NCBI RefSeq assembly: GCF_006912135.1
Contig: NZ_VIRS01000016.1
Location: 124,001 to 188,000 of the forward strand
DNA from: Cryptosporangium phraense
Lineage (GTDB): Bacteria > Actinomycetota > Actinomycetes > Mycobacteriales > Cryptosporangiaceae
Reading direction: 5' to 3'
DNA length: 64,000 nucleotides
Numbering within the stretch: position 1 is the first letter of the stretch; each line of letters begins with the position of its first letter. The notes under the pieces were generated by a model that was given only the letters and a program-made list of their open reading frames with translations, ran no database searches and was not told the origin of the DNA. This document shows, one piece after another, positions 1-64,000 of this stretch. The position numbers and the translations under genes were made by a program.

Positions 1-135
1 CCCCCGCTCAGCGCACATCGCTGATCCCCGCCTCGGGCACCCATCACGATCTCCGACCGCCGCGCCCCGGCACGCCGCCGGGCGTGGCGGTCGGCGCCGC
101 GCGATAGGCCCGGGCCACACCACAGGAGAATTCCC

Positions 136-1521
136 ATGCCCAGCACCTCACCGGTGACGCTCGACCCCAACCCGCCGTCCGCCGCAATCGCGTCCATCCT
201 GTCCGCCGTCGCCACCAACCGCGACGCCATCGCCGGACTCGACGCCGTGCGCGACCGCACCGCCGACTTCCCCACCCCGCTGGCCGCGCAGCTCACCGGC
301 GTGGCCCTCCACCCGGACAGCCGCCAGCTCGCCGACCACGCCCTGGACACCTACTGGGCGGACGAGGACCGCCAGCAGAACCTGCTGCGCTCGGCCGGCA
401 CCGACCGAGAAGTGATCATCGGCGCCGGATTCCACGCCGCGACCTACGCCGCGATCCGTGTCCTGAGCGGCTACCCCAAACCGCTCGTCCTCGAGCAGCG
501 CGACCGCGTCGGCGGCACCTTCGCACTCACCACCTGGCCGACCTTCCGGCTCAACTCACCCAACCGACCCGGACGCGCCGGCATCGCCGGTGACCAGGCC
601 ACCAACCCCAACCACCTCCCGGGCGCCCCCATCCAGGCCGCCAACCTGTCCATGACCGAGTTCCAGACCAACACCGACATAGCGTTCGTCATCCGAGTCG
701 CCTTGGCGCAATTCGCCGACGTGGTCACCAACGCCGAGGTACTGACCGCAGCGGGTATCGACTACGAAGAGGGTGTCGAACTGCAGATCGCCGACCGAGG
801 CCCTCTGCGCGTCGGACGGGTCATCGACGCGCGCGGCATCGGCGACCCCCGCGACCAGGCCCTCGCCAACGGCACCACCATCCTCACCTTCGACCAGTTC
901 CTGCAGCGCATGACCAGCCCCTGGCCGCTGCGCGGTGTCCGGCGCGTCGCCGTCGCCGGCGGCGGCGACTCTGGCAAATGCACGGTCGAATCCCTGCTCG
1001 GAATCGCCCCGCCACCGCGCATGTCCGCCGCGGCCCTCGACACCGTCGAACGCATCGACTGGTACGCCCCCGGCCTGCCCACCACCTGCGAGCAGTGGCG
1101 ACAAGAGATCCGCGGCCGATACCAGGGCATCGGCCGGTACCTGCGAGCCGACCGCCTCGGCGGGCGGCGGCTGGCCGTCCTGCAGCGGCGGGCGCAACCG
1201 GTCGCGCTTCCCGACACGACCCTGATCGACGGCCGCACCTACGACCTCGCCGTGCTCTGCACCGGTAGCGAAGAAATCCCCATCGACGGGCTCTCCCTCG
1301 ACGCGTTCGGTCTCCTCACGGGCGCCGGAGAAAGCCCCGTTGCCCGTGAGCACTACGACCTGCCCGCCTACCGCGTGGGCCCGCACGCTCGGCTCCCCTT
1401 CACCCAGCGGGAACGCGAAGACGGCATCGCGGAAATCCCCGGCAACGCCGTCTCCATGTGGCGGACCTCGACAATGACGGCCGCGCTCGCCGCGACGCTT
1501 CCCGACCCCGGTCAACCCTGA
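136..1521 (+). CDS. FAD/NAD(P)-binding flavoprotein-like protein
   Basis: This 461-residue protein looks like a flavin-dependent oxidoreductase of the monooxygenase type. A Rossmann motif GAGFHAA lies near residue 97, followed about 30 residues on by an acidic residue in LEQRDRVGG, as in FAD-binding proteins. A second nucleotide-binding motif, VAVAGGGDSGK, lies near residue 272 and could bind NAD(P). The substrate cannot be told. The ATG is preceded by an AGGAG box. It opens a same-strand run of accessory genes. The first 90 residues have no domain I recognise. Assignment to the broad fold is fairly sure, function is not. Confidence 0.6.
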   Translation: MPSTSPVTLDPNPPSAAIASILSAVATNRDAIAGLDAVRDRTADFPTPLAAQLTGVALHPDSRQLADHALDTYWADEDRQQNLLRSAGTDREVIIGAGFHAATYAAIRVLSGYPKPLVLEQRDRVGGTFALTTWPTFRLNSPNRPGRAGIAGDQATNPNHLPGAPIQAANLSMTEFQTNTDIAFVIRVALAQFADVVTNAEVLTAAGIDYEEGVELQIADRGPLRVGRVIDARGIGDPRDQALANGTTILTFDQFLQRMTSPWPLRGVRRVAVAGGGDSGKCTVESLLGIAPPPRMSAAALDTVERIDWYAPGLPTTCEQWRQEIRGRYQGIGRYLRADRLGGRRLAVLQRRAQPVALPDTTLIDGRTYDLAVLCTGSEEIPIDGLSLDAFGLLTGAGESPVAREHYDLPAYRVGPHARLPFTQREREDGIAEIPGNAVSMWRTSTMTAALAATLPDPGQP

Positions 1522-1796
1522 CGCACACCATCTCCCGCAACGCGCACGCCCGACCCGCGACTCGCCGACAAACGCGCACCGCCCGTCCTTGAAGTTGCGA
1601 TTAGCCGACGGCGCGCATCACTCGACTGACCGACCACGGCGATTCCCGATCGCGCCGATCCCCGAACCGGCGGAAGGCGCGCACGGCCCCGCGCCGACAA
1701 ACCGCCGGTGCGCCTCGCATCGCCGGATCAGGCCAGCTAGCTGGCCCGGCCTCGTATCGCGTCAACCACCCTCATCCAGCAAAGGAGCAATTCATC

Positions 1797-1997
1797 ATGG
1801 CCCGAGGTAAACACCGTGCCCCCGCCCCGCGGCGAGCAGCCCACCGCCTCCTGCGCCGAATCAGCACCGCCGCGTCCCAGGCCGACCGCGAGTTCTTCCC
1901 CCTGAACGCCCTCGCGGCAAGCCCTGTCGCAGCGGGTCTGTTCTCCGCCGTCGCGGTGCTGCTCGGCCAGCACCTGTGGTGGCTGATGGCCGGCTAA
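1797..1997 (+). CDS. small single-pass membrane protein
   Basis: A 66-residue protein with a basic N-terminus (RGKHR, RRAAHRLLRR) and one hydrophobic segment near residues 42-64, rich in A, V and L. This suggests a positive-inside membrane anchor. The start has a good AAAGGAG site about 9 bases upstream. It is not recognised. It sits in the same direction as its neighbours, after a 275-base gap (1522-1796) in which I see no gene. Confidence 0.5.
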   Translation: MARGKHRAPAPRRAAHRLLRRISTAASQADREFFPLNALAASPVAAGLFSAVAVLLGQHLWWLMAG

Positions 1998-2101
1998 CCC
2001 CCGGCCCCTCGCGCCCCCCGCGCGGCTCGGCAGACCCACCGATCCGCGCCGGGCCGCCGGCGCAGCGTCTGCTCACCCATCCCTGATCTACGGAGGCACT
2101 C

Positions 2102-2482
2102 GTGTCGCTCCGCGTCTACCTCGTCGATGAGCTCGGCGGGGATCCCGAACACATCACCGTCCACCGCGTCGAGCCCGACGGCACGGCCCATGAGCTCATC
2201 CAAGCCCCGGACGCGCGTGAGGCTCTCCGGGCGGCTCTGCACTCGCTCATCGCCGACAACGCCACCAGGCGCCCCTCTCCCCCTGCCGGCCCGCAAGTGC
2301 TGCGCGCAGCGGGCTCGCTGCCCGAGGCCGCCGTTCTCCGCGCGTGGTGGGCACAGCAACCGCCCGAATCCGGTTTGCCCTTACCCCGCGCAAGCCGAGC
2401 AATTCCGCGGTCCGTGCGCACCGCCTACGCCAACTACCTCAACAGCCTGCACGCAGAACGCCCCCGCACAACGACCGACTAG
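2102..2482 (+). CDS. divergent Lsr2-like protein (tentative)
   Basis: 126 residues from a GTG start with a GGAGG site. The layout recalls Lsr2: an N-terminal beta-strand region followed by a helix (residues 1-50), a Pro-rich linker, and a C-terminal stretch that begins VLRAWW and ends with RAIPRSVRTAYANYL. This resembles the Lsr2 DNA-binding end, where a helix beginning I-R-x-W is followed by RGRIP and a second helix ending in a Tyr. The Lsr2 AT-hook-like RGR is replaced by RAI, so DNA binding may be altered. The similarity is weak and was judged by eye. It may be a xenogeneic silencer homologue or an antagonist carried by the element. Confidence 0.4.
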   Translation: MSLRVYLVDELGGDPEHITVHRVEPDGTAHELIQAPDAREALRAALHSLIADNATRRPSPPAGPQVLRAAGSLPEAAVLRAWWAQQPPESGLPLPRASRAIPRSVRTAYANYLNSLHAERPRTTTD

Positions 2483-2655
2483 CACGGCCTCTCCCCGCCA
2501 CCAGTCACACCGACGGCCGACCACTCGGCAGGAGGGCACCGCCGCTGGGGCCAACACCGGCAGCAACCACCGATCGCAACCGCGGGCGGGCGCAGCCATT
2601 CGCGCGGCTGGCTGCACTTGCATTCGTCGGTCTCGCGAAGCGTGCATCAGTCCAC

Positions 2656-2702
2656 CCCACCCCACCCCACCCCCACCACACCGCACCGCACCGCACCGCG
2701 CA
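2656..2702. repeat. C/A-rich simple sequence tract
   Basis: Short tandem CCACC and CCGCA units precede the ribosome binding site of the next gene. Only C, A and a few G bases are used. It is probably slippage-prone and has no clear function. Confidence 0.6.
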
Positions 2703-2738
2703 GGGCCTGCCGCTCGGGCAGGCAGAAAGGACCGCATC

Positions 2739-3680
2739 ATGACCGACTCCGCACCACCGGAAATACCCGCCGATCCCGCCGACTCACCAGTTGACGCCGG
2801 CACAGCCGGGACAGCCGGGCCAGCCGCAGACGACACCGCGCTGTCCGCCCGGGACAGGATCTGGGCCGCCCTCGCTCGCCTCGGACAAGCCACCGCCGGT
2901 GAACTGGCCGCAGCAGCCGACGTCGGCTACTCCACCACCAGCCCGAAGCTGCGCTCACTGCTCGAGGACGGCCTAGCCGAGCGGCGCGAGGACAACGGCC
3001 GCATCTCGTGGAGCATCACTACCGCCGGCAGGACCCGCGCCCCCGGACCGACCACGCCGGCCACCGACGAGGCGGCAGACGACCCGGAGGCCGAACCGCA
3101 CCGCACCGCCGCGACCTGCGCCCCCACCGGCGACTCGTCCCGGCCGTTCGCCGCACCGCACGACACCCGGGAACGCGACAAAACCATCGTGGCGCCGGAA
3201 CTCCCGGCAGCAGAGCTCCCGCCCGCGGCACCGGCCACCGACGCGTCACCCTCAGTCCCGTCGCCGACACCAGCCCCGAACACATTTCCCTCCCCTTCCC
3301 GTCCCTCCTCGTCCCGGCCCAATACCGCCGATGGGCAGAAGGAACTGACCACCGGCCACAAGACCGCCGCGCTGGACGCCGCCACGTCGGCAGCGACCCC
3401 ACCGGAAGCTCTCAAGGCGACCTCCACCGTCAGCAAACGCGCGAAAGGCGCTCTCACCGCAGAAGTGTTCGAGGTACTCAAGTCCAGTCCCGACGCCGCA
3501 CTCAAGGTCGGGGAAGTCAGCCGCTTGGTCGACCAAGCGGCCCAGGCGGCCGGACTCGGCCTGCCCCCCGCCAGCCCGGGCGCCGTCGTTCTCGCCCTCG
3601 ACCGGCTCGTCGACGCCGGACGCGCCGTCCAAACCCTCGCGCGACCCGCGACCTACCAGCTGGCCGCCGGAGCGGAATAG
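2739..3680 (+). CDS. protein with two winged-helix-like domains
   Basis: 313 residues. After an Ala/Pro-rich start, residues about 37-90 form a winged-helix (DRIWAALARLGQATAGELAA, then a recognition-helix-like VGYSTTSPKLRSLLEDGLAE and a wing). A long Pro/Ala/Ser/Thr-rich linker follows. A second helix-turn-helix-like region lies near residues 225-310. I chose the ATG at 2739 because AGAAAGGA lies just upstream and the open frame before it is low-complexity. The same N-terminal architecture recurs in the MoxR-type ATPase at 11369. A DNA-binding regulator of the element is likely. Confidence 0.55.
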   Translation: MTDSAPPEIPADPADSPVDAGTAGTAGPAADDTALSARDRIWAALARLGQATAGELAAAADVGYSTTSPKLRSLLEDGLAERREDNGRISWSITTAGRTRAPGPTTPATDEAADDPEAEPHRTAATCAPTGDSSRPFAAPHDTRERDKTIVAPELPAAELPPAAPATDASPSVPSPTPAPNTFPSPSRPSSSRPNTADGQKELTTGHKTAALDAATSAATPPEALKATSTVSKRAKGALTAEVFEVLKSSPDAALKVGEVSRLVDQAAQAAGLGLPPASPGAVVLALDRLVDAGRAVQTLARPATYQLAAGAE

Positions 3681-3788
3681 ACCCCACCGGATCGCTCAGA
3701 CCACGCCCGAGCCCTGGTCGGCGCGACGGTCACCCGCCCCGCTGCCCGGGCGGCTCCGGCATGCCCCTCCACCGAAAGGAGCGCTTCG

Positions 3789-4460
3789 ATGTCCGTGCTC
3801 CCGGCCGCCGCAGCGGCCGCCCTCGCCGTCGCGTTGACCGGATTGCCGGCCGGTCTCGCCTGGCGCCGCGAACGGCGCGCGCGACGCCGCTACCAGCACC
3901 ACGCCACCCACGACGACCTGACCGGCCTGCCGAACCGGCGCGCCATCCTCCATCACCTCAGCACGCAACTGCTTACCGGCCAGCCCACCGGTGTGATCCT
4001 GCTCGACCTCGACCTGTTCAAGTCCGTCAACGACACCTACGGGCACGCGGCCGGCAACCTGCTCCTCACAGCCGTCGGGGAGCGTCTGTCCACGCTGGTC
4101 ACGCCGGCGGTGTTCCTCGGCCGGCTGCACGGCGACGAGTTCGTGTTCATCACGTCCGGGGACCGCGACCGCACCAGTGCCCTCGCGCTGACCGTGACCC
4201 GCGCGCTCACCCATGAGCCCTTCCTCGTGGGCCCCGACCAGCGGCCGGTCCGAGTCAGCGGCAGCGTCGGCTACGCCCAGTCCGCGCTCGGCCTGGACGC
4301 GCCCGCCCTGCTCCGCCTGGCCGACGAATCCCTCTACGAGGCCAAGGACACCCAGCGCGGATCCGTCCACGGAGTGGCGACCACCGCCAGCCGCAGGCCG
4401 CACGCCGCCGGCTCTCGCCCACGCGACCAGCGCCGCCACCCCACCGAGCACGAACGGTGA
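3789..4460 (+). CDS. membrane-anchored GGDEF-domain protein
   Basis: 223 residues: an N-terminal hydrophobic segment (residues 3-25), then a GGDEF domain. The conserved HDDLTGLPNRR, LDLDLFKSVNDTYGH and GSVGYA motifs are present. The active-site loop reads HGDEF instead of GGDEF. The Asp and Glu that bind metal are kept, so cyclic-di-GMP synthesis is possible, but the first-Gly change makes activity uncertain. I see no RxxD inhibitory site upstream of the loop. Its stop overlaps the GTG of the next gene (GTGA), so the two are probably translated together. Confidence 0.75.
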   Translation: MSVLPAAAAAALAVALTGLPAGLAWRRERRARRRYQHHATHDDLTGLPNRRAILHHLSTQLLTGQPTGVILLDLDLFKSVNDTYGHAAGNLLLTAVGERLSTLVTPAVFLGRLHGDEFVFITSGDRDRTSALALTVTRALTHEPFLVGPDQRPVRVSGSVGYAQSALGLDAPALLRLADESLYEAKDTQRGSVHGVATTASRRPHAAGSRPRDQRRHPTEHER

Positions 4461-4954
4461 GCCCGCCATCAACGCCCTGCGGCAACCACGGCACTCGCCG
4501 CGGATACCGCGGTGCCGCGCACCGAACGCGATCAGGTCGATCAGCGGCACCGCATCACGGCTGGGTCCGACGCACGGGGGAGCGGCTGGACAGGCTCGCC
4601 GTGGCGGTCAGGCTGCGGTGGCGATGCAGCGACCCGGGCTGCGCGAGCCGTCACTGGGCGCACGTTTCCATCTGCACGGTCTGTGCCCTGCCGCGCGGCT
4701 GGATCCGCCTCTCGCTGCACGTCGAGAACGCCTACGAGCTCTACCCGGACGCCGAATGTGACTTCACCGACGTCATGATCCCGGCCCCACCGGCACAGCG
4801 CTGCGGCGAGGGCTGGGACGAGTGGGCGTACACCAACGTCTTCGTTCCGTTCACCGGGGTCGGTCACACCGACGGTGACAGCTGGTACGACGTCGCGATC
4901 ACCGCATGCACCGACCCCACCCTGGTCGGTCAGACCTTCGACTGGGGTTACTGA
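4457..4954 (+). CDS. hypothetical Cys-rich protein
   Basis: 165 residues from a GTG that overlaps the stop of the GGDEF gene by four bases. The first 45 residues are basic and poorly ordered. After them come four cysteines in CSDPGC and CTVC, a likely zinc site, and then an aromatic and acidic C-terminal half (for example GWDEWAYTNVFVPF) that looks folded. The family is not recognised. Overlap with the cyclase suggests a shared role, which is inference. Confidence 0.45.
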   Translation: MSPPSTPCGNHGTRRGYRGAAHRTRSGRSAAPHHGWVRRTGERLDRLAVAVRLRWRCSDPGCASRHWAHVSICTVCALPRGWIRLSLHVENAYELYPDAECDFTDVMIPAPPAQRCGEGWDEWAYTNVFVPFTGVGHTDGDSWYDVAITACTDPTLVGQTFDWGY

Positions 4955-5436
4955 CCCCACCCTCCTTGATCCGCACCGGTCCGTCGCCCCAGGCCCTCGG
5001 TCGGGGGCGACGGACCTTCCACCCCGTGACGAGGAGAGCATCGGGTGCCGATCACCGTGCGTGGTGCATCGCATGGGCGCGGCGCCCGCCCGTCGCCCAG
5101 ACGGGAACCGCGTCTCAGGCCCCGTCCACGCATCGCGCGGCCCTTCCTCGCGCGGCGAAACACCCACCGCCCTCGCTCCGAGCCCGCTCCGATCAGCCGC
5201 ACGGACAGGGCGCCTCTGATCCGACGAGCGTCTCGCGTCCCACGGCGCCTCCCCGGTCGCCAACACCAAACACGGAAAGTAACCGCCCGAAGCCAGCACC
5301 GCCCAAGCCGACCGCGCCGCCTGCGCTCCCCCAACCGACAGTGACCAACCGATCGATAACCGAGTCACCTGAACCACTCATCCCGCGACCAGGCAGTACC
5401 CGCGCCCCAGGCCGCCACCACTCCGGAGGACTGACC
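4955..5436. other. gap without a recognised gene
   Basis: About 480 bases. Open frames here encode only Arg/Pro/Thr-rich sequence with no start site or domain. A CCGGAGGA site at its right end serves the next gene. Confidence 0.5.
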
Positions 5437-5796
5437 GTGACCACCACCGTCGCGCGACCGTTGATCTGCGTGCGCGCACTGAATCTGACCGATCAACTCA
5501 CCCGCCTAGCCACCACAGCCGGCGTCGATGTCGACGTTGCCAACGACCCAACCGCTGCCCGGCCACTCTGGACCACAGCCCGAATCGTCATCGTCGGCGC
5601 TGACGTCGCCACCGAATATGCAGCGGCCCGCCTACCCCACCGATCCGGACTCATCTTGGTCGCAGACGAACGAGCAATCCCATCCGACGCGCCAATCATC
5701 TGGCAGATAGCCGCCGAACTGGATTCCGAATACGTCACCTTCGTGCCAACCGCCGAAGCCTGGCTGATCCAATCACTCGCCGCATCACCACGCTAA
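5437..5796 (+). CDS. CpaE/Ssd-type N-terminal receiver-like domain, stand-alone
   Basis: 119 residues. The pattern of a strand (PLICVRAL), a helix, a strand (VDVDVANDP), then VIVGADVA, LPHRSGLILVAD and YVTFVPTAEAWLIQSLA matches the N-terminal receiver-like domain of actinobacterial septum-site/CpaE-like proteins (Rv3660c type). The P-loop ATPase half that normally follows is absent. The GTG at 5437 has a strong GGAGGA site six bases upstream. Such short proteins occur in conjugative elements, possibly as localisation factors. Family assignment is from fold pattern only. Confidence 0.5.
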   Translation: MTTTVARPLICVRALNLTDQLTRLATTAGVDVDVANDPTAARPLWTTARIVIVGADVATEYAAARLPHRSGLILVADERAIPSDAPIIWQIAAELDSEYVTFVPTAEAWLIQSLAASPR

Positions 5797-6042
5797 AGAC
5801 CCGAGATCCCGCAGCGACCGGCGTCGAGACAGAATCGCTTCCCGACCTGACCCTCGCCTGCTCATTCGCCGCATCTCACGCAACCAGGCCCCTCACCACT
5901 CAACGCCGGCTGGGAGTGCCGCCATGCATAGCCGAATGCGCCCCGTCACATTGCGCCGCGTCCTGGCGCGCGAGGCATCGCCAGCGACCGCACCCACCCT
6001 CAAGCCATGGACGCAGCAGAGATCTCCGCGCGGGGCCCCCGG

Positions 6043-7149
6043 ATGACCGGCCGGACCTTGGCGATAATCGGTGCGCTGGTCGCCGGACTACTGCTGCTCT
6101 GCACCGGAGGCATCGGGGCTGTCCTGCCCAGCGTCACCACGCAAGACACGTGCAGCGCACCGGACCCCCCTGCGGATTCCGCGGTGACGCTCACGATCGA
6201 CGATCTCGCCACCGATCAACGGCACAACGCCACCACGATCATCAACGTCGGACAGCAACTGCACGTGCCGCCGCGCGGATGGATCATCGCGCTGGCCACC
6301 GCATTACAAGAAAGCCTCCTGCACAACTCTACGGCCGTCACCGATCATGACTCAGTCGGCCTGTTCCAGCAGCGCCCGAGCAGCGGCTGGGGCGACACCC
6401 CTGCTGCGCCGGGCGACACCCGGACGCCCGCCCAGCGGCTGGCCGACCCGCGCTACGCGGCCACCCGGTTCTACGACAAGCTCCTGCGGATACCGGATTG
6501 GGAGACCCGCCGGCTCGCCGACATCGCGCAGACCGTTCAGATCTCCGCGTTCCCGGAGCGGTACGCAAGATGGGAAAGCGTCGCGACGCTCCTGGCTGTC
6601 CACCTGACCCAGGACACCACCACCACCAGCGCCCACGACGCGGCCGGTGTCCTGGCGACCGACGAGACCACGATGCGCTGCGCTGCTCCCGGTCAGGTTA
6701 GCGCCGCCGGATGGACAGTCCCGGTACGCGGCCCGATCGGCAGCGGCTTCCGGACACCGCAGCGCCCCGGCCACGCCGGAGTCGACCTCCTCGTCGCCCG
6801 CTTCACCGTCATTCATGCCGCCAGCGCCGGCATCGTCATCACCGCCGCCTGCAACGCCTCGACAGGTAACTGCGACATCGACGGTAACCCGCAGGTGAAG
6901 GGATGCGGCTGGTACGTCGAGCTCGCGCACACCACTGGGCTCACCACGCGGTACTGCCACATGGTCGAGCGTCCAGCAGTCACCGTCGGACAGACGGTGG
7001 TCGCCGGACAGCCACTCGGCAAAGTCGGTTCCTCGGGTAACTCCTCCGGGCCCCACCTGCACTTCGAGACACACGTAAACGGTCAAGCCCGCGATCCGGT
7101 GCCGTTCATGGCCGCGCGCGGCGCACCGCTCGGGGCAAACGAGCCATGA
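6043..7149 (+). CDS. peptidoglycan hydrolase: lysozyme-like plus M23 peptidase, membrane-anchored
   Basis: 368 residues. A transmembrane segment (residues 4-25) is followed by a lysozyme-like domain (IIALATALQESLL, HDSVGLFQQRPSSGWG, YAATRFYDKLL) and a C-terminal M23/LytM domain. The zinc ligands are visible in GHAGVD and PHLHFE. Such two-domain enzymes open the cell wall locally for conjugation machines and are usual in actinobacterial conjugative elements. The domain would lie outside the membrane. The stop overlaps the start of a small gene at 7146. I preferred the ATG at 6043 over one 12 codons earlier because the hydrophobic anchor then begins directly. Confidence 0.8.
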   Translation: MTGRTLAIIGALVAGLLLLCTGGIGAVLPSVTTQDTCSAPDPPADSAVTLTIDDLATDQRHNATTIINVGQQLHVPPRGWIIALATALQESLLHNSTAVTDHDSVGLFQQRPSSGWGDTPAAPGDTRTPAQRLADPRYAATRFYDKLLRIPDWETRRLADIAQTVQISAFPERYARWESVATLLAVHLTQDTTTTSAHDAAGVLATDETTMRCAAPGQVSAAGWTVPVRGPIGSGFRTPQRPGHAGVDLLVARFTVIHAASAGIVITAACNASTGNCDIDGNPQVKGCGWYVELAHTTGLTTRYCHMVERPAVTVGQTVVAGQPLGKVGSSGNSSGPHLHFETHVNGQARDPVPFMAARGAPLGANEP

Positions 7150-7295
7150 TGATCGACGCCATCCACGTCATGCAGCTAAAAGGCACTTGTCCAGCAGGAC
7201 CGAACCGCAACAACCGTCAGATATCCACTGCTGAATTCGCAACCGACCTACTGCCGATGAGCGATAGGGAATTAAAAGGGGGGCTTACAAAATGA
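7146..7295 (+). CDS. small coupled ORF of 49 residues
   Basis: An ATG-TGA frame that overlaps the stop of the upstream hydrolase by four bases (ATGA) and the start of the downstream gene by four bases (ATGA). It fills exactly what would otherwise be a 142-base gap. The product has no membrane segment or motif I recognise. Base composition is clearly lower in GC than the neighbours (codons such as TTA, AAA and ATA). The double ATGA overlap is the evidence for expression. Confidence 0.45.
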   Translation: MMIDAIHVMQLKGTCPAGPNRNNRQISTAEFATDLLPMSDRELKGGLTK

Positions 7296-7906
7296 CCGCA
7301 TCGCGACCAGACGGACAGGAATTCGATCAATCCGAGACGCGGGATACAGCTCCCGCCACAAACCCGGGAGCCGCCGCCCGCGCCAACAACCTCGATGGGC
7401 TTTGGGCCTTCTTAAGCTGGATGGAAAATCATTCGTCAGAACTGCAATTGAGCTTGAGAACTGTCCGGAATTCTAAGGAAACATGGCGGCTCGCTATGCA
7501 GCGACTCGACCTGCCCGGCAGTACGGCGATCGACGATCTGGACCTTGCGTCTCTCGCTGAAGGCGTCGTCGCCGATAGCCGCTATCGTGGCAACGATCCC
7601 GCGTCTACCGTACGTACCTACGCTGGCCACCTCGCTCGGGGGCGGGCGTGGCATCAGCGATGGCGCACCGGTGATCCGAACTGGACGCAGAGGAACTACT
7701 CTCGCAACCCAGCCACAGCGCGGGAACTTGCGAAAGTCCACGATTACACACTCTCTCTGAGCGGCAAGCGACGGGTCACTATTCGGCTACCCGTCGATCT
7801 CAGCGCCGCTGAAATCGACCTATTGTGGTCGTGGCTACGGGCTCTGACGCTCAACCAATCCGGCTCCGCGGAATCTCCTGCTCCTAATGCCGCCACTGAT
7901 CAGTAG
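7292..7906 (+). CDS. protein resembling a recombinase core-binding (SAM-like) domain
   Basis: 204 residues. The helical part around residues 45-125 (LRTVRNSKETWRLAMQRL, then a YAGHLARGRAWHQRW stretch) resembles the N-terminal core-binding domain of tyrosine recombinases, but the catalytic domain is missing. A later stretch, RVTIRLPVDLSAAEIDLLWS, resembles short C-terminal segments of actinobacterial regulatory proteins. Preceded by a GGGGGG purine run. GC content is lower than in the flanking genes, which suggests separate acquisition. DNA binding is a guess. Confidence 0.45.
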   Translation: MTASRPDGQEFDQSETRDTAPATNPGAAARANNLDGLWAFLSWMENHSSELQLSLRTVRNSKETWRLAMQRLDLPGSTAIDDLDLASLAEGVVADSRYRGNDPASTVRTYAGHLARGRAWHQRWRTGDPNWTQRNYSRNPATARELAKVHDYTLSLSGKRRVTIRLPVDLSAAEIDLLWSWLRALTLNQSGSAESPAPNAATDQ

Positions 7907-8490
7907 AAATTCCATTCAGAACTGCAGCGCGCCTTCACAGCAACAAACGATGCTGTGAGATCGACAATCTAAGCCCAAATACTGACCTCCTCAGCCAGGC
8001 CTCGGCACAGCCGATTTGGTTTGATAGCACCACCTCTTCGCCGCCCATGGGACTTGGCCGGTCGGCACCTTATAGGAGGCGAGTTGACTGCCGCGTTATG
8101 CATTGGCGCCGCATGCTGAATTCGGGCCAAGCACTTTCGATGCGCAGCGTCGACTCGACGCCGCCACGAGCAACCACTGTCGTCGGTCAGTACAGACTCT
8201 CGGGGAATAGCGCACAGTTCGGATAGCACCGCCTCCCGGCCAATCGAGCAGTGATGCATCGAATGCATGCTGGGCGAGCTCCGCGCTAAGTAGGCGCCAC
8301 CGACGCCTCAGCGCGCGCCACGTGAGGCCAGCCCGCCGCATAAGCCGCCCCGCCACATCGGCCCGCGCCTAGCGGGCCAGCGCGCGCCCGCTGCCCGGCG
8401 GCCCTTCCGCAGCGCCTTCCGACACGTCACTTCCGTGGTGTCGGCGCGCTGCAGATTCCTCCTGTTTCTCCCACGGAAAGGATCGGCGCA
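7907..8490. other. gap without a recognised gene
   Basis: About 580 bases with no convincing frame on either strand. The left part is lower in GC. A GGAAAGGA site at 8474-8481 belongs to the next gene. Confidence 0.5.
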
Positions 8491-10494
8491 GTGACAACCC
8501 ACAGCGCTCACACGTACCGAATCAACGACCGAGTCACTCTGATCGCCCCACCGGCCGGGGACGGGGCGCTAGCGGCCGGTGATCTCGGCACCGTCGCCGA
8601 GATCCACGGCGACCCGCCCGCTCCGCAGGTCGCAGCCGACCAGCCCGCGGCTTCGCTCGAGCCGCCCGCACCCGAGGCACAGCACCCCATCTATGCGGAT
8701 ATCGTCCAGCCCGGCACGGACCCGATTCGCCTCGACGTGATCTGGGACCGCGGCGGCCGCACGTCGGTCAGCGCAGATCAGGTCGAGCCGTTCGTCGCCC
8801 TCGGTCGCTTCACCCGTGCCACCGTCGCGGTGTCCGCCGCCGCCGCACGCCGGGGACAGCAGGTCGCACACCTTTGGATCGCCGAAAACATCGGCGACTT
8901 CGCTCCCCACCCCGGTGCCCGATACGAACGCCGCCGCCACATCACGCGAGAGGCCCGCCGGCTGCTGGGCTCGATCGCGATCGGACAACGCTCCCTACTC
9001 GACCGGCTCCCGACCGTCGGTGACCTCACCGGTCTCGACACCCGCGTCCAGGAGCCCGCTTGGTACGAGGCGGCGGTCGGCGACCGCGGCCCGGCTTGGC
9101 GGCTGCTCACCGACGATCGCCGTGACGCGCTGCGGCACGTGTACAGCCGCTCGTTCGATGAGGCGCTCCGAGACCGGGTCATCGACCTCTGCCGGGTGCT
9201 GGCCGGGCCTACCGGCGACGACCGCGACCTGGCCCACCTCGATCCTGCCGGACTCACCGCCGGCGGCACCGCGGTCTTCTCCCACCGCTGGCATCTTCTC
9301 GACCCCGACCTTCCCCACGACGCCCCCACCGGCGACGGCGACGGCGACTTCGGCGCGTTGGCGCGGTACGCGGAGGGTTACGTCGGTGTCCTGCTCGAGG
9401 AGACCGTCGAGGGCACGGTGTTCGACTGCGACCGGACCACCGCAGAGGCGATCGTCGCCTCGCAGCAGGCCCGGCGTGCACACGCTCGGGAACGGATCGC
9501 CGTCACCGGACTGGACTCCGCGGCCGCCGACGACGCCGTCGAGAGGTGGGCCGCCGGAATGTTCTGGGACGACGACGTCATCGTCATCGACGAACGCGTC
9601 CGGTCCGGCGACTACACGGCAGTGCGGCGGATACACCCGGACGGTGATGGTCGCTACCGGATGCCCGACTGGGGCTGGTACCCCGTCGATCCCTACGCCT
9701 GCGACCGCATCCACGGCCCGTTGCCCGCACCCTCCGGCGGGCCCGGGTGGGTACCGCTGCAGCACGTGCCGGGCGTGCGGTTGGCCGACGACCGGCTCCG
9801 CGCCAGGCCGCTGATGCTCGCCCACCTCCGCGAGGACTCCCTCAGCGTCCTGGGCCTGGAGTACGCCGGAGAGCCGGTCGCCGTCCTCGATGCCGGCGAG
9901 GAGGTGACCGTGACCTTCCTCGGCCCCGACTTCAGCGAGCACGACCTCCGCGGCTACGCCGCCGAATCCACCTTCGACGGCACACCGCTCACCGCCGGCC
10001 AACTGCTGCAGACGCTAGTCACCGACGCCGAAACCGCAGCGCTGATCGCCGAAATGACCACCAGGAGCATCACCCTCGCCCGCTATCTCGACGCGGGTGG
10101 CCTGCACCTCCTCACCAGCATCGCCGTCTGGCCGGCGCCCCGCACCACCGCCGCGGCGCTCAATCTGGGCCGCCAGCTGACCGCCGCCGCCGAACTCAAC
10201 GACCCCGACTTCACCGACGACCGAACCGGCCGCTGGGAACTGTGGACCGGCACCGGATGGCTCGACGTCACCCCCTACCTCGACGACACCGACACCGGGT
10301 CCACCAGCGTGTTCACCGGCTGGCTGACTCAGCCTCTCAGTGAGATCCCGCCGCTACAGGCGCCGCAGACCCTCTCTCGGGACCGGCTGGTCGACCTGGC
10401 CGCCGACCACGGCGTTCTGCTGCCACGGGATGGTGACCTACCGGCGCTGGCCGCGCGCATCGTCACGGTCCTGCACCTCGGAGAAATCCGGTGA
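8491..10494 (+). CDS. large unknown protein with DUF4314/KOW-like N-terminus
   Basis: 667 residues from a GTG. Residues 8-36 and 70-95 (NDRVTLI, GDLGTVAEI, then LDVIWDRGGR) match the small beta-barrel pattern of DUF4314-type proteins, which regulate through nucleic-acid or protein contact. The other 550 residues are rich in Asp, Arg and Trp and are not recognised. There are no membrane segments. The stop overlaps the GTG of the DUF4262 gene by four bases. It begins a run of co-directional genes that ends with the MoxR/VWA pair, so a shared function is likely. Confidence 0.5.
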   Translation: MTTHSAHTYRINDRVTLIAPPAGDGALAAGDLGTVAEIHGDPPAPQVAADQPAASLEPPAPEAQHPIYADIVQPGTDPIRLDVIWDRGGRTSVSADQVEPFVALGRFTRATVAVSAAAARRGQQVAHLWIAENIGDFAPHPGARYERRRHITREARRLLGSIAIGQRSLLDRLPTVGDLTGLDTRVQEPAWYEAAVGDRGPAWRLLTDDRRDALRHVYSRSFDEALRDRVIDLCRVLAGPTGDDRDLAHLDPAGLTAGGTAVFSHRWHLLDPDLPHDAPTGDGDGDFGALARYAEGYVGVLLEETVEGTVFDCDRTTAEAIVASQQARRAHARERIAVTGLDSAAADDAVERWAAGMFWDDDVIVIDERVRSGDYTAVRRIHPDGDGRYRMPDWGWYPVDPYACDRIHGPLPAPSGGPGWVPLQHVPGVRLADDRLRARPLMLAHLREDSLSVLGLEYAGEPVAVLDAGEEVTVTFLGPDFSEHDLRGYAAESTFDGTPLTAGQLLQTLVTDAETAALIAEMTTRSITLARYLDAGGLHLLTSIAVWPAPRTTAAALNLGRQLTAAAELNDPDFTDDRTGRWELWTGTGWLDVTPYLDDTDTGSTSVFTGWLTQPLSEIPPLQAPQTLSRDRLVDLAADHGVLLPRDGDLPALAARIVTVLHLGEIR

Positions 10495-11051
10495 GCAGAG
10501 CCGACGCCTTCTACCAGCGTCAGAGCGCGATGATCGAGCGCTACGGCTGGGCCGTCACCGCCGTCGTCCCGACCTCCGAACCCGCCGACACCGAAGACAC
10601 CCACACCGAAGACACCAGCACCGACGACACAGAAACCGGAACCACAGCGGGTGGGGACCCGCAGCCCTTCGCCTACACCGTCGGCCTCACCGCCTACGGC
10701 TACCCCGAGCTAGTCATCGCGGGACTGCCGGTCGCGGTCGCCCACGCCTTGCTCAACGAAATGGCAGGCCGGGTGGTCACTCGCGCCGAACCCTTCGCCG
10801 CCGGCGACCAGATCACTGACCTGCTCGACGGTTACGCCGTCGTCATCGTGGAGGGCCCTGCTACCGACCAGCTTCATCCGGGCGCGGCGGTCGGCCGCTA
10901 CGGACCCGAGGCGGTGCAGCTCCAGCAGATCGTCTGGCCCGACCGCGACGGACGGTTCCCCTGGGACGAGGGCTATCTCCATCCGCCGCAGACCCAGCCA
11001 CTCCTCGGCCCACCACCACAGCCGCCGCGGCCTTCCTCGGCGGCCGGATAG
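10491..11051 (+). CDS. DUF4262 family protein
   Basis: 186 residues. GWAVTAVVP, FAYTVGLTAYGYPELVIAGLP, the LLNEMAGRVV helix, a GYAVVIVEGP strand and VQLQQIVWPDRDGRFPWD follow the DUF4262 pattern. That family has no known biochemical role and is common in actinobacteria. An acidic insertion made of Thr-Glu-Asp repeats (about residues 31-52) splits the first strand from FAYTVGL. The four-base overlap with the preceding gene indicates translational coupling. Confidence 0.7.
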   Translation: MSRADAFYQRQSAMIERYGWAVTAVVPTSEPADTEDTHTEDTSTDDTETGTTAGGDPQPFAYTVGLTAYGYPELVIAGLPVAVAHALLNEMAGRVVTRAEPFAAGDQITDLLDGYAVVIVEGPATDQLHPGAAVGRYGPEAVQLQQIVWPDRDGRFPWDEGYLHPPQTQPLLGPPPQPPRPSSAAG

Positions 11052-11249
11052 CACCGCCCCAAGGGGCTCTCCGAAACATTCAGGTCGGTGCGCAGTCGCG
11101 GTGCTGCCGTCCGCGCCACCAGATTCCCGGACACCATCTCGCGCTGCCCTCTGCTGCTCCCCCCGCCGATGTGCCCACCCGTCGCGCTGCCGTGCGCTCC
11201 GGGAACGGAGCGCACGGCAGCCTGCCCACCACTCCCGCTGGAGGCAGGC

Positions 11250-11372
11250 ATGACCGTTACCGCCCACCCTCTTCACGACGGGGTGATCGCGGCCGACTTG
11301 AGCGTTGGCCCTCTCGCGGCTATCCGTGTGCTGTCCCGCGCAGCCACTGATCCGAGCAGGCCCCCTCGATGA
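11250..11372 (+). CDS. 40-residue peptide coupled to the MoxR-type ATPase
   Basis: A short ATG frame with a strong GGAGGCAGGC site. Its stop overlaps the ATPase start as ATGA. The peptide has no recognised motif. It may serve as a leader that lets ribosomes reach the ATPase start, which has no clear site of its own, or it may be a small protein. The overlap and the ribosome site support translation. Confidence 0.5.
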   Translation: MTVTAHPLHDGVIAADLSVGPLAAIRVLSRAATDPSRPPR

Positions 11373-12571
11373 CCGGCCCGACACCACCACCGACTCCCGC
11401 GTCCGCGACGCCGGCGACCAACGCCGGCGGACTCCCCAAACTGCGCCCGGGCCAGCTCCGCGCGCAGGTCCTGGCCCTGGCAGCCTCGGACCCGAGTGTC
11501 GAGTTGAGCGTCACCATCGCCGCCGCGCGCCTGGGTGGCCGATCCTCCGGAGCGGTCGGGGAAGCGTTCACCGCCCTGACCGACCACGGTCTGATGCGGC
11601 TGATTCCCGGCTCGCCACGCCGCTGGCAGATCACCCCCGATGGGCAAACCGCAGCTCAGCAGCAGGGTGCGGCGCCTCTCGTGACCGGAGCCGCACGGCG
11701 CCCCGGCTCCACTCCTCCGTCAGACCCCACACCGCCCGCTCCCACCCAGGCCGGTCCGAAACCGCCGCGCCCCGGCGCGGTCCAGCGGCCGGGCGGCTCC
11801 TGGTACTACCCCCGCGAGCTCACCGGCGGCCGCCTCGACGTCGACGTCCTGCGTGACCTGCGGGTCAAGCAGCTGCCGGTCCTGCTCTACGGGCCACCCG
11901 GCACCGGCAAGACCGCGCTCGCCGAAGCCGCCTACGGTGCCGATCTGATCACTGTCACCGGCACCGGCGACGCCACCATCGACGACTTCCTCGGCGGCTA
12001 CGTCGCCGAACCCGACGGCTCGTTCACCTTCACCTACGGGCCCCTGGTCGAGGCGATGCGCGGCGGCAAGGTGCTGTTCGTCGACGACGGCACCCTCATC
12101 CCGCCCCGCGTGCTGGCCGTGCTGTATCCGGCGATGGACGGCCGCGGCCGCATCACCATCCCCGCCTACCGCAACGAACCCGTCCACGCCCAGCCTGGGT
12201 TCTACGTGCTCTTCGGCCACAACCCCGGCGTCCACGGCGCCGTGCTCACCGAAGCGCTCGCCTCCCGGCTGCGCGTGCATATCGAGGTCACCACCGACTT
12301 CCGCCTCGCTGCCTCCCTCGGCGTCCCGCTGAAGGCACGAGAGGCCGCACTACGCCTCAACGAAGCCTTCGCCCGAGGGGAAATCGGCTGGGCGCCGCAG
12401 CTCCGAGAACTCATCGGCTTCCGCGACATCGCCACCGCACTCGGCCCGGACGCGGCCGTCAGCAACCTCCTGGCCATCACCCCCGAAGAAGACCGGCCCG
12501 TCGTCCGCGGCCTGCTCAGCAACGTCTTCGGCCACCCCGTCACACCGCTGACTCTCGGCGACCAGCGCTAA
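11369..12571 (+). CDS. MoxR/CbbQ-type AAA+ ATPase with N-terminal winged helix
   Basis: 400 residues. Residues about 20-95 form a helix-turn-helix-like region, then a Pro-rich linker. The AAA+ domain begins near residue 150: Walker A GPPGTGKT near 174, Walker B VLFVDDG (Asp-Asp instead of the usual Asp-Glu), then FGHNPG and the arginine-bearing ALASRLRVHIEV segment. MoxR-family ATPases act as chaperones together with VWA-domain partners, and the next gene encodes one. The Walker B change may slow ATP hydrolysis. Coupled to the 40-residue frame upstream. Confidence 0.8.
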   Translation: MTGPTPPPTPASATPATNAGGLPKLRPGQLRAQVLALAASDPSVELSVTIAAARLGGRSSGAVGEAFTALTDHGLMRLIPGSPRRWQITPDGQTAAQQQGAAPLVTGAARRPGSTPPSDPTPPAPTQAGPKPPRPGAVQRPGGSWYYPRELTGGRLDVDVLRDLRVKQLPVLLYGPPGTGKTALAEAAYGADLITVTGTGDATIDDFLGGYVAEPDGSFTFTYGPLVEAMRGGKVLFVDDGTLIPPRVLAVLYPAMDGRGRITIPAYRNEPVHAQPGFYVLFGHNPGVHGAVLTEALASRLRVHIEVTTDFRLAASLGVPLKAREAALRLNEAFARGEIGWAPQLRELIGFRDIATALGPDAAVSNLLAITPEEDRPVVRGLLSNVFGHPVTPLTLGDQR

Positions 12572-12597
12572 CACCCTGACCACCCGGAAGGACGCCC

Positions 12598-14415
12598 ATG
12601 GCGCCTCGCACGCCGCACGTTCATCACACCACCGGCCCCACCAGGCCCACCAGCCCCAGCGGCCCCGCCGGCCCCGGCGGCGCAACTAGCCAGAGCAGCC
12701 CGGGCGGCGCCGCTGCCGGCCCACCGCCAGTCCCACCGGTCCGGTCGGGCTGGGGACGCTGGTCGCAGGCCTGGACCCGGCAGGCACACATCCTGGCCGG
12801 TCGCACCGACCTCACCGTCACCGTCGCACCCGGCGCCGGTCACGGCTCACCCGCATGTTTCTTCCCCGCCCGGGCGGCCATCGAGGTCGACGCCGACCTC
12901 ATCGGCGACCCCACCGTCACCGACCCCCGCCGGCCCGGTCACAAAAAGACCGTGCCCACCGCTTACGGCGCCCTCGTGCATGAGGCCGCGCACGCCCGCG
13001 CCAGCCACTGGACCAGCCCGCCCGGAACACCACCAGTGCTCACCCTGGTCGCCGACCTCCTCGAGGAGTCCCGCGCCGAGAACCGCCAGCGCCGCTCCCG
13101 GCCCCGCGACAAACAATGGCTCCGCCACGCCGTCACCCAGATCATCGACACCAATGATGCCCCCACCGACACTCACTTCAACGCCGCCTACGCCGCCGGG
13201 CTCCTGCTCGCCCGCGTCGACGCCCGGATCCTCACCTCCGCCGACGTCACGAAAGTCCGCGCCGCGGTCACCCGCGTCCTCGGACGTCCACGGCTGCGGA
13301 AACTCCGGACGATCTGGCGCGCGGCTCTAGCCACCGGCGACACCGACGGGGCCGCAATGCACGCCCACGCCCGCGACTGGTGCGCCGTGCTGGGCATCGA
13401 CCCCGACCAGCAGCCCGCCATCCCCGACCCGAACGCCGGAACCAGCACCCGCATCGCCGAGGCCATCGCGGCCGTCCTCGACGCAATCGCCGGACGCATC
13501 CCCAGCCCCGGACCGTCAGAACCCGATCCGCCGGGTTCCCCCAATAGTCCCTTCCCCTCACCGCCTCCCAGCACAAGGGATTCCGGTACAGGGCATTCAG
13601 GTTCAAGGCGTTCCGGCACAGGGGATTCCGGTTTGGGGCATCCCGGCGCGAGCGTCACCGTCAGCCCGATCCCCGCGCGATGGACACCGCGCTCACCACG
13701 GCCCGCCGAGCAGCAAGCCGCCGGGCAGCTGGCCGCGCTGCTGCGCCGCGCGCGGACCCGCGAACCCGTCCGTACGCCCATCGCGACCGTAGTTCCTCCG
13801 GGCCGGCTCAACGCACGTGCCGCCGTTACCGCCGCTGCCCAGGCCAGTGCCGGGGCGTTGCCCACCGCGCAGCCCTGGCGCCGCACCGTGCAACGCCCCG
13901 CACCCGAACCCGAGCTGAAGATCGCCGTGCTCATCGACGTATCCGGCACCATGCGCGCCTTCGCGCCACCGATGTCCTCCGCCGCGTGGATCCTCGCGCA
14001 CGCCGCCGTCCGCGTCCACGCGGCCAGCACCACCATCGCGTTCGGACGGGCCGTCACCGTGCTCACCGCACCCGGGCAACGCCCCACGCACGTCCACGAC
14101 CTGCAGGCCACCGACAACGCGCACCGCTTCAACGACGCCGTCGCCGTCGCCGACCGCCTGCTCGGCCTCACCACACCCGGCGCCGCGCGGCTACTGGTCC
14201 TGGTCTCCGACGGACTGCTCCACGGCAACGGCATCCCCGAAGCCCAAGCCACCCTCACCCAGCTACTACACGCCGGCTGCGCGGTCCTGGTCCTCACCCC
14301 CGACACCGACCGAATCCACACCTACCCCGGCCCCACCACCATCCGCGTCGCCGACCCCGCCGACTGCGCCGCCCTCATCGGCCGCGCCGCCGCCCAGGCC
14401 CTCACCCGCCGCTAA
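12598..14415 (+). CDS. HExxH metallopeptidase-like plus VWA domain protein
   Basis: 605 residues. The N-terminal part carries HEAAHARASHW (HExxH at residues 128-132), as in the putative metallopeptidase domain paired with VWA in DUF2201-type proteins. A long linker with imperfect Ser-Gly-rich repeats (about residues 320-350) leads to a VWA domain whose metal site reads DVSGTM near 447, with LVSDG near 541. MoxR ATPase and VWA partners are normally adjacent, as here (26-base gap). Likely a MoxR-VWA remodelling or proteolytic pair. Substrate unknown. Confidence 0.75.
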   Translation: MAPRTPHVHHTTGPTRPTSPSGPAGPGGATSQSSPGGAAAGPPPVPPVRSGWGRWSQAWTRQAHILAGRTDLTVTVAPGAGHGSPACFFPARAAIEVDADLIGDPTVTDPRRPGHKKTVPTAYGALVHEAAHARASHWTSPPGTPPVLTLVADLLEESRAENRQRRSRPRDKQWLRHAVTQIIDTNDAPTDTHFNAAYAAGLLLARVDARILTSADVTKVRAAVTRVLGRPRLRKLRTIWRAALATGDTDGAAMHAHARDWCAVLGIDPDQQPAIPDPNAGTSTRIAEAIAAVLDAIAGRIPSPGPSEPDPPGSPNSPFPSPPPSTRDSGTGHSGSRRSGTGDSGLGHPGASVTVSPIPARWTPRSPRPAEQQAAGQLAALLRRARTREPVRTPIATVVPPGRLNARAAVTAAAQASAGALPTAQPWRRTVQRPAPEPELKIAVLIDVSGTMRAFAPPMSSAAWILAHAAVRVHAASTTIAFGRAVTVLTAPGQRPTHVHDLQATDNAHRFNDAVAVADRLLGLTTPGAARLLVLVSDGLLHGNGIPEAQATLTQLLHAGCAVLVLTPDTDRIHTYPGPTTIRVADPADCAALIGRAAAQALTRR

Positions 14416-14511
14416 CCGGCCAACGCTCACGCGGGACAACCCCTCGACCGGAATCCAGCTGCACTCCCCCACCGCGATGCAGCGAAACACCACCCAGAAG
14501 GACGAAGGCCA

Positions 14512-15624
14512 ATGAACAACGCAGACGACACCCATCAAAGCGCCGACGACCCAACCGATCCGAGCCTCCAAAGGACCCGTCGCAGCGGATACGTGACCCA
14601 CGTCCGGTCCGACACATTCCACGCGATTCTCGCGGAAAACCCGGGCGAACCGGACGAGGCCGCAGAGTTCCCCCTGAGGCTGGTCTCCCCACGCGACCGG
14701 CAGCGCGTCACCCCCTCCGCGGCTTTCGTGTGGGAGACCGGCGTCGAGACCGCAGACGACGGCACGCGGTCCTGGATCTCCCGGCTCCACTTCCCCGAAC
14801 CGGAACCGCTATCGCCCGAGGAATTGGCCCGCAGCCAGCAGGAAGCCGCCCGGATAATTCGTTCACTCCAGGAGCACAGCCGACGGTTCAGCCCGCACGA
14901 CGTAGCCGATGAGCCGGCCCGGACACCGGGCCGGGAACTCTCACCGGAAGTGACCCAGCGGGATCGTGGCAGCGGCAACTCCTCACCACAGCCACGGCCG
15001 CACGCAGACGTCCACGAAATCCCACCGGAGATGGCCGAGACGCCGCGTCGGGCCCCACTGCCCGACCCGCCGGCCCCGCTGCCGCATCCGCCTCCGGTCA
15101 GCGAGTGGTATCGCGTCGAGTGGACTGAAACCAGCGTTGAACGCCAGACCGCCTACGTGACCGCCGCCGATCTGGCGCTGCTGGCCCGAGAACCATTCAG
15201 CCGCGATATCGCACGCACAGTCCGCAGCGCTGACCCGTCGTCGATGGCCGACCTTGTCGGGAACCCCTACGACTACGACCTCGACAACAGCCTCGCCGAC
15301 CTGGACGTGGCCCCCGACGCCGGGATACTGGACGACTTCAACCGCACCGATATCGTGATCAGCCCGATCACCGAGCAGGCAATGCGCGTCGCAGGGCATG
15401 ACCCGAAACCGCGACGGTGTTCCAGCTGCGGCGCGCCCTGCCACTGGACCGCGACCGGCTATCTGCACACCACCGACGGACCCTGGCCGCACGGACTACC
15501 TCACACAGACGTGCACGACGCGCACCTGGCCGGTCAGCCCGTCACCGACGAGGACGTCACCCAGACCGGCGACAACCTCGACAATCCCCTCGCCGACGAC
15601 CACACGCAGCAACCACCGCGCTGA
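14512..15624 (+). CDS. hypothetical protein with C-terminal zinc-ribbon-like site
   Basis: 370 residues, not recognised. An N-terminal folded-looking part (residues 20-100) is followed by a Pro-rich linker, then an acidic segment with NPYDYDLDNSLADLD. CSSCGAPCHWTATGYLHTTD near residue 302 looks like half of a zinc ribbon with a following His. A clear GAAGGACGAAGG purine stretch precedes the ATG. It probably closes the operon that begins at 8491. Confidence 0.45.
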   Translation: MNNADDTHQSADDPTDPSLQRTRRSGYVTHVRSDTFHAILAENPGEPDEAAEFPLRLVSPRDRQRVTPSAAFVWETGVETADDGTRSWISRLHFPEPEPLSPEELARSQQEAARIIRSLQEHSRRFSPHDVADEPARTPGRELSPEVTQRDRGSGNSSPQPRPHADVHEIPPEMAETPRRAPLPDPPAPLPHPPPVSEWYRVEWTETSVERQTAYVTAADLALLAREPFSRDIARTVRSADPSSMADLVGNPYDYDLDNSLADLDVAPDAGILDDFNRTDIVISPITEQAMRVAGHDPKPRRCSSCGAPCHWTATGYLHTTDGPWPHGLPHTDVHDAHLAGQPVTDEDVTQTGDNLDNPLADDHTQQPPR

Positions 15625-16297
15625 ACAGCGCCGACGTCGCACCCAGGCGCCTACGCCCGCCGCCCCACACGAGTTCGGCGCCGGCATCAGGCCCGCCGCT
15701 CCGATCCAGCACCAGCCTTCGGCAAATATTCGCCGCGCGTTGAGGGCGCACTCTCGCCCGGAATCGAAATGCCGACGTATCCAAGATGAGGACACCGTGT
15801 AGTCAAGACGGCGCGCCATCCGTGCGGGACCGGCCCCAGGTCGGTCCCACACAGCGCGGACCAGGGCTTCGCCGCAGGTGTTGCGTCATTCCCGAAGCCG
15901 CGTCCGCGACCACTGCCAACGCCTTCCACTAAGCCGGCGTGGGCGGCCATTGCACATGCAACATCCGCCCTACATCGTAGGCCTTCCGCGTTGTCCACAA
16001 TGTTATTCCGATCCGCGATGACGATCACGCGCTTCAACGCCGTACCGATCGTTTCGAAGCGCGGCGCAGTACCCATGCAACACCCACTCATCGCCGGATC
16101 AGCGAGACACACCGTAGGCACACGAAGGCGTCCGCGCGTGCATCACTTCACACCGGTCGGACACAGCCGATCCTCGAGTCCTCAATACTGCCTCACAACC
16201 GCCCGCAGAATCGCGGCAACCAGCCCGGGGAAAGCGCGCGGCACGCCCGATTACACTGACCTACCGATACCCCCTCTTCGTTAACGAAAGGCCATCC
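15625..16297. other. gap without a recognised gene; upstream region of lsr2
   Basis: About 670 bases. No credible frame on either strand. The right end carries GAAAGG, the ribosome site of lsr2, preceded by an AT-richer stretch around 16245-16285 that may hold its promoter. Confidence 0.5.
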
Positions 16298-16651
16298 ATG
16301 GCACGCAAGGTCGAAGTTCTTCTCGTTGACGACATCGACGGCAGTACCGCCGAGGAAACCATGACGTTCAGCCTCGACGGCACCAACTACGAGATCGATC
16401 TCTCCGCTGACAACGCCGGAGCGCTACGAGACGAACTCGCACGCTACGTCGCCGTCGCCCGCAAAACCGGGAAATCGACCGGTTCCGCGCGGGCCCGCGC
16501 CGCCGCGGCACTTCCGAAAGCCCCGATCGGGAAAGCCGACCGGGAACAGAACCAGGCCATCCGCGACTGGGCCAACCGCAACGGCCTCCAAGTCAGCGCT
16601 CGCGGCCGCATCCCCGCAGACGTCGTCGAGAAATACCACGCTGCTAGCTAG
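16298..16651 (+). CDS. lsr2: Lsr2 nucleoid-associated protein, island copy 1
   Basis: 117 residues, the full family length. The N-terminal dimerisation domain ([31 protein letters not shown]) and the C-terminal DNA-binding domain ([24 protein letters not shown]) are intact, including the RGR minor-groove hook. Lsr2 bridges and silences AT-rich foreign DNA. A copy on an island can hide the element from the host or replace host Lsr2. A second copy lies at 39225. Confidence 0.95.
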
Positions 16652-17294
16652 GAACCTCAGAGCCCAAGCCACACCCCGGCGCCCGCGCCGTCAGCCCTAC
16701 CTCCCCGACGCCCTGCCAGGACCATGCCTCCACGGCAGTCCCCAGCATCGCCGTCGACCGGCAGCGACGCCGCACCCAGCCGCACTTGTCACCGGCAAGA
16801 CACTGTCCTGCCGACGCCGTAACGCGCAGTAACCTGCGCTCCACTCGCCACTCAGTACCGCCCCTCTAACCTTGCCTCGCCCGCACGAACTCGACCTCCG
16901 GGCACACGCAGAGCGTCCATCCGTCCCGCGCCTGGTCCGGCCGCACACACCCAGCGGCCGGCCCAGGAGGCCGTACCGGCCTCCCTACTCCATACCGCCA
17001 CATCTCGCGGGTGCCGGATAACGGGCCCGGCCCGAATCCTTCACGCGGGCCGCAGATTTGGGCCGAGATCCCCCGCCGCACCTTGGTCACGCCCACCCGA
17101 CCTCCATGTGTTCGACTCGGCCGCGGTGGCTAGCGTCCGAGCATGTATTGGCCACCGATCGCGATCGCGCCGGTCATCACGATCAGAAGGCATAGACGTA
17201 GCGTTTGTGGCCAACCGCGTAGAGCGGCTCGGACCGTCAGCCCGATCTGTTTAGCCCAGGGTTCCATAGGACGTATCCCCTTCGAACGTGGCGG
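16652..17294. other. gap containing a degenerate copy of the 19.15-19.87 kb segment
   Basis: No gene recognised. Bases 16911-16961 resemble 19157-19207 (shared GAGCGTCCATCC, CCCGC, and CGGCCGG ends), and 16971-17021 resemble 19818-19866 (shared CTACCGG/GTACCGG, CCACATCTCGC and GCCGGATA). Relative to the right copy, the intervening small gene is missing here. Confidence 0.55.
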
Positions 17295-18671
17295 TCAGCG
17301 GCTTATTGCTGCTCGAAGAGGAACGGTCCAGTCCAACTCGGTGCCCCCACCGTCGGCTTCGAGGAGTTCCAACTCGCCGCGCCAGCGCTGGGCTCGGGCG
17401 GCCATGTTGGCTAGGCCGCCGGTCTGTGGACGTTCCGCAGGCAGGCCAATTCCATTGTCAATGACAGACAATGTCAACAGCATCCGGGCGGGGTCGACCT
17501 GGACCGACACATCGACCTCTGTGGCTGCGGAATGCCGGGCGGCGTTCGAGAGTGCTTCTCGTAGGGTGGCGGTCAGGTCTCGTTCCAGTTCGGTCGGGAT
17601 GTCGAACTGGCGCCCGTTGCGATCGTCGGCCGCGCTGTTAAGGGCGTCGTCGATGACGACGGTTGGAGCGAAGCCCAACTGTCGGGTGTAGTCGGCCACG
17701 CAGTGCCTGATCGCTGCGGCGATTGTTTCTGTCTCCTCGTTAATGTCCAGCGCTAGCACAATCGCGCGGAGTTCGCGGTTGGCTTCGTCGATCCGGCGGG
17801 CCAGCTCGTCCCGCCGACGGAGCGCTTCCGGGCCTTCTACGGGGAACTCGCGGAATTCTAGGCTGATCGTAAATAGTCGCTGGCTGACCACGTCGTGAAG
17901 GTCGCGTGCGATGCGGCGGCGCTCGTCGCGTACGGCGTTCTGCACGTCGCCCGCATTGGCCGCTGTGTGCTGGGCATCGGTGGGTGCGGGCGGGTCGGGA
18001 GGCCGGTAAAGATAGCCGACGTCGCGAACGCTTGCGATGACGGCGCCACCTAGTGGGGTGCGATCCAGCTTCAGCCGCAGGCGCGAGATCGTGGACTTTA
18101 GCTCTTTGCTGTCCGCGAGGCGGCTAAGTTCGGCGGTGCGGAAGATGTGTGAGGGATGGCGTGCTAACCGGTTCAGGATGGCGAATTCCGCATCGGTCAG
18201 GCGCAGCGGTTCGCCGGCAACGTGCGCGGCAGCCAAGCCGGGATCGAGCCGGAGGACGCCGTCTTCGTAGACCTGGTCCGCCGCTCTAGCCAGGCGGCGC
18301 GTTCTTTTCATGACGGTCTCGATACGCGCGACCAAGACCTCGAGAGAGAACGGCTTGACGAGGAAGTCGTCTGCGCCGGACTTGAGTAGGGCCACGATTT
18401 CGCGTTCGGAGTCGCGTGCGCTCGCCACGATGATCGGAAGGTCCGCAAACGCGCGAATCATCCTCAGTAAGTCGGCTCCGTCGAGATCGGGGAGTCCGAG
18501 GTCCAGCAGGACGACGTCGTACTGCTTCGTCGTCACCGCTCGCAGGCCGGCCATCGCGGTGCCGGCGGCGTCAACGTCGTAGCCATATTCAGTTAGCCTT
18601 CGCACGATCACACTGCGGATGGTGTGGTCGTCCTCGATGTAGAACACACGGGTCTTCATCGCGGCGCCCAT
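17295..18671 (-). CDS. orphan fusion: OmpR-type response regulator plus HisKA_3 histidine kinase
   Basis: 458 residues (or 454 from the second Met). Residues 6-121 are a receiver domain with E13/D14/D15, phospho-acceptor D57, S84 and K106. Residues 135-223 are an OmpR/PhoB winged-helix (LRLTDAEFAILNRLA, then VIASVRDVGYLY). Residues 247-310 are a HisKA_3 dimerisation domain with H259 in RRRIARDLHD. Residues 360-452 are a HATPase with N376, DNGIG at 405-409 and GGGTELDW. There is no sensor or membrane segment. All catalytic residues are kept, so one soluble chain could autophosphorylate, pass phosphate to itself and bind DNA. HisKA_3 kinases normally pair with NarL-type regulators, so this domain pairing is odd. 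No partner gene is next to it. Confidence 0.9.
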   Translation of the reverse strand: MGAAMKTRVFYIEDDHTIRSVIVRRLTEYGYDVDAAGTAMAGLRAVTTKQYDVVLLDLGLPDLDGADLLRMIRAFADLPIIVASARDSEREIVALLKSGADDFLVKPFSLEVLVARIETVMKRTRRLARAADQVYEDGVLRLDPGLAAAHVAGEPLRLTDAEFAILNRLARHPSHIFRTAELSRLADSKELKSTISRLRLKLDRTPLGGAVIASVRDVGYLYRPPDPPAPTDAQHTAANAGDVQNAVRDERRRIARDLHDVVSQRLFTISLEFREFPVEGPEALRRRDELARRIDEANRELRAIVLALDINEETETIAAAIRHCVADYTRQLGFAPTVVIDDALNSAADDRNGRQFDIPTELERDLTATLREALSNAARHSAATEVDVSVQVDPARMLLTLSVIDNGIGLPAERPQTGGLANMAARAQRWRGELELLEADGGGTELDWTVPLRAAISR

Positions 18672-19256
18672 TCGTTGTCAACCGTTTCGGTGTATCTACC
18701 GTCGCTGGCGGTGACGGACACTACAAGGTTCTGCCACCAAGGTCGCAGAACCTCCCGCGGCCCGGGCCACTCCGTCGGTGCCGCAGACCGCGCAAGGACT
18801 GTCGGGCATGGAGCACGCCTGGCAAATGTGGCTAACCTCGATGGCGTACGCAGCCGAGTTAACCCCCGGGTATGTCGGAGACCTAACGGCTGATCCCCAC
18901 CGGGCCCGGCGGCCCGGTCGCGCAACTCCACGACGCCGGCGCCCGCCGAGCCGCCCGTACCGCTAACGGGCGCCGCGCCGCCAGCCAGCAGCTACCGCCC
19001 CTCGGCCAGGGCCCCACCACCGCAACAGCACCACCGTCGCCGTCGACCCGCAGAAACACGACACGCACCTGCGCCCGCCGACAGCCCACTGGCGCCCATC
19101 GGGCCTCGAACCCGCCACACCGGCAACCGCGCGAACTTGACTCCCCAGCACAAGTGGAGCGTCCATCCATCCCGCCGCCCGGCCCGGCCGCCCACACCCG
19201 ACGGCCGGACCGGGCAGCACTCGGCACCTCACTCAACGCCGACCGGAGACGCTGCC
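18672..19256. other. gap upstream of the regulator-kinase, no recognised gene
   Basis: About 585 bases. It holds an inverted repeat at 18727-18752 and part of a degenerate duplicated segment from about 18990 on. No credible frame before 19257. Confidence 0.45.
18727..18752. promoter_or_regulatory. inverted repeat upstream of the regulator-kinase
   Basis: GGTTCTGC and GCAGAACC, an exact 8-base pair separated by 10 bases, lie 56 bases upstream of the minus-strand start at 18671. The winged-helix of the encoded protein could bind here. That is inference. Confidence 0.35.
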
Positions 19257-19868
19257 ATGACCCCGCCCATGCGCGCACGCCCCAGCGACACCGCCCCGAT
19301 ACCCGACGACGTCACCGACCTGCTCCTGTGGAAACTCGCCTACGACGTCGCCGCCGCCCACCAGCCCGGCCCCGACGGGCGCTGCCCGAACTGGCAGTGC
19401 GCCAACACCATCGGCCCCTGCCCGACCAGGGCCGACGCTCATATCGCGATGCTCCTTGCCCGGCGTGGCAACGCCCGCAACTCGGGGCCGACCTCGGCAC
19501 GCCGCTCTCAACACACAACCCTTTCCAGTGCCCGCGGACTAGCGCAGGTCAGCCCGATCTTCCGGGGAGAACCGCAGGCATCCGATCTCCCGGGAACCCG
19601 AACCTGGTCCAAGCAGTTCACCGGCTGGTTCGCTCCACGATTCGGACAGCACCTAGCACCGCTGCGCAACACCGACAGTCGACGCAGCTCTCCGCGGACG
19701 ATCGGCTCTCCACCCACCGGTCCGCCGGACGGCACGCGGCCGGATCCGGTGTCGACGCCGAACCCGGCTGCGGCCGGGCGATGGGTCTTCATGCGCCATG
19801 GGAACGCAGCCCGGAAGCCCTACCGGCCGCCATACTCGATGCCACCACATCTCGCCTGCGCCGGATAG
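19257..19868 (+). CDS. small Cys-containing island protein, uncertain 3' half
   Basis: The first 70 residues look coding: DDVTDLLLWKLAYDVAAAH, then QPGPDGRCPNWQCAN and GPCPTRADAHIAMLLARRG, with three or four Cys spaced as in a small zinc site. Similar short proteins are common in actinobacterial mobile elements. Beyond about residue 75 the sequence becomes Ser/Pro/Arg-rich and may be a read-through past a lost stop. The ATG at 19257 is 204 residues from the stop. Confidence 0.45.
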   Translation: MTPPMRARPSDTAPIPDDVTDLLLWKLAYDVAAAHQPGPDGRCPNWQCANTIGPCPTRADAHIAMLLARRGNARNSGPTSARRSQHTTLSSARGLAQVSPIFRGEPQASDLPGTRTWSKQFTGWFAPRFGQHLAPLRNTDSRRSSPRTIGSPPTGPPDGTRPDPVSTPNPAAAGRWVFMRHGNAARKPYRPPYSMPPHLACAG

Positions 19869-19922
19869 CAGACCAGGCCCGGTTCCTCGCCCAGCCGTTG
19901 CTTCTGGAGCTCGCGTCGCGCG

Positions 19923-20297
19923 TCAATCCTCGTCAAGGCCCGCGGGGAGGGTGATCGTGTGGGTGTAGTAGCCCGGAAGGTGGTCGGTCCAGGTCGTGGG
20001 CTCGGGACGCACGGTCCAGGGACATTCCTCATCCGGCCAGGCCGGGATAGGGGTCTCTCCGTCGTCGCCGTCGAAAAGCCGACCGTAGGGGATCCGGGAT
20101 GCTGCCCCGGCCCCAATTACGCCAAGGGGACGGGCCGGCACAATCCCGAGTTCCGGTCGTCGATCGCTTCGGCTAGGACGTAGAACGTGTGCCGCGAGCT
20201 GACCGCGAAGATGCGGCCCGGCCGCCCCGGCCACAAGTTCACCGGCCGGCCCGCCACCCAGCAGCTCCACCGGCACCGACCACCAGTCACCCGTCAT
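19923..20297 (-). pseudogene. broken copy of the pRiA4b ORF-3-like gene
   Basis: The start (WWSVPVELLGGGPAGEL) and end (PYGRLFDGDDGETPIPAWP, TDHLPGYYTHTITLPAG) match the intact gene at 21191-21826. After residue 24 the frame shifts, so the expected RIFAV-x-x-RHTF region is read as HLRGQLAAHVLRPS. About 80 central residues are then deleted, joining straight to LGIVPARPL. It is a decayed tandem duplicate. Confidence 0.75.
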
Positions 20298-20364
20298 GGC
20301 TGCTGATTGTGCCGCGAGGTGACGGGCCAGAGCGTCCCGCCAGCTGCGACGGCGAGGGAAGCAG

Positions 20365-20394
20365 CCGAGCCCGCGCGAGATCGCGCGGGCTCGG
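20365..20394 (-). terminator. strong palindromic terminator-like hairpin
   Basis: A 14-base exact stem (CCGAGCCCGCGCGA with its complement) around a two-base centre, 17 bases past the stop of the minus-strand gene at 20411. No T-run follows, as is usual in actinobacteria. Confidence 0.65.
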
Positions 20395-20410
20395 CGTCGG
20401 ATTGGACCGG

Positions 20411-20740
20411 TCAGGCTTCGAGGGTGTGTGCCTGTCGGACAGGCTCGAGTGCAGTGCGCAAGGCGGCGGGATCGATGACGGCGCTGGTACCCGCCAGGCC
20501 CAGTTGCGCCGCGATGCGCCTGCCGTCATCGGTGAAGTAGAGCCAGAAGTCGTAGTCCAGCGCCCAGGTTCCCAGGCAGCGGACGCACGCGGTCTGGAGG
20601 TGCTCGCAGAGGGCCGAATCCGCAGTGGGGATGCTGGTCGATTCGCCCTCAAGGTGGGCGTAGAGGCCGTTGTGGCCCTCGGCCGGCGGGCGGTCTTGCC
20701 GGTTGAGGTCGCTACCGAGTCCGGCTTGCTGAAGTGACAT
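20411..20740 (-). CDS. hypothetical protein of 109 residues
   Basis: Not recognised. Residues 44-55 carry three Cys (CEHLQTACVRC), possibly a metal site, followed by WALDYDFWLYFTDDGRRIAAQLGL, which looks like folded alpha/beta sequence. The ATG is preceded by an AGGA site. It lies between the intact and broken pRiA4b-like genes in the same direction and ends in a strong hairpin. Confidence 0.5.
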   Translation of the reverse strand: MSLQQAGLGSDLNRQDRPPAEGHNGLYAHLEGESTSIPTADSALCEHLQTACVRCLGTWALDYDFWLYFTDDGRRIAAQLGLAGTSAVIDPAALRTALEPVRQAHTLEA

Positions 20741-21190
20741 GGAGTCCTCGCGAAGTCGTGGGGATCAAGGGATCGGCCAGCGCGGAAGCCCCTATCGCGG
20801 AGTTGGTCGATGAATCAGTGGTGGGCGTCATCCGGTCAGATACGTTGGTCGGGCGACGGTGGTCCGGCGCGGCCGACGTGATGGACGCTCCACTCGATGG
20901 CGCTGGTCAAGTCGACGGCTCCACTCGGTTGCAGTGATTCAGCGCCCTTCCGCGACGCGGCCACCCTGCGTGTGACGTGATCAGCGGCCGGTCGTCGCTG
21001 GCATCCTCGCGCCGCCACCGGCGCGATTCTCCACATCGGATACGGACGCGATGAAGCCCGTCAGTACGATTAGCTCGCCAGGACGGGTCACGACAGAACC
21101 AGAAGAGGGTCTCCCGCCGCGCTGCGGTTCTTACCAATCAGGACGGTGGCCTGTAAGGGCCCGAGCGGTTGGCACTGGTGTCGAACCGCA
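20741..21190. other. gap without a recognised gene
   Basis: About 450 bases. I see no credible frame, repeat or RNA in it. Confidence 0.45.
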
Positions 21191-21826
21191 TCAATCGTCG
21201 TCGTCGACGTCTGCGGGCAGGCTGAGCGTATGGGTGTACTGGCCCGGACAGTGATCGGTCCGCACCGTCGGCGCAGGTCGCCCGGTCCAGGGCCAGTCAT
21301 CGCCCGGCGGCGCCGGAATGGGTGCCTCACCGTCGTCACCGTCGAACAACCGCCCATAGGGATCCGGGATGTATCCCCAGCCCCAGTACGCCAGGGGGCG
21401 GGCCGGCACGATCCCGAGCGCGGTCTCCGGGTCGAGCGGTCCGTCGCCGATTACGCAGCGATGGCGCCAGTTGTCCCCGAGGTCGAAGACATACCCGAAC
21501 TCGTCGCCGAGACCTAGCAATGCCTCCAGCCGCACATGGTCAGCGTCGCGGTACCGGTCCGGCTCGTAGTCCTCGAGGTACTTCAGCTCCGTGACGTAGA
21601 GATCGTCGTAGTGATCGCCTCCAGCTGGGCTTGCCGCGGCGGGCACGGTGAACTCGTGCAGGTGGCTGCGGTCCCAGCGGGCGAACGCGTCGTCGATCGC
21701 CTCGGCGAAGACATGAAACGTGTGGCGCGGATTGACCGCGAAGATCCGGCCAGGCCGCGGCCACAACTCGCCCGCCTGGCCGCCGCCCAGGAGCTCCACC
21801 CGCACCGACCACCAGCTGTGCGTCAT
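21191..21826 (-). CDS. pRiA4b ORF-3-like (IS1096 TnpR-like) protein
   Basis: 211 residues from the ATG at 21826. WWSVRVELLGGG, RHTFHVFAEAIDDAFARWD, HLHEFTV, YVTELKYLEDY, FGYVFDLGDNWRHR and the C-terminal tail match the plasmid pRiA4b ORF-3 family, which is common on plasmids and mobile elements. A role in recombination was once proposed from IS1096 linkage but is not established. A frame-broken paralogue lies downstream at 19923. Confidence 0.75.
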   Translation of the reverse strand: MTHSWWSVRVELLGGGQAGELWPRPGRIFAVNPRHTFHVFAEAIDDAFARWDRSHLHEFTVPAAASPAGGDHYDDLYVTELKYLEDYEPDRYRDADHVRLEALLGLGDEFGYVFDLGDNWRHRCVIGDGPLDPETALGIVPARPLAYWGWGYIPDPYGRLFDGDDGEAPIPAPPGDDWPWTGRPAPTVRTDHCPGQYTHTLSLPADVDDDD

Positions 21827-22109
21827 GCCGCTGATTGTGACGCCGCAGACCGTCACCCGCGGGGCGGTCGACGGGGCCGTCTGGTGCTCCGCGCACACCG
21901 CTGCAGCCGCCGATCGGCGGCTGCCGCCCCTGGTGTGGCGAGGTCGCCGCCCAGCTGACCCGCTGGCGGGCGGAAACCCCGACCGGCTGCCGGTTACTCA
22001 CGTCCTGGGAGCCGGGACGGTCGGCTCACCGCGGCTGGCCGCGGCGATCCCGGCGCCGCCTGACTAGCCGCCCTCGCATCGCGCCTTCCGCCCCAGGTCA
22101 AGGCCGTTC

Positions 22110-22343
22110 ATGATGGTGAGGGAGCATCACAGTGTGTTGGTATCCGGCCGGTGGCGCATCGAGGAGATCTCGCCGACCGAGTCCTCCGGTCGGGCAGTTC
22201 AGGCACTTCTCCGGCTGAGCAAAGACGGCGACGTGGTGATCGACTGCCTGAACCTCACCGAGCTTGCCGGAGCCCTCGACCGGATCCCCGGCGCGCCGAC
22301 ACTCGCCGAGTGGACCTCTGCCGACCTCGACGCCCCGGAGTAA
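22110..22343 (+). CDS. small hypothetical protein
   Basis: 77 residues with a compact alpha/beta look (LLRLSKDGDVVIDCLNLTELAGALD). No family recognised. No clear ribosome site upstream, so the start is uncertain. It stands alone between the pRiA4b-like gene and the HAD-like gene. Confidence 0.35.
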   Translation: MMVREHHSVLVSGRWRIEEISPTESSGRAVQALLRLSKDGDVVIDCLNLTELAGALDRIPGAPTLAEWTSADLDAPE

Positions 22344-22507
22344 CCGGCGTCGCCCCGGGCCCGCTACCGCGCCCAGAGCAGACCGCGAATCCGGAGTGAG
22401 GAACACAGTGGCATGGCGGGGAGTTCCGCGGCCAACGGTCACGACACGGCGCGATAACCAGTGCACTCCAGCGAAAACACGATGCCGTTTTCGTGTATTT
22501 ATGTTCT

Positions 22508-23194
22508 GTGGCGAGACGGTTGATTCCCGATCAGCCGACACCAGCCCTGAACGCGCCGTGTCCCGCCTGTGACGCGCCGCCGGGGTCACCGTGCCGTCGC
22601 CGTGACCATCCCGGCGAACTTCGGGCGCGGCCTCATCCGCACCGCTACCGGTCACCGGCGGTGCTGGTCGACGTCGACGGAGTACTGGCGGACCTGCGCC
22701 CGTTCGAACACGAACTGTCTGCCGGCGGCGAGACCGGCGCACGGAAGCGGTGGACGGCATTCTTCGCCCACATCCCCGAGGCCGGGCTCATCGAAGCCGG
22801 CGCCGAACTGGTCCACGCACTGACCGCGATCGGTGCGCGCGTGCAGTACTCCACGACCCGCCCGTACTGGGCTGCCCGCGCCACCCGTGACTGGATGGCC
22901 ACCCGCGGCCTACCCGCCGGGTACCTGTACTCCCGGTCGCCCGGCAACGGCAAGACCGGCTACGTCCACAGTCAGTTCCCCACGATCGGTCCCGCCGCCA
23001 CGATCAAGGCCGCGCACTGCGCCTTCGTCCATGACCGGGACGGACTGGGCGCATTCATCGACGACGAACCCGACGCCGTGACCACGCTTCGTCACTCGGG
23101 CTATCCCGCCGTCCTGCTCAGCGAACTGTCCGCAGCCACCACCCAACAACTGCACAGTCTCACCCGGCACCGCCGGCTCGTGTCCATGACCTAG
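22508..23194 (+). CDS. HAD-like phosphatase with N-terminal zinc-knuckle
   Basis: 228 residues from a GTG (another in-frame GTG lies five codons earlier). Residues 18-32 carry a CPACDAPPGSPC motif, a short zinc-binding knuckle often seen in actinobacterial and phage proteins. The HAD core follows: LVDVDGVLAD (motif I, both Asp present), the YSTTRPYWAARATRDWM region, a Lys in GNGKTGYVHSQFP, and the acidic HDRDGLGAFIDDEPD end motif. A nucleotidase or 3'-phosphatase role is possible. The substrate is unknown. Confidence 0.65.
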   Translation: MARRLIPDQPTPALNAPCPACDAPPGSPCRRRDHPGELRARPHPHRYRSPAVLVDVDGVLADLRPFEHELSAGGETGARKRWTAFFAHIPEAGLIEAGAELVHALTAIGARVQYSTTRPYWAARATRDWMATRGLPAGYLYSRSPGNGKTGYVHSQFPTIGPAATIKAAHCAFVHDRDGLGAFIDDEPDAVTTLRHSGYPAVLLSELSAATTQQLHSLTRHRRLVSMT

Positions 23195-23621
23195 CCCGGA
23201 CACGTCAATCAGCGATCTTCGGCGTGCCGGCGTCGAGGCTTTGACGTCGGCCGCCGCGCGGGTCGTGAACCTTGCCGAGAGACGGGCCGTGTGCTTGACG
23301 CGACCGGACCACGCCCGGAACGGTCGTATCGCAGGAGTAGCACCGCATCGTGTCGGCGTGCGCGCCCGGAACCCGCAAGCCGACGCGCAGCGGGGCCGTG
23401 CCGCTGATGCACGGTGCGGCCCCGCAGCGGGCCATCAGCCCAGATCCTTGGTTCGCCTACCGGAGAACGCGCTGGATCAACCACCGCCAGATTCGTCGCG
23501 GGCAGGCGAAGCCCTCCCACCGGCCATCCGGCGCCCTCGGCGGTTTCTTGCGGGTGCCCCATCGTGGGTCTCTTCGGAGAGGGCACTCAGCCGAAACCTG
23601 TGTTACCGCAGGTACCTGCGC
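23195..23621. other. gap without a recognised gene
   Basis: About 425 bases. A minus-strand frame (23205-23435) contains one CxxC pair but has no convincing start or domain. Confidence 0.4.
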
Positions 23622-24428
23622 CTACGGTATGCGGGCGACGGTGCCGTAGGCGGAGGTCTCGTGGTCTTCGGGCATCGGCAGGCCCGCGGAGTCGTCACGG
23701 AGCCACCGGTGGATCAAAGACACGCCCGGCTCGACCAGTTCCAGGCCGTCGAAGAACCGCGCGAACTCCTCGTGGGTGCGAGGCTGCCCCTCGGCGCTGA
23801 CGGCCGGTTCCAGGAGCTTGCGCTGATCAGGGTCGTAGTAGTCCCAGCTGTTGTGGCTCATCGCCAGGTACGAACCGGACGGCAGCGCGCCGACCAGTTG
23901 GCGCACCAGCCCGTAGGGGTTCTGCGCGTCTTTGAAGAAGTGCAGGACCGCGATCAAGCTCAGCCCGACCGGCTTCGTGAGGTCGAGGGTCCGGGTGACC
24001 TCGTCGCTGCGCAGGATGCTGTCCGGGTCGGACAGGTCGGCCTGGAGGTAGGCGGTCTGCCCTTGGGTGCTGCTGACGAGCAGCGCTCGCGCGTGGACGA
24101 GGACCAGCGGGTCGTGGTCGACATATACGACGCGGGCGTCCGGGGCGATGCCTTGTGCGACTTCGTGCAGGTTCGGTGAGGTCGGGATGCCGGTGCCGAT
24201 GTCGAGGAACTGTCGGATGCCGGCCGTCGCGAGGTAGGCCGTGACGCGGTGCATGAAGAACCGGTTTTCCCGCGCCCAGGTCCGCAGGTTCGGCGCGACT
24301 GCTAACGCGGCCTCGGCCGATTCCCGGTCGGCGGCGAAGTTGTCCTTGCCGCCCAGCAGGTAGTCATACCGCCGCGCCGCGTGCGGTGTGGAGGTGTCGA
24401 TGAGGCGCTGCGCGTCGTCGTCCGGCAT
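23622..24428 (-). CDS. SAM-dependent methyltransferase, DUF574 (Methyltransf_19) family
   Basis: 268 residues, usual family length. RRYDYLLGGKDNFAADRE, the SAM-binding LDIGTGIPTSPNLHEVAQ, VVYVDHDPLVLVHARALL and SYLAMSHNSWD are all characteristic. The family is expanded in actinobacteria and its substrate is mostly unknown. The ATG is preceded by GGAG. It is divergent from the gene at 24595. Confidence 0.9.
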   Translation of the reverse strand: MPDDDAQRLIDTSTPHAARRYDYLLGGKDNFAADRESAEAALAVAPNLRTWARENRFFMHRVTAYLATAGIRQFLDIGTGIPTSPNLHEVAQGIAPDARVVYVDHDPLVLVHARALLVSSTQGQTAYLQADLSDPDSILRSDEVTRTLDLTKPVGLSLIAVLHFFKDAQNPYGLVRQLVGALPSGSYLAMSHNSWDYYDPDQRKLLEPAVSAEGQPRTHEEFARFFDGLELVEPGVSLIHRWLRDDSAGLPMPEDHETSAYGTVARIP

Positions 24429-24582
24429 ATCTCCTGCTTCACCATGGCCCGCTGTGGCGCGCTCATCGTACTGACGGTGTTCATCGGCCCAACGACCCGA
24501 TACGGATGGTGCACCTCCATCGCATGAGGACGCGAATGGGCCGCAGCGATGGCGAGGCCCAACAAAGAGTTAGTCGCCGCCC

Positions 24583-24588
24583 TACCCT
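24583..24588 (+). promoter_or_regulatory. -10 element for a leaderless transcript
   Basis: TACCCT lies six bases before the ATG at 24595, which has no ribosome site. This spacing fits a leaderless mRNA starting at the ATG. Confidence 0.35.
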
Positions 24589-24594
24589 CAGTAG

Positions 24595-25512
24595 ATGCCG
24601 AAATCGCGTGAACGTAAGCCGCGCCACCGCACCGGAACGCCCTCCGAATCCCGCGATATCAGCAGCCGAGGCGTCCTGCGTTCCACTGCAGACCTGGCCG
24701 ACCACCGGCCTCGGTTGCATCTTCGGCGTACGGATCCAGCGGATATTCGTCTGGTCATTGGCGTTCCACCGCTGTTCGTCGACTTGCGCGCTGAGCAGAT
24801 GGGGGCACCCGCCGGCCGGTGCGTGGATGACTGCCTTACCCTCGCCTGCGCCTATGCCCAGCTCGGGTTCGTCGCGCAGGTCCGCGTCGCCCAGCTTGAG
24901 ATCGTCGAGGAGCGGACCGGGCAGACCTGGAGCCACGGCGCGGCGACGCCCCGCTGGGACAACGACCTCCTGGACGGACATACCGTGGTGTGGCTGCCCG
25001 ACGTGGGTTATTTAGTCGATGTGACCGCCGACCAATTCCCGCCGCTCGACGCGCGTTACGCCGGTCCGGTCATCGCACCCTTGTCCGCGCCCGGCGAAGC
25101 CGCCGCTCGCTTCGCTGCACCGATCGGCCACGGTGGCTTTGTCCTGCGCTACAAGCTCGCGCCCTGGCACGTCACCCGCGCCGCGCTCGATCATCCGCTG
25201 ATCCGCGACGACGAAGCCGCCTACCGGCAACGGGGCATCAACGTCGCCGGCGCCACCATCGGGCTGCTCACGAACGCGCTCACACCGCGACGAACCCGAG
25301 TCCTCACGCACGACCGGTCGGCGGCGCTGATCACCGCGGCTCGCCAGACGACTGTCGTCGACGACCCGCTGCTGGGCGCACGGTTCCGATGCTCGTCGCT
25401 CGGCGAGGACTCCCGGCTGCTTGCCCTCGATGAAATCCCGCTCCCGGACACAGTCCCACCGGCCGTCCCGATCCTGCTGTGGCCGACGGACCCATCATCC
25501 ACAACCTCCTGA
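24595..25512 (+). CDS. transglutaminase-like / cysteine-peptidase-fold protein
   Basis: 305 residues. A Cys-His-Asp order typical of the transglutaminase-like fold is visible: GRCVDDCLTLACAYAQLGF near residue 75, GHTVVWLPDVGYLVDVTADQ near 128-145. The His and Asp sit on adjacent strands as expected. The substrate and exact family are unknown. The C-terminal third (from residue 200) is not recognised. It heads a likely two-gene unit with 25722. Confidence 0.6.
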   Translation: MPKSRERKPRHRTGTPSESRDISSRGVLRSTADLADHRPRLHLRRTDPADIRLVIGVPPLFVDLRAEQMGAPAGRCVDDCLTLACAYAQLGFVAQVRVAQLEIVEERTGQTWSHGAATPRWDNDLLDGHTVVWLPDVGYLVDVTADQFPPLDARYAGPVIAPLSAPGEAAARFAAPIGHGGFVLRYKLAPWHVTRAALDHPLIRDDEAAYRQRGINVAGATIGLLTNALTPRRTRVLTHDRSAALITAARQTTVVDDPLLGARFRCSSLGEDSRLLALDEIPLPDTVPPAVPILLWPTDPSSTTS

Positions 25513-25721
25513 AGCGACACGAACCGGTCGTTTCTTGCTTTCCGGTACTTATCGCTCAATGCTGTGGGCGGCGATTAAGGGCGCCACGTCGAAGGTCGCA
25601 CCCGGAGATAGACGACCGGTCTCGGCGGAAAGGGCTCGGCCTCACCCCACCGTCCCAGCAAACGAGTGTGCGACTGGCGCTGGCTTTCCGCATCGACCGG
25701 GCGATGCCGCGGAGGTTCACG

Positions 25722-26714
25722 ATGCCCAAGTCCCTGCTTAAAACGCTGGCCCGTCAATGCCGCCGCTACACCGGCGAGCGCTACCAGAAGGCCCTCACCA
25801 GGCTGGCCGCCGACCCTGGCGCGCCACCGATCCCCATCGCCTCACCGGCCCAGGCCCAACTCGAGGCTGAAGTGCTCGCCGGCCTCGGGCAAGGATGGGT
25901 CACCGATTCCCACGGCGCCCCGCCCACGGAAACCCCGTTCGCCCTGACCTCGGTCACGCCACTACCCGACGCGCTCGAAGTCACTGTTCAGGACATCGCG
26001 CTGCCCGACGTCATTACCGCACTCTTGCCGACCACCGATGAACAAAGCAACACGTCCGGCATCGCCGGCCTGCGCTTCCGGCTCCAGCCCAGTGGCGTGG
26101 AGCTGACCCGGCTGGACTTGCCCGGCGTGGTCCGTATCACCGGCGTTACACCCGCGCAGTGGTGGCAGGCCTACGCCGTCGCCGAAGCCGACACCGATGT
26201 CCCGATCCTGTCCGGCCACCACCCCGACCGGATGCACCCTGCCGAAGAAGCCCACGCCCGCGCCTACTGCCCCGGCTACAGCCCCCGGCACGACGAACCC
26301 CGCGACCAGGCACTCGCTGCACTCACCTCCGCGTTCCTGCGCCGCCACATGATCTTCCGGACCCCCGAGGTGACCTCCATCGATCTCTGGAGCAACCCCG
26401 ACTCCCTGGAAGTCGAATGGTTCGGCCCGCTCACCCACACCCAGGCCGTCACCGACCTCTGCGACCCCGTCTTCGGGCTCGGCGGCACGCCGAGCAAAGA
26501 CTGCGAGTGCGAGCGTCATTCCTGGTGCTTCGTCATCCCCGTGATCACCGACCCGGTGTTCGGGACCTGCGTCGCGCTCCGGCATAACCGCCACCACGAC
26601 ACCGACGACGAACTCGCGGACAACCTCCGGGACGACTGGCGCCGCAAGCACCGGTCCGAGCGACTCAGCCAGATGGAACGATGGCACGGTGCCCGTCCAC
26701 GCACGCAGCGGTGA
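25722..26714 (+). CDS. hypothetical protein, partner of the transglutaminase-like gene
   Basis: 330 residues from an ATG with a GGAGG site 8 bases upstream. A longer frame begins earlier but lacks a start signal. An N-terminal basic helix (LLKTLARQCRRYTGERYQKA) is followed by alpha/beta sequence with LTRLDLPGVVRITGVTP, a Cys/His cluster (CECERHSWCF) near residue 263, and a basic C-terminus. The family is not recognised. Same direction as the upstream gene with a 209-base gap. Confidence 0.5.
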   Translation: MPKSLLKTLARQCRRYTGERYQKALTRLAADPGAPPIPIASPAQAQLEAEVLAGLGQGWVTDSHGAPPTETPFALTSVTPLPDALEVTVQDIALPDVITALLPTTDEQSNTSGIAGLRFRLQPSGVELTRLDLPGVVRITGVTPAQWWQAYAVAEADTDVPILSGHHPDRMHPAEEAHARAYCPGYSPRHDEPRDQALAALTSAFLRRHMIFRTPEVTSIDLWSNPDSLEVEWFGPLTHTQAVTDLCDPVFGLGGTPSKDCECERHSWCFVIPVITDPVFGTCVALRHNRHHDTDDELADNLRDDWRRKHRSERLSQMERWHGARPRTQR

Positions 26715-26997
26715 CCAGGCGGACAGAGGTAACTGCCTCGAACCGAAGCCCAGACGGCACGAGCTTCTTGCGCCGCCCTGGCGGTCCAGCAAGCGTGCGG
26801 CCGACTGCCCGTGAGCTTCGGCCAGCAGCCTTCCCCGTCCTTCCCAGCCGCACCGCTCACACCGTACGAACTCCTCGGTTCCCGACGTTGTCGCCCCAGC
26901 TATCTCAGGGCAGAGGGCCGTCCTGGCGGGGGCCGCCCGCGATCAGCAGACGACGAGACGGCTACCGACGTGGATGCCCACACCGTTTGCCGGTGGC

Positions 26998-27204
26998 TCA
27001 TCTGCCGATGATGCGGTCGAGTGGGATCAGGGAAACGCCCGCGGTGGAGAGCCCGGCTACCAGCGCCACCGGCAGTGAGGCGCCGCCCCACAGCGTTAGC
27101 CCGCCCATGACCGCGCCGGCGAGAAGCGCGATCACGATGATCAGCGCGGAACGCATCGGCAGCAGGGGCGGGGGCGTCGGATCGGTCGTCGTAGGCCTAC
27201 TCAC
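26998..27204 (-). CDS. small two-segment membrane protein
   Basis: 68 residues from a GTG with a GGAGG site. Two hydrophobic stretches (about residues 18-36 and 43-60) are separated by a short Gly-rich turn. Not recognised. Divergent from the winged-helix gene at 27367, sharing an operator-like intergenic region. Confidence 0.5.
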   Translation of the reverse strand: MSRPTTTDPTPPPLLPMRSALIIVIALLAGAVMGGLTLWGGASLPVALVAGLSTAGVSLIPLDRIIGR

Positions 27205-27267
27205 GGGTGGAACTCCTCCCGCCCCGGTGGCGGGGCGCTCGCGGTTGTGTTCGGCGAGTTTTCCCTC

Positions 27268-27282
27268 TGTCGCAACGCGACA
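27268..27282. promoter_or_regulatory. operator-like palindrome
   Basis: TGTCGC-AAC-GCGACA, an exact 6-base inverted repeat in the divergent region between 26998-27204 and 27367-28629. A site for an autoregulator is plausible. Confidence 0.4.
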
Positions 27283-27295
27283 GCGACACGGTCGA

Positions 27296-27385
27296 GGTCA
27301 TGGCGGAGCGGCACGGTCTCTACTCATCGATTCATCTAGTCTTCCTACGAGGAGAGGTAGTGCTATGTGCCGCTCCGCCGTGACC
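27296..27385. repeat. 19-base inverted repeat flanking the start of the 27367 gene
   Basis: The arm at 27296-27314 (GGTCATGGCGGAGCGGCAC) and the arm at 27367-27385 are inverted copies with one mismatch and a 52-base spacer. The right arm covers the first codons of the downstream frame if the GTG at 27367 is the start. Confidence 0.6.
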
Positions 27386-28629
27386 TGCTCCGCCGTGTCG
27401 AACCCGCCGGGAGGTTCGCCGTGTTACCTGGCAAGTCGCCGCCGCGGGGCGCGTTTCCTGCGGATCCGGCCCTCGACCGGCAGCGGCAGGCCGCTTGGCG
27501 AGAACGCAGCGTCGAGCGGATGCGGGCGTCACGGGAACAACGGCTGGCCCAGCTCGCGAGAAAACGCGTTGCTCTGGACCGCGCCCGAGCCGACTACCGG
27601 ACGATCGACACCGGCGATGTCCCGGAGATTCGGATCCTGCCCGGCTTCACGCGGCTGAGCACGATGCGCGTGCGTGACCCCGCCGACAAGGACATCGCGG
27701 TCGATGCCGATCCTGACTACCGCGACCGGCAGGCGGCCGAGGTCGCCAGCAGGCCACCGGCGACCCGCCTGGTCCATCGGCGCTCCAACTCGCTGGCGTT
27801 CTACCTGACCACGGTCTACGTCGCGCACCTACGCGCCGATCCGTCGCGCCCGGGGATGCGACCGGTCTTCGTCAACGACCTCGCCAATCTTCGTAGCCGG
27901 CCAGAGGCCGGCCCGTCCTGGGCGTCTCTGGCCGCGCTGACCGCTCCGAGAGAGCCCCGCGCCCGTCGCGCCCAAGTCCACCGTGCGCTGGACTCCCTGG
28001 AAGCCGCGGGCTTGGTGGCTCTCCATCCGCCCGGAACCCGCTACCGATACGAGCAGTGGCAGTTACTGCAAGAAGATGGAAGCGGCCAGCGGTACCGCGT
28101 GCCGCCCGAAAAGAGCCCCACCGGGCTAAGACTTCCCGCCACGTTCTTCTGGAACGGCTGGCATCTGGTCTTGGAGCCGGCCGAGCTGGTGATGCTACTG
28201 GCCGTCCTCGACCAGCACTGGCGACTCAACTACGACCCAGCCCAGAACAGGCCACCGCGGGCCACGGTCGCGCTCCCACGGACCGTGCGCTGGGGCCACT
28301 ACGGCATCAGCGGAGAGGTGTATCTCCACGCCCAGCAACTCGTCGAGTTCGGCCTCCTCGAATTCCACGACCCCATGCCACACCGGCGACGAGGAAAACT
28401 CCCCGCCCACGGCGCGGAAGCAAACCCCAGCCGGGAAGACCTCAAAGCCGATACCGAAGCCAACGGCGATGTCCATACCGGGCAGCCCCCACCGAAAGAG
28501 CCCTACCAGTTCGGACCCGTCGACCCGTCGACCTTCAACCGTGACCCAATCGCCGTCGTCACCGACACCCTGACCGCCTACCCGATCCCGTCACGTCTCC
28601 AGGACGACGAAGACCTCCTCTGGTCGTAG
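27367..28629 (+). CDS. winged-helix protein of mobile elements
   Basis: 420 residues from a GTG. The N-terminal 90 residues are very basic. Residues about 140-225 contain SLAFYLTTVYVAHLRAD and a RRAQVHRALDSLEAAGLVAL stretch typical of a winged helix. A second helical region includes WHLVLEPAELVMLLAVLDQHWRL. A later start (GTG at 27421) is possible and would leave the inverted repeat upstream. It could be an element regulator or replication-type DNA-binding protein. The purine-rich GAGGAGAGG lies 15 bases upstream. Confidence 0.5.
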   Translation: MPLRRDLLRRVEPAGRFAVLPGKSPPRGAFPADPALDRQRQAAWRERSVERMRASREQRLAQLARKRVALDRARADYRTIDTGDVPEIRILPGFTRLSTMRVRDPADKDIAVDADPDYRDRQAAEVASRPPATRLVHRRSNSLAFYLTTVYVAHLRADPSRPGMRPVFVNDLANLRSRPEAGPSWASLAALTAPREPRARRAQVHRALDSLEAAGLVALHPPGTRYRYEQWQLLQEDGSGQRYRVPPEKSPTGLRLPATFFWNGWHLVLEPAELVMLLAVLDQHWRLNYDPAQNRPPRATVALPRTVRWGHYGISGEVYLHAQQLVEFGLLEFHDPMPHRRRGKLPAHGAEANPSREDLKADTEANGDVHTGQPPPKEPYQFGPVDPSTFNRDPIAVVTDTLTAYPIPSRLQDDEDLLWS

Positions 28630-28699
28630 CCGCCCTTCGACCCCCGTACGCGAGGACGGCGATTCCAGCTCTAACCGAGAGCCCACTGCTAGAGCGGGT

Positions 28700-28981
28700 T
28701 CAGTTCGCCGGCGGATGCGTGTCCAGCGCGCGTGATGATGGGCCAGAGTCGGCAATGGCGGTTGCGCGTCGGCCGCGCAGGTGGTCCCGGGATCGCGGCG
28801 CGGCGCAAATCCGCGCCCGATTACGAGAGGCCGGAGTCCGAGGTGTCGACGAACCTAGGTAGGCGACCAGAAGCAGGGCCCGACAGCCAGCGTCCAGCCG
28901 CCGCCACCGGGTCCGCAGCTGGTTGCGGCGAGCGCGTAACTCGTCGGCCAGCAGCCGCACCGCGCGGCTGGACACGGTCAT
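28700..28981 (-). pseudogene. IS5-type transposase N-terminal fragment
   Basis: The first 40 or so residues (SSRAVRLLADELRARRN, TRWRRLDAG, ALLLVAYL) match the helical N-terminus of IS5-like transposases common in actinobacteria. After that the expected helix-turn-helix (a TYARLA...TAWRYVREA type stretch) is not found in any frame. The rest is lost or scrambled. Confidence 0.4.
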
Positions 28982-29490
28982 CCCCGACGGTTAGGAAAGC
29001 AACCTGGAGCTCTTGGTGGGCGATGGGTTGATCTAGGCAATCGCCTGTCCTACCAGGGGCTCCTCTCCGTGCCAGCACATGGTCTGACCTCACCTCGGTG
29101 GACACCCGGACACCCACTGCATCGGCGGCACGGACCCCGGCCGCCCGGAGCGTTGCCCGGCGTGCCGGGGTGATCGCTGCCCGTGCGGCTTCGGCATCGC
29201 CCCAGCGTTTGGACGAAACCCGTCTCTCCGGGTCATCCGAGGCCACAGCGAGCGCACATCAGAGGAAGGTCGTACGACCAATCGGCTGCTGCTTCACCGA
29301 CGCTGATCCGTATCCGCGCCCCACGTCGCTTCTCTGCATCGGCTCCACATAGGGCATCGTGTTGAGGGGTCAGATCAACAACCTCGCAAGCTGCATGCCG
29401 TCTGTCGTGCCCAAGGGCGGATGTCGACTCTCGTCGTTCGCCGGAAAGCGCGGCAGGTACGGGATAGCCAGGCGGGGCGATATGTTGTTT

Positions 29491-29535
29491 GCTACCCGAG
29501 GCAGTACCTGAAACTCGTGTACTGCCTCGGGTAGC
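29491..29535. repeat. perfect 17-base inverted repeat
   Basis: GCTACCCGAGGCAGTAC and its exact complement enclose 11 bases. A second exact 10-base hairpin (AGGTTCTGAG) follows at 29547-29571 inside the end of the minus-strand gene. It may be a terminator for that gene or a protein-binding dyad. Confidence 0.7.
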
Positions 29536-29539
29536 GCTG

Positions 29540-29755
29540 CTACCTCAGGTTCTGAGCTGCGCTCAGAACCTCCTCAACAAACATGTGGCTGCCGGCCGCG
29601 AGGTTGCTGAGGATGTAGCCCGTGCTCACGGTGACCGCCGCGAGCAAGGCTATGAAGCGAGCGGTACCGGCAGTGCTTTCCAGAGCCTGCCGGGCCGTTC
29701 GCCAGTACTCGGCGAAGAACCACCGCCAGAATCCATCCCTGGGCCGTTTCAACAA
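29540..29755 (-). CDS. small membrane protein
   Basis: 71 residues. An amphipathic N-terminus with many Arg and Trp (DGFWRWFFAEYWRTAR) precedes one hydrophobic segment (ARFIALLAAVTVSTGYIL). The start is probably TTG, with GGGGAG just upstream. The last codons lie within a 10-base hairpin. The layout resembles small toxin-like or holin-like peptides, but no family is recognised. Confidence 0.45.
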   Translation of the reverse strand: MLKRPRDGFWRWFFAEYWRTARQALESTAGTARFIALLAAVTVSTGYILSNLAAGSHMFVEEVLSAAQNLR

Positions 29756-30356
29756 CTTCTCCCCTCACATGAATAGGCGCCCAGCGCGAGTCCTCCAATT
29801 CCGACCGCGCCGACACCGCGAACGGGGAGAACTCAGGCTGAGCGCCTGCATTCGACCTGTTGTTGCCCTGTGTGCGAGTAGTCCTATTGAGCCCCGAGTC
29901 GGGAGGCTCACCTCGCCCGGCCTGCGTGCCTGACTCACGCGCCGCATCCGCAGACCTGCCGGACGCTGGCAGTCTGCCCGCCGCGGTAGCCGATCTCAAC
30001 CCCGCCCCGAATCACGGTGACAAGCGACGTACGTCCCCGATGCACCGCAGCTCGGACCCAGATACGACCTCGGTGGCCGGGTTCTAGCTGCGAGCCCGTC
30101 GTTCTCTTCATTCAGATTGAAGAGAGCTGAACTGGTGTCCGAGGACAGGCCCGGAATCTCGGTGGAACGATCCGTCGTCGCGCCGTACAGCCTCTACCGG
30201 CATGGGCGGAATCGCGCAAGAATCAGGCATCGGTCGGACCTCTAGGGGCCGCCGGACTTTGACACTGAACACAGCACTCATATTGATGGTTCGAATCATG
30301 CACGGTGAGTCCTAACGGATATTGCCAAGTCATCCGCGTATCGAGTTCCTGCGGTT
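29756..30356. other. gap without a recognised gene
   Basis: About 600 bases of mixed composition, with AT-richer stretches near 30100 and 30280. No credible frame or RNA seen. Confidence 0.45.
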
Positions 30357-30422
30357 TTGCCGACAACAACTCTTCCCGTGGCGGGATGGACAAACGTATT
30401 TGTCGGCTGGCATTCTGCCGTC

Positions 30423-31091
30423 GTGCCTAGCCACCGTCCCCCACTCCAGGGAATCAGTCGCCGCGAAGTAGAGGAAGCCATCCGGGCGGCCGCGCAACGC
30501 GACATCCTCGACACGGAATCGCAAGGCCAACGCCTTAGTAGACGTCAGGCCGACGGTGACCGGCCAGAAGCCATCACAGCGCTGGCGCTACTCACGACGA
30601 TCGAGCGCGCGCACGCACTCCTCGACGACCTGGCGCAGCGCGTCGCGCGCCGCGCTGTGCGCGCCGGCGCCGACTTCCCCGACCTCGGGCGAGCGATCGG
30701 AGTGACCCGCCAGGCCACACGGAGCCGGTGGCCCGATCTGGCGACACCCATTCGCCTCTACCCGTGGCTCATCGCTCACCGCAGCGAGCTGCTCAGGCTG
30801 GCCAGACGCAGCCTAGACCTTCCGTTAGCCAGCTGGGGCGTAGACGATCTGCCTGATCACGCGGCTGCGCTCGTGCGAGCAGCCGTAGCTGGGCCTCACT
30901 CCCTGATCGCCCGGGGGTACCGGAACGCAACCACCCGGAATCGCGAATGGAGGGGACGCGACCTGTTTGACATTCAGGACGGTTTGGCGTCTCTGACCCG
31001 CCTGGCCCATCGGGACCAGGCGACGGCGGCCCTGCTGCTGGATGATGCCGATGGGCTCCTGGAGACGATGCCGTCAGCCCTCCCGCTGTAG
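30423..31091 (+). CDS. hypothetical protein with a helix-turn-helix
   Basis: 222 residues. REVEEAIRAAAQRDIL opens a helical domain; then DLGRAIGVTRQATRSRWPDL near residue 100 is a clear helix-turn-helix of the type found in actinobacterial small regulators. The C-terminal half is helical. I took the GTG at 30423 because CATTCT lies six bases upstream, fitting a leaderless start; an ATG-like start 22 codons earlier is open. No neighbour is obviously linked. Confidence 0.5.
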   Translation: MPSHRPPLQGISRREVEEAIRAAAQRDILDTESQGQRLSRRQADGDRPEAITALALLTTIERAHALLDDLAQRVARRAVRAGADFPDLGRAIGVTRQATRSRWPDLATPIRLYPWLIAHRSELLRLARRSLDLPLASWGVDDLPDHAAALVRAAVAGPHSLIARGYRNATTRNREWRGRDLFDIQDGLASLTRLAHRDQATAALLLDDADGLLETMPSALPL

Positions 31092-31464
31092 AGCGCACGA
31101 CGATGGTGGCGGCCATGGCACTGGCGATCAGGGCACAACAGGGCGGAGGCTAAGCGGCGCATACCGGCGGCTGTCTCGCGGGACATGGTGCAGGCGTCGG
31201 TAGCGGGCGGCACGCCCGGAGAGGTTTCGCCGACGGCGGTACGGTCTGCTCAGGCCGACACCCGCGCGGCGCTGGCACTGCCGTGGTGGTGGCTCGCCCG
31301 GTCGGGGTGTTTCGCCGGTCAGCTCGCCGCGCTAGTCCGCGGATGGTGGCAGGTCTTCGGTGAGCGAATCCATCGGCCAGAGCTCAACCACTGGGCCTTG
31401 CGTGGCCGCGGGGAGCGGAAGCACGTGGAGAGTCAGCAGCCGTGGATTCTGTCTAGGTTGCCGG
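31092..31464. other. gap without a recognised gene
   Basis: About 370 bases. Plus-strand frames here are low-complexity and overlap the end of the minus-strand gene at 31465. Confidence 0.4.
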
Positions 31465-31801
31465 TCATGGCTGGCCGGTGGCGATCGCGGCGAGCAGCGC
31501 GCCGGCGCGGCCGAGGGCGTCTTCGAGGGCGAGGATTTCGTGGCGCAGGCTAAGCGGTACGCGCTGACGTTCCCAGCCGGACACGGTCTGGTCGGGTGGG
31601 CGGGTGGCCCAGAGGGTCTTCGCCCGGCCCGGCGGGCATCACCTCGTGCAGTCGGTAGAACGTCCGGGTGTGCCGCAACCGGTCCTCACGGAAGGGCTGG
31701 CGGACCTCGCGCTCATCGCAGCCCGTGGTCCGGATTCGGTGTGGGTGTCCGTTGATGACGAGCGTGGCGAGGTAAGCAGCGATAGGGCGACGGTCGTACA
31801 T
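31465..31801 (-). pseudogene. frame-disrupted small gene under a LexA-type box
   Basis: From the ATG at 31801 the frame encodes MYDRRPIAAYLATLVINGH and continues to HTRTFYRLHEVMPAG. In another frame coding-like sequence carries on (AKTLWATRPPDQTVSGWERQ, then LRHEILALEDALGRAGALLA) to a stop at 31465. The total length is one base more than a multiple of three. A single-base change, a sequencing error or programmed frameshifting would join them. The family is not recognised. It lies 52 bases past the Panacea-linked toxin in the same direction. Confidence 0.5.
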
Positions 31802-31807
31802 GACCGC

Positions 31808-31828
31808 ATCATACGAACATGCGTTCGA
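31808..31828 (-). promoter_or_regulatory. LexA/SOS box abutting a -10 element
   Basis: CGAAC-ATGC-GTTCG (31814-31827, extended by a further A at 31828) matches 11 of 12 positions of the actinobacterial SOS consensus TCGAAC-N4-GTTCGA. On the minus strand it overlaps TATGAT (31808-31813), which lies six bases before the ATG at 31801. That is the spacing of a leaderless, DNA-damage-inducible promoter. Confidence 0.6.
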
Positions 31829-31853
31829 TACGTCGAAGTATCGGCGGCGATCC

Positions 31854-32270
31854 TCACCCATGGTTGTAGACGTCTCCGTAGCAGGCTTCGATCCACAGCA
31901 CGTAGAACGTGTCGCCAACCTTGTAGCCGACTGCAGGCAGGTTGCCTTCGTGGCGGACGACCATGTACTTGTTTTGCGCTAACGCGTCTGGGGCGACCTT
32001 CTTGATCTGGTGGGCAGGAAGGTACTCGAAACCGAGACCGTGCTTCTGGTGCAGCTGAAGTTCCGCCCAGGTGAAGCGGGATCGCTTGGCCCACTTCACC
32101 AAGAACTCCGAACGTTGCCCCTCCGAAAGCTCCTCTACTCCATACCCCTGCCGGACGTGCCGAAGGCACAGCGAGGGGTAGCCCGACGCGGCGTCACCGG
32201 ATTTCTCCTGCAAGGTCTCACCGGTGCCCCCCGGACGAGTTCCCTTGCCCTTCTTCTTGCCGCCGCCCAT
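31854..32270 (-). CDS. putative toxin of a Panacea toxin-antitoxin pair
   Basis: 138 residues. A basic start (MGGGKKKGKG) is followed by a compact domain: FLVKWAKRSRFTWAELQLHQ, HGLGFEYLPAHQIKK, MVVRHEGNLPAVGYKVGDTF and YVLWIEACYGDVYNHG. This is the kind of small domain found next to DUF4065 antitoxins. Its mode of action is not evident; an RNase or nucleotidyl-modifying fold is possible. Its ATG overlaps the stop of the antitoxin (TGATG), which ensures coupled translation. Confidence 0.65.
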   Translation of the reverse strand: MGGGKKKGKGTRPGGTGETLQEKSGDAASGYPSLCLRHVRQGYGVEELSEGQRSEFLVKWAKRSRFTWAELQLHQKHGLGFEYLPAHQIKKVAPDALAQNKYMVVRHEGNLPAVGYKVGDTFYVLWIEACYGDVYNHG

Positions 32271-32734
32271 CAGGCGGTAGGCGCGAAGAACTCGCGGAGC
32301 GCGTCCTGGCTGATCACCATGTTCCACTCACCGCGGTCGAACGCTTCCTTCCACGGCCGTTCACTGTGCGTCCGCTGACGCAGCGCCCACGCCGCGTACT
32401 TGGCGTAGGTGTTCCAAACCTTGATGAGGTGCTGTTCGACGTCGCGATAATCGTCCCAGTCGAAAGACTCAGCGACGGCCCGCTCGGTGTCGATCGGCCC
32501 GGCGCCGAAGTGCTTGAGCCTGTGGTACTCATTCGGAACCACGGGCCCGTGCGCCCACGCCTGAATCTCATCGGAGAACAGCGGCTTGCCATGCTCGCCC
32601 AGGTAATGGCCCTGCGCGTAGTACAGGAGTTTCTGCAGCTTGAGGTTGGTCAGGCCCGGATCTTCACCGGTCTCCTCGTCGGCCCACATCAGGAGCCAGT
32701 TCGCGATGTCCTGCGCGCTGCGCACGTTCGCCAC
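32270..32734 (-). CDS. Panacea (DUF4065, SocA-like) antitoxin
   Basis: 154 residues from a GTG with a GGAGG site. DIANWLLMWADEE, LTNLKLQKLLYYAQGHYLG, LFSDEIQAWAHGPVVPNEYH and WNTYAKYAAW are diagnostic of the DUF4065 Panacea domain. That domain neutralises many unrelated toxins encoded next to it. Gene order is antitoxin first, toxin second, overlapping by one base. Confidence 0.85.
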   Translation of the reverse strand: MANVRSAQDIANWLLMWADEETGEDPGLTNLKLQKLLYYAQGHYLGEHGKPLFSDEIQAWAHGPVVPNEYHRLKHFGAGPIDTERAVAESFDWDDYRDVEQHLIKVWNTYAKYAAWALRQRTHSERPWKEAFDRGEWNMVISQDALREFFAPTA

Positions 32735-33044
32735 CCATCCTCCAGTCGCGGTTCTTTAGCTGCTCTTATGGTTAACCAGCCTACGGGGTCACGGCATTCC
32801 AAGGGGTGCACGTTACGGGTTCGACGCCGAAGTACACGTGCCCGCGCCCTGTGGATGACGCCAGCAGGCAGCGAGCTGAATCTGTCACGCTGATGCGGTC
32901 GTCCGGGACGGGGATCCCGACCGGGCACCGGCCACACCTACGGGAGGTGGGGCGCCCGCGTCCGGAGCGCACCCCCGGGCGGCCTCAGGACCACGCGATC
33001 CGCACCGATGGAGCATTGACGTCTGCCATCGGCTCGGGGGTTCC
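32735..33044. other. divergent promoter region of the toxin-antitoxin pair
   Basis: About 310 bases without a gene. It contains the exact palindrome TGGTTAACCA at 32769-32778, about 35 bases upstream of the antitoxin start, a plausible autoregulatory operator. Confidence 0.45.
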
Positions 33045-33320
33045 GTGACGAAGCTCAGCCAGCACGAACGCGCCGCCGACCAGGCGTGGAAGGCGGGGAT
33101 CCAAGGGCCGGGCAACGCCGCCTTCCTGAGCGCGATCCTGGCCGCGCTCTCCCTCGTCGGCGGCGTATTCGCTTCCGCCTTCCTTGGGGACGGCACCCCG
33201 TTCATCGTCGGCCTTGCCGGCTGCATGCAGCTCTACCTAGTACGCGTCGTGTTCCGCTGGATGGAGGCGAGGTTCAAGCAGACGGAACAGCTCATCCAGC
33301 ACCTGCTGGTGGACGACTGA
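33045..33320 (+). CDS. small membrane protein with two transmembrane segments
   Basis: 91 residues from a GTG. Two hydrophobic segments (residues 24-46 and 52-70) are joined by a GDGTPF turn, then a basic-acidic helix (RWMEARFKQTEQLIQHLL). No family recognised. The start lacks a clear ribosome site. Confidence 0.5.
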   Translation: MTKLSQHERAADQAWKAGIQGPGNAAFLSAILAALSLVGGVFASAFLGDGTPFIVGLAGCMQLYLVRVVFRWMEARFKQTEQLIQHLLVDD

Positions 33321-33476
33321 GCCGGGGTGCTGCCCGCGCCTGGGGTAGTGGGTTGGTCCGGCCGAAGAGCCGGCCCGTCGACACCCACCCCGACGGGCGG
33401 TCTCGGTGTGCTGACCGTTCGGTCAGTGGGCATCCCTCGAACGTCGGCACGGTAGGTGCGTCGCTACTGTCCGCAC

Positions 33477-33725
33477 GTGCGCACCGTGCCCTGGTGGCTT
33501 GCTCTCGCCCTTGCCCTCGTCGTCGGCGCCGGCGCATCCGCGGCCACCTTCGCGGCGACCACGTACCTCACTGACCCGTCCGCCGCGCCGATCTCAGCCG
33601 ATGCGCGGAAGAAAGCCGTCGAAGCCTGCGACAGCTGGAGGTGCCGCAATGTGCCTGATGCAGTCCAACGCGCCGGCGAAGCCCTCGCGTTGGACGAGCG
33701 GTACCGGCCCCTCACCAAGCGATAG
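33477..33725 (+). CDS. small secreted or anchored protein
   Basis: 82 residues from a GTG. The N-terminus is a hydrophobic signal-like segment (PWWLALALALVVGAGASAA) and the exported part carries two Cys (ACDSWRCRN). Not recognised. Confidence 0.45.
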   Translation: MRTVPWWLALALALVVGAGASAATFAATTYLTDPSAAPISADARKKAVEACDSWRCRNVPDAVQRAGEALALDERYRPLTKR

Positions 33726-33984
33726 CCGCTGACCAGGAACGCCGCGACAACCCGTTGACGGGTTCTGCAGCCGTGGGAGTTGAATGCAAAGCGATCGACG
33801 GGAAATCCGCGTTCACCTACCGCTGACACGACCGGCGACCTGGACCGCGATCGAACCAACCAACGTGCGTAGGCGTGCTCGGCGGCAGCCTGCACAATCA
33901 CCCCCGGTTTGCTTCCCGAGTCGCTCTACGGAGCAACCTCGAGCATTGCCTCAGCCTGGAGCGAAAGCGGTCGATCCGCGGGGC

Positions 33985-34929
33985 ATGCGAGGAACAGCCA
34001 ACCTTGACGACGTCCCATTAGGCGTCTCCATTGGCGCCCGCCGACCCGCCGTGTTCCGGTGGACACCGGTACCGGCGGTTCTCCTTGTCGCGGCGGTGGC
34101 GGTGATCGCCGCGCTCGCAGTCGTTGCCGGATGGAACTCCGGCGGTGACCGGTGGGAGCGGGCCGCAACTGGTGCCGGCGCGGTGATCGCGTTCGCCGGG
34201 CTGGTGCTCACGCTGGCTCGCCACGAGCGAATCCGTGCGTATACCGAACTGGCGCGGATGACCGCAGAAGCGTTGAGCGCGTGGAACGGCCTCAAGGTCG
34301 CCACGGGCATCAACCAGGCGATTGAAGGCAACATCGGCGTCGCCCGCGAGACATTCCTTTCGCCGAGCGAGGGAGCGCACCAGAATGCCGCCTTGGAACT
34401 CGGCCAGTTGGAGGAGGCGCTTCGTTCGGTTGAGCCGCTCTCTCGTCCCGCGGACCTCGCGAAGGTCGACACGTGGCTCAATGAGCGCTATGACCATGTC
34501 TTCGACCTCAACCAAGAGGTTGTCAAGCTGCTGCATTCGGCCGGCTACACCGGCTTCGAGAAGGACGGACAGAAACCCCGCGAGCAGATCGTCGCCGCGC
34601 GCGCCGACTGGGAAAGGACTGTCCAGACGGCGCGATCGCAGGCCGCCCGCTGGGAGCCGGTCGCGGGCATGATCCACGCTGCCGACCGACTCGTGCAGTA
34701 CTGGGTGGTGCTGGCGTTGAACGATCCGCGATACGCCAACCAAGACGAGGCCTTCAAGGCCGAGCGCAAGCGCGCGTTCGAACAGGCGGAGGACGCCGTG
34801 GAGCGGATGGGCTGCGCGGTGGCGACCCGTCGTCTCGGCCAATCGTGGTGGCGCGTCGTGCTGCTACGGGCGACGACAGGACACGCCGGGATCCGCTCAC
34901 TCGACGCAGCGAAGGACGTCATCCCCTAG
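33985..34929 (+). CDS. membrane protein with long helical cytoplasmic part
   Basis: 314 residues from the ATG at 33985. Two transmembrane segments (about residues 31-54 and 68-85) are followed by an alpha-helical region of 230 residues with many charged residues. The frame extends 67 codons upstream but that part is Arg/Pro-rich. It is convergent with the large nuclease-like gene (79-base gap), so it could be a neighbour by chance or a membrane partner. Function unknown. Confidence 0.5.
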   Translation: MRGTANLDDVPLGVSIGARRPAVFRWTPVPAVLLVAAVAVIAALAVVAGWNSGGDRWERAATGAGAVIAFAGLVLTLARHERIRAYTELARMTAEALSAWNGLKVATGINQAIEGNIGVARETFLSPSEGAHQNAALELGQLEEALRSVEPLSRPADLAKVDTWLNERYDHVFDLNQEVVKLLHSAGYTGFEKDGQKPREQIVAARADWERTVQTARSQAARWEPVAGMIHAADRLVQYWVVLALNDPRYANQDEAFKAERKRAFEQAEDAVERMGCAVATRRLGQSWWRVVLLRATTGHAGIRSLDAAKDVIP

Positions 34930-35008
34930 GAGGCCGACCGGAAGGACGACCGTCCAACTGATGCCCGAAGACCCCGAGGCCACGCGCCACCTGCCGGACG
35001 GTCAGCTG

Positions 35009-38000
35009 CTATGCCTCGAACAGCACGCTCGTGACGATCGTGGCTGGATCGGTCAGATATCCCATCCTGTGTAGGAGGTACGCGGCAGCCGACAGAAACT
35101 GGCGGGGCCCGGGAAGGTGACGGGCCGCAGCTAGTTCGGCCACTCGGGACAGTCCGGCCTTGACGTCTTCCGTTGGCGGGTCCGGCGCAAAGCCGTACAA
35201 CGCGATGGTCGTCATCCAGAGAACGGCCTCGTTGGGGTCATCGGAGAACGCGAGGCTCAGACCTTCCATGGCCGCGTACTGCCAGCCGATCAGGGCTTCA
35301 GGCCGGTGCTCGCTGACGTGCTGGTAGATAGCGCGTAGGTCGGCGAAGGGGGTGTCGGCCCATGCCCACCAGGCCGGGCGCGTGAGCAGAACGGCGGAGG
35401 CGGCAGGTTGCCACTCGTCGGCCTGTGCCTGGGCGAGGAGGTCATCGAGGGAGGCCGGAACGTCCACGACATAGTCCGCCACCATCGCGCGGACGAGCTG
35501 GTGTTGGCGGTCGGTGAGATCCCGAATCCTGTCGTCGCTGCCAGGACGCGTCGGATCATCGAGTTCGATCGCGATGCTCGTCAGTTCTTCAGTGAGAGCT
35601 GCCGTGCTGAAAGCAGGCACTCCGACGGATCGGGCAAGCTGTCGGAGCGCGACGTCGTCACTCCAAAATGACCACTGTTTGGTCTTGGCGAGTTGAAGTG
35701 GTGCCAGCCAGGAGCCGAATAGCTCGGGATCGAAGTCGCCGAAGTCGGGTAGGTTCACGACCCGGTCGAAGACGAGATCGCATGAGGATGCTTCGAGCGC
35801 TGCGGCGCGGCGGAGCAGTTGGAGGCGGTCGGCCGGGGTCATCGGGTGGAAGACGAGTTGCTGGCGTTCGTCGTCCCACCCGAGGCTGCCGACGCTGGCG
35901 GCATTACTTCGGGCATGGATGACGGATTGCAAGATGTCGGCGCGCGACACGGCCGGCAGATGCACGATGGAGAACCTGCCGGCGAGATCAGTGCCGCCGG
36001 GGAGCTGGCTGGAGACCATGAGCGCTGACGCGTCTACGACGACCGGACGGTTCAATGCGTCACGGGCCGCCTGGTGGTCGAGGTCATGTTGTCCGTCATC
36101 CGCGGCGGCGGCAATTTGTACGCCCGCGGCGCGTTGGATTAGCACTAGGCCATAGGGCAGGCGCAACCCCGTCGCCAGCATCCCGAGGGGCAGGCGGCCG
36201 AGTCGGATAGCGCGAATGAGGTCTGTGGCTATCCGCGGGTCCGCCGTGGATTGCACGGTGGCGGTGATCTCGTCGGCCAGGGTCTCGATGGGTCCGTCGA
36301 ACTTGCGTGCCCCAAGGTCGTCCCCGTGCCGGGCGATCAGGCCGTCCAATGCCTGGAACGCCGCAGCGTACAGTTCGTCGGGAACCGCTGCCGCCGCAGC
36401 GGATGTCGTGGATCGCCTGGCGGCAGCCGCGTGGTCATCGTCGGGGTCAGAGTGCGTGTGGACATCCAGGAGCTCTGGGCGTTCGGCGGTGGCGCGTTCG
36501 ATAATCGCCATCAGCAGCGCTCGGGCCAGGTTCGGGGCCTTATCCCGGAACTGGCTCGCTAGCGCGTAGGCCTGACTGGCGTCCTGGTCGGTCCACGGTT
36601 CGGTGGCGAATGCCTGGAGCCACCAATGGCCGTGCGTGGGGGTGAGGACGGATGGGTGGTGGTCGTGGAGCAGCGCGGCGGCTCGGTTGGGACGAAGTTG
36701 GACAAGTTCGGCGGCTACGCGTAGCCAGATGACGTCCGCCGGTGGGTCCGTGGTGAGCGTGAGCAGGGTGCCGGTGTGTCGCTCGGCGGCGGCACCATCG
36801 CCGGAGTGGATTGCGCGCAGCGCAAGGAACCGAAGTAGCCGGGCCCGTTCGACATGGCCGAGGTGCCCATCGGCGAGCGCGATGTGTGCGGCCTGTTCGG
36901 CCTGGCCAAGGCGATCAGCCTCTTGGAGTACCTGGACTCGGTAGGCCAGGAAGATCGGACGGTGCAGCGAGTGGTACGCGGCGTCACACGCGTCGAGGGC
37001 CTCGTCGTAGCGATGGGCGGCGCGGAGCTCGCGGATCAGCATCAGAGCTGCGTTCGCGTTCGTCTTGCTCAGTCCCCGCAACGACGGCAGAGCCGGGTCC
37101 AGCTCGCGGACTGCAGCGGCCACGACGGTGATGCGCTGCGGCACGTCCGCGGAGATCAGCGAGCGGCGAACCAGAGGATCCAGCCGTGCCGCAGCGTCGA
37201 CTCCGAGACCGGAGAGGTTCTCGACCGCGCGCAGGATGCCGGTGAAGTCGTCGGTCGCCTCCGCTTCGTCCAGCGCCGCGGTCCACAGGCGGATCTGGTC
37301 GTCGCGGGGCAACGCGGTGTCGTTGATCCTCGCGGCGAGCAGCTGGTCGGCGGGTGCATCGCCGAGTTGCTCGGCGAGCGCCACCGCAAGGTCGTGCTGG
37401 CCCAGTTCGTGTGCTGCCTCGGCTGCGTGTCGACGCACGTCGGGGCGCTCTGCCTCTTCGATCCGCGCGACGCCGTGCGGCGCAGCGAGTGCGTAGCGCA
37501 AGACCACGTCCAAATCTCCGGACAACACGTGGATCTCGAGCAGCTTGTCCAAATACCCATCAGTAGCGCCGGCCCATCGATGACGCTGCTCGACGGCGTG
37601 CCTCATTAGTTCGCCCGCCCGCTGGAGGTCGTCGGCGTGGGCGCACGTACTCAGCGAGCGATGCAACAGGGCTTCGGCAAGCAACTCCATCGCGTCACTG
37701 CCATCACGATCCAGCTCCAATGCGCGTGTCGCCCGGACGACCGCAGCGTCCCATTCGTGCGACCGTAGTGCGTGCCTGGTCAGGATGGCCTGAACAGCGT
37801 GGTCTGAGCGAGCTGCGGGAACGTCGAGGTCGAGCCCGGACGGCAGCTCCCACGGCGCGGCGTTCCCTGACGGTTGCGCCAGGATCGCCCGTATCAGCGC
37901 AACCACCAACTCCGTGCCGGGGAGGCCGGCTGCGCGATCAACCAGTTGATGGGCGCGGTCCCGATCGAGATCCAGCAGCGGCAGGACCGCGGCGAGAAGC

Positions 38001-38767
38001 AGGCGCCCCTCGCGCTCCGGGTCCGCCGCTGCGGCGCGCTCGAACGCCTCCGACCCAACCGCCATGGCACCGTGTTCGACGCCAAAGCTGGCGACCGCTC
38101 GCCAGGCGCGTGCCGCGTCACGGATCAGCCATATCGGCGCCATAGAGAGCAGAGCCCGGCAGGTCTCGGTCGGCTGGCTGCGGCCGTCAGCCAGATGAGC
38201 CGCGAGGACCGCGGCGTCACCGGGTGCGCTGTCATGCAGCTCGGCCAGGATGGCCGCAGTGGACGGGGGCAAGACCGTCAACAGCTGCTCGTACCGCGTC
38301 CGGGAATCTCGCTCGATGCCGCTGGCGATGTGATCCCACTCGTCGGCCGCGTCGCTGACGCACTGTCGTTCCGGGACGACGATCTTGTAGCCCTTGCCGG
38401 TCGGCTCCACCGTTCCTGGCGTGAATTGTTGCCAGTACCCTCGCTGCGTCTCGATATCGACGAGCACAATCAACACCGGTAGCGCATGCCCAAGCCATAG
38501 ATGGAAATGAGCTTCGTCGAACCGGAACACCCAGCCGTCGGCGGTGCGTTCGCCGAAGAAGCTCGGACCGGCCTTGATCTGCAGGGCAATCAGACGCCCA
38601 GTCTGCCGGCCCGCCGAGTCCCGCGCCTCAACGTGCGCATCGATCCCCGCGTCCGATGTCGCCTGCTCCCGGAACACCCAACGCAGATCGCGCACGACCA
38701 ACGTGTTCAGGATTGAGACCCCGAGCCGCCCCGTGCCCTCGCGGTCCAGCCCTGCAGCCCCCACCAC
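35009..38767 (-). CDS. DUF4365 nuclease-like - TPR - PIN domain protein, candidate defence protein
   Basis: 1252 residues. The N-terminus (residues 10-120) matches DUF4365, a PD-(D/E)xK-like domain: E34, GID at 41-43 and QIK at 63-65, then WVFRFDEAHFHLWL and VLIVLVDIE. A helical repeat region, TPR-like, fills about residues 170-800 (repeated RxxALxLxxxGxDA-type helices). A PIN-like ribonuclease domain lies near 905-1060, with PVVVDASALMV and WSDDVALRQLARSVGVPAFS holding acidic residues. A helical tail follows. This resembles TPR-GreABC-PIN-type conflict proteins, but with an added DNase-like domain. Single gene, no ATPase beside it. Confidence 0.75.
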   Translation of the reverse strand: MVGAAGLDREGTGRLGVSILNTLVVRDLRWVFREQATSDAGIDAHVEARDSAGRQTGRLIALQIKAGPSFFGERTADGWVFRFDEAHFHLWLGHALPVLIVLVDIETQRGYWQQFTPGTVEPTGKGYKIVVPERQCVSDAADEWDHIASGIERDSRTRYEQLLTVLPPSTAAILAELHDSAPGDAAVLAAHLADGRSQPTETCRALLSMAPIWLIRDAARAWRAVASFGVEHGAMAVGSEAFERAAAADPEREGRLLLAAVLPLLDLDRDRAHQLVDRAAGLPGTELVVALIRAILAQPSGNAAPWELPSGLDLDVPAARSDHAVQAILTRHALRSHEWDAAVVRATRALELDRDGSDAMELLAEALLHRSLSTCAHADDLQRAGELMRHAVEQRHRWAGATDGYLDKLLEIHVLSGDLDVVLRYALAAPHGVARIEEAERPDVRRHAAEAAHELGQHDLAVALAEQLGDAPADQLLAARINDTALPRDDQIRLWTAALDEAEATDDFTGILRAVENLSGLGVDAAARLDPLVRRSLISADVPQRITVVAAAVRELDPALPSLRGLSKTNANAALMLIRELRAAHRYDEALDACDAAYHSLHRPIFLAYRVQVLQEADRLGQAEQAAHIALADGHLGHVERARLLRFLALRAIHSGDGAAAERHTGTLLTLTTDPPADVIWLRVAAELVQLRPNRAAALLHDHHPSVLTPTHGHWWLQAFATEPWTDQDASQAYALASQFRDKAPNLARALLMAIIERATAERPELLDVHTHSDPDDDHAAAARRSTTSAAAAAVPDELYAAAFQALDGLIARHGDDLGARKFDGPIETLADEITATVQSTADPRIATDLIRAIRLGRLPLGMLATGLRLPYGLVLIQRAAGVQIAAAADDGQHDLDHQAARDALNRPVVVDASALMVSSQLPGGTDLAGRFSIVHLPAVSRADILQSVIHARSNAASVGSLGWDDERQQLVFHPMTPADRLQLLRRAAALEASSCDLVFDRVVNLPDFGDFDPELFGSWLAPLQLAKTKQWSFWSDDVALRQLARSVGVPAFSTAALTEELTSIAIELDDPTRPGSDDRIRDLTDRQHQLVRAMVADYVVDVPASLDDLLAQAQADEWQPAASAVLLTRPAWWAWADTPFADLRAIYQHVSEHRPEALIGWQYAAMEGLSLAFSDDPNEAVLWMTTIALYGFAPDPPTEDVKAGLSRVAELAAARHLPGPRQFLSAAAYLLHRMGYLTDPATIVTSVLFEA

Positions 38768-39130
38768 GTCCTCCTGTCATACAGCACAGCAGGAGGAAGT
38801 GTAGGCAACTGACGTCTAACGGCTGGCGCACAAGACGCGAACGGCCAGAGGTGCGAATCAAGGGTATTTCGCGACCAGCGTTCGGCGCGAGCAACGGCCA
38901 TACAACCTGGATGGGGTAGCCCCGACCCAAGTCGCCCCGCAGCCAGGCGCGCCGTCGACACCGCCACGCACTGCTCGGCGTTCGTCTTCCCTGCCGACAA
39001 AGCGGCCGAACACGCCGGCCTGAGCAGTCGATACGACACGCCGCCGACATCCGAGCAACCAATGAGCAACCACAGCCCATTTCTTGACCACATACGACAC
39101 TTGTATTCAACAAAACAGCTGCTCAGCGGG
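38768..39130. other. gap between the defence-like gene and the tRNA-Lys fragment
   Basis: About 360 bases. A plus-strand frame ends inside the tRNA fragment with the residues WAAWGSNPEPAD, the sort of tail that integrases gain when they overlap a tRNA attachment site. The rest of such an integrase is not present. Confidence 0.45.
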
Positions 39131-39177
39131 TGGGCCGCCTGGGGATCGAACCCAGAACCCGCGGATTAAAAGTCCGC
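39131..39177 (-). tRNA. 3' fragment of tRNA-Lys(TTT), probable attachment-site remnant
   Basis: 47 bases matching the 3' half of tRNA-Lys: anticodon stem-loop GCGGA-CTTTTAA-TCCGC, a T arm with CTGGG-TTCGATC-CCCAG, the acceptor 3' strand and discriminator A. The D arm and the acceptor 5' strand (GGGCCGC expected) are missing. Next to it is a near-perfect palindrome (39178-39198). Element ends in actinobacteria often duplicate the 3' part of a tRNA. Confidence 0.75.
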
Positions 39178-39224
39178 AGGTCTTGAGTCTCAACACCTCT
39201 TGGCTCTACTTCCATCTCACTGCT

Positions 39225-39575
39225 CTAACCTCGGATAGACGCCCTGTACTTCTCGACGATCTCAGTTGGGATCCGTCCGCGGACGTTGACATCGAATCCT
39301 TGGGTCTTCGCCCACTCGCGGATTGCATGGTTCTGCTGACGGTTTGCCCCTACCGACTGGGACTCGCCCGCGGTGCGGGTGCGCGCGGTTCGCGGAGACT
39401 TCCCAGCCTTTCGGGCCGCCGCGACGAAGCGCGCCATCTCGTCTCGAAGAGCGCCGGCATTCGCGGCGGACAAATCGATTTCGTATGCCGTTCCGTCGAG
39501 GGCGAAGTTCACGGTCTCCGCGGCGGCGCCGCCATCGATGTCGTCAACGAGGAGTACTTCGACCTTGCGTGCCAT
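39225..39575 (-). CDS. lsr2: Lsr2 nucleoid-associated protein, island copy 2
   Basis: 116 residues with both domains intact ([14 protein letters not shown] at the start; IREWAKTQGFDV, RGRIPTEIVEKY near the end). About two thirds identical by eye to the copy at 16298. Its 3' end is 47 bases from the tRNA-Lys fragment. It lies divergent from the integrase module. Confidence 0.95.
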   Translation of the reverse strand: MARKVEVLLVDDIDGGAAAETVNFALDGTAYEIDLSAANAGALRDEMARFVAAARKAGKSPRTARTRTAGESQSVGANRQQNHAIREWAKTQGFDVNVRGRIPTEIVEKYRASIRG

Positions 39576-40312
39576 CCGAACCTCAGTTGCTCTTGTTCCC
39601 GGTCTGTGTCGACGAAGTGTATGTGCTGCCGACGAGCCCCCATCGCGCCAGGCTGCTGCTGGATGGCCGTCCGCAGATCTCGCCGCCGGTCAACGACCAT
39701 CGCATGCATTGGTTACCCGGACACGGCCATCGGGCGCCGAAGCCGTGTCGATGCCTGCACGACCTGATAGGCACTGCAGGCTTGTTCTCAGCCGAGTCGG
39801 CGACTCACGATGACTCTGCCGTCGGGTTGCGCGACTCAGCTCGGGCTGGCACCGCGATCTCGATCGTTGTCTGGCGACTCGAGGTCTTCCGCGGCCGGGA
39901 GGTGATCGGCTGAGTCTTTTCGGCCGATCTAGTCATTGTTCCGTGACCGATGCCGGGTCGTCCCGACTGGCTCGAGGATGGCCTCCTCGCGGCATCGATT
40001 GCGGTGTTCCAATCTTCTTGGGCAGCCTTGGGGTCGTGGCGGTCGTCCGTTGGGTTCGATGGTCTGCAGCCGTGGCGCCGATGCCGCACGGGCTTTCCTC
40101 GATGCCCGCGGGAGGCACAGGAAGCTGAGCTGACCGAGCCTGAGCGCCAGCACCCCTTCTCGGTCAGACACGCGCGCCGCCGTCGGCGGGCGGGGAGGCA
40201 AGGTCTATCCCTTGCGCGACGCCCGCGATGCCATGTTGGCCCGCTGTTGGGTACGGGTGACGCATCGCGACCGGCGAGACCGTCGGCTGTTGGACATTCG
40301 ACGTTGGCGAAC
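39576..40312. other. gap without a recognised gene
   Basis: About 740 bases. Long frames exist on both strands but are Arg/Pro-rich with no domain or start site. I see no RNA. Confidence 0.4.
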
Positions 40313-41047
40313 ATGGCCGGTCAGGCACCGGAGCCACCCGTTCGGATGGCTAAGCGAACGAACGATTCACAACCCCGCCCATCGGACGAGCCCGACAAAA
40401 ATCCTGTCTATCACAGCAGACGAACGAACATCCACAGCGAATTGCCGATCGCTGTCTGGCAACTGGGACACCACGAAAGCGCCCGTGAACCGGCCGAGGA
40501 CTTCGCGTCGCGCGTCGCAGAGCGACTCGTTCATGTGTACGCGCGGCCTGGGGAATCAGTCGCCGACCTCGACGGCGACCCGATCCTTCGCTATGCCGTA
40601 GTCGCCGCCGGATGCACCTACCTGGACGTGCAGCACCAGAGCGACGTTTCCGTGCTTGGGCCCGTGGCGCCGCCGGTCAGGCTGATTGTCGTCCGCTGGC
40701 CTCGCGCCGCAGGCAACCCCGACCTTCTGGATCTCCGCGCCATCAGCCGGTTGTTGCTGCCCGACATCCCGAGCCTGGTCACGACTGTTCGGCCCGACGA
40801 CTCACCGCGACCAAGCTCAAACCCGAGTGACGATGAGCAATTGGTAGCGGCAGCCCACGACGCTGGACTTCACCGGATGCTGCAGATCGTTACAATCAGC
40901 GCCCCTAGCGGCGGTGATCGATTCCTTTACTACTCCACCCAGGCAGAGGCCGAACACCTCACGCGCGCGACACCTGCGAGATCTCAACACCCGACGCTGC
41001 GTCTCGACCTCTTCGTCTTCAGCCCGAACCTTTCGCACCATGACTGA
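40313..41047 (+). CDS. methyltransferase-fold-like island protein
   Basis: 244 residues from the ATG at 40313. The middle (FASRVAERLVHVYARPGESV, ADLDGDPILRYAVVAAGCTYLDVQ) recalls the SAM-binding core of DNA methylases found in actinobacterial elements, where a PGDxVLDPMCGxGT motif is expected. Here that motif reads PGESVADLDGDP and the catalytic DPPY-type motif is not seen. It is likely a degenerate or repurposed relative. Its last bases overlap the next gene. Confidence 0.45.
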   Translation: MAGQAPEPPVRMAKRTNDSQPRPSDEPDKNPVYHSRRTNIHSELPIAVWQLGHHESAREPAEDFASRVAERLVHVYARPGESVADLDGDPILRYAVVAAGCTYLDVQHQSDVSVLGPVAPPVRLIVVRWPRAAGNPDLLDLRAISRLLLPDIPSLVTTVRPDDSPRPSSNPSDDEQLVAAAHDAGLHRMLQIVTISAPSGGDRFLYYSTQAEAEHLTRATPARSQHPTLRLDLFVFSPNLSHHD

Positions 41048-41399
41048 CCGCGACTCAGTCACACGCGACGACGACACAACCACCCACGCTGAACAGCGAA
41101 AAGTCGCCCGAAAACGTCGCGAAGTCACGTTGCCGTCGCGCAACGAAGCGAGCTACGTTTCGGATTCTCCGGAGCCGGCCCTGGGCTTGGGCGCTCGGCC
41201 AACACCCGGAATGTCTCCCGCGGTGCTGCCGACACTCGCCGCGCCACGCACCGCCCCCATCTCCGAGAAGAAGTACCGACAGGCCGTCGATCTCCTCGCA
41301 TCGATGATCGCCGAGGCAGTAGCCCGCGCTCGTTTCGAGCGGATCGACACCCCGCAGCCGTCCCCCAGCCCGGACAGGCCAACCAAGCCTGAGGACTAA
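41040..41399 (+). CDS. small protein upstream of the serine recombinase
   Basis: 119 residues, beginning inside the end of the previous gene and ending 30 bases before the recombinase. A disordered, charged N-terminus is followed by a helix ISEKKYRQAVDLLASMIAEAVARARF. Short proteins with such a helix often precede serine integrases in actinobacterial islands. A role as an excision or regulatory factor is possible but unproven. Confidence 0.55.
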   Translation: MTDRDSVTRDDDTTTHAEQRKVARKRREVTLPSRNEASYVSDSPEPALGLGARPTPGMSPAVLPTLAAPRTAPISEKKYRQAVDLLASMIAEAVARARFERIDTPQPSPSPDRPTKPED

Positions 41400-41429
41400 G
41401 GCCGACTTTCTCTCCGGGAAGGAGTCGCC

Positions 41430-43133
41430 ATGGCACGCCGATCACGCCCGGCAAGGACGACGACCCTGTCTCTGCCGATCACCCATCAGCGGGTCGCCAC
41501 CTACACCCGTTGCTCCACCGATGAAGAGAACCAGCCGTTCACCATCGAAGCCCAGGACACCAAGCTCGACGCCTACGCCTCGTCGCAAGACGGCTGGTCC
41601 GTCGTCGCCAAATACACCGACGACGGCTCGGGCGGAACCCTCGACCGCCGCGACCTCCAACGCGCGATCGCCGACGCCAAGGCCGGCAAGTTCGACGTCT
41701 TGCTCGTCTACCGCGTCGACCGATTCAGCCGCCGAATCCGCGACCTGGTCTGGCTCCTGGACGAGCTCACCTCCGCCGGCGTCACCTTCCGATCGGCCAC
41801 CGAGCCCTTCGACACGGCCACTCCAGCGGGCCGAATGCTCGTCCAGATGCTCGGGGTCTTCGCCGAGTTCGAACGCGAGATGATCATTGATCGGGTCATC
41901 AACGGGATGGAACGTAAGGCCAGCCGAGGCCAATGGACGTTGAGTACTCCACCAGAGGGGTACGTCGTCGATCAGGCGACCCAGTGCCTGACCCCGATCT
42001 CCACAGAATCCCCAAACATTACGAACATATTCCAGCAATACACGACTAAACGGCGCGGCGCCCGGGCGATTGCCGCGGATCTCAACAGCCGCGGCATGCG
42101 ACGACGCAGCGGGCGGCCCTGGAGCCACAAGACCGTCATCGATGTCCTCACGAATCTGGCCTACGTCGGCACGGTCGCCTTCCGCGACATCTACGTGGAA
42201 GACGCTCATCCGCCGCTGATCCCACCCGAGGTCTTCGCCCTGGCCCAGGAAATCCTCGTCGAACGCAGCGAACATCCTGCGAAATTCGCCGGCGCGGCTT
42301 CCGACTACTACCTGAGCGGCAAGATTCGCTGCCCTCGATGCGGCCAGACTTACCTAGGAACGTCTGCCACCGGCAAGTACCGCCAATACCGCTACTACAC
42401 CTGCTTTACCCGCAACCGGTACGGGACGGAGAGGTGCGGCGCCCCACGGATCCAAGCCGACGCCTTCGACGAGATAGTGCTCCAGGCGTTGGGCACCTTC
42501 TACCGCACCCGAACCGACCTGATCAACGACGCGCTCCGCGCCACCCAGGAACACCACCGCGCCGCAGTGGCCGGCAGCGAAGCCGAACTCGCAACGATCA
42601 AGGCTCGGCTCACCCAGAAAGAACTCGTCGTCGACCGCTACTTCACCGACTACGAGGCCGGGCGCCTCGACCACGATCTTCTTCGAACCCGGATCGAGAC
42701 ACTCTCCGAAGAACTCACCGAGCTCCGCCGCCGGCGCGATGAAATCCAGATCCAGCTCGACAACGCGCCTCCGATGATCAGCCCCCGTGAGCTCGAGACC
42801 GCCGCCGCATGGATCACTGACATCATTCGGGACGGGGACCACCCGCGCCGCAAGGAACTCTGCGACCTTCTCATCGACGAGTTGCAGCTCGACTTCAAGG
42901 CGGCCACTGCGACACCGGTTTTTCGTGTCCGAGCCGGAGACCTCGTCCCGGAAAGCAACGAAGCCCCGGCCAGTACTCTGGCCGGGGCGAATCAGGCCAG
43001 CTCACGCGGTGTTCGCGAGCATCAACCTCGGGTGGAGCTGAGGGGACTCGAACCCCTGACCCCCACACTGCCAGTGTGGTGCGCTACCAGCTGCGCCACA
43101 GCCCCGTCCGGCCCGTTCCGGACCGACTGCTGA
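41430..43133 (+). CDS. large serine recombinase (site-specific integrase)
   Basis: 567 residues. The resolvase domain carries the nucleophile S29 in YTRCSTDEE, then YRVDRFSRR and FEREMIIDRV. The recombinase domain follows (GARAIAADLNSRG, VLTNLAYVG), then a zinc ribbon with CPRCG near 300 and CFTRNRYGTERCG, and a coiled coil near 360-450. The last 25-30 residues (ELRGLEPLTPTLPVWCATSC and on) are the antisense of tRNA-Ala. This shows that the integrase gene crosses the attachment site and takes its stop from host DNA. A GGGAAGGAG site precedes the ATG. Confidence 0.95.
   Translation: MARRSRPARTTTLSLPITHQRVATYTRCSTDEENQPFTIEAQDTKLDAYASSQDGWSVVAKYTDDGSGGTLDRRDLQRAIADAKAGKFDVLLVYRVDRFSRRIRDLVWLLDELTSAGVTFRSATEPFDTATPAGRMLVQMLGVFAEFEREMIIDRVINGMERKASRGQWTLSTPPEGYVVDQATQCLTPISTESPNITNIFQQYTTKRRGARAIAADLNSRGMRRRSGRPWSHKTVIDVLTNLAYVGTVAFRDIYVEDAHPPLIPPEVFALAQEILVERSEHPAKFAGAASDYYLSGKIRCPRCGQTYLGTSATGKYRQYRYYTCFTRNRYGTERCGAPRIQADAFDEIVLQALGTFYRTRTDLINDALRATQEHHRAAVAGSEAELATIKARLTQKELVVDRYFTDYEAGRLDHDLLRTRIETLSEELTELRRRRDEIQIQLDNAPPMISPRELETAAAWITDIIRDGDHPRRKELCDLLIDELQLDFKAATATPVFRVRAGDLVPESNEAPASTLAGANQASSRGVREHQPRVELRGLEPLTPTLPVWCATSCATAPSGPFRTDC
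42963..42988 (-). terminator. hairpin inside the recombinase gene, terminator-like for tRNA-Ala
   Basis: An exact 11-base stem (GCCCCGGCCAG with complement) around TACT, 45 bases past the 3' end of the minus-strand tRNA-Ala. It is within the recombinase coding sequence near residue 515. Confidence 0.6.
43033..43105 (-). tRNA. tRNA-Ala(GGC), integration site
   Basis: 73 bases with the full cloverleaf: acceptor GGGGCTG/CAGCTCC, D arm, anticodon arm CACAC-TGGCAGT-GTGTG type with GGC anticodon, T arm GGGG-TTCGAGT-CCCC. CCA is not encoded. Its 3' end faces the island and overlaps the end of the recombinase. Confidence 0.95.
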
Positions 43134-43182
43134 ATAGTACACAACCCGCCGGGCTCCCCCTCCCCGGCCCCCTCCCGGCCCC

Positions 43183-43752
43183 TCAGTTCAACTGCGGATC
43201 CGCCGGATAGAACGCCAGCGCCGCCAGCATCCCGCCCTGCCGCCTCAACACCATCGACCACAGGTCGTCCGGCTGGGGCACGAACGCATCCCCCGGCAGC
43301 GCGTCCAGCACCAGCCACGCGCCCTGCTCGATCTCCGACTCCAGCTGGTCCGCGTCCCATCCCGCGTACCCCGCGAAGACCCGCAGGCGGTCCAGCGACC
43401 CGTTGAACGCCTCCGGGCTCGCCGACAGGTCGACTGTCCCGACGACCCCCTCGACCCGGCTGAACCCGTCCGGCGACGTCCCCGGGCGCACCCGGGCCAG
43501 GCAGATCGCCGCCTCCGGCTGCACCGGACCACCCTCGAAGACGACCGACGGCTGCGCCGCGAACTCCTGCCAGCCATCGAGGACGTCTTCGACCTGGACC
43601 TCGGTCGCGCGGTTGAGGACGACGCCGAGCGCGCCGCTCGGCTCGTGGGCGATGAGCAGAACGACCGAGCGCTCGAAGTTCGGGTCCTTGAGCGAGGGCG
43701 AGGCGACGAGCAGGCGCCCCGTCAGGTCTTCCGCCGGCATGCCCGTGATCAT
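43183..43752 (-). CDS. YqgE/AlgH family protein (DUF179)
   Basis: 189 residues from the ATG at 43752, the usual family length; a longer frame begins 34 codons upstream but has no support. TGRLLVASPSLKDPNFERSV, HEPSGALGVVLNRATEV, VFEGGPVQPEAAICLAR and a FAGYAGWDADQLESEI stretch with WLVLDA are diagnostic. The biochemical role is not known in bacteria generally. First core gene beyond the island. Confidence 0.9.
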   Translation of the reverse strand: MITGMPAEDLTGRLLVASPSLKDPNFERSVVLLIAHEPSGALGVVLNRATEVQVEDVLDGWQEFAAQPSVVFEGGPVQPEAAICLARVRPGTSPDGFSRVEGVVGTVDLSASPEAFNGSLDRLRVFAGYAGWDADQLESEIEQGAWLVLDALPGDAFVPQPDDLWSMVLRRQGGMLAALAFYPADPQLN

Positions 43753-43860
43753 GCCGAACCACCCCCGCCACCGTTCCGTCGAGTCGCCCACGGGCGCCCG
43801 TCGGAGCATGTCATCTTGTTCGCCGACGCGCGAGCATCTCCCGACGACCGGCACACGAAA

Positions 43861-43888
43861 ACGCCGCCCCCGCCGACGCGGGGGCGGC
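43861..43888 (-). terminator. terminator hairpin after csbD-like gene
   Basis: A 12-base exact stem (CGCCGCCCCCGC with complement) and a four-base loop, 13 bases past the CsbD stop. Confidence 0.65.
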
Positions 43889-43900
43889 GACTCTCGGTGA

Positions 43901-44095
43901 TTACTTCTTGAAGGCGTCCTTCACCTTCTCGGCCGCGTCCTTCACGTGCTCTCCGGCCTGCTTGAGCTTGGACTCCGAGCGCTCTGCAGCGCCTTCGGCC
44001 TGCAGGCTCTCGTTACCGGTAGCGCCGCCCCAGCGCTCCTTGGCGGCGCCCTTCAGCTCCTGCGCCTTGTTCTCGGTCTTGTCGTCGAAGCTCAT
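43901..44095 (-). CDS. CsbD-like stress protein
   Basis: 64 residues, highly charged, no Cys. KAQELKGAAKERWGGATGNE followed by a second amphipathic repeat (KLKQAGEHVKDAAEKVKDAF) is the CsbD pattern. Members are induced by general stress in many bacteria, with no known activity. A GGGAG site precedes the ATG. Confidence 0.9.
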   Translation of the reverse strand: MSFDDKTENKAQELKGAAKERWGGATGNESLQAEGAAERSESKLKQAGEHVKDAAEKVKDAFKK

Positions 44096-44163
44096 GTCGG
44101 ACTCCCTTTCGATGACTGATGGTTAGGTATCCCGACCGCGAACGACTTACACATGGAGCCCGG

Positions 44164-44169
44164 TATCGT
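44164..44169 (+). promoter_or_regulatory. -10 element for leaderless mtnP
   Basis: TATCGT lies seven bases before the ATG at 44177, which has no ribosome site. Confidence 0.35.
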
Positions 44170-44176
44170 CCGCCAC

Positions 44177-44974
44177 ATGACCGTTACTGCCCGGCCGGAC
44201 GTCGCCGTGATCGGAGGCTCGGGCCTCTACGCCCTGCTCGAGCAAGTCGACGAGGTCGTGGTGGACACCCCGTACGGCGCCCCCAGCGACCCGATCACGA
44301 TCGGCCTGGTCGAGGGCCGGCCGATCGCCTTCCTCCCCCGCCACGGCCGGGACCACCGCTTCCCGCCGCACCGGATCCCCTACCGCGCGAACCTCTGGGC
44401 GCTCCGGTCGCTGGGCGTCCGGCAGATCCTCGCGCCGTGCGCGGTCGGCGGCCTCCGACCGGAGCTCGGTCCCGGCACGTTCGTGGTCCCCGACCAGCTG
44501 GTCGACCGCACCTCCGGCCGCGCTCAGACCTTTCACGACGTCGGAGCCGTGCACGTCTCGTTCGCCGACCCGTACTGCCCGGTCGGACGCTCCGCCGTGC
44601 TCGCCAACGCCGAGAACGCCGTGGACGAGGGCACCATGGTCGTCGTCGAGGGGCCTCGCTTCTCGACTCGCGCCGAGTCCCGCTGGTTCACCGCGCAGGG
44701 CTGGTCGGTCGTCAACATGACCGGGCACCCGGAAGCCGTCCTGGCCCGCGAGCTGGCCGTCTGCTACACCGCGATCGCGTTGGTCACCGACCTGGACGCC
44801 GGGGTCGACGCCGGCGAGGAGGTCACGCAGGAGGAGGTGTTCCGGGTCTTCGCGGAGAACACCGACCGGATGCGCACGCTCGTGCTCCAGACCGCCGCCG
44901 CGCTGCCGAAGGACCGCGACTGCCCCTGTTCCCACGCGCTCGACGGCATCGAGCTCGCGCTCGAACTTCCGTGA
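44177..44974 (+). CDS. mtnP: S-methyl-5'-thioadenosine phosphorylase
   Basis: 265 residues. It splits methylthioadenosine with phosphate to give adenine and methylthioribose-1-phosphate in methionine salvage. Visible are the phosphate-binding GGSGLY, the FLPRHGRDHRFPPHRIPYRAN stretch (positions 55-75), the base-binding region VEGPRFSTRAESRWF and VVNMTGHPEAVLARELAVCY. Purine nucleoside phosphorylase specificity cannot be excluded from sequence alone. I placed the start at the second ATG because of the upstream -10 spacing. Confidence 0.85.
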   Translation: MTVTARPDVAVIGGSGLYALLEQVDEVVVDTPYGAPSDPITIGLVEGRPIAFLPRHGRDHRFPPHRIPYRANLWALRSLGVRQILAPCAVGGLRPELGPGTFVVPDQLVDRTSGRAQTFHDVGAVHVSFADPYCPVGRSAVLANAENAVDEGTMVVVEGPRFSTRAESRWFTAQGWSVVNMTGHPEAVLARELAVCYTAIALVTDLDAGVDAGEEVTQEEVFRVFAENTDRMRTLVLQTAAALPKDRDCPCSHALDGIELALELP

Positions 44975-44983
44975 GGAGTTCGG

Positions 44984-45056
44984 ACTCGCTGGCCGGAGTC
45001 GAACCGGCGTCTCCCCAGAGATACTCCAAGGGCTCTGTCCACTGAGCTACAGCGAG
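44984..45056 (-). tRNA. tRNA-like gene with abnormal anticodon loop
   Basis: 73 bases. Acceptor stem CTCGCTG/CAGCGAG, D arm GCTC/GAGC and T arm GCCGG-TTCGACT-CCGGC are all perfect. The anticodon stem is CTTGG/CTGGG with three G-U pairs, and the loop reads AGTATCT, so position 33 is G rather than the universal T and the formal anticodon is TAT. It is not a normal decoding tRNA. CCA is not encoded. Confidence 0.7.
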
Positions 45057-45108
45057 GGGCCTCTCAGTGTGACGCATTTCGCACTGGGAAGCGCCACTCC
45101 GCGCCGAA

Positions 45109-46788
45109 CTAGTTTGACCCCTCTTCGGCAGCCCGAGCCTCCGCCCGAGCGGCGTCCACGCCCGACTGCGTCCGCAGTGGGATCTCCTTGATGAGGAACG
45201 CGAGCACGATCGCCACCACCATGATCGCCGCACCCAGCAGGAAGACCTGATCCACCGCGTCGGAGAATCCGACGAAGAACGGCTTCGCCAGCCGTTCGTC
45301 CAGCTGGTTGATGAACGACGAGTCGTCCAGCGCGCCGCCGAAGCCGCTCCCGGACGACAGCTGCTCGACGAACCGCTGGTTGGCCGGGTCGGCCAGCACC
45401 TGCGGATCGTGCAGTGCGGCCTGGTACGACGGCGTCGGCACGATCGTCGAGAACGCCGAGCCGATCTTCGTCCCGGCCTGGCTGAACAGCACCGACAGGA
45501 ACACCGCGGTGCCGAGCGTCCCGCCCATCTGACGGAAGAACGTCGAGGACGACGTGGCCACGCCGATGTCGCGCGGGGGCATCGCGTTCTGGACCGCGAG
45601 CGTCACCGGCTGCATCACGTTGCCCAGCCCCAGCCCGAAGATCGCCATCACGATGCCGGTCTGCCAGAACGGCGTGTCCCAGTGCACCTGGCTGAACGCC
45701 AGCAGCCCGACCGTCATCAGCACCGTGCCGATGATCGGGAAGATCTTGTACCGGCCGGTCCGGGAGATCAGCTGGCCGGAGATGATCGAGCCGGTCATGA
45801 TCCCGGCGGTCAGCGGCAACAGCAGCAGGCCGGCCTGGGTCGGCGACGCGCCCTTGACGATCTGCAGGTAGAGCGGCAGCGCCGCGAGCCCGCCGAACAT
45901 CCCCATGCCGGTGACGAGCGCGACCAGCGACGTCGTCGTGAACACCGAGTTCCGGAAGAACCGCAGCGGGATCAGCGCGTCCTCGCCGCAGCGGCGCTCG
46001 GCCAGGATGAACAGCACGAGGCCGATGGCCCCGATCACGAAGCACACGATCGAACGCCCGGAGCCCCAGCCCCAGATCCGGCCCTGCTCGGCCACGATCA
46101 GCAACGGCACCAGCCCGACGACCAGCGCCAGCGCGCCCGGCCAGTCGATCCGGTGCTCACGGCGCTGGTGCGGGATGTTCAGCACCCGCATGACGATCAT
46201 CAGCGCCACCAGCCCGATCGGGACGTTCACCAGGAACACCCAGCGCCAGCCGGAGACCCACAGGATCGTGTCCTGGCCCGCGAACGTTCCCCCGATCACC
46301 GGGCCGAGCACGCTCGACGTCCCGAACACCGCGAGGAAGAACCCCTGGTAGCGGGCCCGCTCCCGGGGCGGCACGATGTCGCCGAGGATCGCCAGCGCCA
46401 GGCTGAACAGCCCGCCCGCGCCCAGCCCCTGCACGGCCCGGAACGCGGCCAGTTCGTACATCGACTGCGACGCCGCCGAGAGCGCCGACCCGACCAGGAA
46501 CAGCCCGATCGCGCCCAGGAAGAACGGTTTCCGTCCGTAGAGATCGGAGAGCTTTCCGTAGAGCGGGGTCGTGATCGTCGCGGTGATCAGGTACGCGGTC
46601 GTCGCCCACGCCTGCAGCGACAGGCCGTCGAGGTCGTCGGCGATCGTCCGGATCGACGACGCGACGATCGTCTGGTCGAGCGCCGCCAGGAACATGCCCG
46701 ACATCAGTCCGGTCAGGATCAACAGGATCTGCCGGTGCGTCAGCAGCGTCTCCGACGCTGCTTCCACGGGCTTCGACGGCGCGGCCAT
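45109..46788 (-). CDS. MFS drug/proton antiporter, DHA2 (EmrB/QacA) type
   Basis: 559 residues with about 14 hydrophobic segments. MFLAALDQTIVASSIRTIA, LYGKLSDLYGRKPFFLG and the motif C region VLGPVIGGTFA are diagnostic of 14-TM DHA2 exporters. A long extracytoplasmic region lies near residues 440-500. The start follows the MarR stop by nine bases, so the pair is an operon. Probably exports a hydrophobic compound sensed by the MarR protein. Confidence 0.9.
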   Translation of the reverse strand: MAAPSKPVEAASETLLTHRQILLILTGLMSGMFLAALDQTIVASSIRTIADDLDGLSLQAWATTAYLITATITTPLYGKLSDLYGRKPFFLGAIGLFLVGSALSAASQSMYELAAFRAVQGLGAGGLFSLALAILGDIVPPRERARYQGFFLAVFGTSSVLGPVIGGTFAGQDTILWVSGWRWVFLVNVPIGLVALMIVMRVLNIPHQRREHRIDWPGALALVVGLVPLLIVAEQGRIWGWGSGRSIVCFVIGAIGLVLFILAERRCGEDALIPLRFFRNSVFTTTSLVALVTGMGMFGGLAALPLYLQIVKGASPTQAGLLLLPLTAGIMTGSIISGQLISRTGRYKIFPIIGTVLMTVGLLAFSQVHWDTPFWQTGIVMAIFGLGLGNVMQPVTLAVQNAMPPRDIGVATSSSTFFRQMGGTLGTAVFLSVLFSQAGTKIGSAFSTIVPTPSYQAALHDPQVLADPANQRFVEQLSSGSGFGGALDDSSFINQLDERLAKPFFVGFSDAVDQVFLLGAAIMVVAIVLAFLIKEIPLRTQSGVDAARAEARAAEEGSN

Positions 46789-46797
46789 CCGTACTCC

Positions 46798-47316
46798 TCA
46801 GCTTCTGTCTTCATCAATGCGGACGCCCAACGGGCGAGCGGACTCGAGCCCGGTGATGAACCGGCCGAGCAGCCGCACCAGGTCGTCCACGTCCCTGTCC
46901 GGCCAGTCCCGGACTATGCGCGCCAGATGCTCCTCGCGCTGCTGGCGCAACACGGCGATCACCTCGCGGCCGGCCTCGGTGGGGACGAGCACGCAGGCCC
47001 GGCCGTCCGCCGGGTCGGGCTTGCGCTCGACCAGCCCCCGGTCGACGAGCTGGGCGACCTGACGGCTGACCGTCGACGGGTCGGCGTGCACGGCCTCGGC
47101 GAGCGTCCCGGCCCGCTGCGGACGTTCGGCGAGCTGGAAGAGGAGCCCGTAGGCGGCGGTGGCGGCCTCGCCGACCGTGGCCGCCTGCTGGGCTTTGTAG
47201 CGCACCATCGTGCGACCGAAGCGGGCGAGCTGGCGCCCTAACTCGGTGACCGCGTCGTCGGGCTGATCGGCGGCGGGCAGCTGCGCCGCGGACAGGGCGG
47301 CGCTCGAGTCGGCCAT
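46798..47316 (-). CDS. MarR-family repressor of the adjacent exporter
   Basis: 172 residues from the ATG at 47316, preceded by GAGGAG. The winged helix reads RAGTLAEAVHADPSTVSRQV, then LVDRGLVERKPDPADGRACV, the typical MarR wing with DxR. Flanking helices for dimerisation are present. It is co-transcribed with the DHA2 exporter, the common arrangement for a drug-inducible pump. Confidence 0.9.
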   Translation of the reverse strand: MADSSAALSAAQLPAADQPDDAVTELGRQLARFGRTMVRYKAQQAATVGEAATAAYGLLFQLAERPQRAGTLAEAVHADPSTVSRQVAQLVDRGLVERKPDPADGRACVLVPTEAGREVIAVLRQQREEHLARIVRDWPDRDVDDLVRLLGRFITGLESARPLGVRIDEDRS

Positions 47317-47343
47317 GGGGATACGTCTCCTCGGACAAAAAGC

Positions 47344-47356
47344 TTGCTGGCTGCAA
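47344..47356. promoter_or_regulatory. possible MarR operator
   Basis: TTGC-TGGCT-GCAA lies 28 bases upstream of the marR-like start in the divergent region. This short inverted repeat matches the form of MarR-family sites. Confidence 0.35.
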
Positions 47357-47418
47357 CTGTAAGGGTGTAAGGCTCGGGTCGCCATCGAACGCGAAACGCG
47401 GACTCAATCTGGGATCCC

Positions 47419-47424
47419 TACGCT
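47419..47424 (+). promoter_or_regulatory. -10 element for leaderless PNPOx-family gene
   Basis: TACGCT lies six bases before the GTG at 47431, with no ribosome site between. Confidence 0.4.
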
Positions 47425-47430
47425 GCGCCC

Positions 47431-47994
47431 GTGACCGATGTATTTGCTGTGCTCCGCGCCTGGCTCCCCGACAACGCCGACCCGATCCGCCCGCCGATGA
47501 CGCTCGCGACGCTGGACGCCGACGGCTACCCGGACGCCCGCACGGTGCTGCTCAGCGCCCTGGACGACCACGGCGTCCAGTTCCACACCGACGCCCGCTC
47601 GCGCAAGGCCGCCGAACTCGCGGCCGCGCCCCGGGCCTGCGTGGTCATCCCGATCGGTGAGCGCGACCGCCAGATCACGCTGGTCGGCGACGTGGAGCCG
47701 CTGGGCCCGGACGCGCTGCGCGAGGCGTACCGGCGTCGGACCCGGTACCTCCAGGTGCTGGCCTGGGTGAACAGCGACGAGTTGGCCGCCCGCCCGGCCG
47801 GCCAGCGCCACCAGGCCTGGCAGGCGTTCGAGGACACGAACCCGGGTCCGCTCGAGCCCCCGGCGACCTGGACCGGCTTCCGGCTCCGGCCCCACCGGGT
47901 CACGTTCTGGACCGCGGACGAACTCGGCCCGAGCACCCGTCTCGAGTACCGGCGCAGCGGCGACGGATGGACCACGCACGCGCTGGCCGGGTAA
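47431..47994 (+). CDS. pyridoxamine 5'-phosphate oxidase-family flavoprotein
   Basis: 187 residues. PMTLATLDADGYPDARTVLL and VQFHTDARSRKAAELAAAPR match the FMN-binding split barrel of PdxH, and the C-terminus (RLEYRRSGDGWTTHALAG) keeps the PNPOx dimerisation end. It is shorter than typical PdxH and the substrate-binding C-terminal residues are changed, so it may act on another substrate. It is divergent from the marR-exporter operon and ends at a shared terminator. Confidence 0.7.
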   Translation: MTDVFAVLRAWLPDNADPIRPPMTLATLDADGYPDARTVLLSALDDHGVQFHTDARSRKAAELAAAPRACVVIPIGERDRQITLVGDVEPLGPDALREAYRRRTRYLQVLAWVNSDELAARPAGQRHQAWQAFEDTNPGPLEPPATWTGFRLRPHRVTFWTADELGPSTRLEYRRSGDGWTTHALAG

Positions 47995-47997
47995 GGC

Positions 47998-48028
47998 GAA
48001 GGCCCCCGACTTATGGTCGGGGGCCTTC
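47998..48028. terminator. bidirectional terminator between PNPOx gene and ssrA
   Basis: GAAGGCCCCCGAC and its exact complement enclose TTATG. It lies four bases past the plus-strand stop and eight bases past the 3' end of ssrA on the minus strand. Confidence 0.75.
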
Positions 48029-48035
48029 GTGGCCG

Positions 48036-48405
48036 TGGAGGTGGCGGGAATCGAACCCGCGTCCACCGTCGCCTCAACAGGTCTTCTCCGGGCGCAGTTC
48101 GCTATGTCTCTACTTGGCCCCATCGGTCACGCGAACAAGCCGATGTGACGAGCCCAGCCACTGTGAGATTTCCTTGCCAGCCCCGATGGCCGGGCTGGTA
48201 AGTAAGCCTTCTAGCTGATGCCAGGATCCGGTCCGAAGGCGTTACCGGGCTGACAGCGTATCCCTAGCCTCAGGCGGCGAGGGCGTACGCGCGCTGATCA
48301 GAGTCGGCGCTTAATTGGTTGCAACGCATGGTTTACGAGATCATCGTTGCCTTTCTCGGCCCGCTTCCCCTGTCTCAACGTCCGGTGTCGAGACCAATCA
48401 CCCCC
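48036..48405 (-). ncRNA. ssrA: transfer-messenger RNA
   Basis: 370 bases. The 5' GGGGGTG pairs with 3' CACCTCC, the T arm reads GCGGG-TTCGATT-CCCGC, and the tag frame at 48270-48308 encodes ADSDQRAYALAA before TGA, close to the mycobacterial ADSHQRDYALAA. It rescues stalled ribosomes together with SmpB, encoded 24 bases upstream. Confidence 0.97.
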
Positions 48406-48429
48406 TGGTCGGTGTGTAACCACTCCAGT

Positions 48430-48906
48430 CTAGCGCCGTCCCTTGAGATTGCGCCCATACGCCCGCGCGATCTCCCGGTCGGAGTCCCGCTTGGCCAGGT
48501 CCTGACGCTTGTCCCAGGCCTTCTTACCGCGGGCCAGCGCGATCTCGACCTTCGCCCGCCCGTCCGAGAAGTACATCGACAGCGGGACGAGCGTCAGCCC
48601 GCCCTCCTTGATCTTGCCGATCAGCTTCTCGATCTCGGCCCGGTGCAGCAGCAGCTTCCGGACCCGACGCGGAGCGTGGTTGGTCCAGGTCCCGGCGACG
48701 TACTCCGGGATGTGGACGCCGTGCAGATAGATCTCACCGTCGTCCACCAACGCGAAGCCGTCGACGAGTGAGGCGCGGCCGGCGCGTAGTGACTTCACCT
48801 CGGTGCCGGTCAGCACGATGCCGGCCTCCCAGGTGTCGAGCACGGTGTAGTCGTGCCGAGCCTTGCGGTTGGACGCGATGACCTTGCGTCCGGTCTCCCG
48901 CGGCAT
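48430..48906 (-). CDS. smpB: SsrA-binding protein SmpB
   Basis: 158 residues, usual length. [39 protein letters not shown] and the basic C-terminal tail ([20 protein letters not shown]) that enters the mRNA channel are all present. An AGGAAGG site precedes the ATG. It delivers tmRNA to stalled ribosomes. Confidence 0.97.
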
Positions 48907-48975
48907 CGACCTGCCTTCCTTCGAGCATTTCCGTAGATCTAACGATCCTACGGTGGCAGGCCATTCCTTAAATGC

Positions 48976-50220
48976 TCAGAGGTACCCGAGCGGGTTCACC
49001 GGGCTGCCGTCGATCCGGACCTCGAAGTGCAGGTGGTCACCGGTCGACGCGCCGGTCGTCCCGACCAGGCCGATCGTCTCGCCCCGGCTCACTTCCTGGC
49101 CCGGCGAGACCAGGATCCGGGACTGGTGGCCGTAGCAGGTCGACAGGTCACCGCCGTGGTAGATGCAGGTGTAGTTGCCGTACCCGCCGTTCCACCCGGC
49201 CCGCACGACGACCCCGCTCGCGGCCGCGTGGATCGGCGCCCCCTCGGGCGCGGCGAAGTCGGTGCCCGCGTGCAGCTGCCAGCGCCGGAAGTACGGGTCG
49301 AACCGGTAGCCGAAGTCGCTGGACTTCCAGCCCGCGACCGGCATCCACAGGCCGCCGGGGCGACTCCGCGGCCGGTAGCTCCGGCTCCGGCCGGAGCTCC
49401 GCCGCTCGCGGTGGGCCACGGCCCGCAGGGCGCGGGCGATCCGGTTCGACTCGGCCTGGGCGTCGGCGTACCGCTCCTGGCTGGCCTGCTTCTCCTGGTT
49501 CGCCACGACGACCGCGTTCCGTCGCTGCGCGACCAGGCTCAGCACCTCGGCCCGGGCGGCCTGCGCGGCCGACTGTTCGGCCCGGGCGGCGGCGAGCGCG
49601 CGCTGCGCGGCCGCTCGGGCCGCGTCCACCCGACGTTTGTGTTCGGCGACGATCGCGCGTTGCTCAGCCACGTCCTGACGACGTCGCTCGACGGCGTCGA
49701 CCGCGCGGTGCTGGCGGCCGATCAGCTGCGTCGCGAAGTTGAGGCGGTCGAGCAGGTCCTCGGGGCCGTCGGCCGCGCTGACCGCGGACAGGACCATCGC
49801 CGAGTGACCCTCGTAGGTCGCCCGGACGTAGGTGCCGAGCGTGTCGCGGGCCTCGTCCACCGCGGCCTGAGCGGCGGCGAAGTGCTGCTCGGCGACACCG
49901 AGCGCGGCGGCCGCGCGGGCCGAGGCGCGCTCGGCCGCGGTGGCCCGGACCGCCGCGGCCGTGACCCGCCCCTGGGCGGTCGCAACGCGCGTCTGCGCGC
50001 CCGGCAGGCGCTGCGAGGTCTCGACGAAGGCCGCGGTCGCGGCCTGGGCCCTGGCGGTCGCGGTCTCCATGATCGCGGCCGCCCGCTGCATCGCCCGCTG
50101 TGCCGCGGCCCGGTCGGCCGGCGAGGGCCCGTTCCGGGCCTGAACGACGGGTTGGTGGACGAGTAGCCCCGCACCGATCGCGACGACTAGGCAGAACACT
50201 CGGCGACGCCCTACGCGCAT
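48976..50220 (-). CDS. secreted coiled-coil M23 peptidase, EnvC-like partner of FtsEX
   Basis: 414 residues. A signal segment (residues 7-28) is followed by a long Ala-rich coiled coil (about 30-250) and a LytM domain whose zinc ligands are in LHAGTDFAAP and GDHLHFEVR. The coiled coil plus M23 layout and position directly after ftsX indicate an FtsEX-activated cell-wall hydrolase. Degenerate or full catalysis: both ligand motifs are intact, so it is probably active. Confidence 0.85.
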   Translation of the reverse strand: MRVGRRRVFCLVVAIGAGLLVHQPVVQARNGPSPADRAAAQRAMQRAAAIMETATARAQAATAAFVETSQRLPGAQTRVATAQGRVTAAAVRATAAERASARAAAALGVAEQHFAAAQAAVDEARDTLGTYVRATYEGHSAMVLSAVSAADGPEDLLDRLNFATQLIGRQHRAVDAVERRRQDVAEQRAIVAEHKRRVDAARAAAQRALAAARAEQSAAQAARAEVLSLVAQRRNAVVVANQEKQASQERYADAQAESNRIARALRAVAHRERRSSGRSRSYRPRSRPGGLWMPVAGWKSSDFGYRFDPYFRRWQLHAGTDFAAPEGAPIHAAASGVVVRAGWNGGYGNYTCIYHGGDLSTCYGHQSRILVSPGQEVSRGETIGLVGTTGASTGDHLHFEVRIDGSPVNPLGYL

Positions 50221-50297
50221 GCCGATACGGTACGGATTGCCCGATTAGTTCACAAAGGTCACAGGTCTACCGGCGCGTCACCCGTGACACGCAGACG

Positions 50298-51182
50298 TCA
50301 GACCTTGACGTAGAACCGGAGCGTGACCCACCCGGTGATGCCGGCCGTGAGCACCGACACCAGCATCAGCAGCGGGGCCGTGACCAGCAGGATCGCGCTC
50401 CAACCGATCGTCGGGACGACCGTGTCCTGGCCGAGCGCGGAGAGCGCGCCGTCGATGACCGTCACCTTGGCGATCGACAGGAAGACCGTCGCGAAGATCG
50501 CGCCGATCAGACCGGCGACCGCGGCCTCCAGGATGAACGGCAATCGGACGTACCAGTTGGACGCGCCGACCAGCTTCATGATGCTGACCTCGCGCCGCCG
50601 GCTGTAGGCCGCGACCTGGATCGTGTTACCGATCAGCAGCAGGGCGGCGAGGCCGGCGAACAGCGAGACGGCCAGCGAGGTGTTCTTGACCGCGTCGATC
50701 GCGTCGAACAGCCGGCCGACCAGCTCCTCCTGGGTCGAGACCACGTCGACGCCTGGCTGGCCTTTGTACTCGGCGTCGACCGTGTTGGCCTGGTTCGGGT
50801 TCTTGAGCTTCACCCGGAACGACTCCGGGAGCGACTCCGGCTTGGTGTTCTCGACCAGGTCCGGCGAGTCCTTGAACAGCTCCTTGAAGCGCTTGTAGGC
50901 CTCGTCCTTGCTCTCGAACGTGACCTTCTGGACCTCGGGGTCGTCCTGGAGCTTCGTCTGCAGTGCGGTCTTCTGGTCGGCGGTGACCGCCGCGTCCAGG
51001 AAGATCGAGACCTCGACCTGCGCGTACAGCAGGTCCTTGGTCTTGGCGACCCCGGCGTACAGCAAGCCGCCCGCACCGAGCAGCGCCAGCGAGATCGCCG
51101 TGGTGAGGATCAGGGCGATCGTCATCGTGACGTTGCGCCACAGGCCGGTCGCGGCTTCGGTCAGGACGAACTTGGCACGCAT
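50298..51182 (-). CDS. ftsX: cell-division ABC transporter permease FtsX
   Basis: 294 residues: four transmembrane segments (near 22-46, 165-190, 220-245, 265-290) and a large extracellular loop between the first two that would contact the hydrolase. VSIMKLVGASNWYVRLPFILEAAVAGLIG is the family signature region. It lies 48 bases after ftsE. Confidence 0.95.
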   Translation of the reverse strand: MRAKFVLTEAATGLWRNVTMTIALILTTAISLALLGAGGLLYAGVAKTKDLLYAQVEVSIFLDAAVTADQKTALQTKLQDDPEVQKVTFESKDEAYKRFKELFKDSPDLVENTKPESLPESFRVKLKNPNQANTVDAEYKGQPGVDVVSTQEELVGRLFDAIDAVKNTSLAVSLFAGLAALLLIGNTIQVAAYSRRREVSIMKLVGASNWYVRLPFILEAAVAGLIGAIFATVFLSIAKVTVIDGALSALGQDTVVPTIGWSAILLVTAPLLMLVSVLTAGITGWVTLRFYVKV

Positions 51183-51230
51183 GGGTTCCTCGGGAAGGAC
51201 GGGAAGTTGGGGGGCCGTTGGGGGTGCTGT

Positions 51231-51911
51231 TTAGCCGTAGACGCCGCGCGCCTGGTCACGAATGACCCGGCCGCGGTCGAGCTCGACCACGCGGCGGCGC
51301 ATCTGGTTCACGATGTTCGAGTCGTGCGTCGCCATGACGACGGTCGTGCCGGTGCGGTTGATCCGGTCGAGCAGACGCATGATCTCGATCGACGTGTCGG
51401 GGTCGAGGTTTCCGGTCGGCTCGTCGGCCAGCAGCACCAGCGGGCGGTTGACGAACGCCCGGGCGACCGCGACGCGCTGCTGCTCACCACCGGAGAGCTC
51501 GTGCGGATAGCGGTTCTCCTTGCCCTCCAGGCCGACCAGGCTCAGCACCTCGGGCACGACCCGACGGATGACCGAGCGGGTCTTGCCGATGACCTCCAGC
51601 GCGAACGCCACGTTCTCGGCGGCGGTCTTGTTGGGGAGCAGCCGGAAGTCCTGGAAGACACAGCCGACGCTGCGCCGCAGCTGCGGCACCTTCCACGGGC
51701 GGATCGTCGCGACGTCCCGGCCGGCCACCATCACCTTGCCGGACGTCGCGGTGTCTTCCTTGAGAAGGAGGCGGATGAACGTGGACTTCCCCGAACCCGA
51801 CGGCCCGATGAAGAACACGAACTCGCCCTTCTCGACGTTGACGTTCACGTCGTCGAGGGCGGGACGACGTGACTTCGGGTACGTCTTGGTCACACGGTCG
51901 AGGGTGATCAC
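51231..51911 (-). CDS. ftsE: cell-division ATPase FtsE
   Basis: 226 residues from the GTG at 51911. Walker [10 protein letters not shown], signature [14 protein letters not shown], Walker [13 protein letters not shown] and H-loop MATHD are complete. A frame start 7 codons upstream is open, but TAGACT at 51919-51924, spaced seven bases from this GTG, fits a leaderless start. Powers FtsX to drive septal wall hydrolysis. Confidence 0.95.
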
Positions 51912-51918
51912 GGGGGCC

Positions 51919-51924
51919 GAGTCT
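51919..51924 (-). promoter_or_regulatory. -10 element for leaderless ftsE
   Basis: TAGACT on the minus strand, seven bases from the GTG at 51911. No ribosome site lies between. Confidence 0.4.
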
Positions 51925-51932
51925 AGCCACAC

Positions 51933-52355
51933 CGGGTCCGGCGACAGCTCGGGCTACACAGCCTTCCTCAGGTGTTGTTCAGAGAGCGGCCGTGGCCGGG
52001 CGCCGGGCGACCTCACAGGGCCCTGTCCGGAACGCCGGTAGAGAGGTGGGGCGGGTGTGACGGCCGGGAGTGCTCACCGGCACCGCCGGAGGTGATCCGT
52101 CACTCTGCGCGGTGATGATCGGCGGACGTTGCCACTGCTCTGTCAGTTCGACCGCAACCCCGGTGTCGTTCGAGGGATGCGCACGGCTTCCCAACCGCCC
52201 CGCAAAGCGAAGATTCCCGGGAAACGGGGTGGCGAGAATTCTTAATGCGGCGATAAGAAACGCCTAGAGATAGCGATAGGTTTCTATTTCCGGACAGCAG
52301 TCGGCCCGGTCGCACAGGCGACCGGGCCGACCATTTATCGGTGGTGCTTATTGCG
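51933..52355. other. gap without a recognised gene
   Basis: About 420 bases between ftsE and the surface-protein gene. It holds the ftsE promoter at the left and the terminator at 52301-52330 on the right. No frame is convincing. Confidence 0.5.
52301..52330 (-). terminator. terminator hairpin after the LPXTG gene
   Basis: TCGGCCCGGTCG and its exact complement around a six-base loop, 25 bases past the stop. Confidence 0.7.
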
Positions 52356-53360
52356 TCAGGCGCGCTTCCGGCGGCGGGTGAAGACCACCATGCCGACGCC
52401 GAGTCCGAGCACCAGAACCGCGCCGGCGATCAGGCCGCCGAGGCTCGCACCGGTGACCGGCAGGCTGCCTTCCTCGCTCTCGCTGTTCGAGGCAGGCGAA
52501 ACGCTGGGCTGCGCCTCGTCGTCACCAGCGACCGCGCTCTCGCTCGGCGAGGCCTCGTCGCTGGGCTCGGTGCCCTCTTCCTCGTCGCACTTGTTCAGGT
52601 CGAGGCTGGCCGAGTCGAGCTTGTCGCCCTGGGCGATGACCGCGACGGCGATCTTCGAGACGTCGAAGTCCTCGTCGTCCGCCTTGGCGAGCGCCTTGAA
52701 GTCGTCCTCGTTCTTGAGGTCGTCCGGCAGCGTCAGGGTCTTGCCCGGGTTGACGGCGAAGTCCTGGGCCAGCGGCTTGTCGTCGTCGAACTTGACCAGG
52801 ACGGTGAACCGGGCGCGCCGGTCGGTGTCGTTGGTCAGGTCGATCGAGAAGACGTCGCAGCTCAACGTGATGTCGGCGGAGAGAGTGTCCTCTTCGTCGG
52901 CCGAGGGCGACTGGCTGGGCTCGGGCTCGTCACAGGACTTGCCGGGCAGCGGAACGTCGGCGGTCGCGTCCTTCTCGATGACCTTGTCGCCGTCTTTCCA
53001 CGTGCCGTGGACCTCGAGCCGGGCCACGTTCTTGCCCATGGCGTCCTTGATGCCGGTGCTGCCCTTCGGCAGGACCTGCTTGCCGGTGATCGACTTGCCG
53101 GCCTCGATCTCGTCGGCGATGCGGACGTGGCTCTTCTCGGGCTGAGCCTTGACCTCGATGGCCTCATCGAGGTGCGGGTCCTGGTTGGTCACCGTCCATT
53201 CGACGACGTACCGCCCGTCGACGCACTCGGCGGTGCCCTTCACGGCGTTGGTGGTCGCACTTGCCGGTTCGGCGAGCGCTACCGCCCCGAGGGTCACCAG
53301 TCCGGTCACCATCGTTGCGGCAAGGCCGCGGCGGAGAACACCGCGTAAGCCTCGGGCCAT
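52356..53360 (-). CDS. LPXTG-type cell-wall-anchored surface protein
   Basis: 334 residues. A signal peptide (LRRGLAATMVTGLVTLGAVA, cleavage after EPASA) and a C-terminal sorting signal (LPVTG, hydrophobic segment GLIAGAVLVLGLGVGMVVF, basic RRRKRA tail) bracket two immunoglobulin-like, acidic domains with paired Cys and an acidic Ser/Pro linker. Sortase substrate. Ligand unknown. The ATG at 53360 follows a purine-rich site; earlier in-frame Met codons are less likely. Confidence 0.85.
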   Translation of the reverse strand: MARGLRGVLRRGLAATMVTGLVTLGAVALAEPASATTNAVKGTAECVDGRYVVEWTVTNQDPHLDEAIEVKAQPEKSHVRIADEIEAGKSITGKQVLPKGSTGIKDAMGKNVARLEVHGTWKDGDKVIEKDATADVPLPGKSCDEPEPSQSPSADEEDTLSADITLSCDVFSIDLTNDTDRRARFTVLVKFDDDKPLAQDFAVNPGKTLTLPDDLKNEDDFKALAKADDEDFDVSKIAVAVIAQGDKLDSASLDLNKCDEEEGTEPSDEASPSESAVAGDDEAQPSVSPASNSESEEGSLPVTGASLGGLIAGAVLVLGLGVGMVVFTRRRKRA

Positions 53361-53659
53361 CTCAAGCACTTCCATTCCCTCGGTGGACATCGAAAAGAAC
53401 ATCTGGGAACGACAAAGGACACGCCGCTGCGAATAACGGTGTGCCCCCTAGTGGCGGCGATTCCCGGCAATTACGTGGAGCCGGTTTCGCTGCCGGTGCC
53501 AGACCATACGTTGCCACGGAGATGTCACGCCACAGCTCTGGCAATGTTGTGAGAGAGATTTAAGAGGCGGGCGTTCTCAACCGTGAAGGTGGATCGGGCA
53601 ACCAATTGCGGTTGAGCTTTCAACCCTGACGCTGGGACGGCGACCCTGAGTAAGCAGAA

Positions 53660-53682
53660 CGCCCTCCGGATTCCGGAGGGCG
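53660..53682 (-). terminator. terminator hairpin after prfB
   Basis: CGCCCTCCGGA with its exact complement, 6 bases past the prfB stop. Confidence 0.65.
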
Positions 53683-53688
53683 CGCTGG

Positions 53689-54804
53689 TCAGGACACTGC
53701 GACGTCTTGTTGCTTGCGCCAGCGGATGCCGGCCTCGATGAAGCCGTCGATGTCGCCGTCGAACACGGCCTGGGGGTTTCCGGCCTCGAACTGGGTGCGC
53801 AGATCCTTCACCATTTGGTACGGGTGAACCACGTAGGAGCGCATCTGGTTGCCCCAGGAGTTGCCACCGTCGCCGCGCAGGGCGTCCATCTCGGCCTTCT
53901 GCTCTTGACGACGGCGCTCCAGCAGGCGCGCCTGCAGGACCCGCATCGCGGCGGCCCGGTTCTGGATCTGCGACTTCTCGTTCTGGCAGGACACGACGAT
54001 GCCGGTCGGGATGTGCGTGATGCGCACCGCCGAGTCGGTCGTGTTGACGCTCTGACCGCCGGGACCGGACGAGCGGAAGACGTCGATACGCAGGTCGTTC
54101 TCGGGGATGTCGACGTGGTCGGTCGTCTCGACGACCGGCAGGACCTCGACGCCGGCGAACGACGTCTGGCGACGGCCCTGGTTGTCGTACGGGCTGATCC
54201 GGACGAGGCGGTGGGTGCCCTGCTCGACCGAGAGCGTGCCGTAGGCGTAGGGCGCCCGCACAGTGAACGTCGCCGACTTGATGCCGGCTTCCTCGGCGTA
54301 GGAGGTGTCGTAGACCTCGGTACCGTAGTGGTGCCGCTCGGCCCAGCGCAGGTACATGCGGAGCAGCATCTCGGCGAAGTCGGCCGCGTCGACGCCACCG
54401 GCCTCGGCGCGGATCGTGATCAGCGCCTCGCGGGGGTCGTACTCACCGGAGAGGAGCGTGCGGACCTCGAGCTCCTCGATCGTGGCGCGCAGGCTCGTGA
54501 GCTCGGTGGCGACCTCCTGCACCGAGCCCGGGTCGTCCTCGGCCTCGGCCAGCTCGAGCAGGACGCCGGCGTCGTCGAGCCGGCTGCGCAGGCCGTCGAT
54601 CTTGTTCAGTTCGCCCTGGACGAAGCTCAGCCGGGACGTGACCTGCTGGGCGCGGTCTTGATCGTCCCAGAGGTCGGGCGCCGCGGCCGCCTCGTTCAGC
54701 TCGGCCAGCTCGTTGCGGAGCTTGTCGAGGTCGAGCACGCTCTCGACTGAGGTCAGGGTCGTGTCGAGAGCCTTGAGCTCTTCATGAAGGTCGAGGGCAG
54801 CCAC
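53689..54804 (-). CDS. prfB: peptide chain release factor 2
   Basis: 371 residues from a GTG, without the programmed frameshift site found in E. coli, which is normal in actinobacteria. The GGQ motif is in [19 protein letters not shown]. The stop-codon recognition tripeptide, normally SPF, reads SPY ([11 protein letters not shown]). It recognises UGA and UAA. TAGGCT at 54813-54818, eight bases upstream, suggests a leaderless transcript. Confidence 0.97.
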
Positions 54805-54812
54805 AGCAACCC

Positions 54813-54818
54813 AGCCTA
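54813..54818 (-). promoter_or_regulatory. -10 element for leaderless prfB
   Basis: TAGGCT on the minus strand, eight bases before the GTG at 54804, with no ribosome site. Confidence 0.4.
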
Positions 54819-54853
54819 CGCGGTCGGGCCGCTTGTTCGCTTACCACCGTGCT

Positions 54854-54947
54854 CAGCGACCCGTCGTTCCCGGCCGTGCGGAGCTCCCCTGGGGGCCCAG
54901 CCAGCTGATGCAGCGACCCGTCGCTCCCGGCCGTACGGAGCTCCCCT
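54854..54947. repeat. two 37-base direct repeats
   Basis: Bases 54854-54890 and 54911-54947 are the same except for two changes, spaced 57 bases apart, between prfB and the PadR gene. The unit ends in GGAGCTCCCCT. Confidence 0.8.
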
Positions 54948-54991
54948 CCCGGCAGCTGCGCGCGGTCGGGAACGACCGGTCGCCTTGATCG

Positions 54992-55528
54992 TCAGCTGCT
55001 GGACGACAGCCCGGGGGCGCTGTCCAGCCACTTCAGGATCGAACGCTGGTACGAGATCGCGAACTCCAGGGTCGCCACCTGGAACGAGTCGTCCCGCTTC
55101 TTCACCTCTTTGAGCTCCTCCCGGAGCTCGGCGAGCCGGGCGTTGTGCTCCTCCCGCCGCTCCGCGTACAGCTCCTGGAGCTGCTGCGGCTTGTGCAGAG
55201 ACCCGAAAGCGGCCCGCAGCATCAACGGGTTGCGCAACTGGTCGCGCCCCGCCTCCTCGCTCAGCCACTTCGCGAACACCCGCTTGCCGGATGCGGTGAT
55301 CGCATAGGGCTGGGAGGAGCGGGGGCCGGGTCTTCCTAGCCGAACGAACCCCTTCTCGGCCAGGACCGGCAACTCGCGGTATACCTGGCTCCGAGTAGTG
55401 GTCCAGAACGGACCCAATCTGTTCTCCGCAGTGGCCATGAGCTGGCCACCTGTCATCGGACCTTCGTGCAGCAGCCCAAGAAGTGCGGCTGCCGTCGCAT
55501 TGAGACCTTTCTCCGCCATGTTAGCCAC
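54992..55528 (-). CDS. PadR-family transcription regulator
   Basis: 178 residues. The winged helix (AAALLGLLHEGPMTGGQLMA, TTTRSQVYRELPVLAEKGFV, then AITASGKRVFAKWLSE) and C-terminal coiled-coil dimerisation helix (RREEHNARLAELREELKEVK) are typical of PadR class with a Vir-type tail. No obvious target gene beside it. Confidence 0.9.
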   Translation of the reverse strand: MANMAEKGLNATAAALLGLLHEGPMTGGQLMATAENRLGPFWTTTRSQVYRELPVLAEKGFVRLGRPGPRSSQPYAITASGKRVFAKWLSEEAGRDQLRNPLMLRAAFGSLHKPQQLQELYAERREEHNARLAELREELKEVKKRDDSFQVATLEFAISYQRSILKWLDSAPGLSSSS

Positions 55529-55675
55529 GGTGACACGATTCGGGCGGTCGCGCCATACGCCACGCCTTCCAAAGTGGAACCCATCACAAGTCGGACAGTT
55601 CCCTGGTCAAGGGGGCGCTACCTTCCCCCGGGCGAGCAAGTCGACGATCGTCGACAAGCTCCGGTCACGGTCCGA

Positions 55676-56095
55676 TCAGGTCTTCCAGACTACTCGCGCA
55701 GAGCTGGTAGCCACCCTCTCGATTCCCTTCGGTCGACCGAACAGCCGTCCGAACGGGAGAGGCGCCATACGCGTACAGATCAGTATTATCTGATCATTTT
55801 GCACGCTCAGCGCGACGTCAACCTCCTCTTTTTGTATACCTTCTAGGTAGCGTCGCAGCTCAGGGGCTGCTTCCTCGTATGTGACGGACGCGTGATCGGA
55901 CGGTTCCGTACCGCTTATGTACGCTGCTGCGTCGCTTGTGCCGCCTGCCGTCGCCAGCGCGGCAGCGTCGCACCAGGACTGAAGGTCCCGCTGGGCCAGG
56001 AATGCACTGGATGCAGTCGCGACACCGGCGATCAGGAGCAGCGCCACCGCGACACACAGGAGGATCACCAGCTGCAGGCTGCCGCGGTCTTTCAC
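55676..56095 (-). CDS. TadG/Rv3654c-like secretion-linked membrane protein
   Basis: 139 residues from a GTG overlapping the stop of the TadE gene by four bases. DRGSLQLVILLCVAVALLLI is a prepilin-like membrane helix followed by AQRDLQSWCDAAALATAGG, as in the helicase/secretion-neighbourhood TadE-like family. The rest is exported. Confidence 0.75.
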   Translation of the reverse strand: MKDRGSLQLVILLCVAVALLLIAGVATASSAFLAQRDLQSWCDAAALATAGGTSDAAAYISGTEPSDHASVTYEEAAPELRRYLEGIQKEEVDVALSVQNDQIILICTRMAPLPFGRLFGRPKGIERVATSSARVVWKT

Positions 56096-56634
56096 GCCGT
56101 ACCCGCGATTCGCACGACGAACCGGGCCTCGACCACGTTCCGCCCGGCGTCGAACATCGTCGGCACGCCCGGCAGGCGGTAGGTGCGGCGGACGCACAGC
56201 TCGAAACGGGACCCGGGGTCCAGCGGCGGGTTAACCGTCGAGTCCACGGTGAGGGTCGGGCCCGTGCAGCCGTGTCCGATCGGACCCCAGTGGAGCTCGG
56301 CCGGCCCGGTCAGGCCCTGGTCCTCGAGCGCGAGGCGGACGGCGTAGGTCGCTCGCTCGGCGGCGGTCGAGGGGTCGTCCGCGCTCACGTAGGCGCGCCC
56401 GGCGTCGCGGGCCGCCTCCGTGACCGCGAAGGCGTTCCGCTGCACCTCGAAGACGGCGATCACGACGTACAGGAGCGGGACGAGGAGCAGCACGCCGCCG
56501 AACACGAACTCGACGACCGCCGACCCCCGCTCCCCCCGCCTCACCCACCGCCCGGCCGCCCCGCGCCACACCTCCCCGCGCCGGAGCTCCCTGCGCTGGA
56601 TCTCCCCGAACTCGGCCTCCGGCGGCCAACCCAT
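56092..56634 (-). CDS. TadE-like pseudopilin
   Basis: 180 residues from the ATG at 56634. ERGSAVVEFVFGGVLLLVPL is the TadE membrane segment, followed by NAFAVTEAARDAGRAYVS and an exported domain with two Cys. The open frame extends about 190 codons further upstream but that part is Ala/Arg/Gly-only, so I excluded it. Overlaps the next gene (GTGA). Confidence 0.75.
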   Translation of the reverse strand: MGWPPEAEFGEIQRRELRRGEVWRGAAGRWVRRGERGSAVVEFVFGGVLLLVPLLYVVIAVFEVQRNAFAVTEAARDAGRAYVSADDPSTAAERATYAVRLALEDQGLTGPAELHWGPIGHGCTGPTLTVDSTVNPPLDPGSRFELCVRRTYRLPGVPTMFDAGRNVVEARFVVRIAGTA

Positions 56635-57206
56635 GCCGTGCGAGACCCCACCACACGGGTTCCTACCGCGCAGGGCCCCTTCGGGTGGACCCGCACCGCG
56701 GGGACCCACCGAGCGCGGGACCACTCCGCGCGAGGCGCCGCCGCGCAGGAGCGGCCTTGGCGAGACCGCGCCCTCCCGGGCCCCGGCGTGGGCCGCCCCG
56801 TCGCCTACTGACGGCACGGTCGAACCCGCGGCCCTCCGAACCGCGCCCCTCCGAACCGCACTTCGCAGGGCCCAACGCACCGCCGCCGCGCGTACGGCTG
56901 CCGCCCGAAGGACCACCGCGCACCGCCCCGCACCCTTCGCAACGACGGCGCGGCCGGAGGCCACACGTGCAGCAGCCACCGCACAGCCGACCACTGCGGG
57001 AGGCATCCCACCGCACGGCACGTCGGCGCGGCGAGCCGCCTCACGCACGGCCGCCACCCCCACGGCCGCCACACCGAACACGACCCCGCACAGCACCGCG
57101 GCCCTCGCAACCGCGGCCCACAGCGCCGTTGCAGCGCAGAGGGCTCCAGCGCGGAAGCCACCGCCCCCACCGCTCAGAACGACCCTCCGCCCCACGATGG
57201 CGCGCC
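56635..57206. other. GC-rich low-complexity stretch between two TadE genes
   Basis: About 570 bases, above 75% G+C by eye, open in several frames on both strands but with only Ala, Arg, Gly, Pro and Thr-rich translations. No domain seen. It may be a decayed gene or a very long N-terminal extension of the TadE gene. Confidence 0.5.
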
Positions 57207-57602
57207 TCACGACGGATCACCTTCCTCCACCGCCCGCGCCGTCACATGGACCGGCAACACCTCACCGAGCGGCGCGAAGAACGCCGGCAACGCACCCACG
57301 CAGTCGATGCGCGCCAAGCGCAACCCGTTCCCGGCCACCTCCTCCGACCCCGTACACACGAGATGCTCCGCCACCTCGCGGCCCGCCCCGCGACGCAGGA
57401 GATCGTGCGCCCGCGCGGCCCCCGCGTCCGGATCCACGTCCGCATTGGCGGCAAAACGCGCGCCCTCGGCGGCGCTCGCCGCCGCGATCGTGCGGACGTA
57501 CAGGTAGACGGCGACCTGCAGGACGCCCAGCAGCAATCCGAGCAGCACCACCGTGACCAGCGCGAACTCCACGACCGCGGAACCGCGGTCGCCGTGGCGC
57601 AC
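57207..57602 (-). CDS. TadE-like pseudopilin
   Basis: 131 residues. DRGSAVVEFALVTVVLLGLL is the TadE motif, followed by a helix (AASAAEGARFAANADVDPD) and an exported tail with Cys residues in VCTGSEE and RIDCVG. Four bases past the Flp-like gene in the same operon. Confidence 0.85.
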   Translation of the reverse strand: MRHGDRGSAVVEFALVTVVLLGLLLGVLQVAVYLYVRTIAAASAAEGARFAANADVDPDAGAARAHDLLRRGAGREVAEHLVCTGSEEVAGNGLRLARIDCVGALPAFFAPLGEVLPVHVTARAVEEGDPS

Positions 57603-57606
57603 CGGG

Positions 57607-57801
57607 TCACCGACCGGTGTCCGAGACCACCTGATCCAGCGCGGTCTGCACCGCGGTGACGATCGCGTCGCGGAACACCGCGAACACGGCCGCGACCAGC
57701 CCCGCGGTCATGACCGTGACCATCACCCAACCGGGGACGTCACCACGGTCACCCCGCAGTGCCCGCACGCGGCAGAACAGCCAGAACAGAGGAGGCAGCA
57801 C
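57607..57801 (-). CDS. Flp-pilin-like small membrane protein
   Basis: 64 residues. RGDRGDVPGWVMVTVMTAGL, with one hydrophobic helix (about residues 26-44), resembles the small Flp-type or TadE-neighbour protein of actinobacterial Tad loci. The classical Flp cleavage site is not obvious. Confidence 0.6.
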   Translation of the reverse strand: MLPPLFWLFCRVRALRGDRGDVPGWVMVTVMTAGLVAAVFAVFRDAIVTAVQTALDQVVSDTGR

Positions 57802-57903
57802 GGGACGCCCTCCGAGCGCTCGACGCGAGTTCCCATGGCCCCGAAACAGAGGGTAGGGATCACATCGACGCTGCGCGAGGGCTTCCCGAAAGGCTGTGGA
57901 GAA

Positions 57904-58287
57904 CTACGCGAGCTCGGCCGGGCGGGCCACGTCGTTCTCGTCCAGGATCGCCCGCAGCGCGTCGGCCAGCTCGGCCGGGGAGATCTCGTCCTCGGGCGTC
58001 GTGGGGCGGTCGGAGTAGCGGAAGCTCCGCTCCCAGCCGTGGCGCCCGTCGGCGAAGACGAGCACGCCGTCGTCGTCGCCCTCGACCTTCGTCTCCCAGT
58101 AGCGGTCCTGCTGCTGACCGGTCAGCTCGCGCATGAACGACCCGAACTTCCGGGACGTCCCCGGGTTGTCGGCCTCCCCCATCGCGGCGAGGAACGCGTC
58201 GACCAGGCGAGCCCGCTCCGCGCGCTCGGCCTCGAAGCCGGGGTCCGACTCGGCGAACCCGTGCTCTTCCCTGCGGACGTCGACCAT
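57904..58287 (-). CDS. hypothetical protein of 127 residues
   Basis: Soluble, acidic, with an alpha/beta look (KVEGDDDGVLVFADGRHGWE in the middle, ELADALRAILDENDV at the end). Not recognised. GAGGCC precedes the ATG. It lies inside the Tad locus between Flp-like and crcB genes. Confidence 0.5.
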   Translation of the reverse strand: MVDVRREEHGFAESDPGFEAERAERARLVDAFLAAMGEADNPGTSRKFGSFMRELTGQQQDRYWETKVEGDDDGVLVFADGRHGWERSFRYSDRPTTPEDEISPAELADALRAILDENDVARPAELA

Positions 58288-58372
58288 GGAACCGGCCTCC
58301 TTCTCGTCGTCGCTGGTCTCGTGCCCGGCAGCGCGCCCTCCAAACCTCAGGCGGACGAACGTCGCAAAAAGC

Positions 58373-58738
58373 CTAAAGCTGATGAATAGCCCTAGCCAAA
58401 ATCAGGCCGATCGCGGCCGCTCCGAAGCCGGCGAGCACCGTCGCACCGGCGTACGCGACCGCGAGGAACCGCAACCTCTGCTGGGTGAGCCGCAGAACCT
58501 CGAAGCTGAACGTCGAGTACGTCGTCAGCGCACCGCAGAAACCGGTGCCGACCAGCGCGGCCACCGCCGTCGAGGCGGGCCAGGCGGCCACGAACCCCAG
58601 GATCAGCGACCCGGTGACGTTGACCCCGAACGTCCCCCACGGGTACCCCGGCCCGACGATCGCCTGCACGGCCCGGTCGGTGAGGTACCGCAACGGCGCC
58701 CCGACCGCCGCACCCAGGGCCACCAGCAGCACGGTCAC
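58373..58738 (-). CDS. crcB: fluoride channel subunit FluC/CrcB, second copy
   Basis: 121 residues from a GTG that overlaps the stop of the first copy (GTGA). APLRYLTDRAV, WGTFGVNVTGSLILGF and GFCGALTTYSTFSFEV are signature motifs, including the Asn and TxSTF fluoride path. Four transmembrane helices. Two crcB genes usually make a heterodimeric channel. Confidence 0.95.
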   Translation of the reverse strand: MTVLLVALGAAVGAPLRYLTDRAVQAIVGPGYPWGTFGVNVTGSLILGFVAAWPASTAVAALVGTGFCGALTTYSTFSFEVLRLTQQRLRFLAVAYAGATVLAGFGAAAIGLILARAIHQL

Positions 58739-59178
58739 CGCGAGACCAGCCTCGCGGTCAGCGCGCTCCCGGCCCAGACCGCCAGCAGCGCTCCGACCAG
58801 CGTCACCGCCAGGTACGCGAGCCCGACCGCGGACGCGCCCGCGGTCGCGTTGCGACCCGCGTCGACCACGTAGGTCGAGAACGTCGTGTACCCGCCGAGG
58901 AACCCCACGCCCAGGAACGGCCGCAGCAGCTTCCGCTGCGGATACACCTCGGTCACCACCACCATGAGGACGCCGATGAGAAAGCATCCCGACACGTTGA
59001 CGACGAACGTCGACCAGGCGAAGCCGTCCGGGCCGTGGGGCCAGGCGGCCGTGATCCCGTAGCGGGCGAGGGCGCCCAGCACCCCGCCGGCCGACACCGC
59101 GGCCAGCACGGGCCAGAGACGCTCGCGCCGTTGGGCCGGGATCGCCAGGTCGACATCGGCATCGGTTGGTTCGCTCAT
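58735..59178 (-). CDS. crcB: fluoride channel subunit FluC/CrcB, first copy
   Basis: 147 residues from the ATG at 59178. ALARYGITAAW, WSTFVVNVSGCFLIG and GFLGGYTTFSTYVVDA are present. A longer N-terminal cytoplasmic tail than the second copy. The two genes are translationally coupled. Confidence 0.95.
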   Translation of the reverse strand: MSEPTDADVDLAIPAQRRERLWPVLAAVSAGGVLGALARYGITAAWPHGPDGFAWSTFVVNVSGCFLIGVLMVVVTEVYPQRKLLRPFLGVGFLGGYTTFSTYVVDAGRNATAGASAVGLAYLAVTLVGALLAVWAGSALTARLVSR

Positions 59179-59222
59179 CCGTCCTCCCCGGCGCACGGTA
59201 ACGCGAGCCCGGGACGTCGCCG

Positions 59223-60326
59223 CTAACGGGTGAGCATGCTGATCGAGACCAGGCCCGGGTAGAGCGCGAACAGGACCGTGACCGGCAGGATCAGGAACAC
59301 GACCGGGACCATCATCGCGATCTCGCGCCGACCGCCCGAGGCCAGGAGCGAGCGTTTCTCGGCTTCGCGGGCGTCGGCGGCCTGGGCGCGGAGCACCTCG
59401 GCCAGCGGGGTTCCGCGCTCGAGGGCGATCACTATGCCGTCGACGAAGCGGGTGAGCGGCTCGGAGGCTGAGCGGGCGGCGAGTCCTTCGAGGGCGGTGA
59501 CCAGGCCGGCGCCGGAGCGGCTCTCGTCGAGGGTGCGGGTGAGTTCGCGGCTGAGTTCGCCCTGGCTGACGGTGGTGACTCGGCGGAGGGCGGCGGCCGG
59601 TGCCTCGCCGGCGGTGACGGCCAGGGCGAGGAGTTCGGCTATTACGGGGAGCTCGGTGCGCATGGCATCGGCGCGGCGGCGGACCTGGGCGGAGAGCCAC
59701 CAGTCGCGGGCGAGGATGCCGGTCATTGCGCCGAGGAGAGGGAGTACGGCGAGGGCGGTGAGGTTTCCGGTGGCGGCGGGGACGACTATTCCGGCGGCCA
59801 GGCCGGTTGCGCCCCAGCGGACCTGTTCGGCGCGGAAGGCGGCTACGGCGTTGGCGTGGTCGAGCGCGTCGCCGAGGGGGCTAGCCGGGGCGGCTGGGCC
59901 CGCGCGGCCGGCGGCGGTCGGGCCGGCGCGGCCAGCGGCCGTCGGGCCGGGGCGGCCGGCGGGGGTGGTCGGGAAGACGCGGGTGGCCGGGGAGGTCGGA
60001 GTGCTGCGGTCGGCGGCGATGAGGCGGCGGCGGATGGACGGGGTGCCGCCCAGGAGGCGGTCGAGGTGCCGGGCCAGCACTTCGGCGAGGGCTTGGGCCG
60101 CGGTTCGGGCGGCCTGGGCCGGCCCTCGGCCGATCAGCCCGGTGGCCTGACCTGGCTCCGACGGGGTGGGGCGGGCGGTGAGGGAGGCTCGGGTCACGTC
60201 GGGGTGACCCAGGTAGGGGGCCAGGCGTTCGTCGAGGCGGGGGCGACGGGCCGGCGGGACTCCCCGGACGATCAGCGCGATGCCGACCACCAGCGCCAGC
60301 CCGAACAGCGCCCCGACCGCGTTCAC
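59223..60326 (-). CDS. tadC: Tad secretion inner-membrane protein TadC
   Basis: 367 residues from a GTG overlapping the TadB stop (GTGA). The type II secretion F domain (LPVIAELLALAVTAGEAPAA, ELTRTLDESRSGAGLVTALE, FVDGIVIALERGTPLAEVLR) and flanking transmembrane segments are clear. An Ala/Gly/Pro-rich insert lies near residues 95-130. It works with TadB as the pilus assembly platform. Confidence 0.85.
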   Translation of the reverse strand: MNAVGALFGLALVVGIALIVRGVPPARRPRLDERLAPYLGHPDVTRASLTARPTPSEPGQATGLIGRGPAQAARTAAQALAEVLARHLDRLLGGTPSIRRRLIAADRSTPTSPATRVFPTTPAGRPGPTAAGRAGPTAAGRAGPAAPASPLGDALDHANAVAAFRAEQVRWGATGLAAGIVVPAATGNLTALAVLPLLGAMTGILARDWWLSAQVRRRADAMRTELPVIAELLALAVTAGEAPAAALRRVTTVSQGELSRELTRTLDESRSGAGLVTALEGLAARSASEPLTRFVDGIVIALERGTPLAEVLRAQAADAREAEKRSLLASGGRREIAMMVPVVFLILPVTVLFALYPGLVSISMLTR

Positions 60327-61228
60327 CCGAGCACCCGCCGTTCCTCGGGCAGGTGCCCGATCCGCAGCATCAGCCGGTACGCGGCCAGCGTCACCGCGCC
60401 TCCGAACGCGAGCAGCAGCCGACCGGAGCCGCTGTCGAAGACGGTCAGCGTCGTGGACTGGGTCGCCAGCAGCACCAGCACGAGCCATGGCCCGGCGACC
60501 GCAAGGCGGGCCGCGTTGACCGTCCAGCCCTGACGGGTCTCGAGTTCGGCGCGGATCCGGGCGTCCTCGCGGAGGAAGCTCGCCAGCGTGCGGAGCAGTC
60601 GGCCCAGGTCGGTGCCCCCGACTTCGCGGGCTACCCGGAGCGCCTCGCAGATCCGGTCGGCGACCGGGTCGGCCAGGTCGTCCTTGAGGCGGTCGAGGCA
60701 GAGTGCGAATTGGCCGGTCGCCCGGTGGTCGGCCGCGAACCGCGCGAAGGCCGGTCGGAGCGGCACCGGCCCGCGCTCGGCGATCGCGCTCACGGCCTCG
60801 GGCAGCGACATGCCGGCCCGTACGGCCGACGCCAGGTTGTCGACGACGTCGGGCCAGGCGTCGCGGAGCTCGCGGGCCCGGCTCGTGCGGAGGCGACGCA
60901 CCAGCGCGGTCGGCCCCAGAAATCCGAACGCCGCGAAGCAGACCGCGATCGAGCTGCTCCCGGAGACGAGCAGCGCCACCGCTCCCACCGCCGCCGAGGC
61001 TCCGACCTGCGCTGCGACCAGCTGCCCGGGGCTCACCCCCGCCAACCCGGCCGCGCCCAGCAACTCACCCCGCCGCCTGCTCCACCGACGCAGAGCCCGA
61101 CGCGGATACCCGCCGAGGCCCCTACTGGCCGCCGCGCCGCGGCCACCCGCGGCACGGCGGCGCGCGGAGCGGCGTCCGCATAGAAGTAGTAGGCCGCAGG
61201 CGAAGGCCAGGCCTAGCGCGGCGCCCAT
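60323..61228 (-). CDS. tadB: Tad secretion inner-membrane protein TadB
   Basis: 301 residues from an ATG that overlaps the TadA stop by one base (TGATG). The T2SF domain (WPDVVDNLASAVRAGMSLPE, FALCLDRLKDDLADPVADRI, LGRLLRTLASFLREDARIRA) and C-terminal transmembrane helices are present. The open frame runs further upstream inside TadA and is not used. Confidence 0.85.
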   Translation of the reverse strand: MGAALGLAFACGLLLLCGRRSARRRAAGGRGAAASRGLGGYPRRALRRWSRRRGELLGAAGLAGVSPGQLVAAQVGASAAVGAVALLVSGSSSIAVCFAAFGFLGPTALVRRLRTSRARELRDAWPDVVDNLASAVRAGMSLPEAVSAIAERGPVPLRPAFARFAADHRATGQFALCLDRLKDDLADPVADRICEALRVAREVGGTDLGRLLRTLASFLREDARIRAELETRQGWTVNAARLAVAGPWLVLVLLATQSTTLTVFDSGSGRLLLAFGGAVTLAAYRLMLRIGHLPEERRVLG

Positions 61229-62463
61229 CAGGGCGGTCCGGACGCCAGGAGGGCCGGCAGGTCGATGCCGGTGCGCGCGTAGCGCTCGCGGTGGGGAGGG
61301 AAGCCGTCGGCGCGGGTCAGCTCGCCGCTGACGGTCGTGAAGACCTCCGCGGTCTCGATCGCGCCGTCGCCGCTGCGCCCGCCGACCGCGACGATCTCGC
61401 GGACGGTGCGCGCGCCGGTCGCGCTCATCTCCAGGTGGACGACGAGGTCGACGCACGTCGCGACCGTCGGCACCACGAACGACGGGTGGACGTTCTCGCC
61501 GGCCAGCAGCGGGAGCGTGCAGAGCTTGGTCACGGCCTGGCGGGCCGAGTTCGCATGCACGGAGCACAGCCCGGGCAGCCCGGCGTTCAGCGCGATGAGC
61601 AGATCGAGTGCCTCGGCCTGGCGAACCTCGCCGACGATCAGCCGGTCGGGGCGCATCCGCAGCGCCTCGGTGACCAGCCGGCGCAGCGGGATCTCGCCCG
61701 CGCCCTCGAGGTTCGGCTGCCGGGTCTGGAGCGCGACCCAGTCGGGATGGTGACGGAGCTGGAGCTCGAAGACCTCCTCGCAGCTGATCACCCGCTCGAA
61801 CGTCGGGATCGCTCCGGCCAGGCAGTTGAGCAGCGTGGTCTTGCCGGTCTGGGTGGCGCCGCTGACGATCACGTTCAGGCCGGCCACGACCGAGGCCTCC
61901 AGGAACCGGCCGGAGTGCGGGGTCAGCGTGCCGAGCGGGATCAGTTCGGCGAGCGTGTGGGCGCGCGCGACGAACTTGCGGATGTTGACCGCCCAGTGCT
62001 CGCGGGTCACGTCCGGGATGACGACGTGTAAACGGGATCCGTCGCTGAGCATCGCGTCGACGAACGGCGTCGACAGGTCGACGCGGCGGCCGGTGCGCTC
62101 CAGCGCGCGCTGGACGAGCTCCTCGATCTGGCCGGGAGCGAGGATCGTGGTCGTGAGCTCGGAGCGTCCGTAGCGGGCGACGAAGACCCGGCCGGGGCCG
62201 TTGACCCAGATCTCCTCGACCGTCGGATCGTCGAGGAAGCGCTGGAGCGGGCCGAGGCCGGCGACGGCGTCGAGCACCACGCGACGGGTTCCGACCGGGT
62301 CGGGGAGCGCCTCGGCGGTGCCGCCGGCCGCTCTTTCGGCGTGGGTGGCCAGTACCTCGTCGATGAGGCCGCTGACCGCGGCGGGGTCGTGGAGCGGGTC
62401 GACACCGCGGCTCCGTACCAGCTCACGGACCTCCCGGTGGACGATCTCCTCGGCGTTGGACAC
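61228..62463 (-). CDS. tadA: Tad/Flp pilus ATPase TadA (CpaF)
   Basis: 411 residues from a GTG. Walker A VSGATQTGKTTLLN, the Asp-box region and Walker B LRMRPDRLIVGEVRQAEALD are complete; VEEIWVNGPGRVFV marks the N-terminal domain. It powers pilus assembly with TadB and TadC. First gene of the tadABC unit. Confidence 0.95.
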   Translation of the reverse strand: MSNAEEIVHREVRELVRSRGVDPLHDPAAVSGLIDEVLATHAERAAGGTAEALPDPVGTRRVVLDAVAGLGPLQRFLDDPTVEEIWVNGPGRVFVARYGRSELTTTILAPGQIEELVQRALERTGRRVDLSTPFVDAMLSDGSRLHVVIPDVTREHWAVNIRKFVARAHTLAELIPLGTLTPHSGRFLEASVVAGLNVIVSGATQTGKTTLLNCLAGAIPTFERVISCEEVFELQLRHHPDWVALQTRQPNLEGAGEIPLRRLVTEALRMRPDRLIVGEVRQAEALDLLIALNAGLPGLCSVHANSARQAVTKLCTLPLLAGENVHPSFVVPTVATCVDLVVHLEMSATGARTVREIVAVGGRSGDGAIETAEVFTTVSGELTRADGFPPHRERYARTGIDLPALLASGPP

Positions 62464-62541
62464 CCCACCTCCCGGTTGCGGTTCCTGAATCGACGGTAGC
62501 GATCAGAACACCGCACGTAACCGGGGTGTGGATAAGTTCAG

Positions 62542-64000
62542 TCAGGTGTCGACTCGGTCGCCGATCTTGTCGTCGCTGGACGGGGCCGGGGTGCCCTGGG
62601 GGTTGCTCGGCATCTTGTCGCCGGGCTTGGGGAGGCCGGGGATGTCGGTCGGCGGGCTTCCGGGTGGGGTCTTCGGGCCGGAGCCGTCCGGGCGGGTCGG
62701 GAACGGGTTCTTCGGGAGCTGCTTGGGCTGCTGCTTCTGTTGCTGCTGGGTCGGGGTCGGTGCGGGGCGGACGGCGGTCTTGTTGGTGTCGGACTGCAGG
62801 ATGCCGGACCAGGCGACGCCGAAGGCGACGGCGGCGAGCGCGACGACGCAGGCGGCGGTGAGGCTCAGGACCAGCGGCCACCGGCGGTGCCGCTTGGGCG
62901 CCGACGGGGGCGCGGCCCAGGGCGGAGGGGGTGGTAGGCCGGGTCCGCCGAAGGTCGGAGGGAGGCCGTGGCCGGGCGGCGGCGGATAGCCCGGCCCGAC
63001 GGCACCGGGCCCGACGGCGGGTCCGGCGGCGCCCGGGGCCGCGAACAGCGAGGTCGGCGGGGCGGCGGGCCGGAAGTCCGCGTTCTGCGCGCCGCGCGCG
63101 CCTGCGCCTGCCGCGCCGCTCGGCACGCCCGCGCCGCTCGGCACGCCCGCGCCACCCGGCACGCCCGTGCCGCCGGGCGCGTTGGGCGCGCCTGGGGAGG
63201 TTGGGGCCGACCAGGCGGTCGTGGCCGGCATCGGGCTCGCGTTGCTCGCCGCCCAGGCCGCCGGCGCGGCCGGGCTCAGCGGCGCGGCCGGGCTCAGCGG
63301 CGCGGCGGCGGCGGCGCCGCTCACCGGGATGAACGGCTCCACCGGCGACTCCAGGTTCGAGGACGCGGCCTGGGCCGGGACCGGCATCGCCAGCGTCGGG
63401 CTGGGCCGCACCGGCAGCGCGCCCGGCGCCGGCTTCGACGGCAGCACCGACGTGACCCGGTCGTCCGGCAGCACCTCACCGACGGCCGCGACCGGCACCG
63501 CCTGGTAGTGCGGCGTCCCCTCGGGCAGCGGCGTCCCGGCCGGCACGCCGGCCAGCGTCGCCGCGAGCTCCCGCAGGTCGACGGCGACCGACTCCGCGGT
63601 CGGCCGCTGGACCGGGTCCCGCCGCAGGCACGCGGTCAGCAGCGGACGCACCGCCGGGACGGTCGCGTCGGTCCAGATCGGCCGGGCCGTGACGTGCCGG
63701 TCCATCACCTCGGCCGACGTTCCCCCGCGGTACGGCGTGGTGCCGGTGAGCAGCTCGTAGAACAGGATGCCGAGCCCGTAGACGTCGCTGGCCGGGATCG
63801 ACGCGTGCCCCTGCACGACCTCGGGCGCGATGTACTCGGGCGTGCCGTAGCTCAGCGGCGCCGGACCGCGGACCAGCCGCGACACCCCGAAGTCGGCCAG
63901 CCGCACCGGCCCGCCGTCCGCGGGCACCAGGACGTTCGCGGGTTTCACGTCGGCATGAACGACGCCGGCCGCATGCGCGGCGGCGAGCGCATCCGCGATC
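62542..64000 (-). CDS. Ser/Thr protein kinase, PknB type, partial (5' end beyond window)
   Basis: The visible part starts within the kinase domain: VVHADVKPAN (catalytic loop), LADFGVSR (DFG), YIAPEVVQG (APE) and SDVYGLGILFYELLTGTTPY. A Pro/Ala/Gly-rich juxtamembrane region, one transmembrane helix (PLVLSLTAACVVALAAVAF) and a short Pro/Gln-rich external tail follow. No PASTA repeats. The catalytic loop has Ala where Arg is usual (HAD instead of HRD), so it is a non-RD kinase not needing activation-loop phosphate in the classical way. Confidence 0.9.
   Translation of the reverse strand, partial: IADALAAAHAAGVVHADVKPANVLVPADGGPVRLADFGVSRLVRGPAPLSYGTPEYIAPEVVQGHASIPASDVYGLGILFYELLTGTTPYRGGTSAEVMDRHVTARPIWTDATVPAVRPLLTACLRRDPVQRPTAESVAVDLRELAATLAGVPAGTPLPEGTPHYQAVPVAAVGEVLPDDRVTSVLPSKPAPGALPVRPSPTLAMPVPAQAASSNLESPVEPFIPVSGAAAAAPLSPAAPLSPAAPAAWAASNASPMPATTAWSAPTSPGAPNAPGGTGVPGGAGVPSGAGVPSGAAGAGARGAQNADFRPAAPPTSLFAAPGAAGPAVGPGAVGPGYPPPPGHGLPPTFGGPGLPPPPPWAAPPSAPKRHRRWPLVLSLTAACVVALAAVAFGVAWSGILQSDTNKTAVRPAPTPTQQQQKQQPKQLPKNPFPTRPDGSGPKTPPGSPPTDIPGLPKPGDKMPSNPQGTPAPSSDDKIGDRVDT

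Follow-up and report, generated by a model that had tools for sequence, protein, structure and literature searches.

Domain architecture of the fused gene and its shortened winged helix

The DNA analyzed here, a stretch of 64 kb which is referred to as the window, carries on its minus strand a gene (17295-18671) encoding a response regulator and a histidine kinase in one chain. The gene opens with ATG and closes with TGA, and an in-frame ATG at residue 5 is an alternative possible start. The order of the domains is Response_reg, Trans_reg_C, HisKA_3 and HATPase_c, and all four exceed the curated Pfam cut-offs. The gene and its parts are as follows:

17295-18671, minus strand: fused response regulator/histidine kinase gene, 458 aa (Pfam, ORF)
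18318-18647, minus strand: receiver domain, residues 9-118 (Response_reg, 91 bits, cut-off 30.2; Pfam)
18009-18215, minus strand: OmpR/PhoB-type winged helix, divergent, residues 153-221 (Trans_reg_C, 34.9 bits, cut-off 26.2; Pfam)
17925-18005, minus strand: Pro/Ala-rich linker from winged helix to kinase, residues 223-249 (sequence, model)
17748-17924, minus strand: HisKA_3 dimerisation/phosphoacceptor domain, residues 250-308 (36.6 bits, cut-off 24; Pfam)
17601-17630, minus strand: insertion of 10 residues (348-357) compared with aligned DevS-like kinases (alignment)
17313-17585, minus strand: HATPase_c domain, residues 363-453 (45.1 bits, cut-off 26.4; Pfam)

The original prediction had described one soluble chain of 458 residues with the catalytic residues D57, K106, H259, N376 and DNGIG, and all of these lie where it had placed them. 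Besides D57 and K106, the receiver contains the acidic pair D14/D15 and S84. In the HisKA_3 domain, the phosphoacceptor H259 is followed by DVVSQ (260-264), which corresponds to the DxxxQ motif, while the N and G boxes of the HATPase_c domain are represented by N376, DNGIG (405-409) and GGLANM (418-423). The proposed mix of OmpR and HisKA_3 modules in one chain also held, as Trans_reg_C and HisKA_3 are both above cut-off and the HisKA_3 match was kept in the Pfam profile search (36.6 bits against 24). In agreement with the predicted lack of an input domain, Pfam found no known sensor domain, including GAF, in the fused protein; the best 19-residue Kyte-Doolittle mean is only 1.24, and a membrane segment is therefore not expected.

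In HisKA_3 kinases, the DxxxQ motif has a phosphatase-type role. The protein could have the output of an ordinary regulator, with a kinase core that is chiefly a dimerisation module and phosphatase; D57 would be loaded by a different kinase or by a small phosphodonor and reset by the DxxxQ core. The kept phosphatase-type motif (D260-Q264) and the lack of a known sensor to drive a kinase argue for this explanation, but the ATP-binding motifs N376, DNGIG and GGLANM are kept too and would be needless for a pure dimeriser, and we consider it unlikely.

The winged helix is shortened, which is a new detail absent from the original prediction and alters the expected output. Between the EF anchor in helix 1 and the LR.K[LM] anchor in the recognition helix there are 41 residues, compared with 48 in 12 of 12 related regulators, several of them near-identical orthologues. 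These distances were taken from alignment A3, which contains the 12 regulators and only three kinases and was also used for the structure model; it was chosen because alignments A1 and A4 misplaced the C-terminal parts of the regulators. By Pfam, 69 residues cover 76 positions of the Trans_reg_C profile in the fused protein, compared with 75 residues covering 75 positions in the regulator L012, and the score of 34.9 bits compares with 82-93 bits in three stand-alone relatives. The shortening was located as follows:

18125-18128, minus strand: site of the missing seven residues, placed by the alignment after residue 182; covers the end of helix 2 and the next loop (alignment, model)
18063-18110, minus strand: predicted recognition helix, residues 188-203 (model)

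In the model, helix 2 comprises residues 179-182 only and is followed by the helix 188-203. The model of the fused protein has a mean pLDDT of 75 and a pTM of 0.36, with confidence below 50 at residues 228-242 of the linker; due to this low overall confidence, local structure alone was used and domain packing is not reliable. Modeling of the isolated winged helix from its single sequence gave a result too poor for use (mean pLDDT 51.7). The overall shortness of the winged helix is not unique, since some solved OmpR-type chains (e.g., BasR and VbrR) align over an equal net length.

In the OmpR/PhoB family, the loop after helix 2 is the transactivation loop, which touches RNA polymerase. As this loop is mostly missing, the fused protein more likely represses than activates. 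Judged from the sequence, classical activation by the fused protein is doubtful, and if it binds DNA at all, binding without classical activation, i.e., repression, is expected. With its divergence (34.9 bits), the winged helix may also fail to bind DNA.

Genomic setting

The fused gene stands alone and is convergent with an Lsr2 gene at 16298-16651. HisKA_3 kinases normally have a partner regulator gene close by, usually of the NarL type. Here, no second two-component gene was found with Pfam among 40 further ORFs of the window, and custom receiver, winged-helix and kinase profiles detected no other receiver or kinase when run on the 647 stop-to-stop ORFs of the 64-kb window that are 60 aa or longer, which bears out the earlier claim that no partner gene is nearby. 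HisKA_3 was found at 60 places in this genome. A separate receiver ORF is present in 53 of the 60 stretches around them, and the stretch of the fused gene is one of the seven without such an ORF; some of the stretches share sequence, and the end of a stretch or contig truncates some ORFs (e.g., L093 and L096).

Along the fused gene, GC3 is 0.80 in the receiver, 0.74 in the winged helix, 0.79 in the linker, 0.72 in HisKA_3 and 0.72 in the ATPase part. Values of 0.92-0.96 were obtained for four genes to the right in the window (ftsX, ftsE, prfB and an MFS gene) and of 0.76-0.90 for five ORFs in its left part. GC3 of the fused gene is thus fairly even and unlike that of the core genes, which is consistent with one acquired gene.

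Synteny with the congeners G001 and G002 ends at a tRNA-Ala gene (43031-43105), over which a large serine recombinase ORF (41430-43133) ends; a third congener, G003, has this recombinase in common as well. Left of the tRNA-Ala gene, no match of more than 300 bp to the congener stretches was detected (60 kb of G002, 40 kb of G003 and less than 4 kb of G001), and the G002 sequence beyond the synteny break has its best match in another contig of this genome. The synteny break, together with the lack of congener matches leftward, identifies the region as a variable island; its left end was looked for and not found. Control of this island by the fused protein, as suggested in the original prediction, gained no support.

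Several further features of the window were recorded. On the minus strand, 35009-38767 encodes a protein of 1252 aa with DUF4365 and the PIN domain of the TPR-GreAB-C-PIN system; PADLOC gave a 68-bit match to a nuclease model of an Argonaute system, and this is a possible defence gene. At 11369-14415, a MoxR-like AAA ATPase adjoins a VWA/CoxE-like protein. A PRiA4_ORF3 family gene (21191-21898, minus strand) is adjoined by an ORF (19923-20297) which by eye resembles a piece of a second copy; a GC-rich palindrome with perfect arms (20364-20395) is located between these PRiA4-like ORFs, and 20411-20740 is without Pfam match. An MFS transporter gene (45109-46788) lies beside a MarR gene; the transporter stretch of about 1.7 kb is unaligned in three congeners, while the MarR gene and the stretch on its other side do align in them.

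Origins of the two halves and occurrence of the domain order

Sequence comparisons suggest that the fused protein is an OmpR-type response regulator joined to the catalytic core of a DevS/DosS-like HisKA_3 kinase which lacks the GAF sensors. An OmpR-type regulator present in every one of the four genus genomes searched (L012, L015, L017 and L022) shares about 45% identity with the regulator half. The kinase half shows about 40-45% identity to its best matches among kinases elsewhere in the order, with the best seven candidates per genome being scored; blastp on these loci gave 39-42%. Within the own genome, the highest-scoring further kinase reaches 31% identity. All 29 best loci besides the window (L026-L054) contain a kinase ORF. 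With the window protein as phmmer query, a receiver match within the same ORF was obtained for none of these 29 kinase ORFs, and 12 of these loci hold a separate receiver ORF, with flanks of about 1.5 kb being covered and some kinase ORFs reaching the locus edge.

GAF domains were present in all six kinase relatives scanned with Pfam, and the kinase half is closest to proteins of the type GAF-HisKA_3-HATPase_c. Among the 60 plasmid matches listed for this half, 19 are annotated as GAF-domain proteins, and many of the others are NarX or unannotated. The best solved chains were M. tuberculosis DevS, a GAF-domain protein and DosT, each matching through the ATPase part, followed by DesK, which matches through the HisKA_3 part.

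At only one of the 60 HisKA_3 places of this genome, the fused gene itself, do a receiver and a winged helix precede the kinase. In L096 (G000:C1:391500-396500), the only other HisKA_3 protein here with a receiver in the same ORF, the receiver follows the kinase.

Whole-protein queries were passed by the own genome alone in the samples of the order (397 genomes, E 1e-46) and of the class (394 genomes, E 1e-44), and that of the phylum (336 genomes, E 1e-43) yielded just two further matches, both regulator-only; the best four candidates per genome were scored in these samples. Among 61 relatives (E 1e-40, up to 27 candidates per genome scored), 11 genomes matched, and all matches but the fused protein were confined to the regulator half, with none extending past residue 256. 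A query spanning the junction of winged helix and kinase returned only itself from 197 genomes (E 1e-8, up to 19 candidates per genome). The genome samples overlap, so that the counts are not additive, and with the strict whole-protein and junction cut-offs a very distant fusion could be missed. Within these limits, the original prediction of an uncommon arrangement was not refuted, as no second protein of the same order occurred in the sampled genomes.

Using short exact patterns, which reach only close relatives, no full-length relative was found on genome contigs or viral contigs. No plasmid place covering 80% of the fused protein was present among the 5000 matches listed, and no such phage place was found (152 records matched); neither a plasmid nor a phage origin is therefore supported for the protein as a whole. 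PADLOC gave a 23-bit match alone, through residues 6-72. Two candidate relatives were rejected: L010, on a Nitrospirae contig, matched residues 12-452 and turned out to be a separate kinase and NarL-type regulator rather than a fusion, and the match of L009 is confined to the receiver. The possibility that the fusion is an artefact, caused by a lost stop where two neighboring genes meet, was also rejected, as the kinase half lacks an N-terminal sensor and HisKA_3 follows the winged helix after only about 27 residues. Finally, the order receiver, winged helix, HisKA_3 and ATPase was not met in passages of the open-licence PubMed Central literature, including those of PMC3018481, PMC4603909, PMC12471899 and PMC8612252.

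The fused protein is thus an intact-looking, rare rearrangement of common modules. The original prediction had pointed out that regulators usually follow the kinase. The receiver-first order itself, however, is already known from LvrB and other Rec-controlled kinases; it is the position of the winged helix, lying between receiver and kinase, and the OmpR/HisKA_3 mix that are unusual.

The lack of relatives in the sampled genomes, the loss of seven residues in the winged helix and a GC3 below that of the core genes measured would all fit a recent or decaying chimera without useful function, located in a variable region. On the other hand, the frame of 458 codons is open and the catalytic residues of both modules are intact, although the halves differ by about 55-60% from the nearest relatives found; we assign a low probability to such a chimera.

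Possible function and relation to known systems

Upstream of the fused gene, one further feature was analyzed:

18726-18753, no strand: imperfect palindrome of 28 bp, possible operator (arm pairing)

The inverted repeat noted in the original prediction is present, with an extent of 18726-18753 instead of 18727-18752. Its arms are AGGTTCTGCCACC-AA-GGTCGCAGAACCT, with 12 of 13 arm positions pairing and a spacer of 2 nt, and it is located 54 bp upstream of the start of the fused gene. In simulations of the 429-bp upstream stretch, such a palindrome occurred in one of 200. The window contains 30 overlapping palindrome rows of this strength, compared with 1-8 in five simulations; strong palindromes are thus common in the window, so that the 28-bp one is not unusual as a class and is not necessarily an operator. 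Another regulator could use it, or none at all. Exact arms of 9 bases with 8-12 bases between them occur once in the genome, and a regulon is therefore not visible. RNA folding of the stretch is no better than that of many shuffled versions (z -1.43). Direct repeats, rather than palindromes, are the usual binding sites of OmpR-type proteins.

The fused protein is best interpreted as a soluble one-chain two-component switch, which would probably act as a repressor. Internal phosphotransfer combined with repression at its own promoter is the most likely reading, and we put it forward tentatively. We infer that the kinase core would form a dimer and autophosphorylate H259, from which the phosphoryl group would pass to D57 of the tethered receiver. 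The high local concentration caused by tethering would make the OmpR/HisKA_3 mismatch tolerable, and the DxxxQ motif could also take the phosphoryl group off D57. The dimer would keep two winged helices together, an arrangement suited to a palindrome. The candidate site is the one of 28 bp, located 54 bp upstream of the own start, and repression would affect the own gene and perhaps its neighbors. The input would be intracellular, for example the ATP level, a binding partner or DNA binding itself. It is very unlikely, though conceivable, that DNA is the input in the sense that, with the DNA-binding domain placed between receiver and kinase, occupancy of the own palindromic operator gates the kinase, which would result in a self-contained bistable or autoregulatory circuit. 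Against the switch stand the lack of a relative of the fused protein in the sampled genomes and the origin of its receiver and kinase from families not normally paired.

Alternatively, the protein could be a Rec-controlled kinase like LvrB: another kinase would load D57, the receiver would control the attached kinase, and H259 would donate to a separate regulator, with the winged helix as spacer or DNA anchor. Receiver-first soluble kinases are an established kind, as described for LvrB in passages of PMC13269768. Other kinases and receivers are numerous in the genome, the winged helix is divergent, and in a fold search the LvrB structure 8vc9 was found at ranks 30-37 with 485-492 columns, though it superposes poorly (TM-score about 0.25, rmsd about 30). 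However, the winged helix and the linker of about 27 residues break the helix path from receiver to kinase, so that coupling of the LvrB type cannot work in the same way, and the window is without a partner gene. This alternative is unlikely.

According to passages of PMC3018481, citing Cock and Whitworth, the occurrence of transmitter and receiver in one or in two proteins depends both on transmembrane sensors and on outputs that bind DNA. The fused protein is directly relevant to this dependence: it is a soluble pair in one chain, has a DNA-binding output and shows an order that did not occur in the samples searched. If active, the soluble one-chain switch would serve as a small test, provided by nature, of whether mere tethering enables a receiver and a kinase from different families to cooperate; it would also be a compact part for synthetic circuits.

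Compared with stand-alone OmpR/PhoB regulators, the fused protein shares receiver and winged helix with L012, L015, L017 and L022 at about 45% identity, but its winged helix is seven residues shorter after helix 2 and a kinase is attached to its C-terminus. The solved chains nearest to the kinase half include DevS and DosT of M. tuberculosis (3zxo and 3zxq), which match in the ATPase part; unlike the DevS/DosS type, the fused protein has no GAF domain, no separate receiver gene in the window and an insertion of 10 residues before the ATPase domain.

Nearest in kind are the HTCS of Bacteroides and the LvrB-type Rec-controlled kinases. In HTCS, a single chain contains the kinase, the receiver and the DNA-binding domain, and the kinase dimer tethers two DNA-binding domains; passages of PMC11253607 state that this tethering permits promiscuous pairing of HK and RR. 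The fused protein likewise has a kinase and a DNA-binding regulator in one chain. However, HTCS possess a membrane sensor and carry the regulator with an AraC-type domain behind the kinase, whereas the fused protein has no membrane segment or known sensor and shows the order receiver, winged helix, HisKA_3 and ATPase. LvrB is portrayed in passages of PMC13269768 as a Rec-DHp-CA kinase activated by phosphorylation of Rec, in which helix 5 of the receiver runs unbroken into the kinase helix, and as the prototype of Rec-controlled kinases, which are described as frequent. As in LvrB, an N-terminal receiver and a C-terminal DHp-CA part are present in one chain of the fused protein; LvrB is described without a DNA-binding domain and with the receiver helix leading directly to the kinase, whereas here the winged helix (153-221) and the linker lie between them. 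The fused protein therefore shares traits of HTCS and LvrB and fits neither definition.
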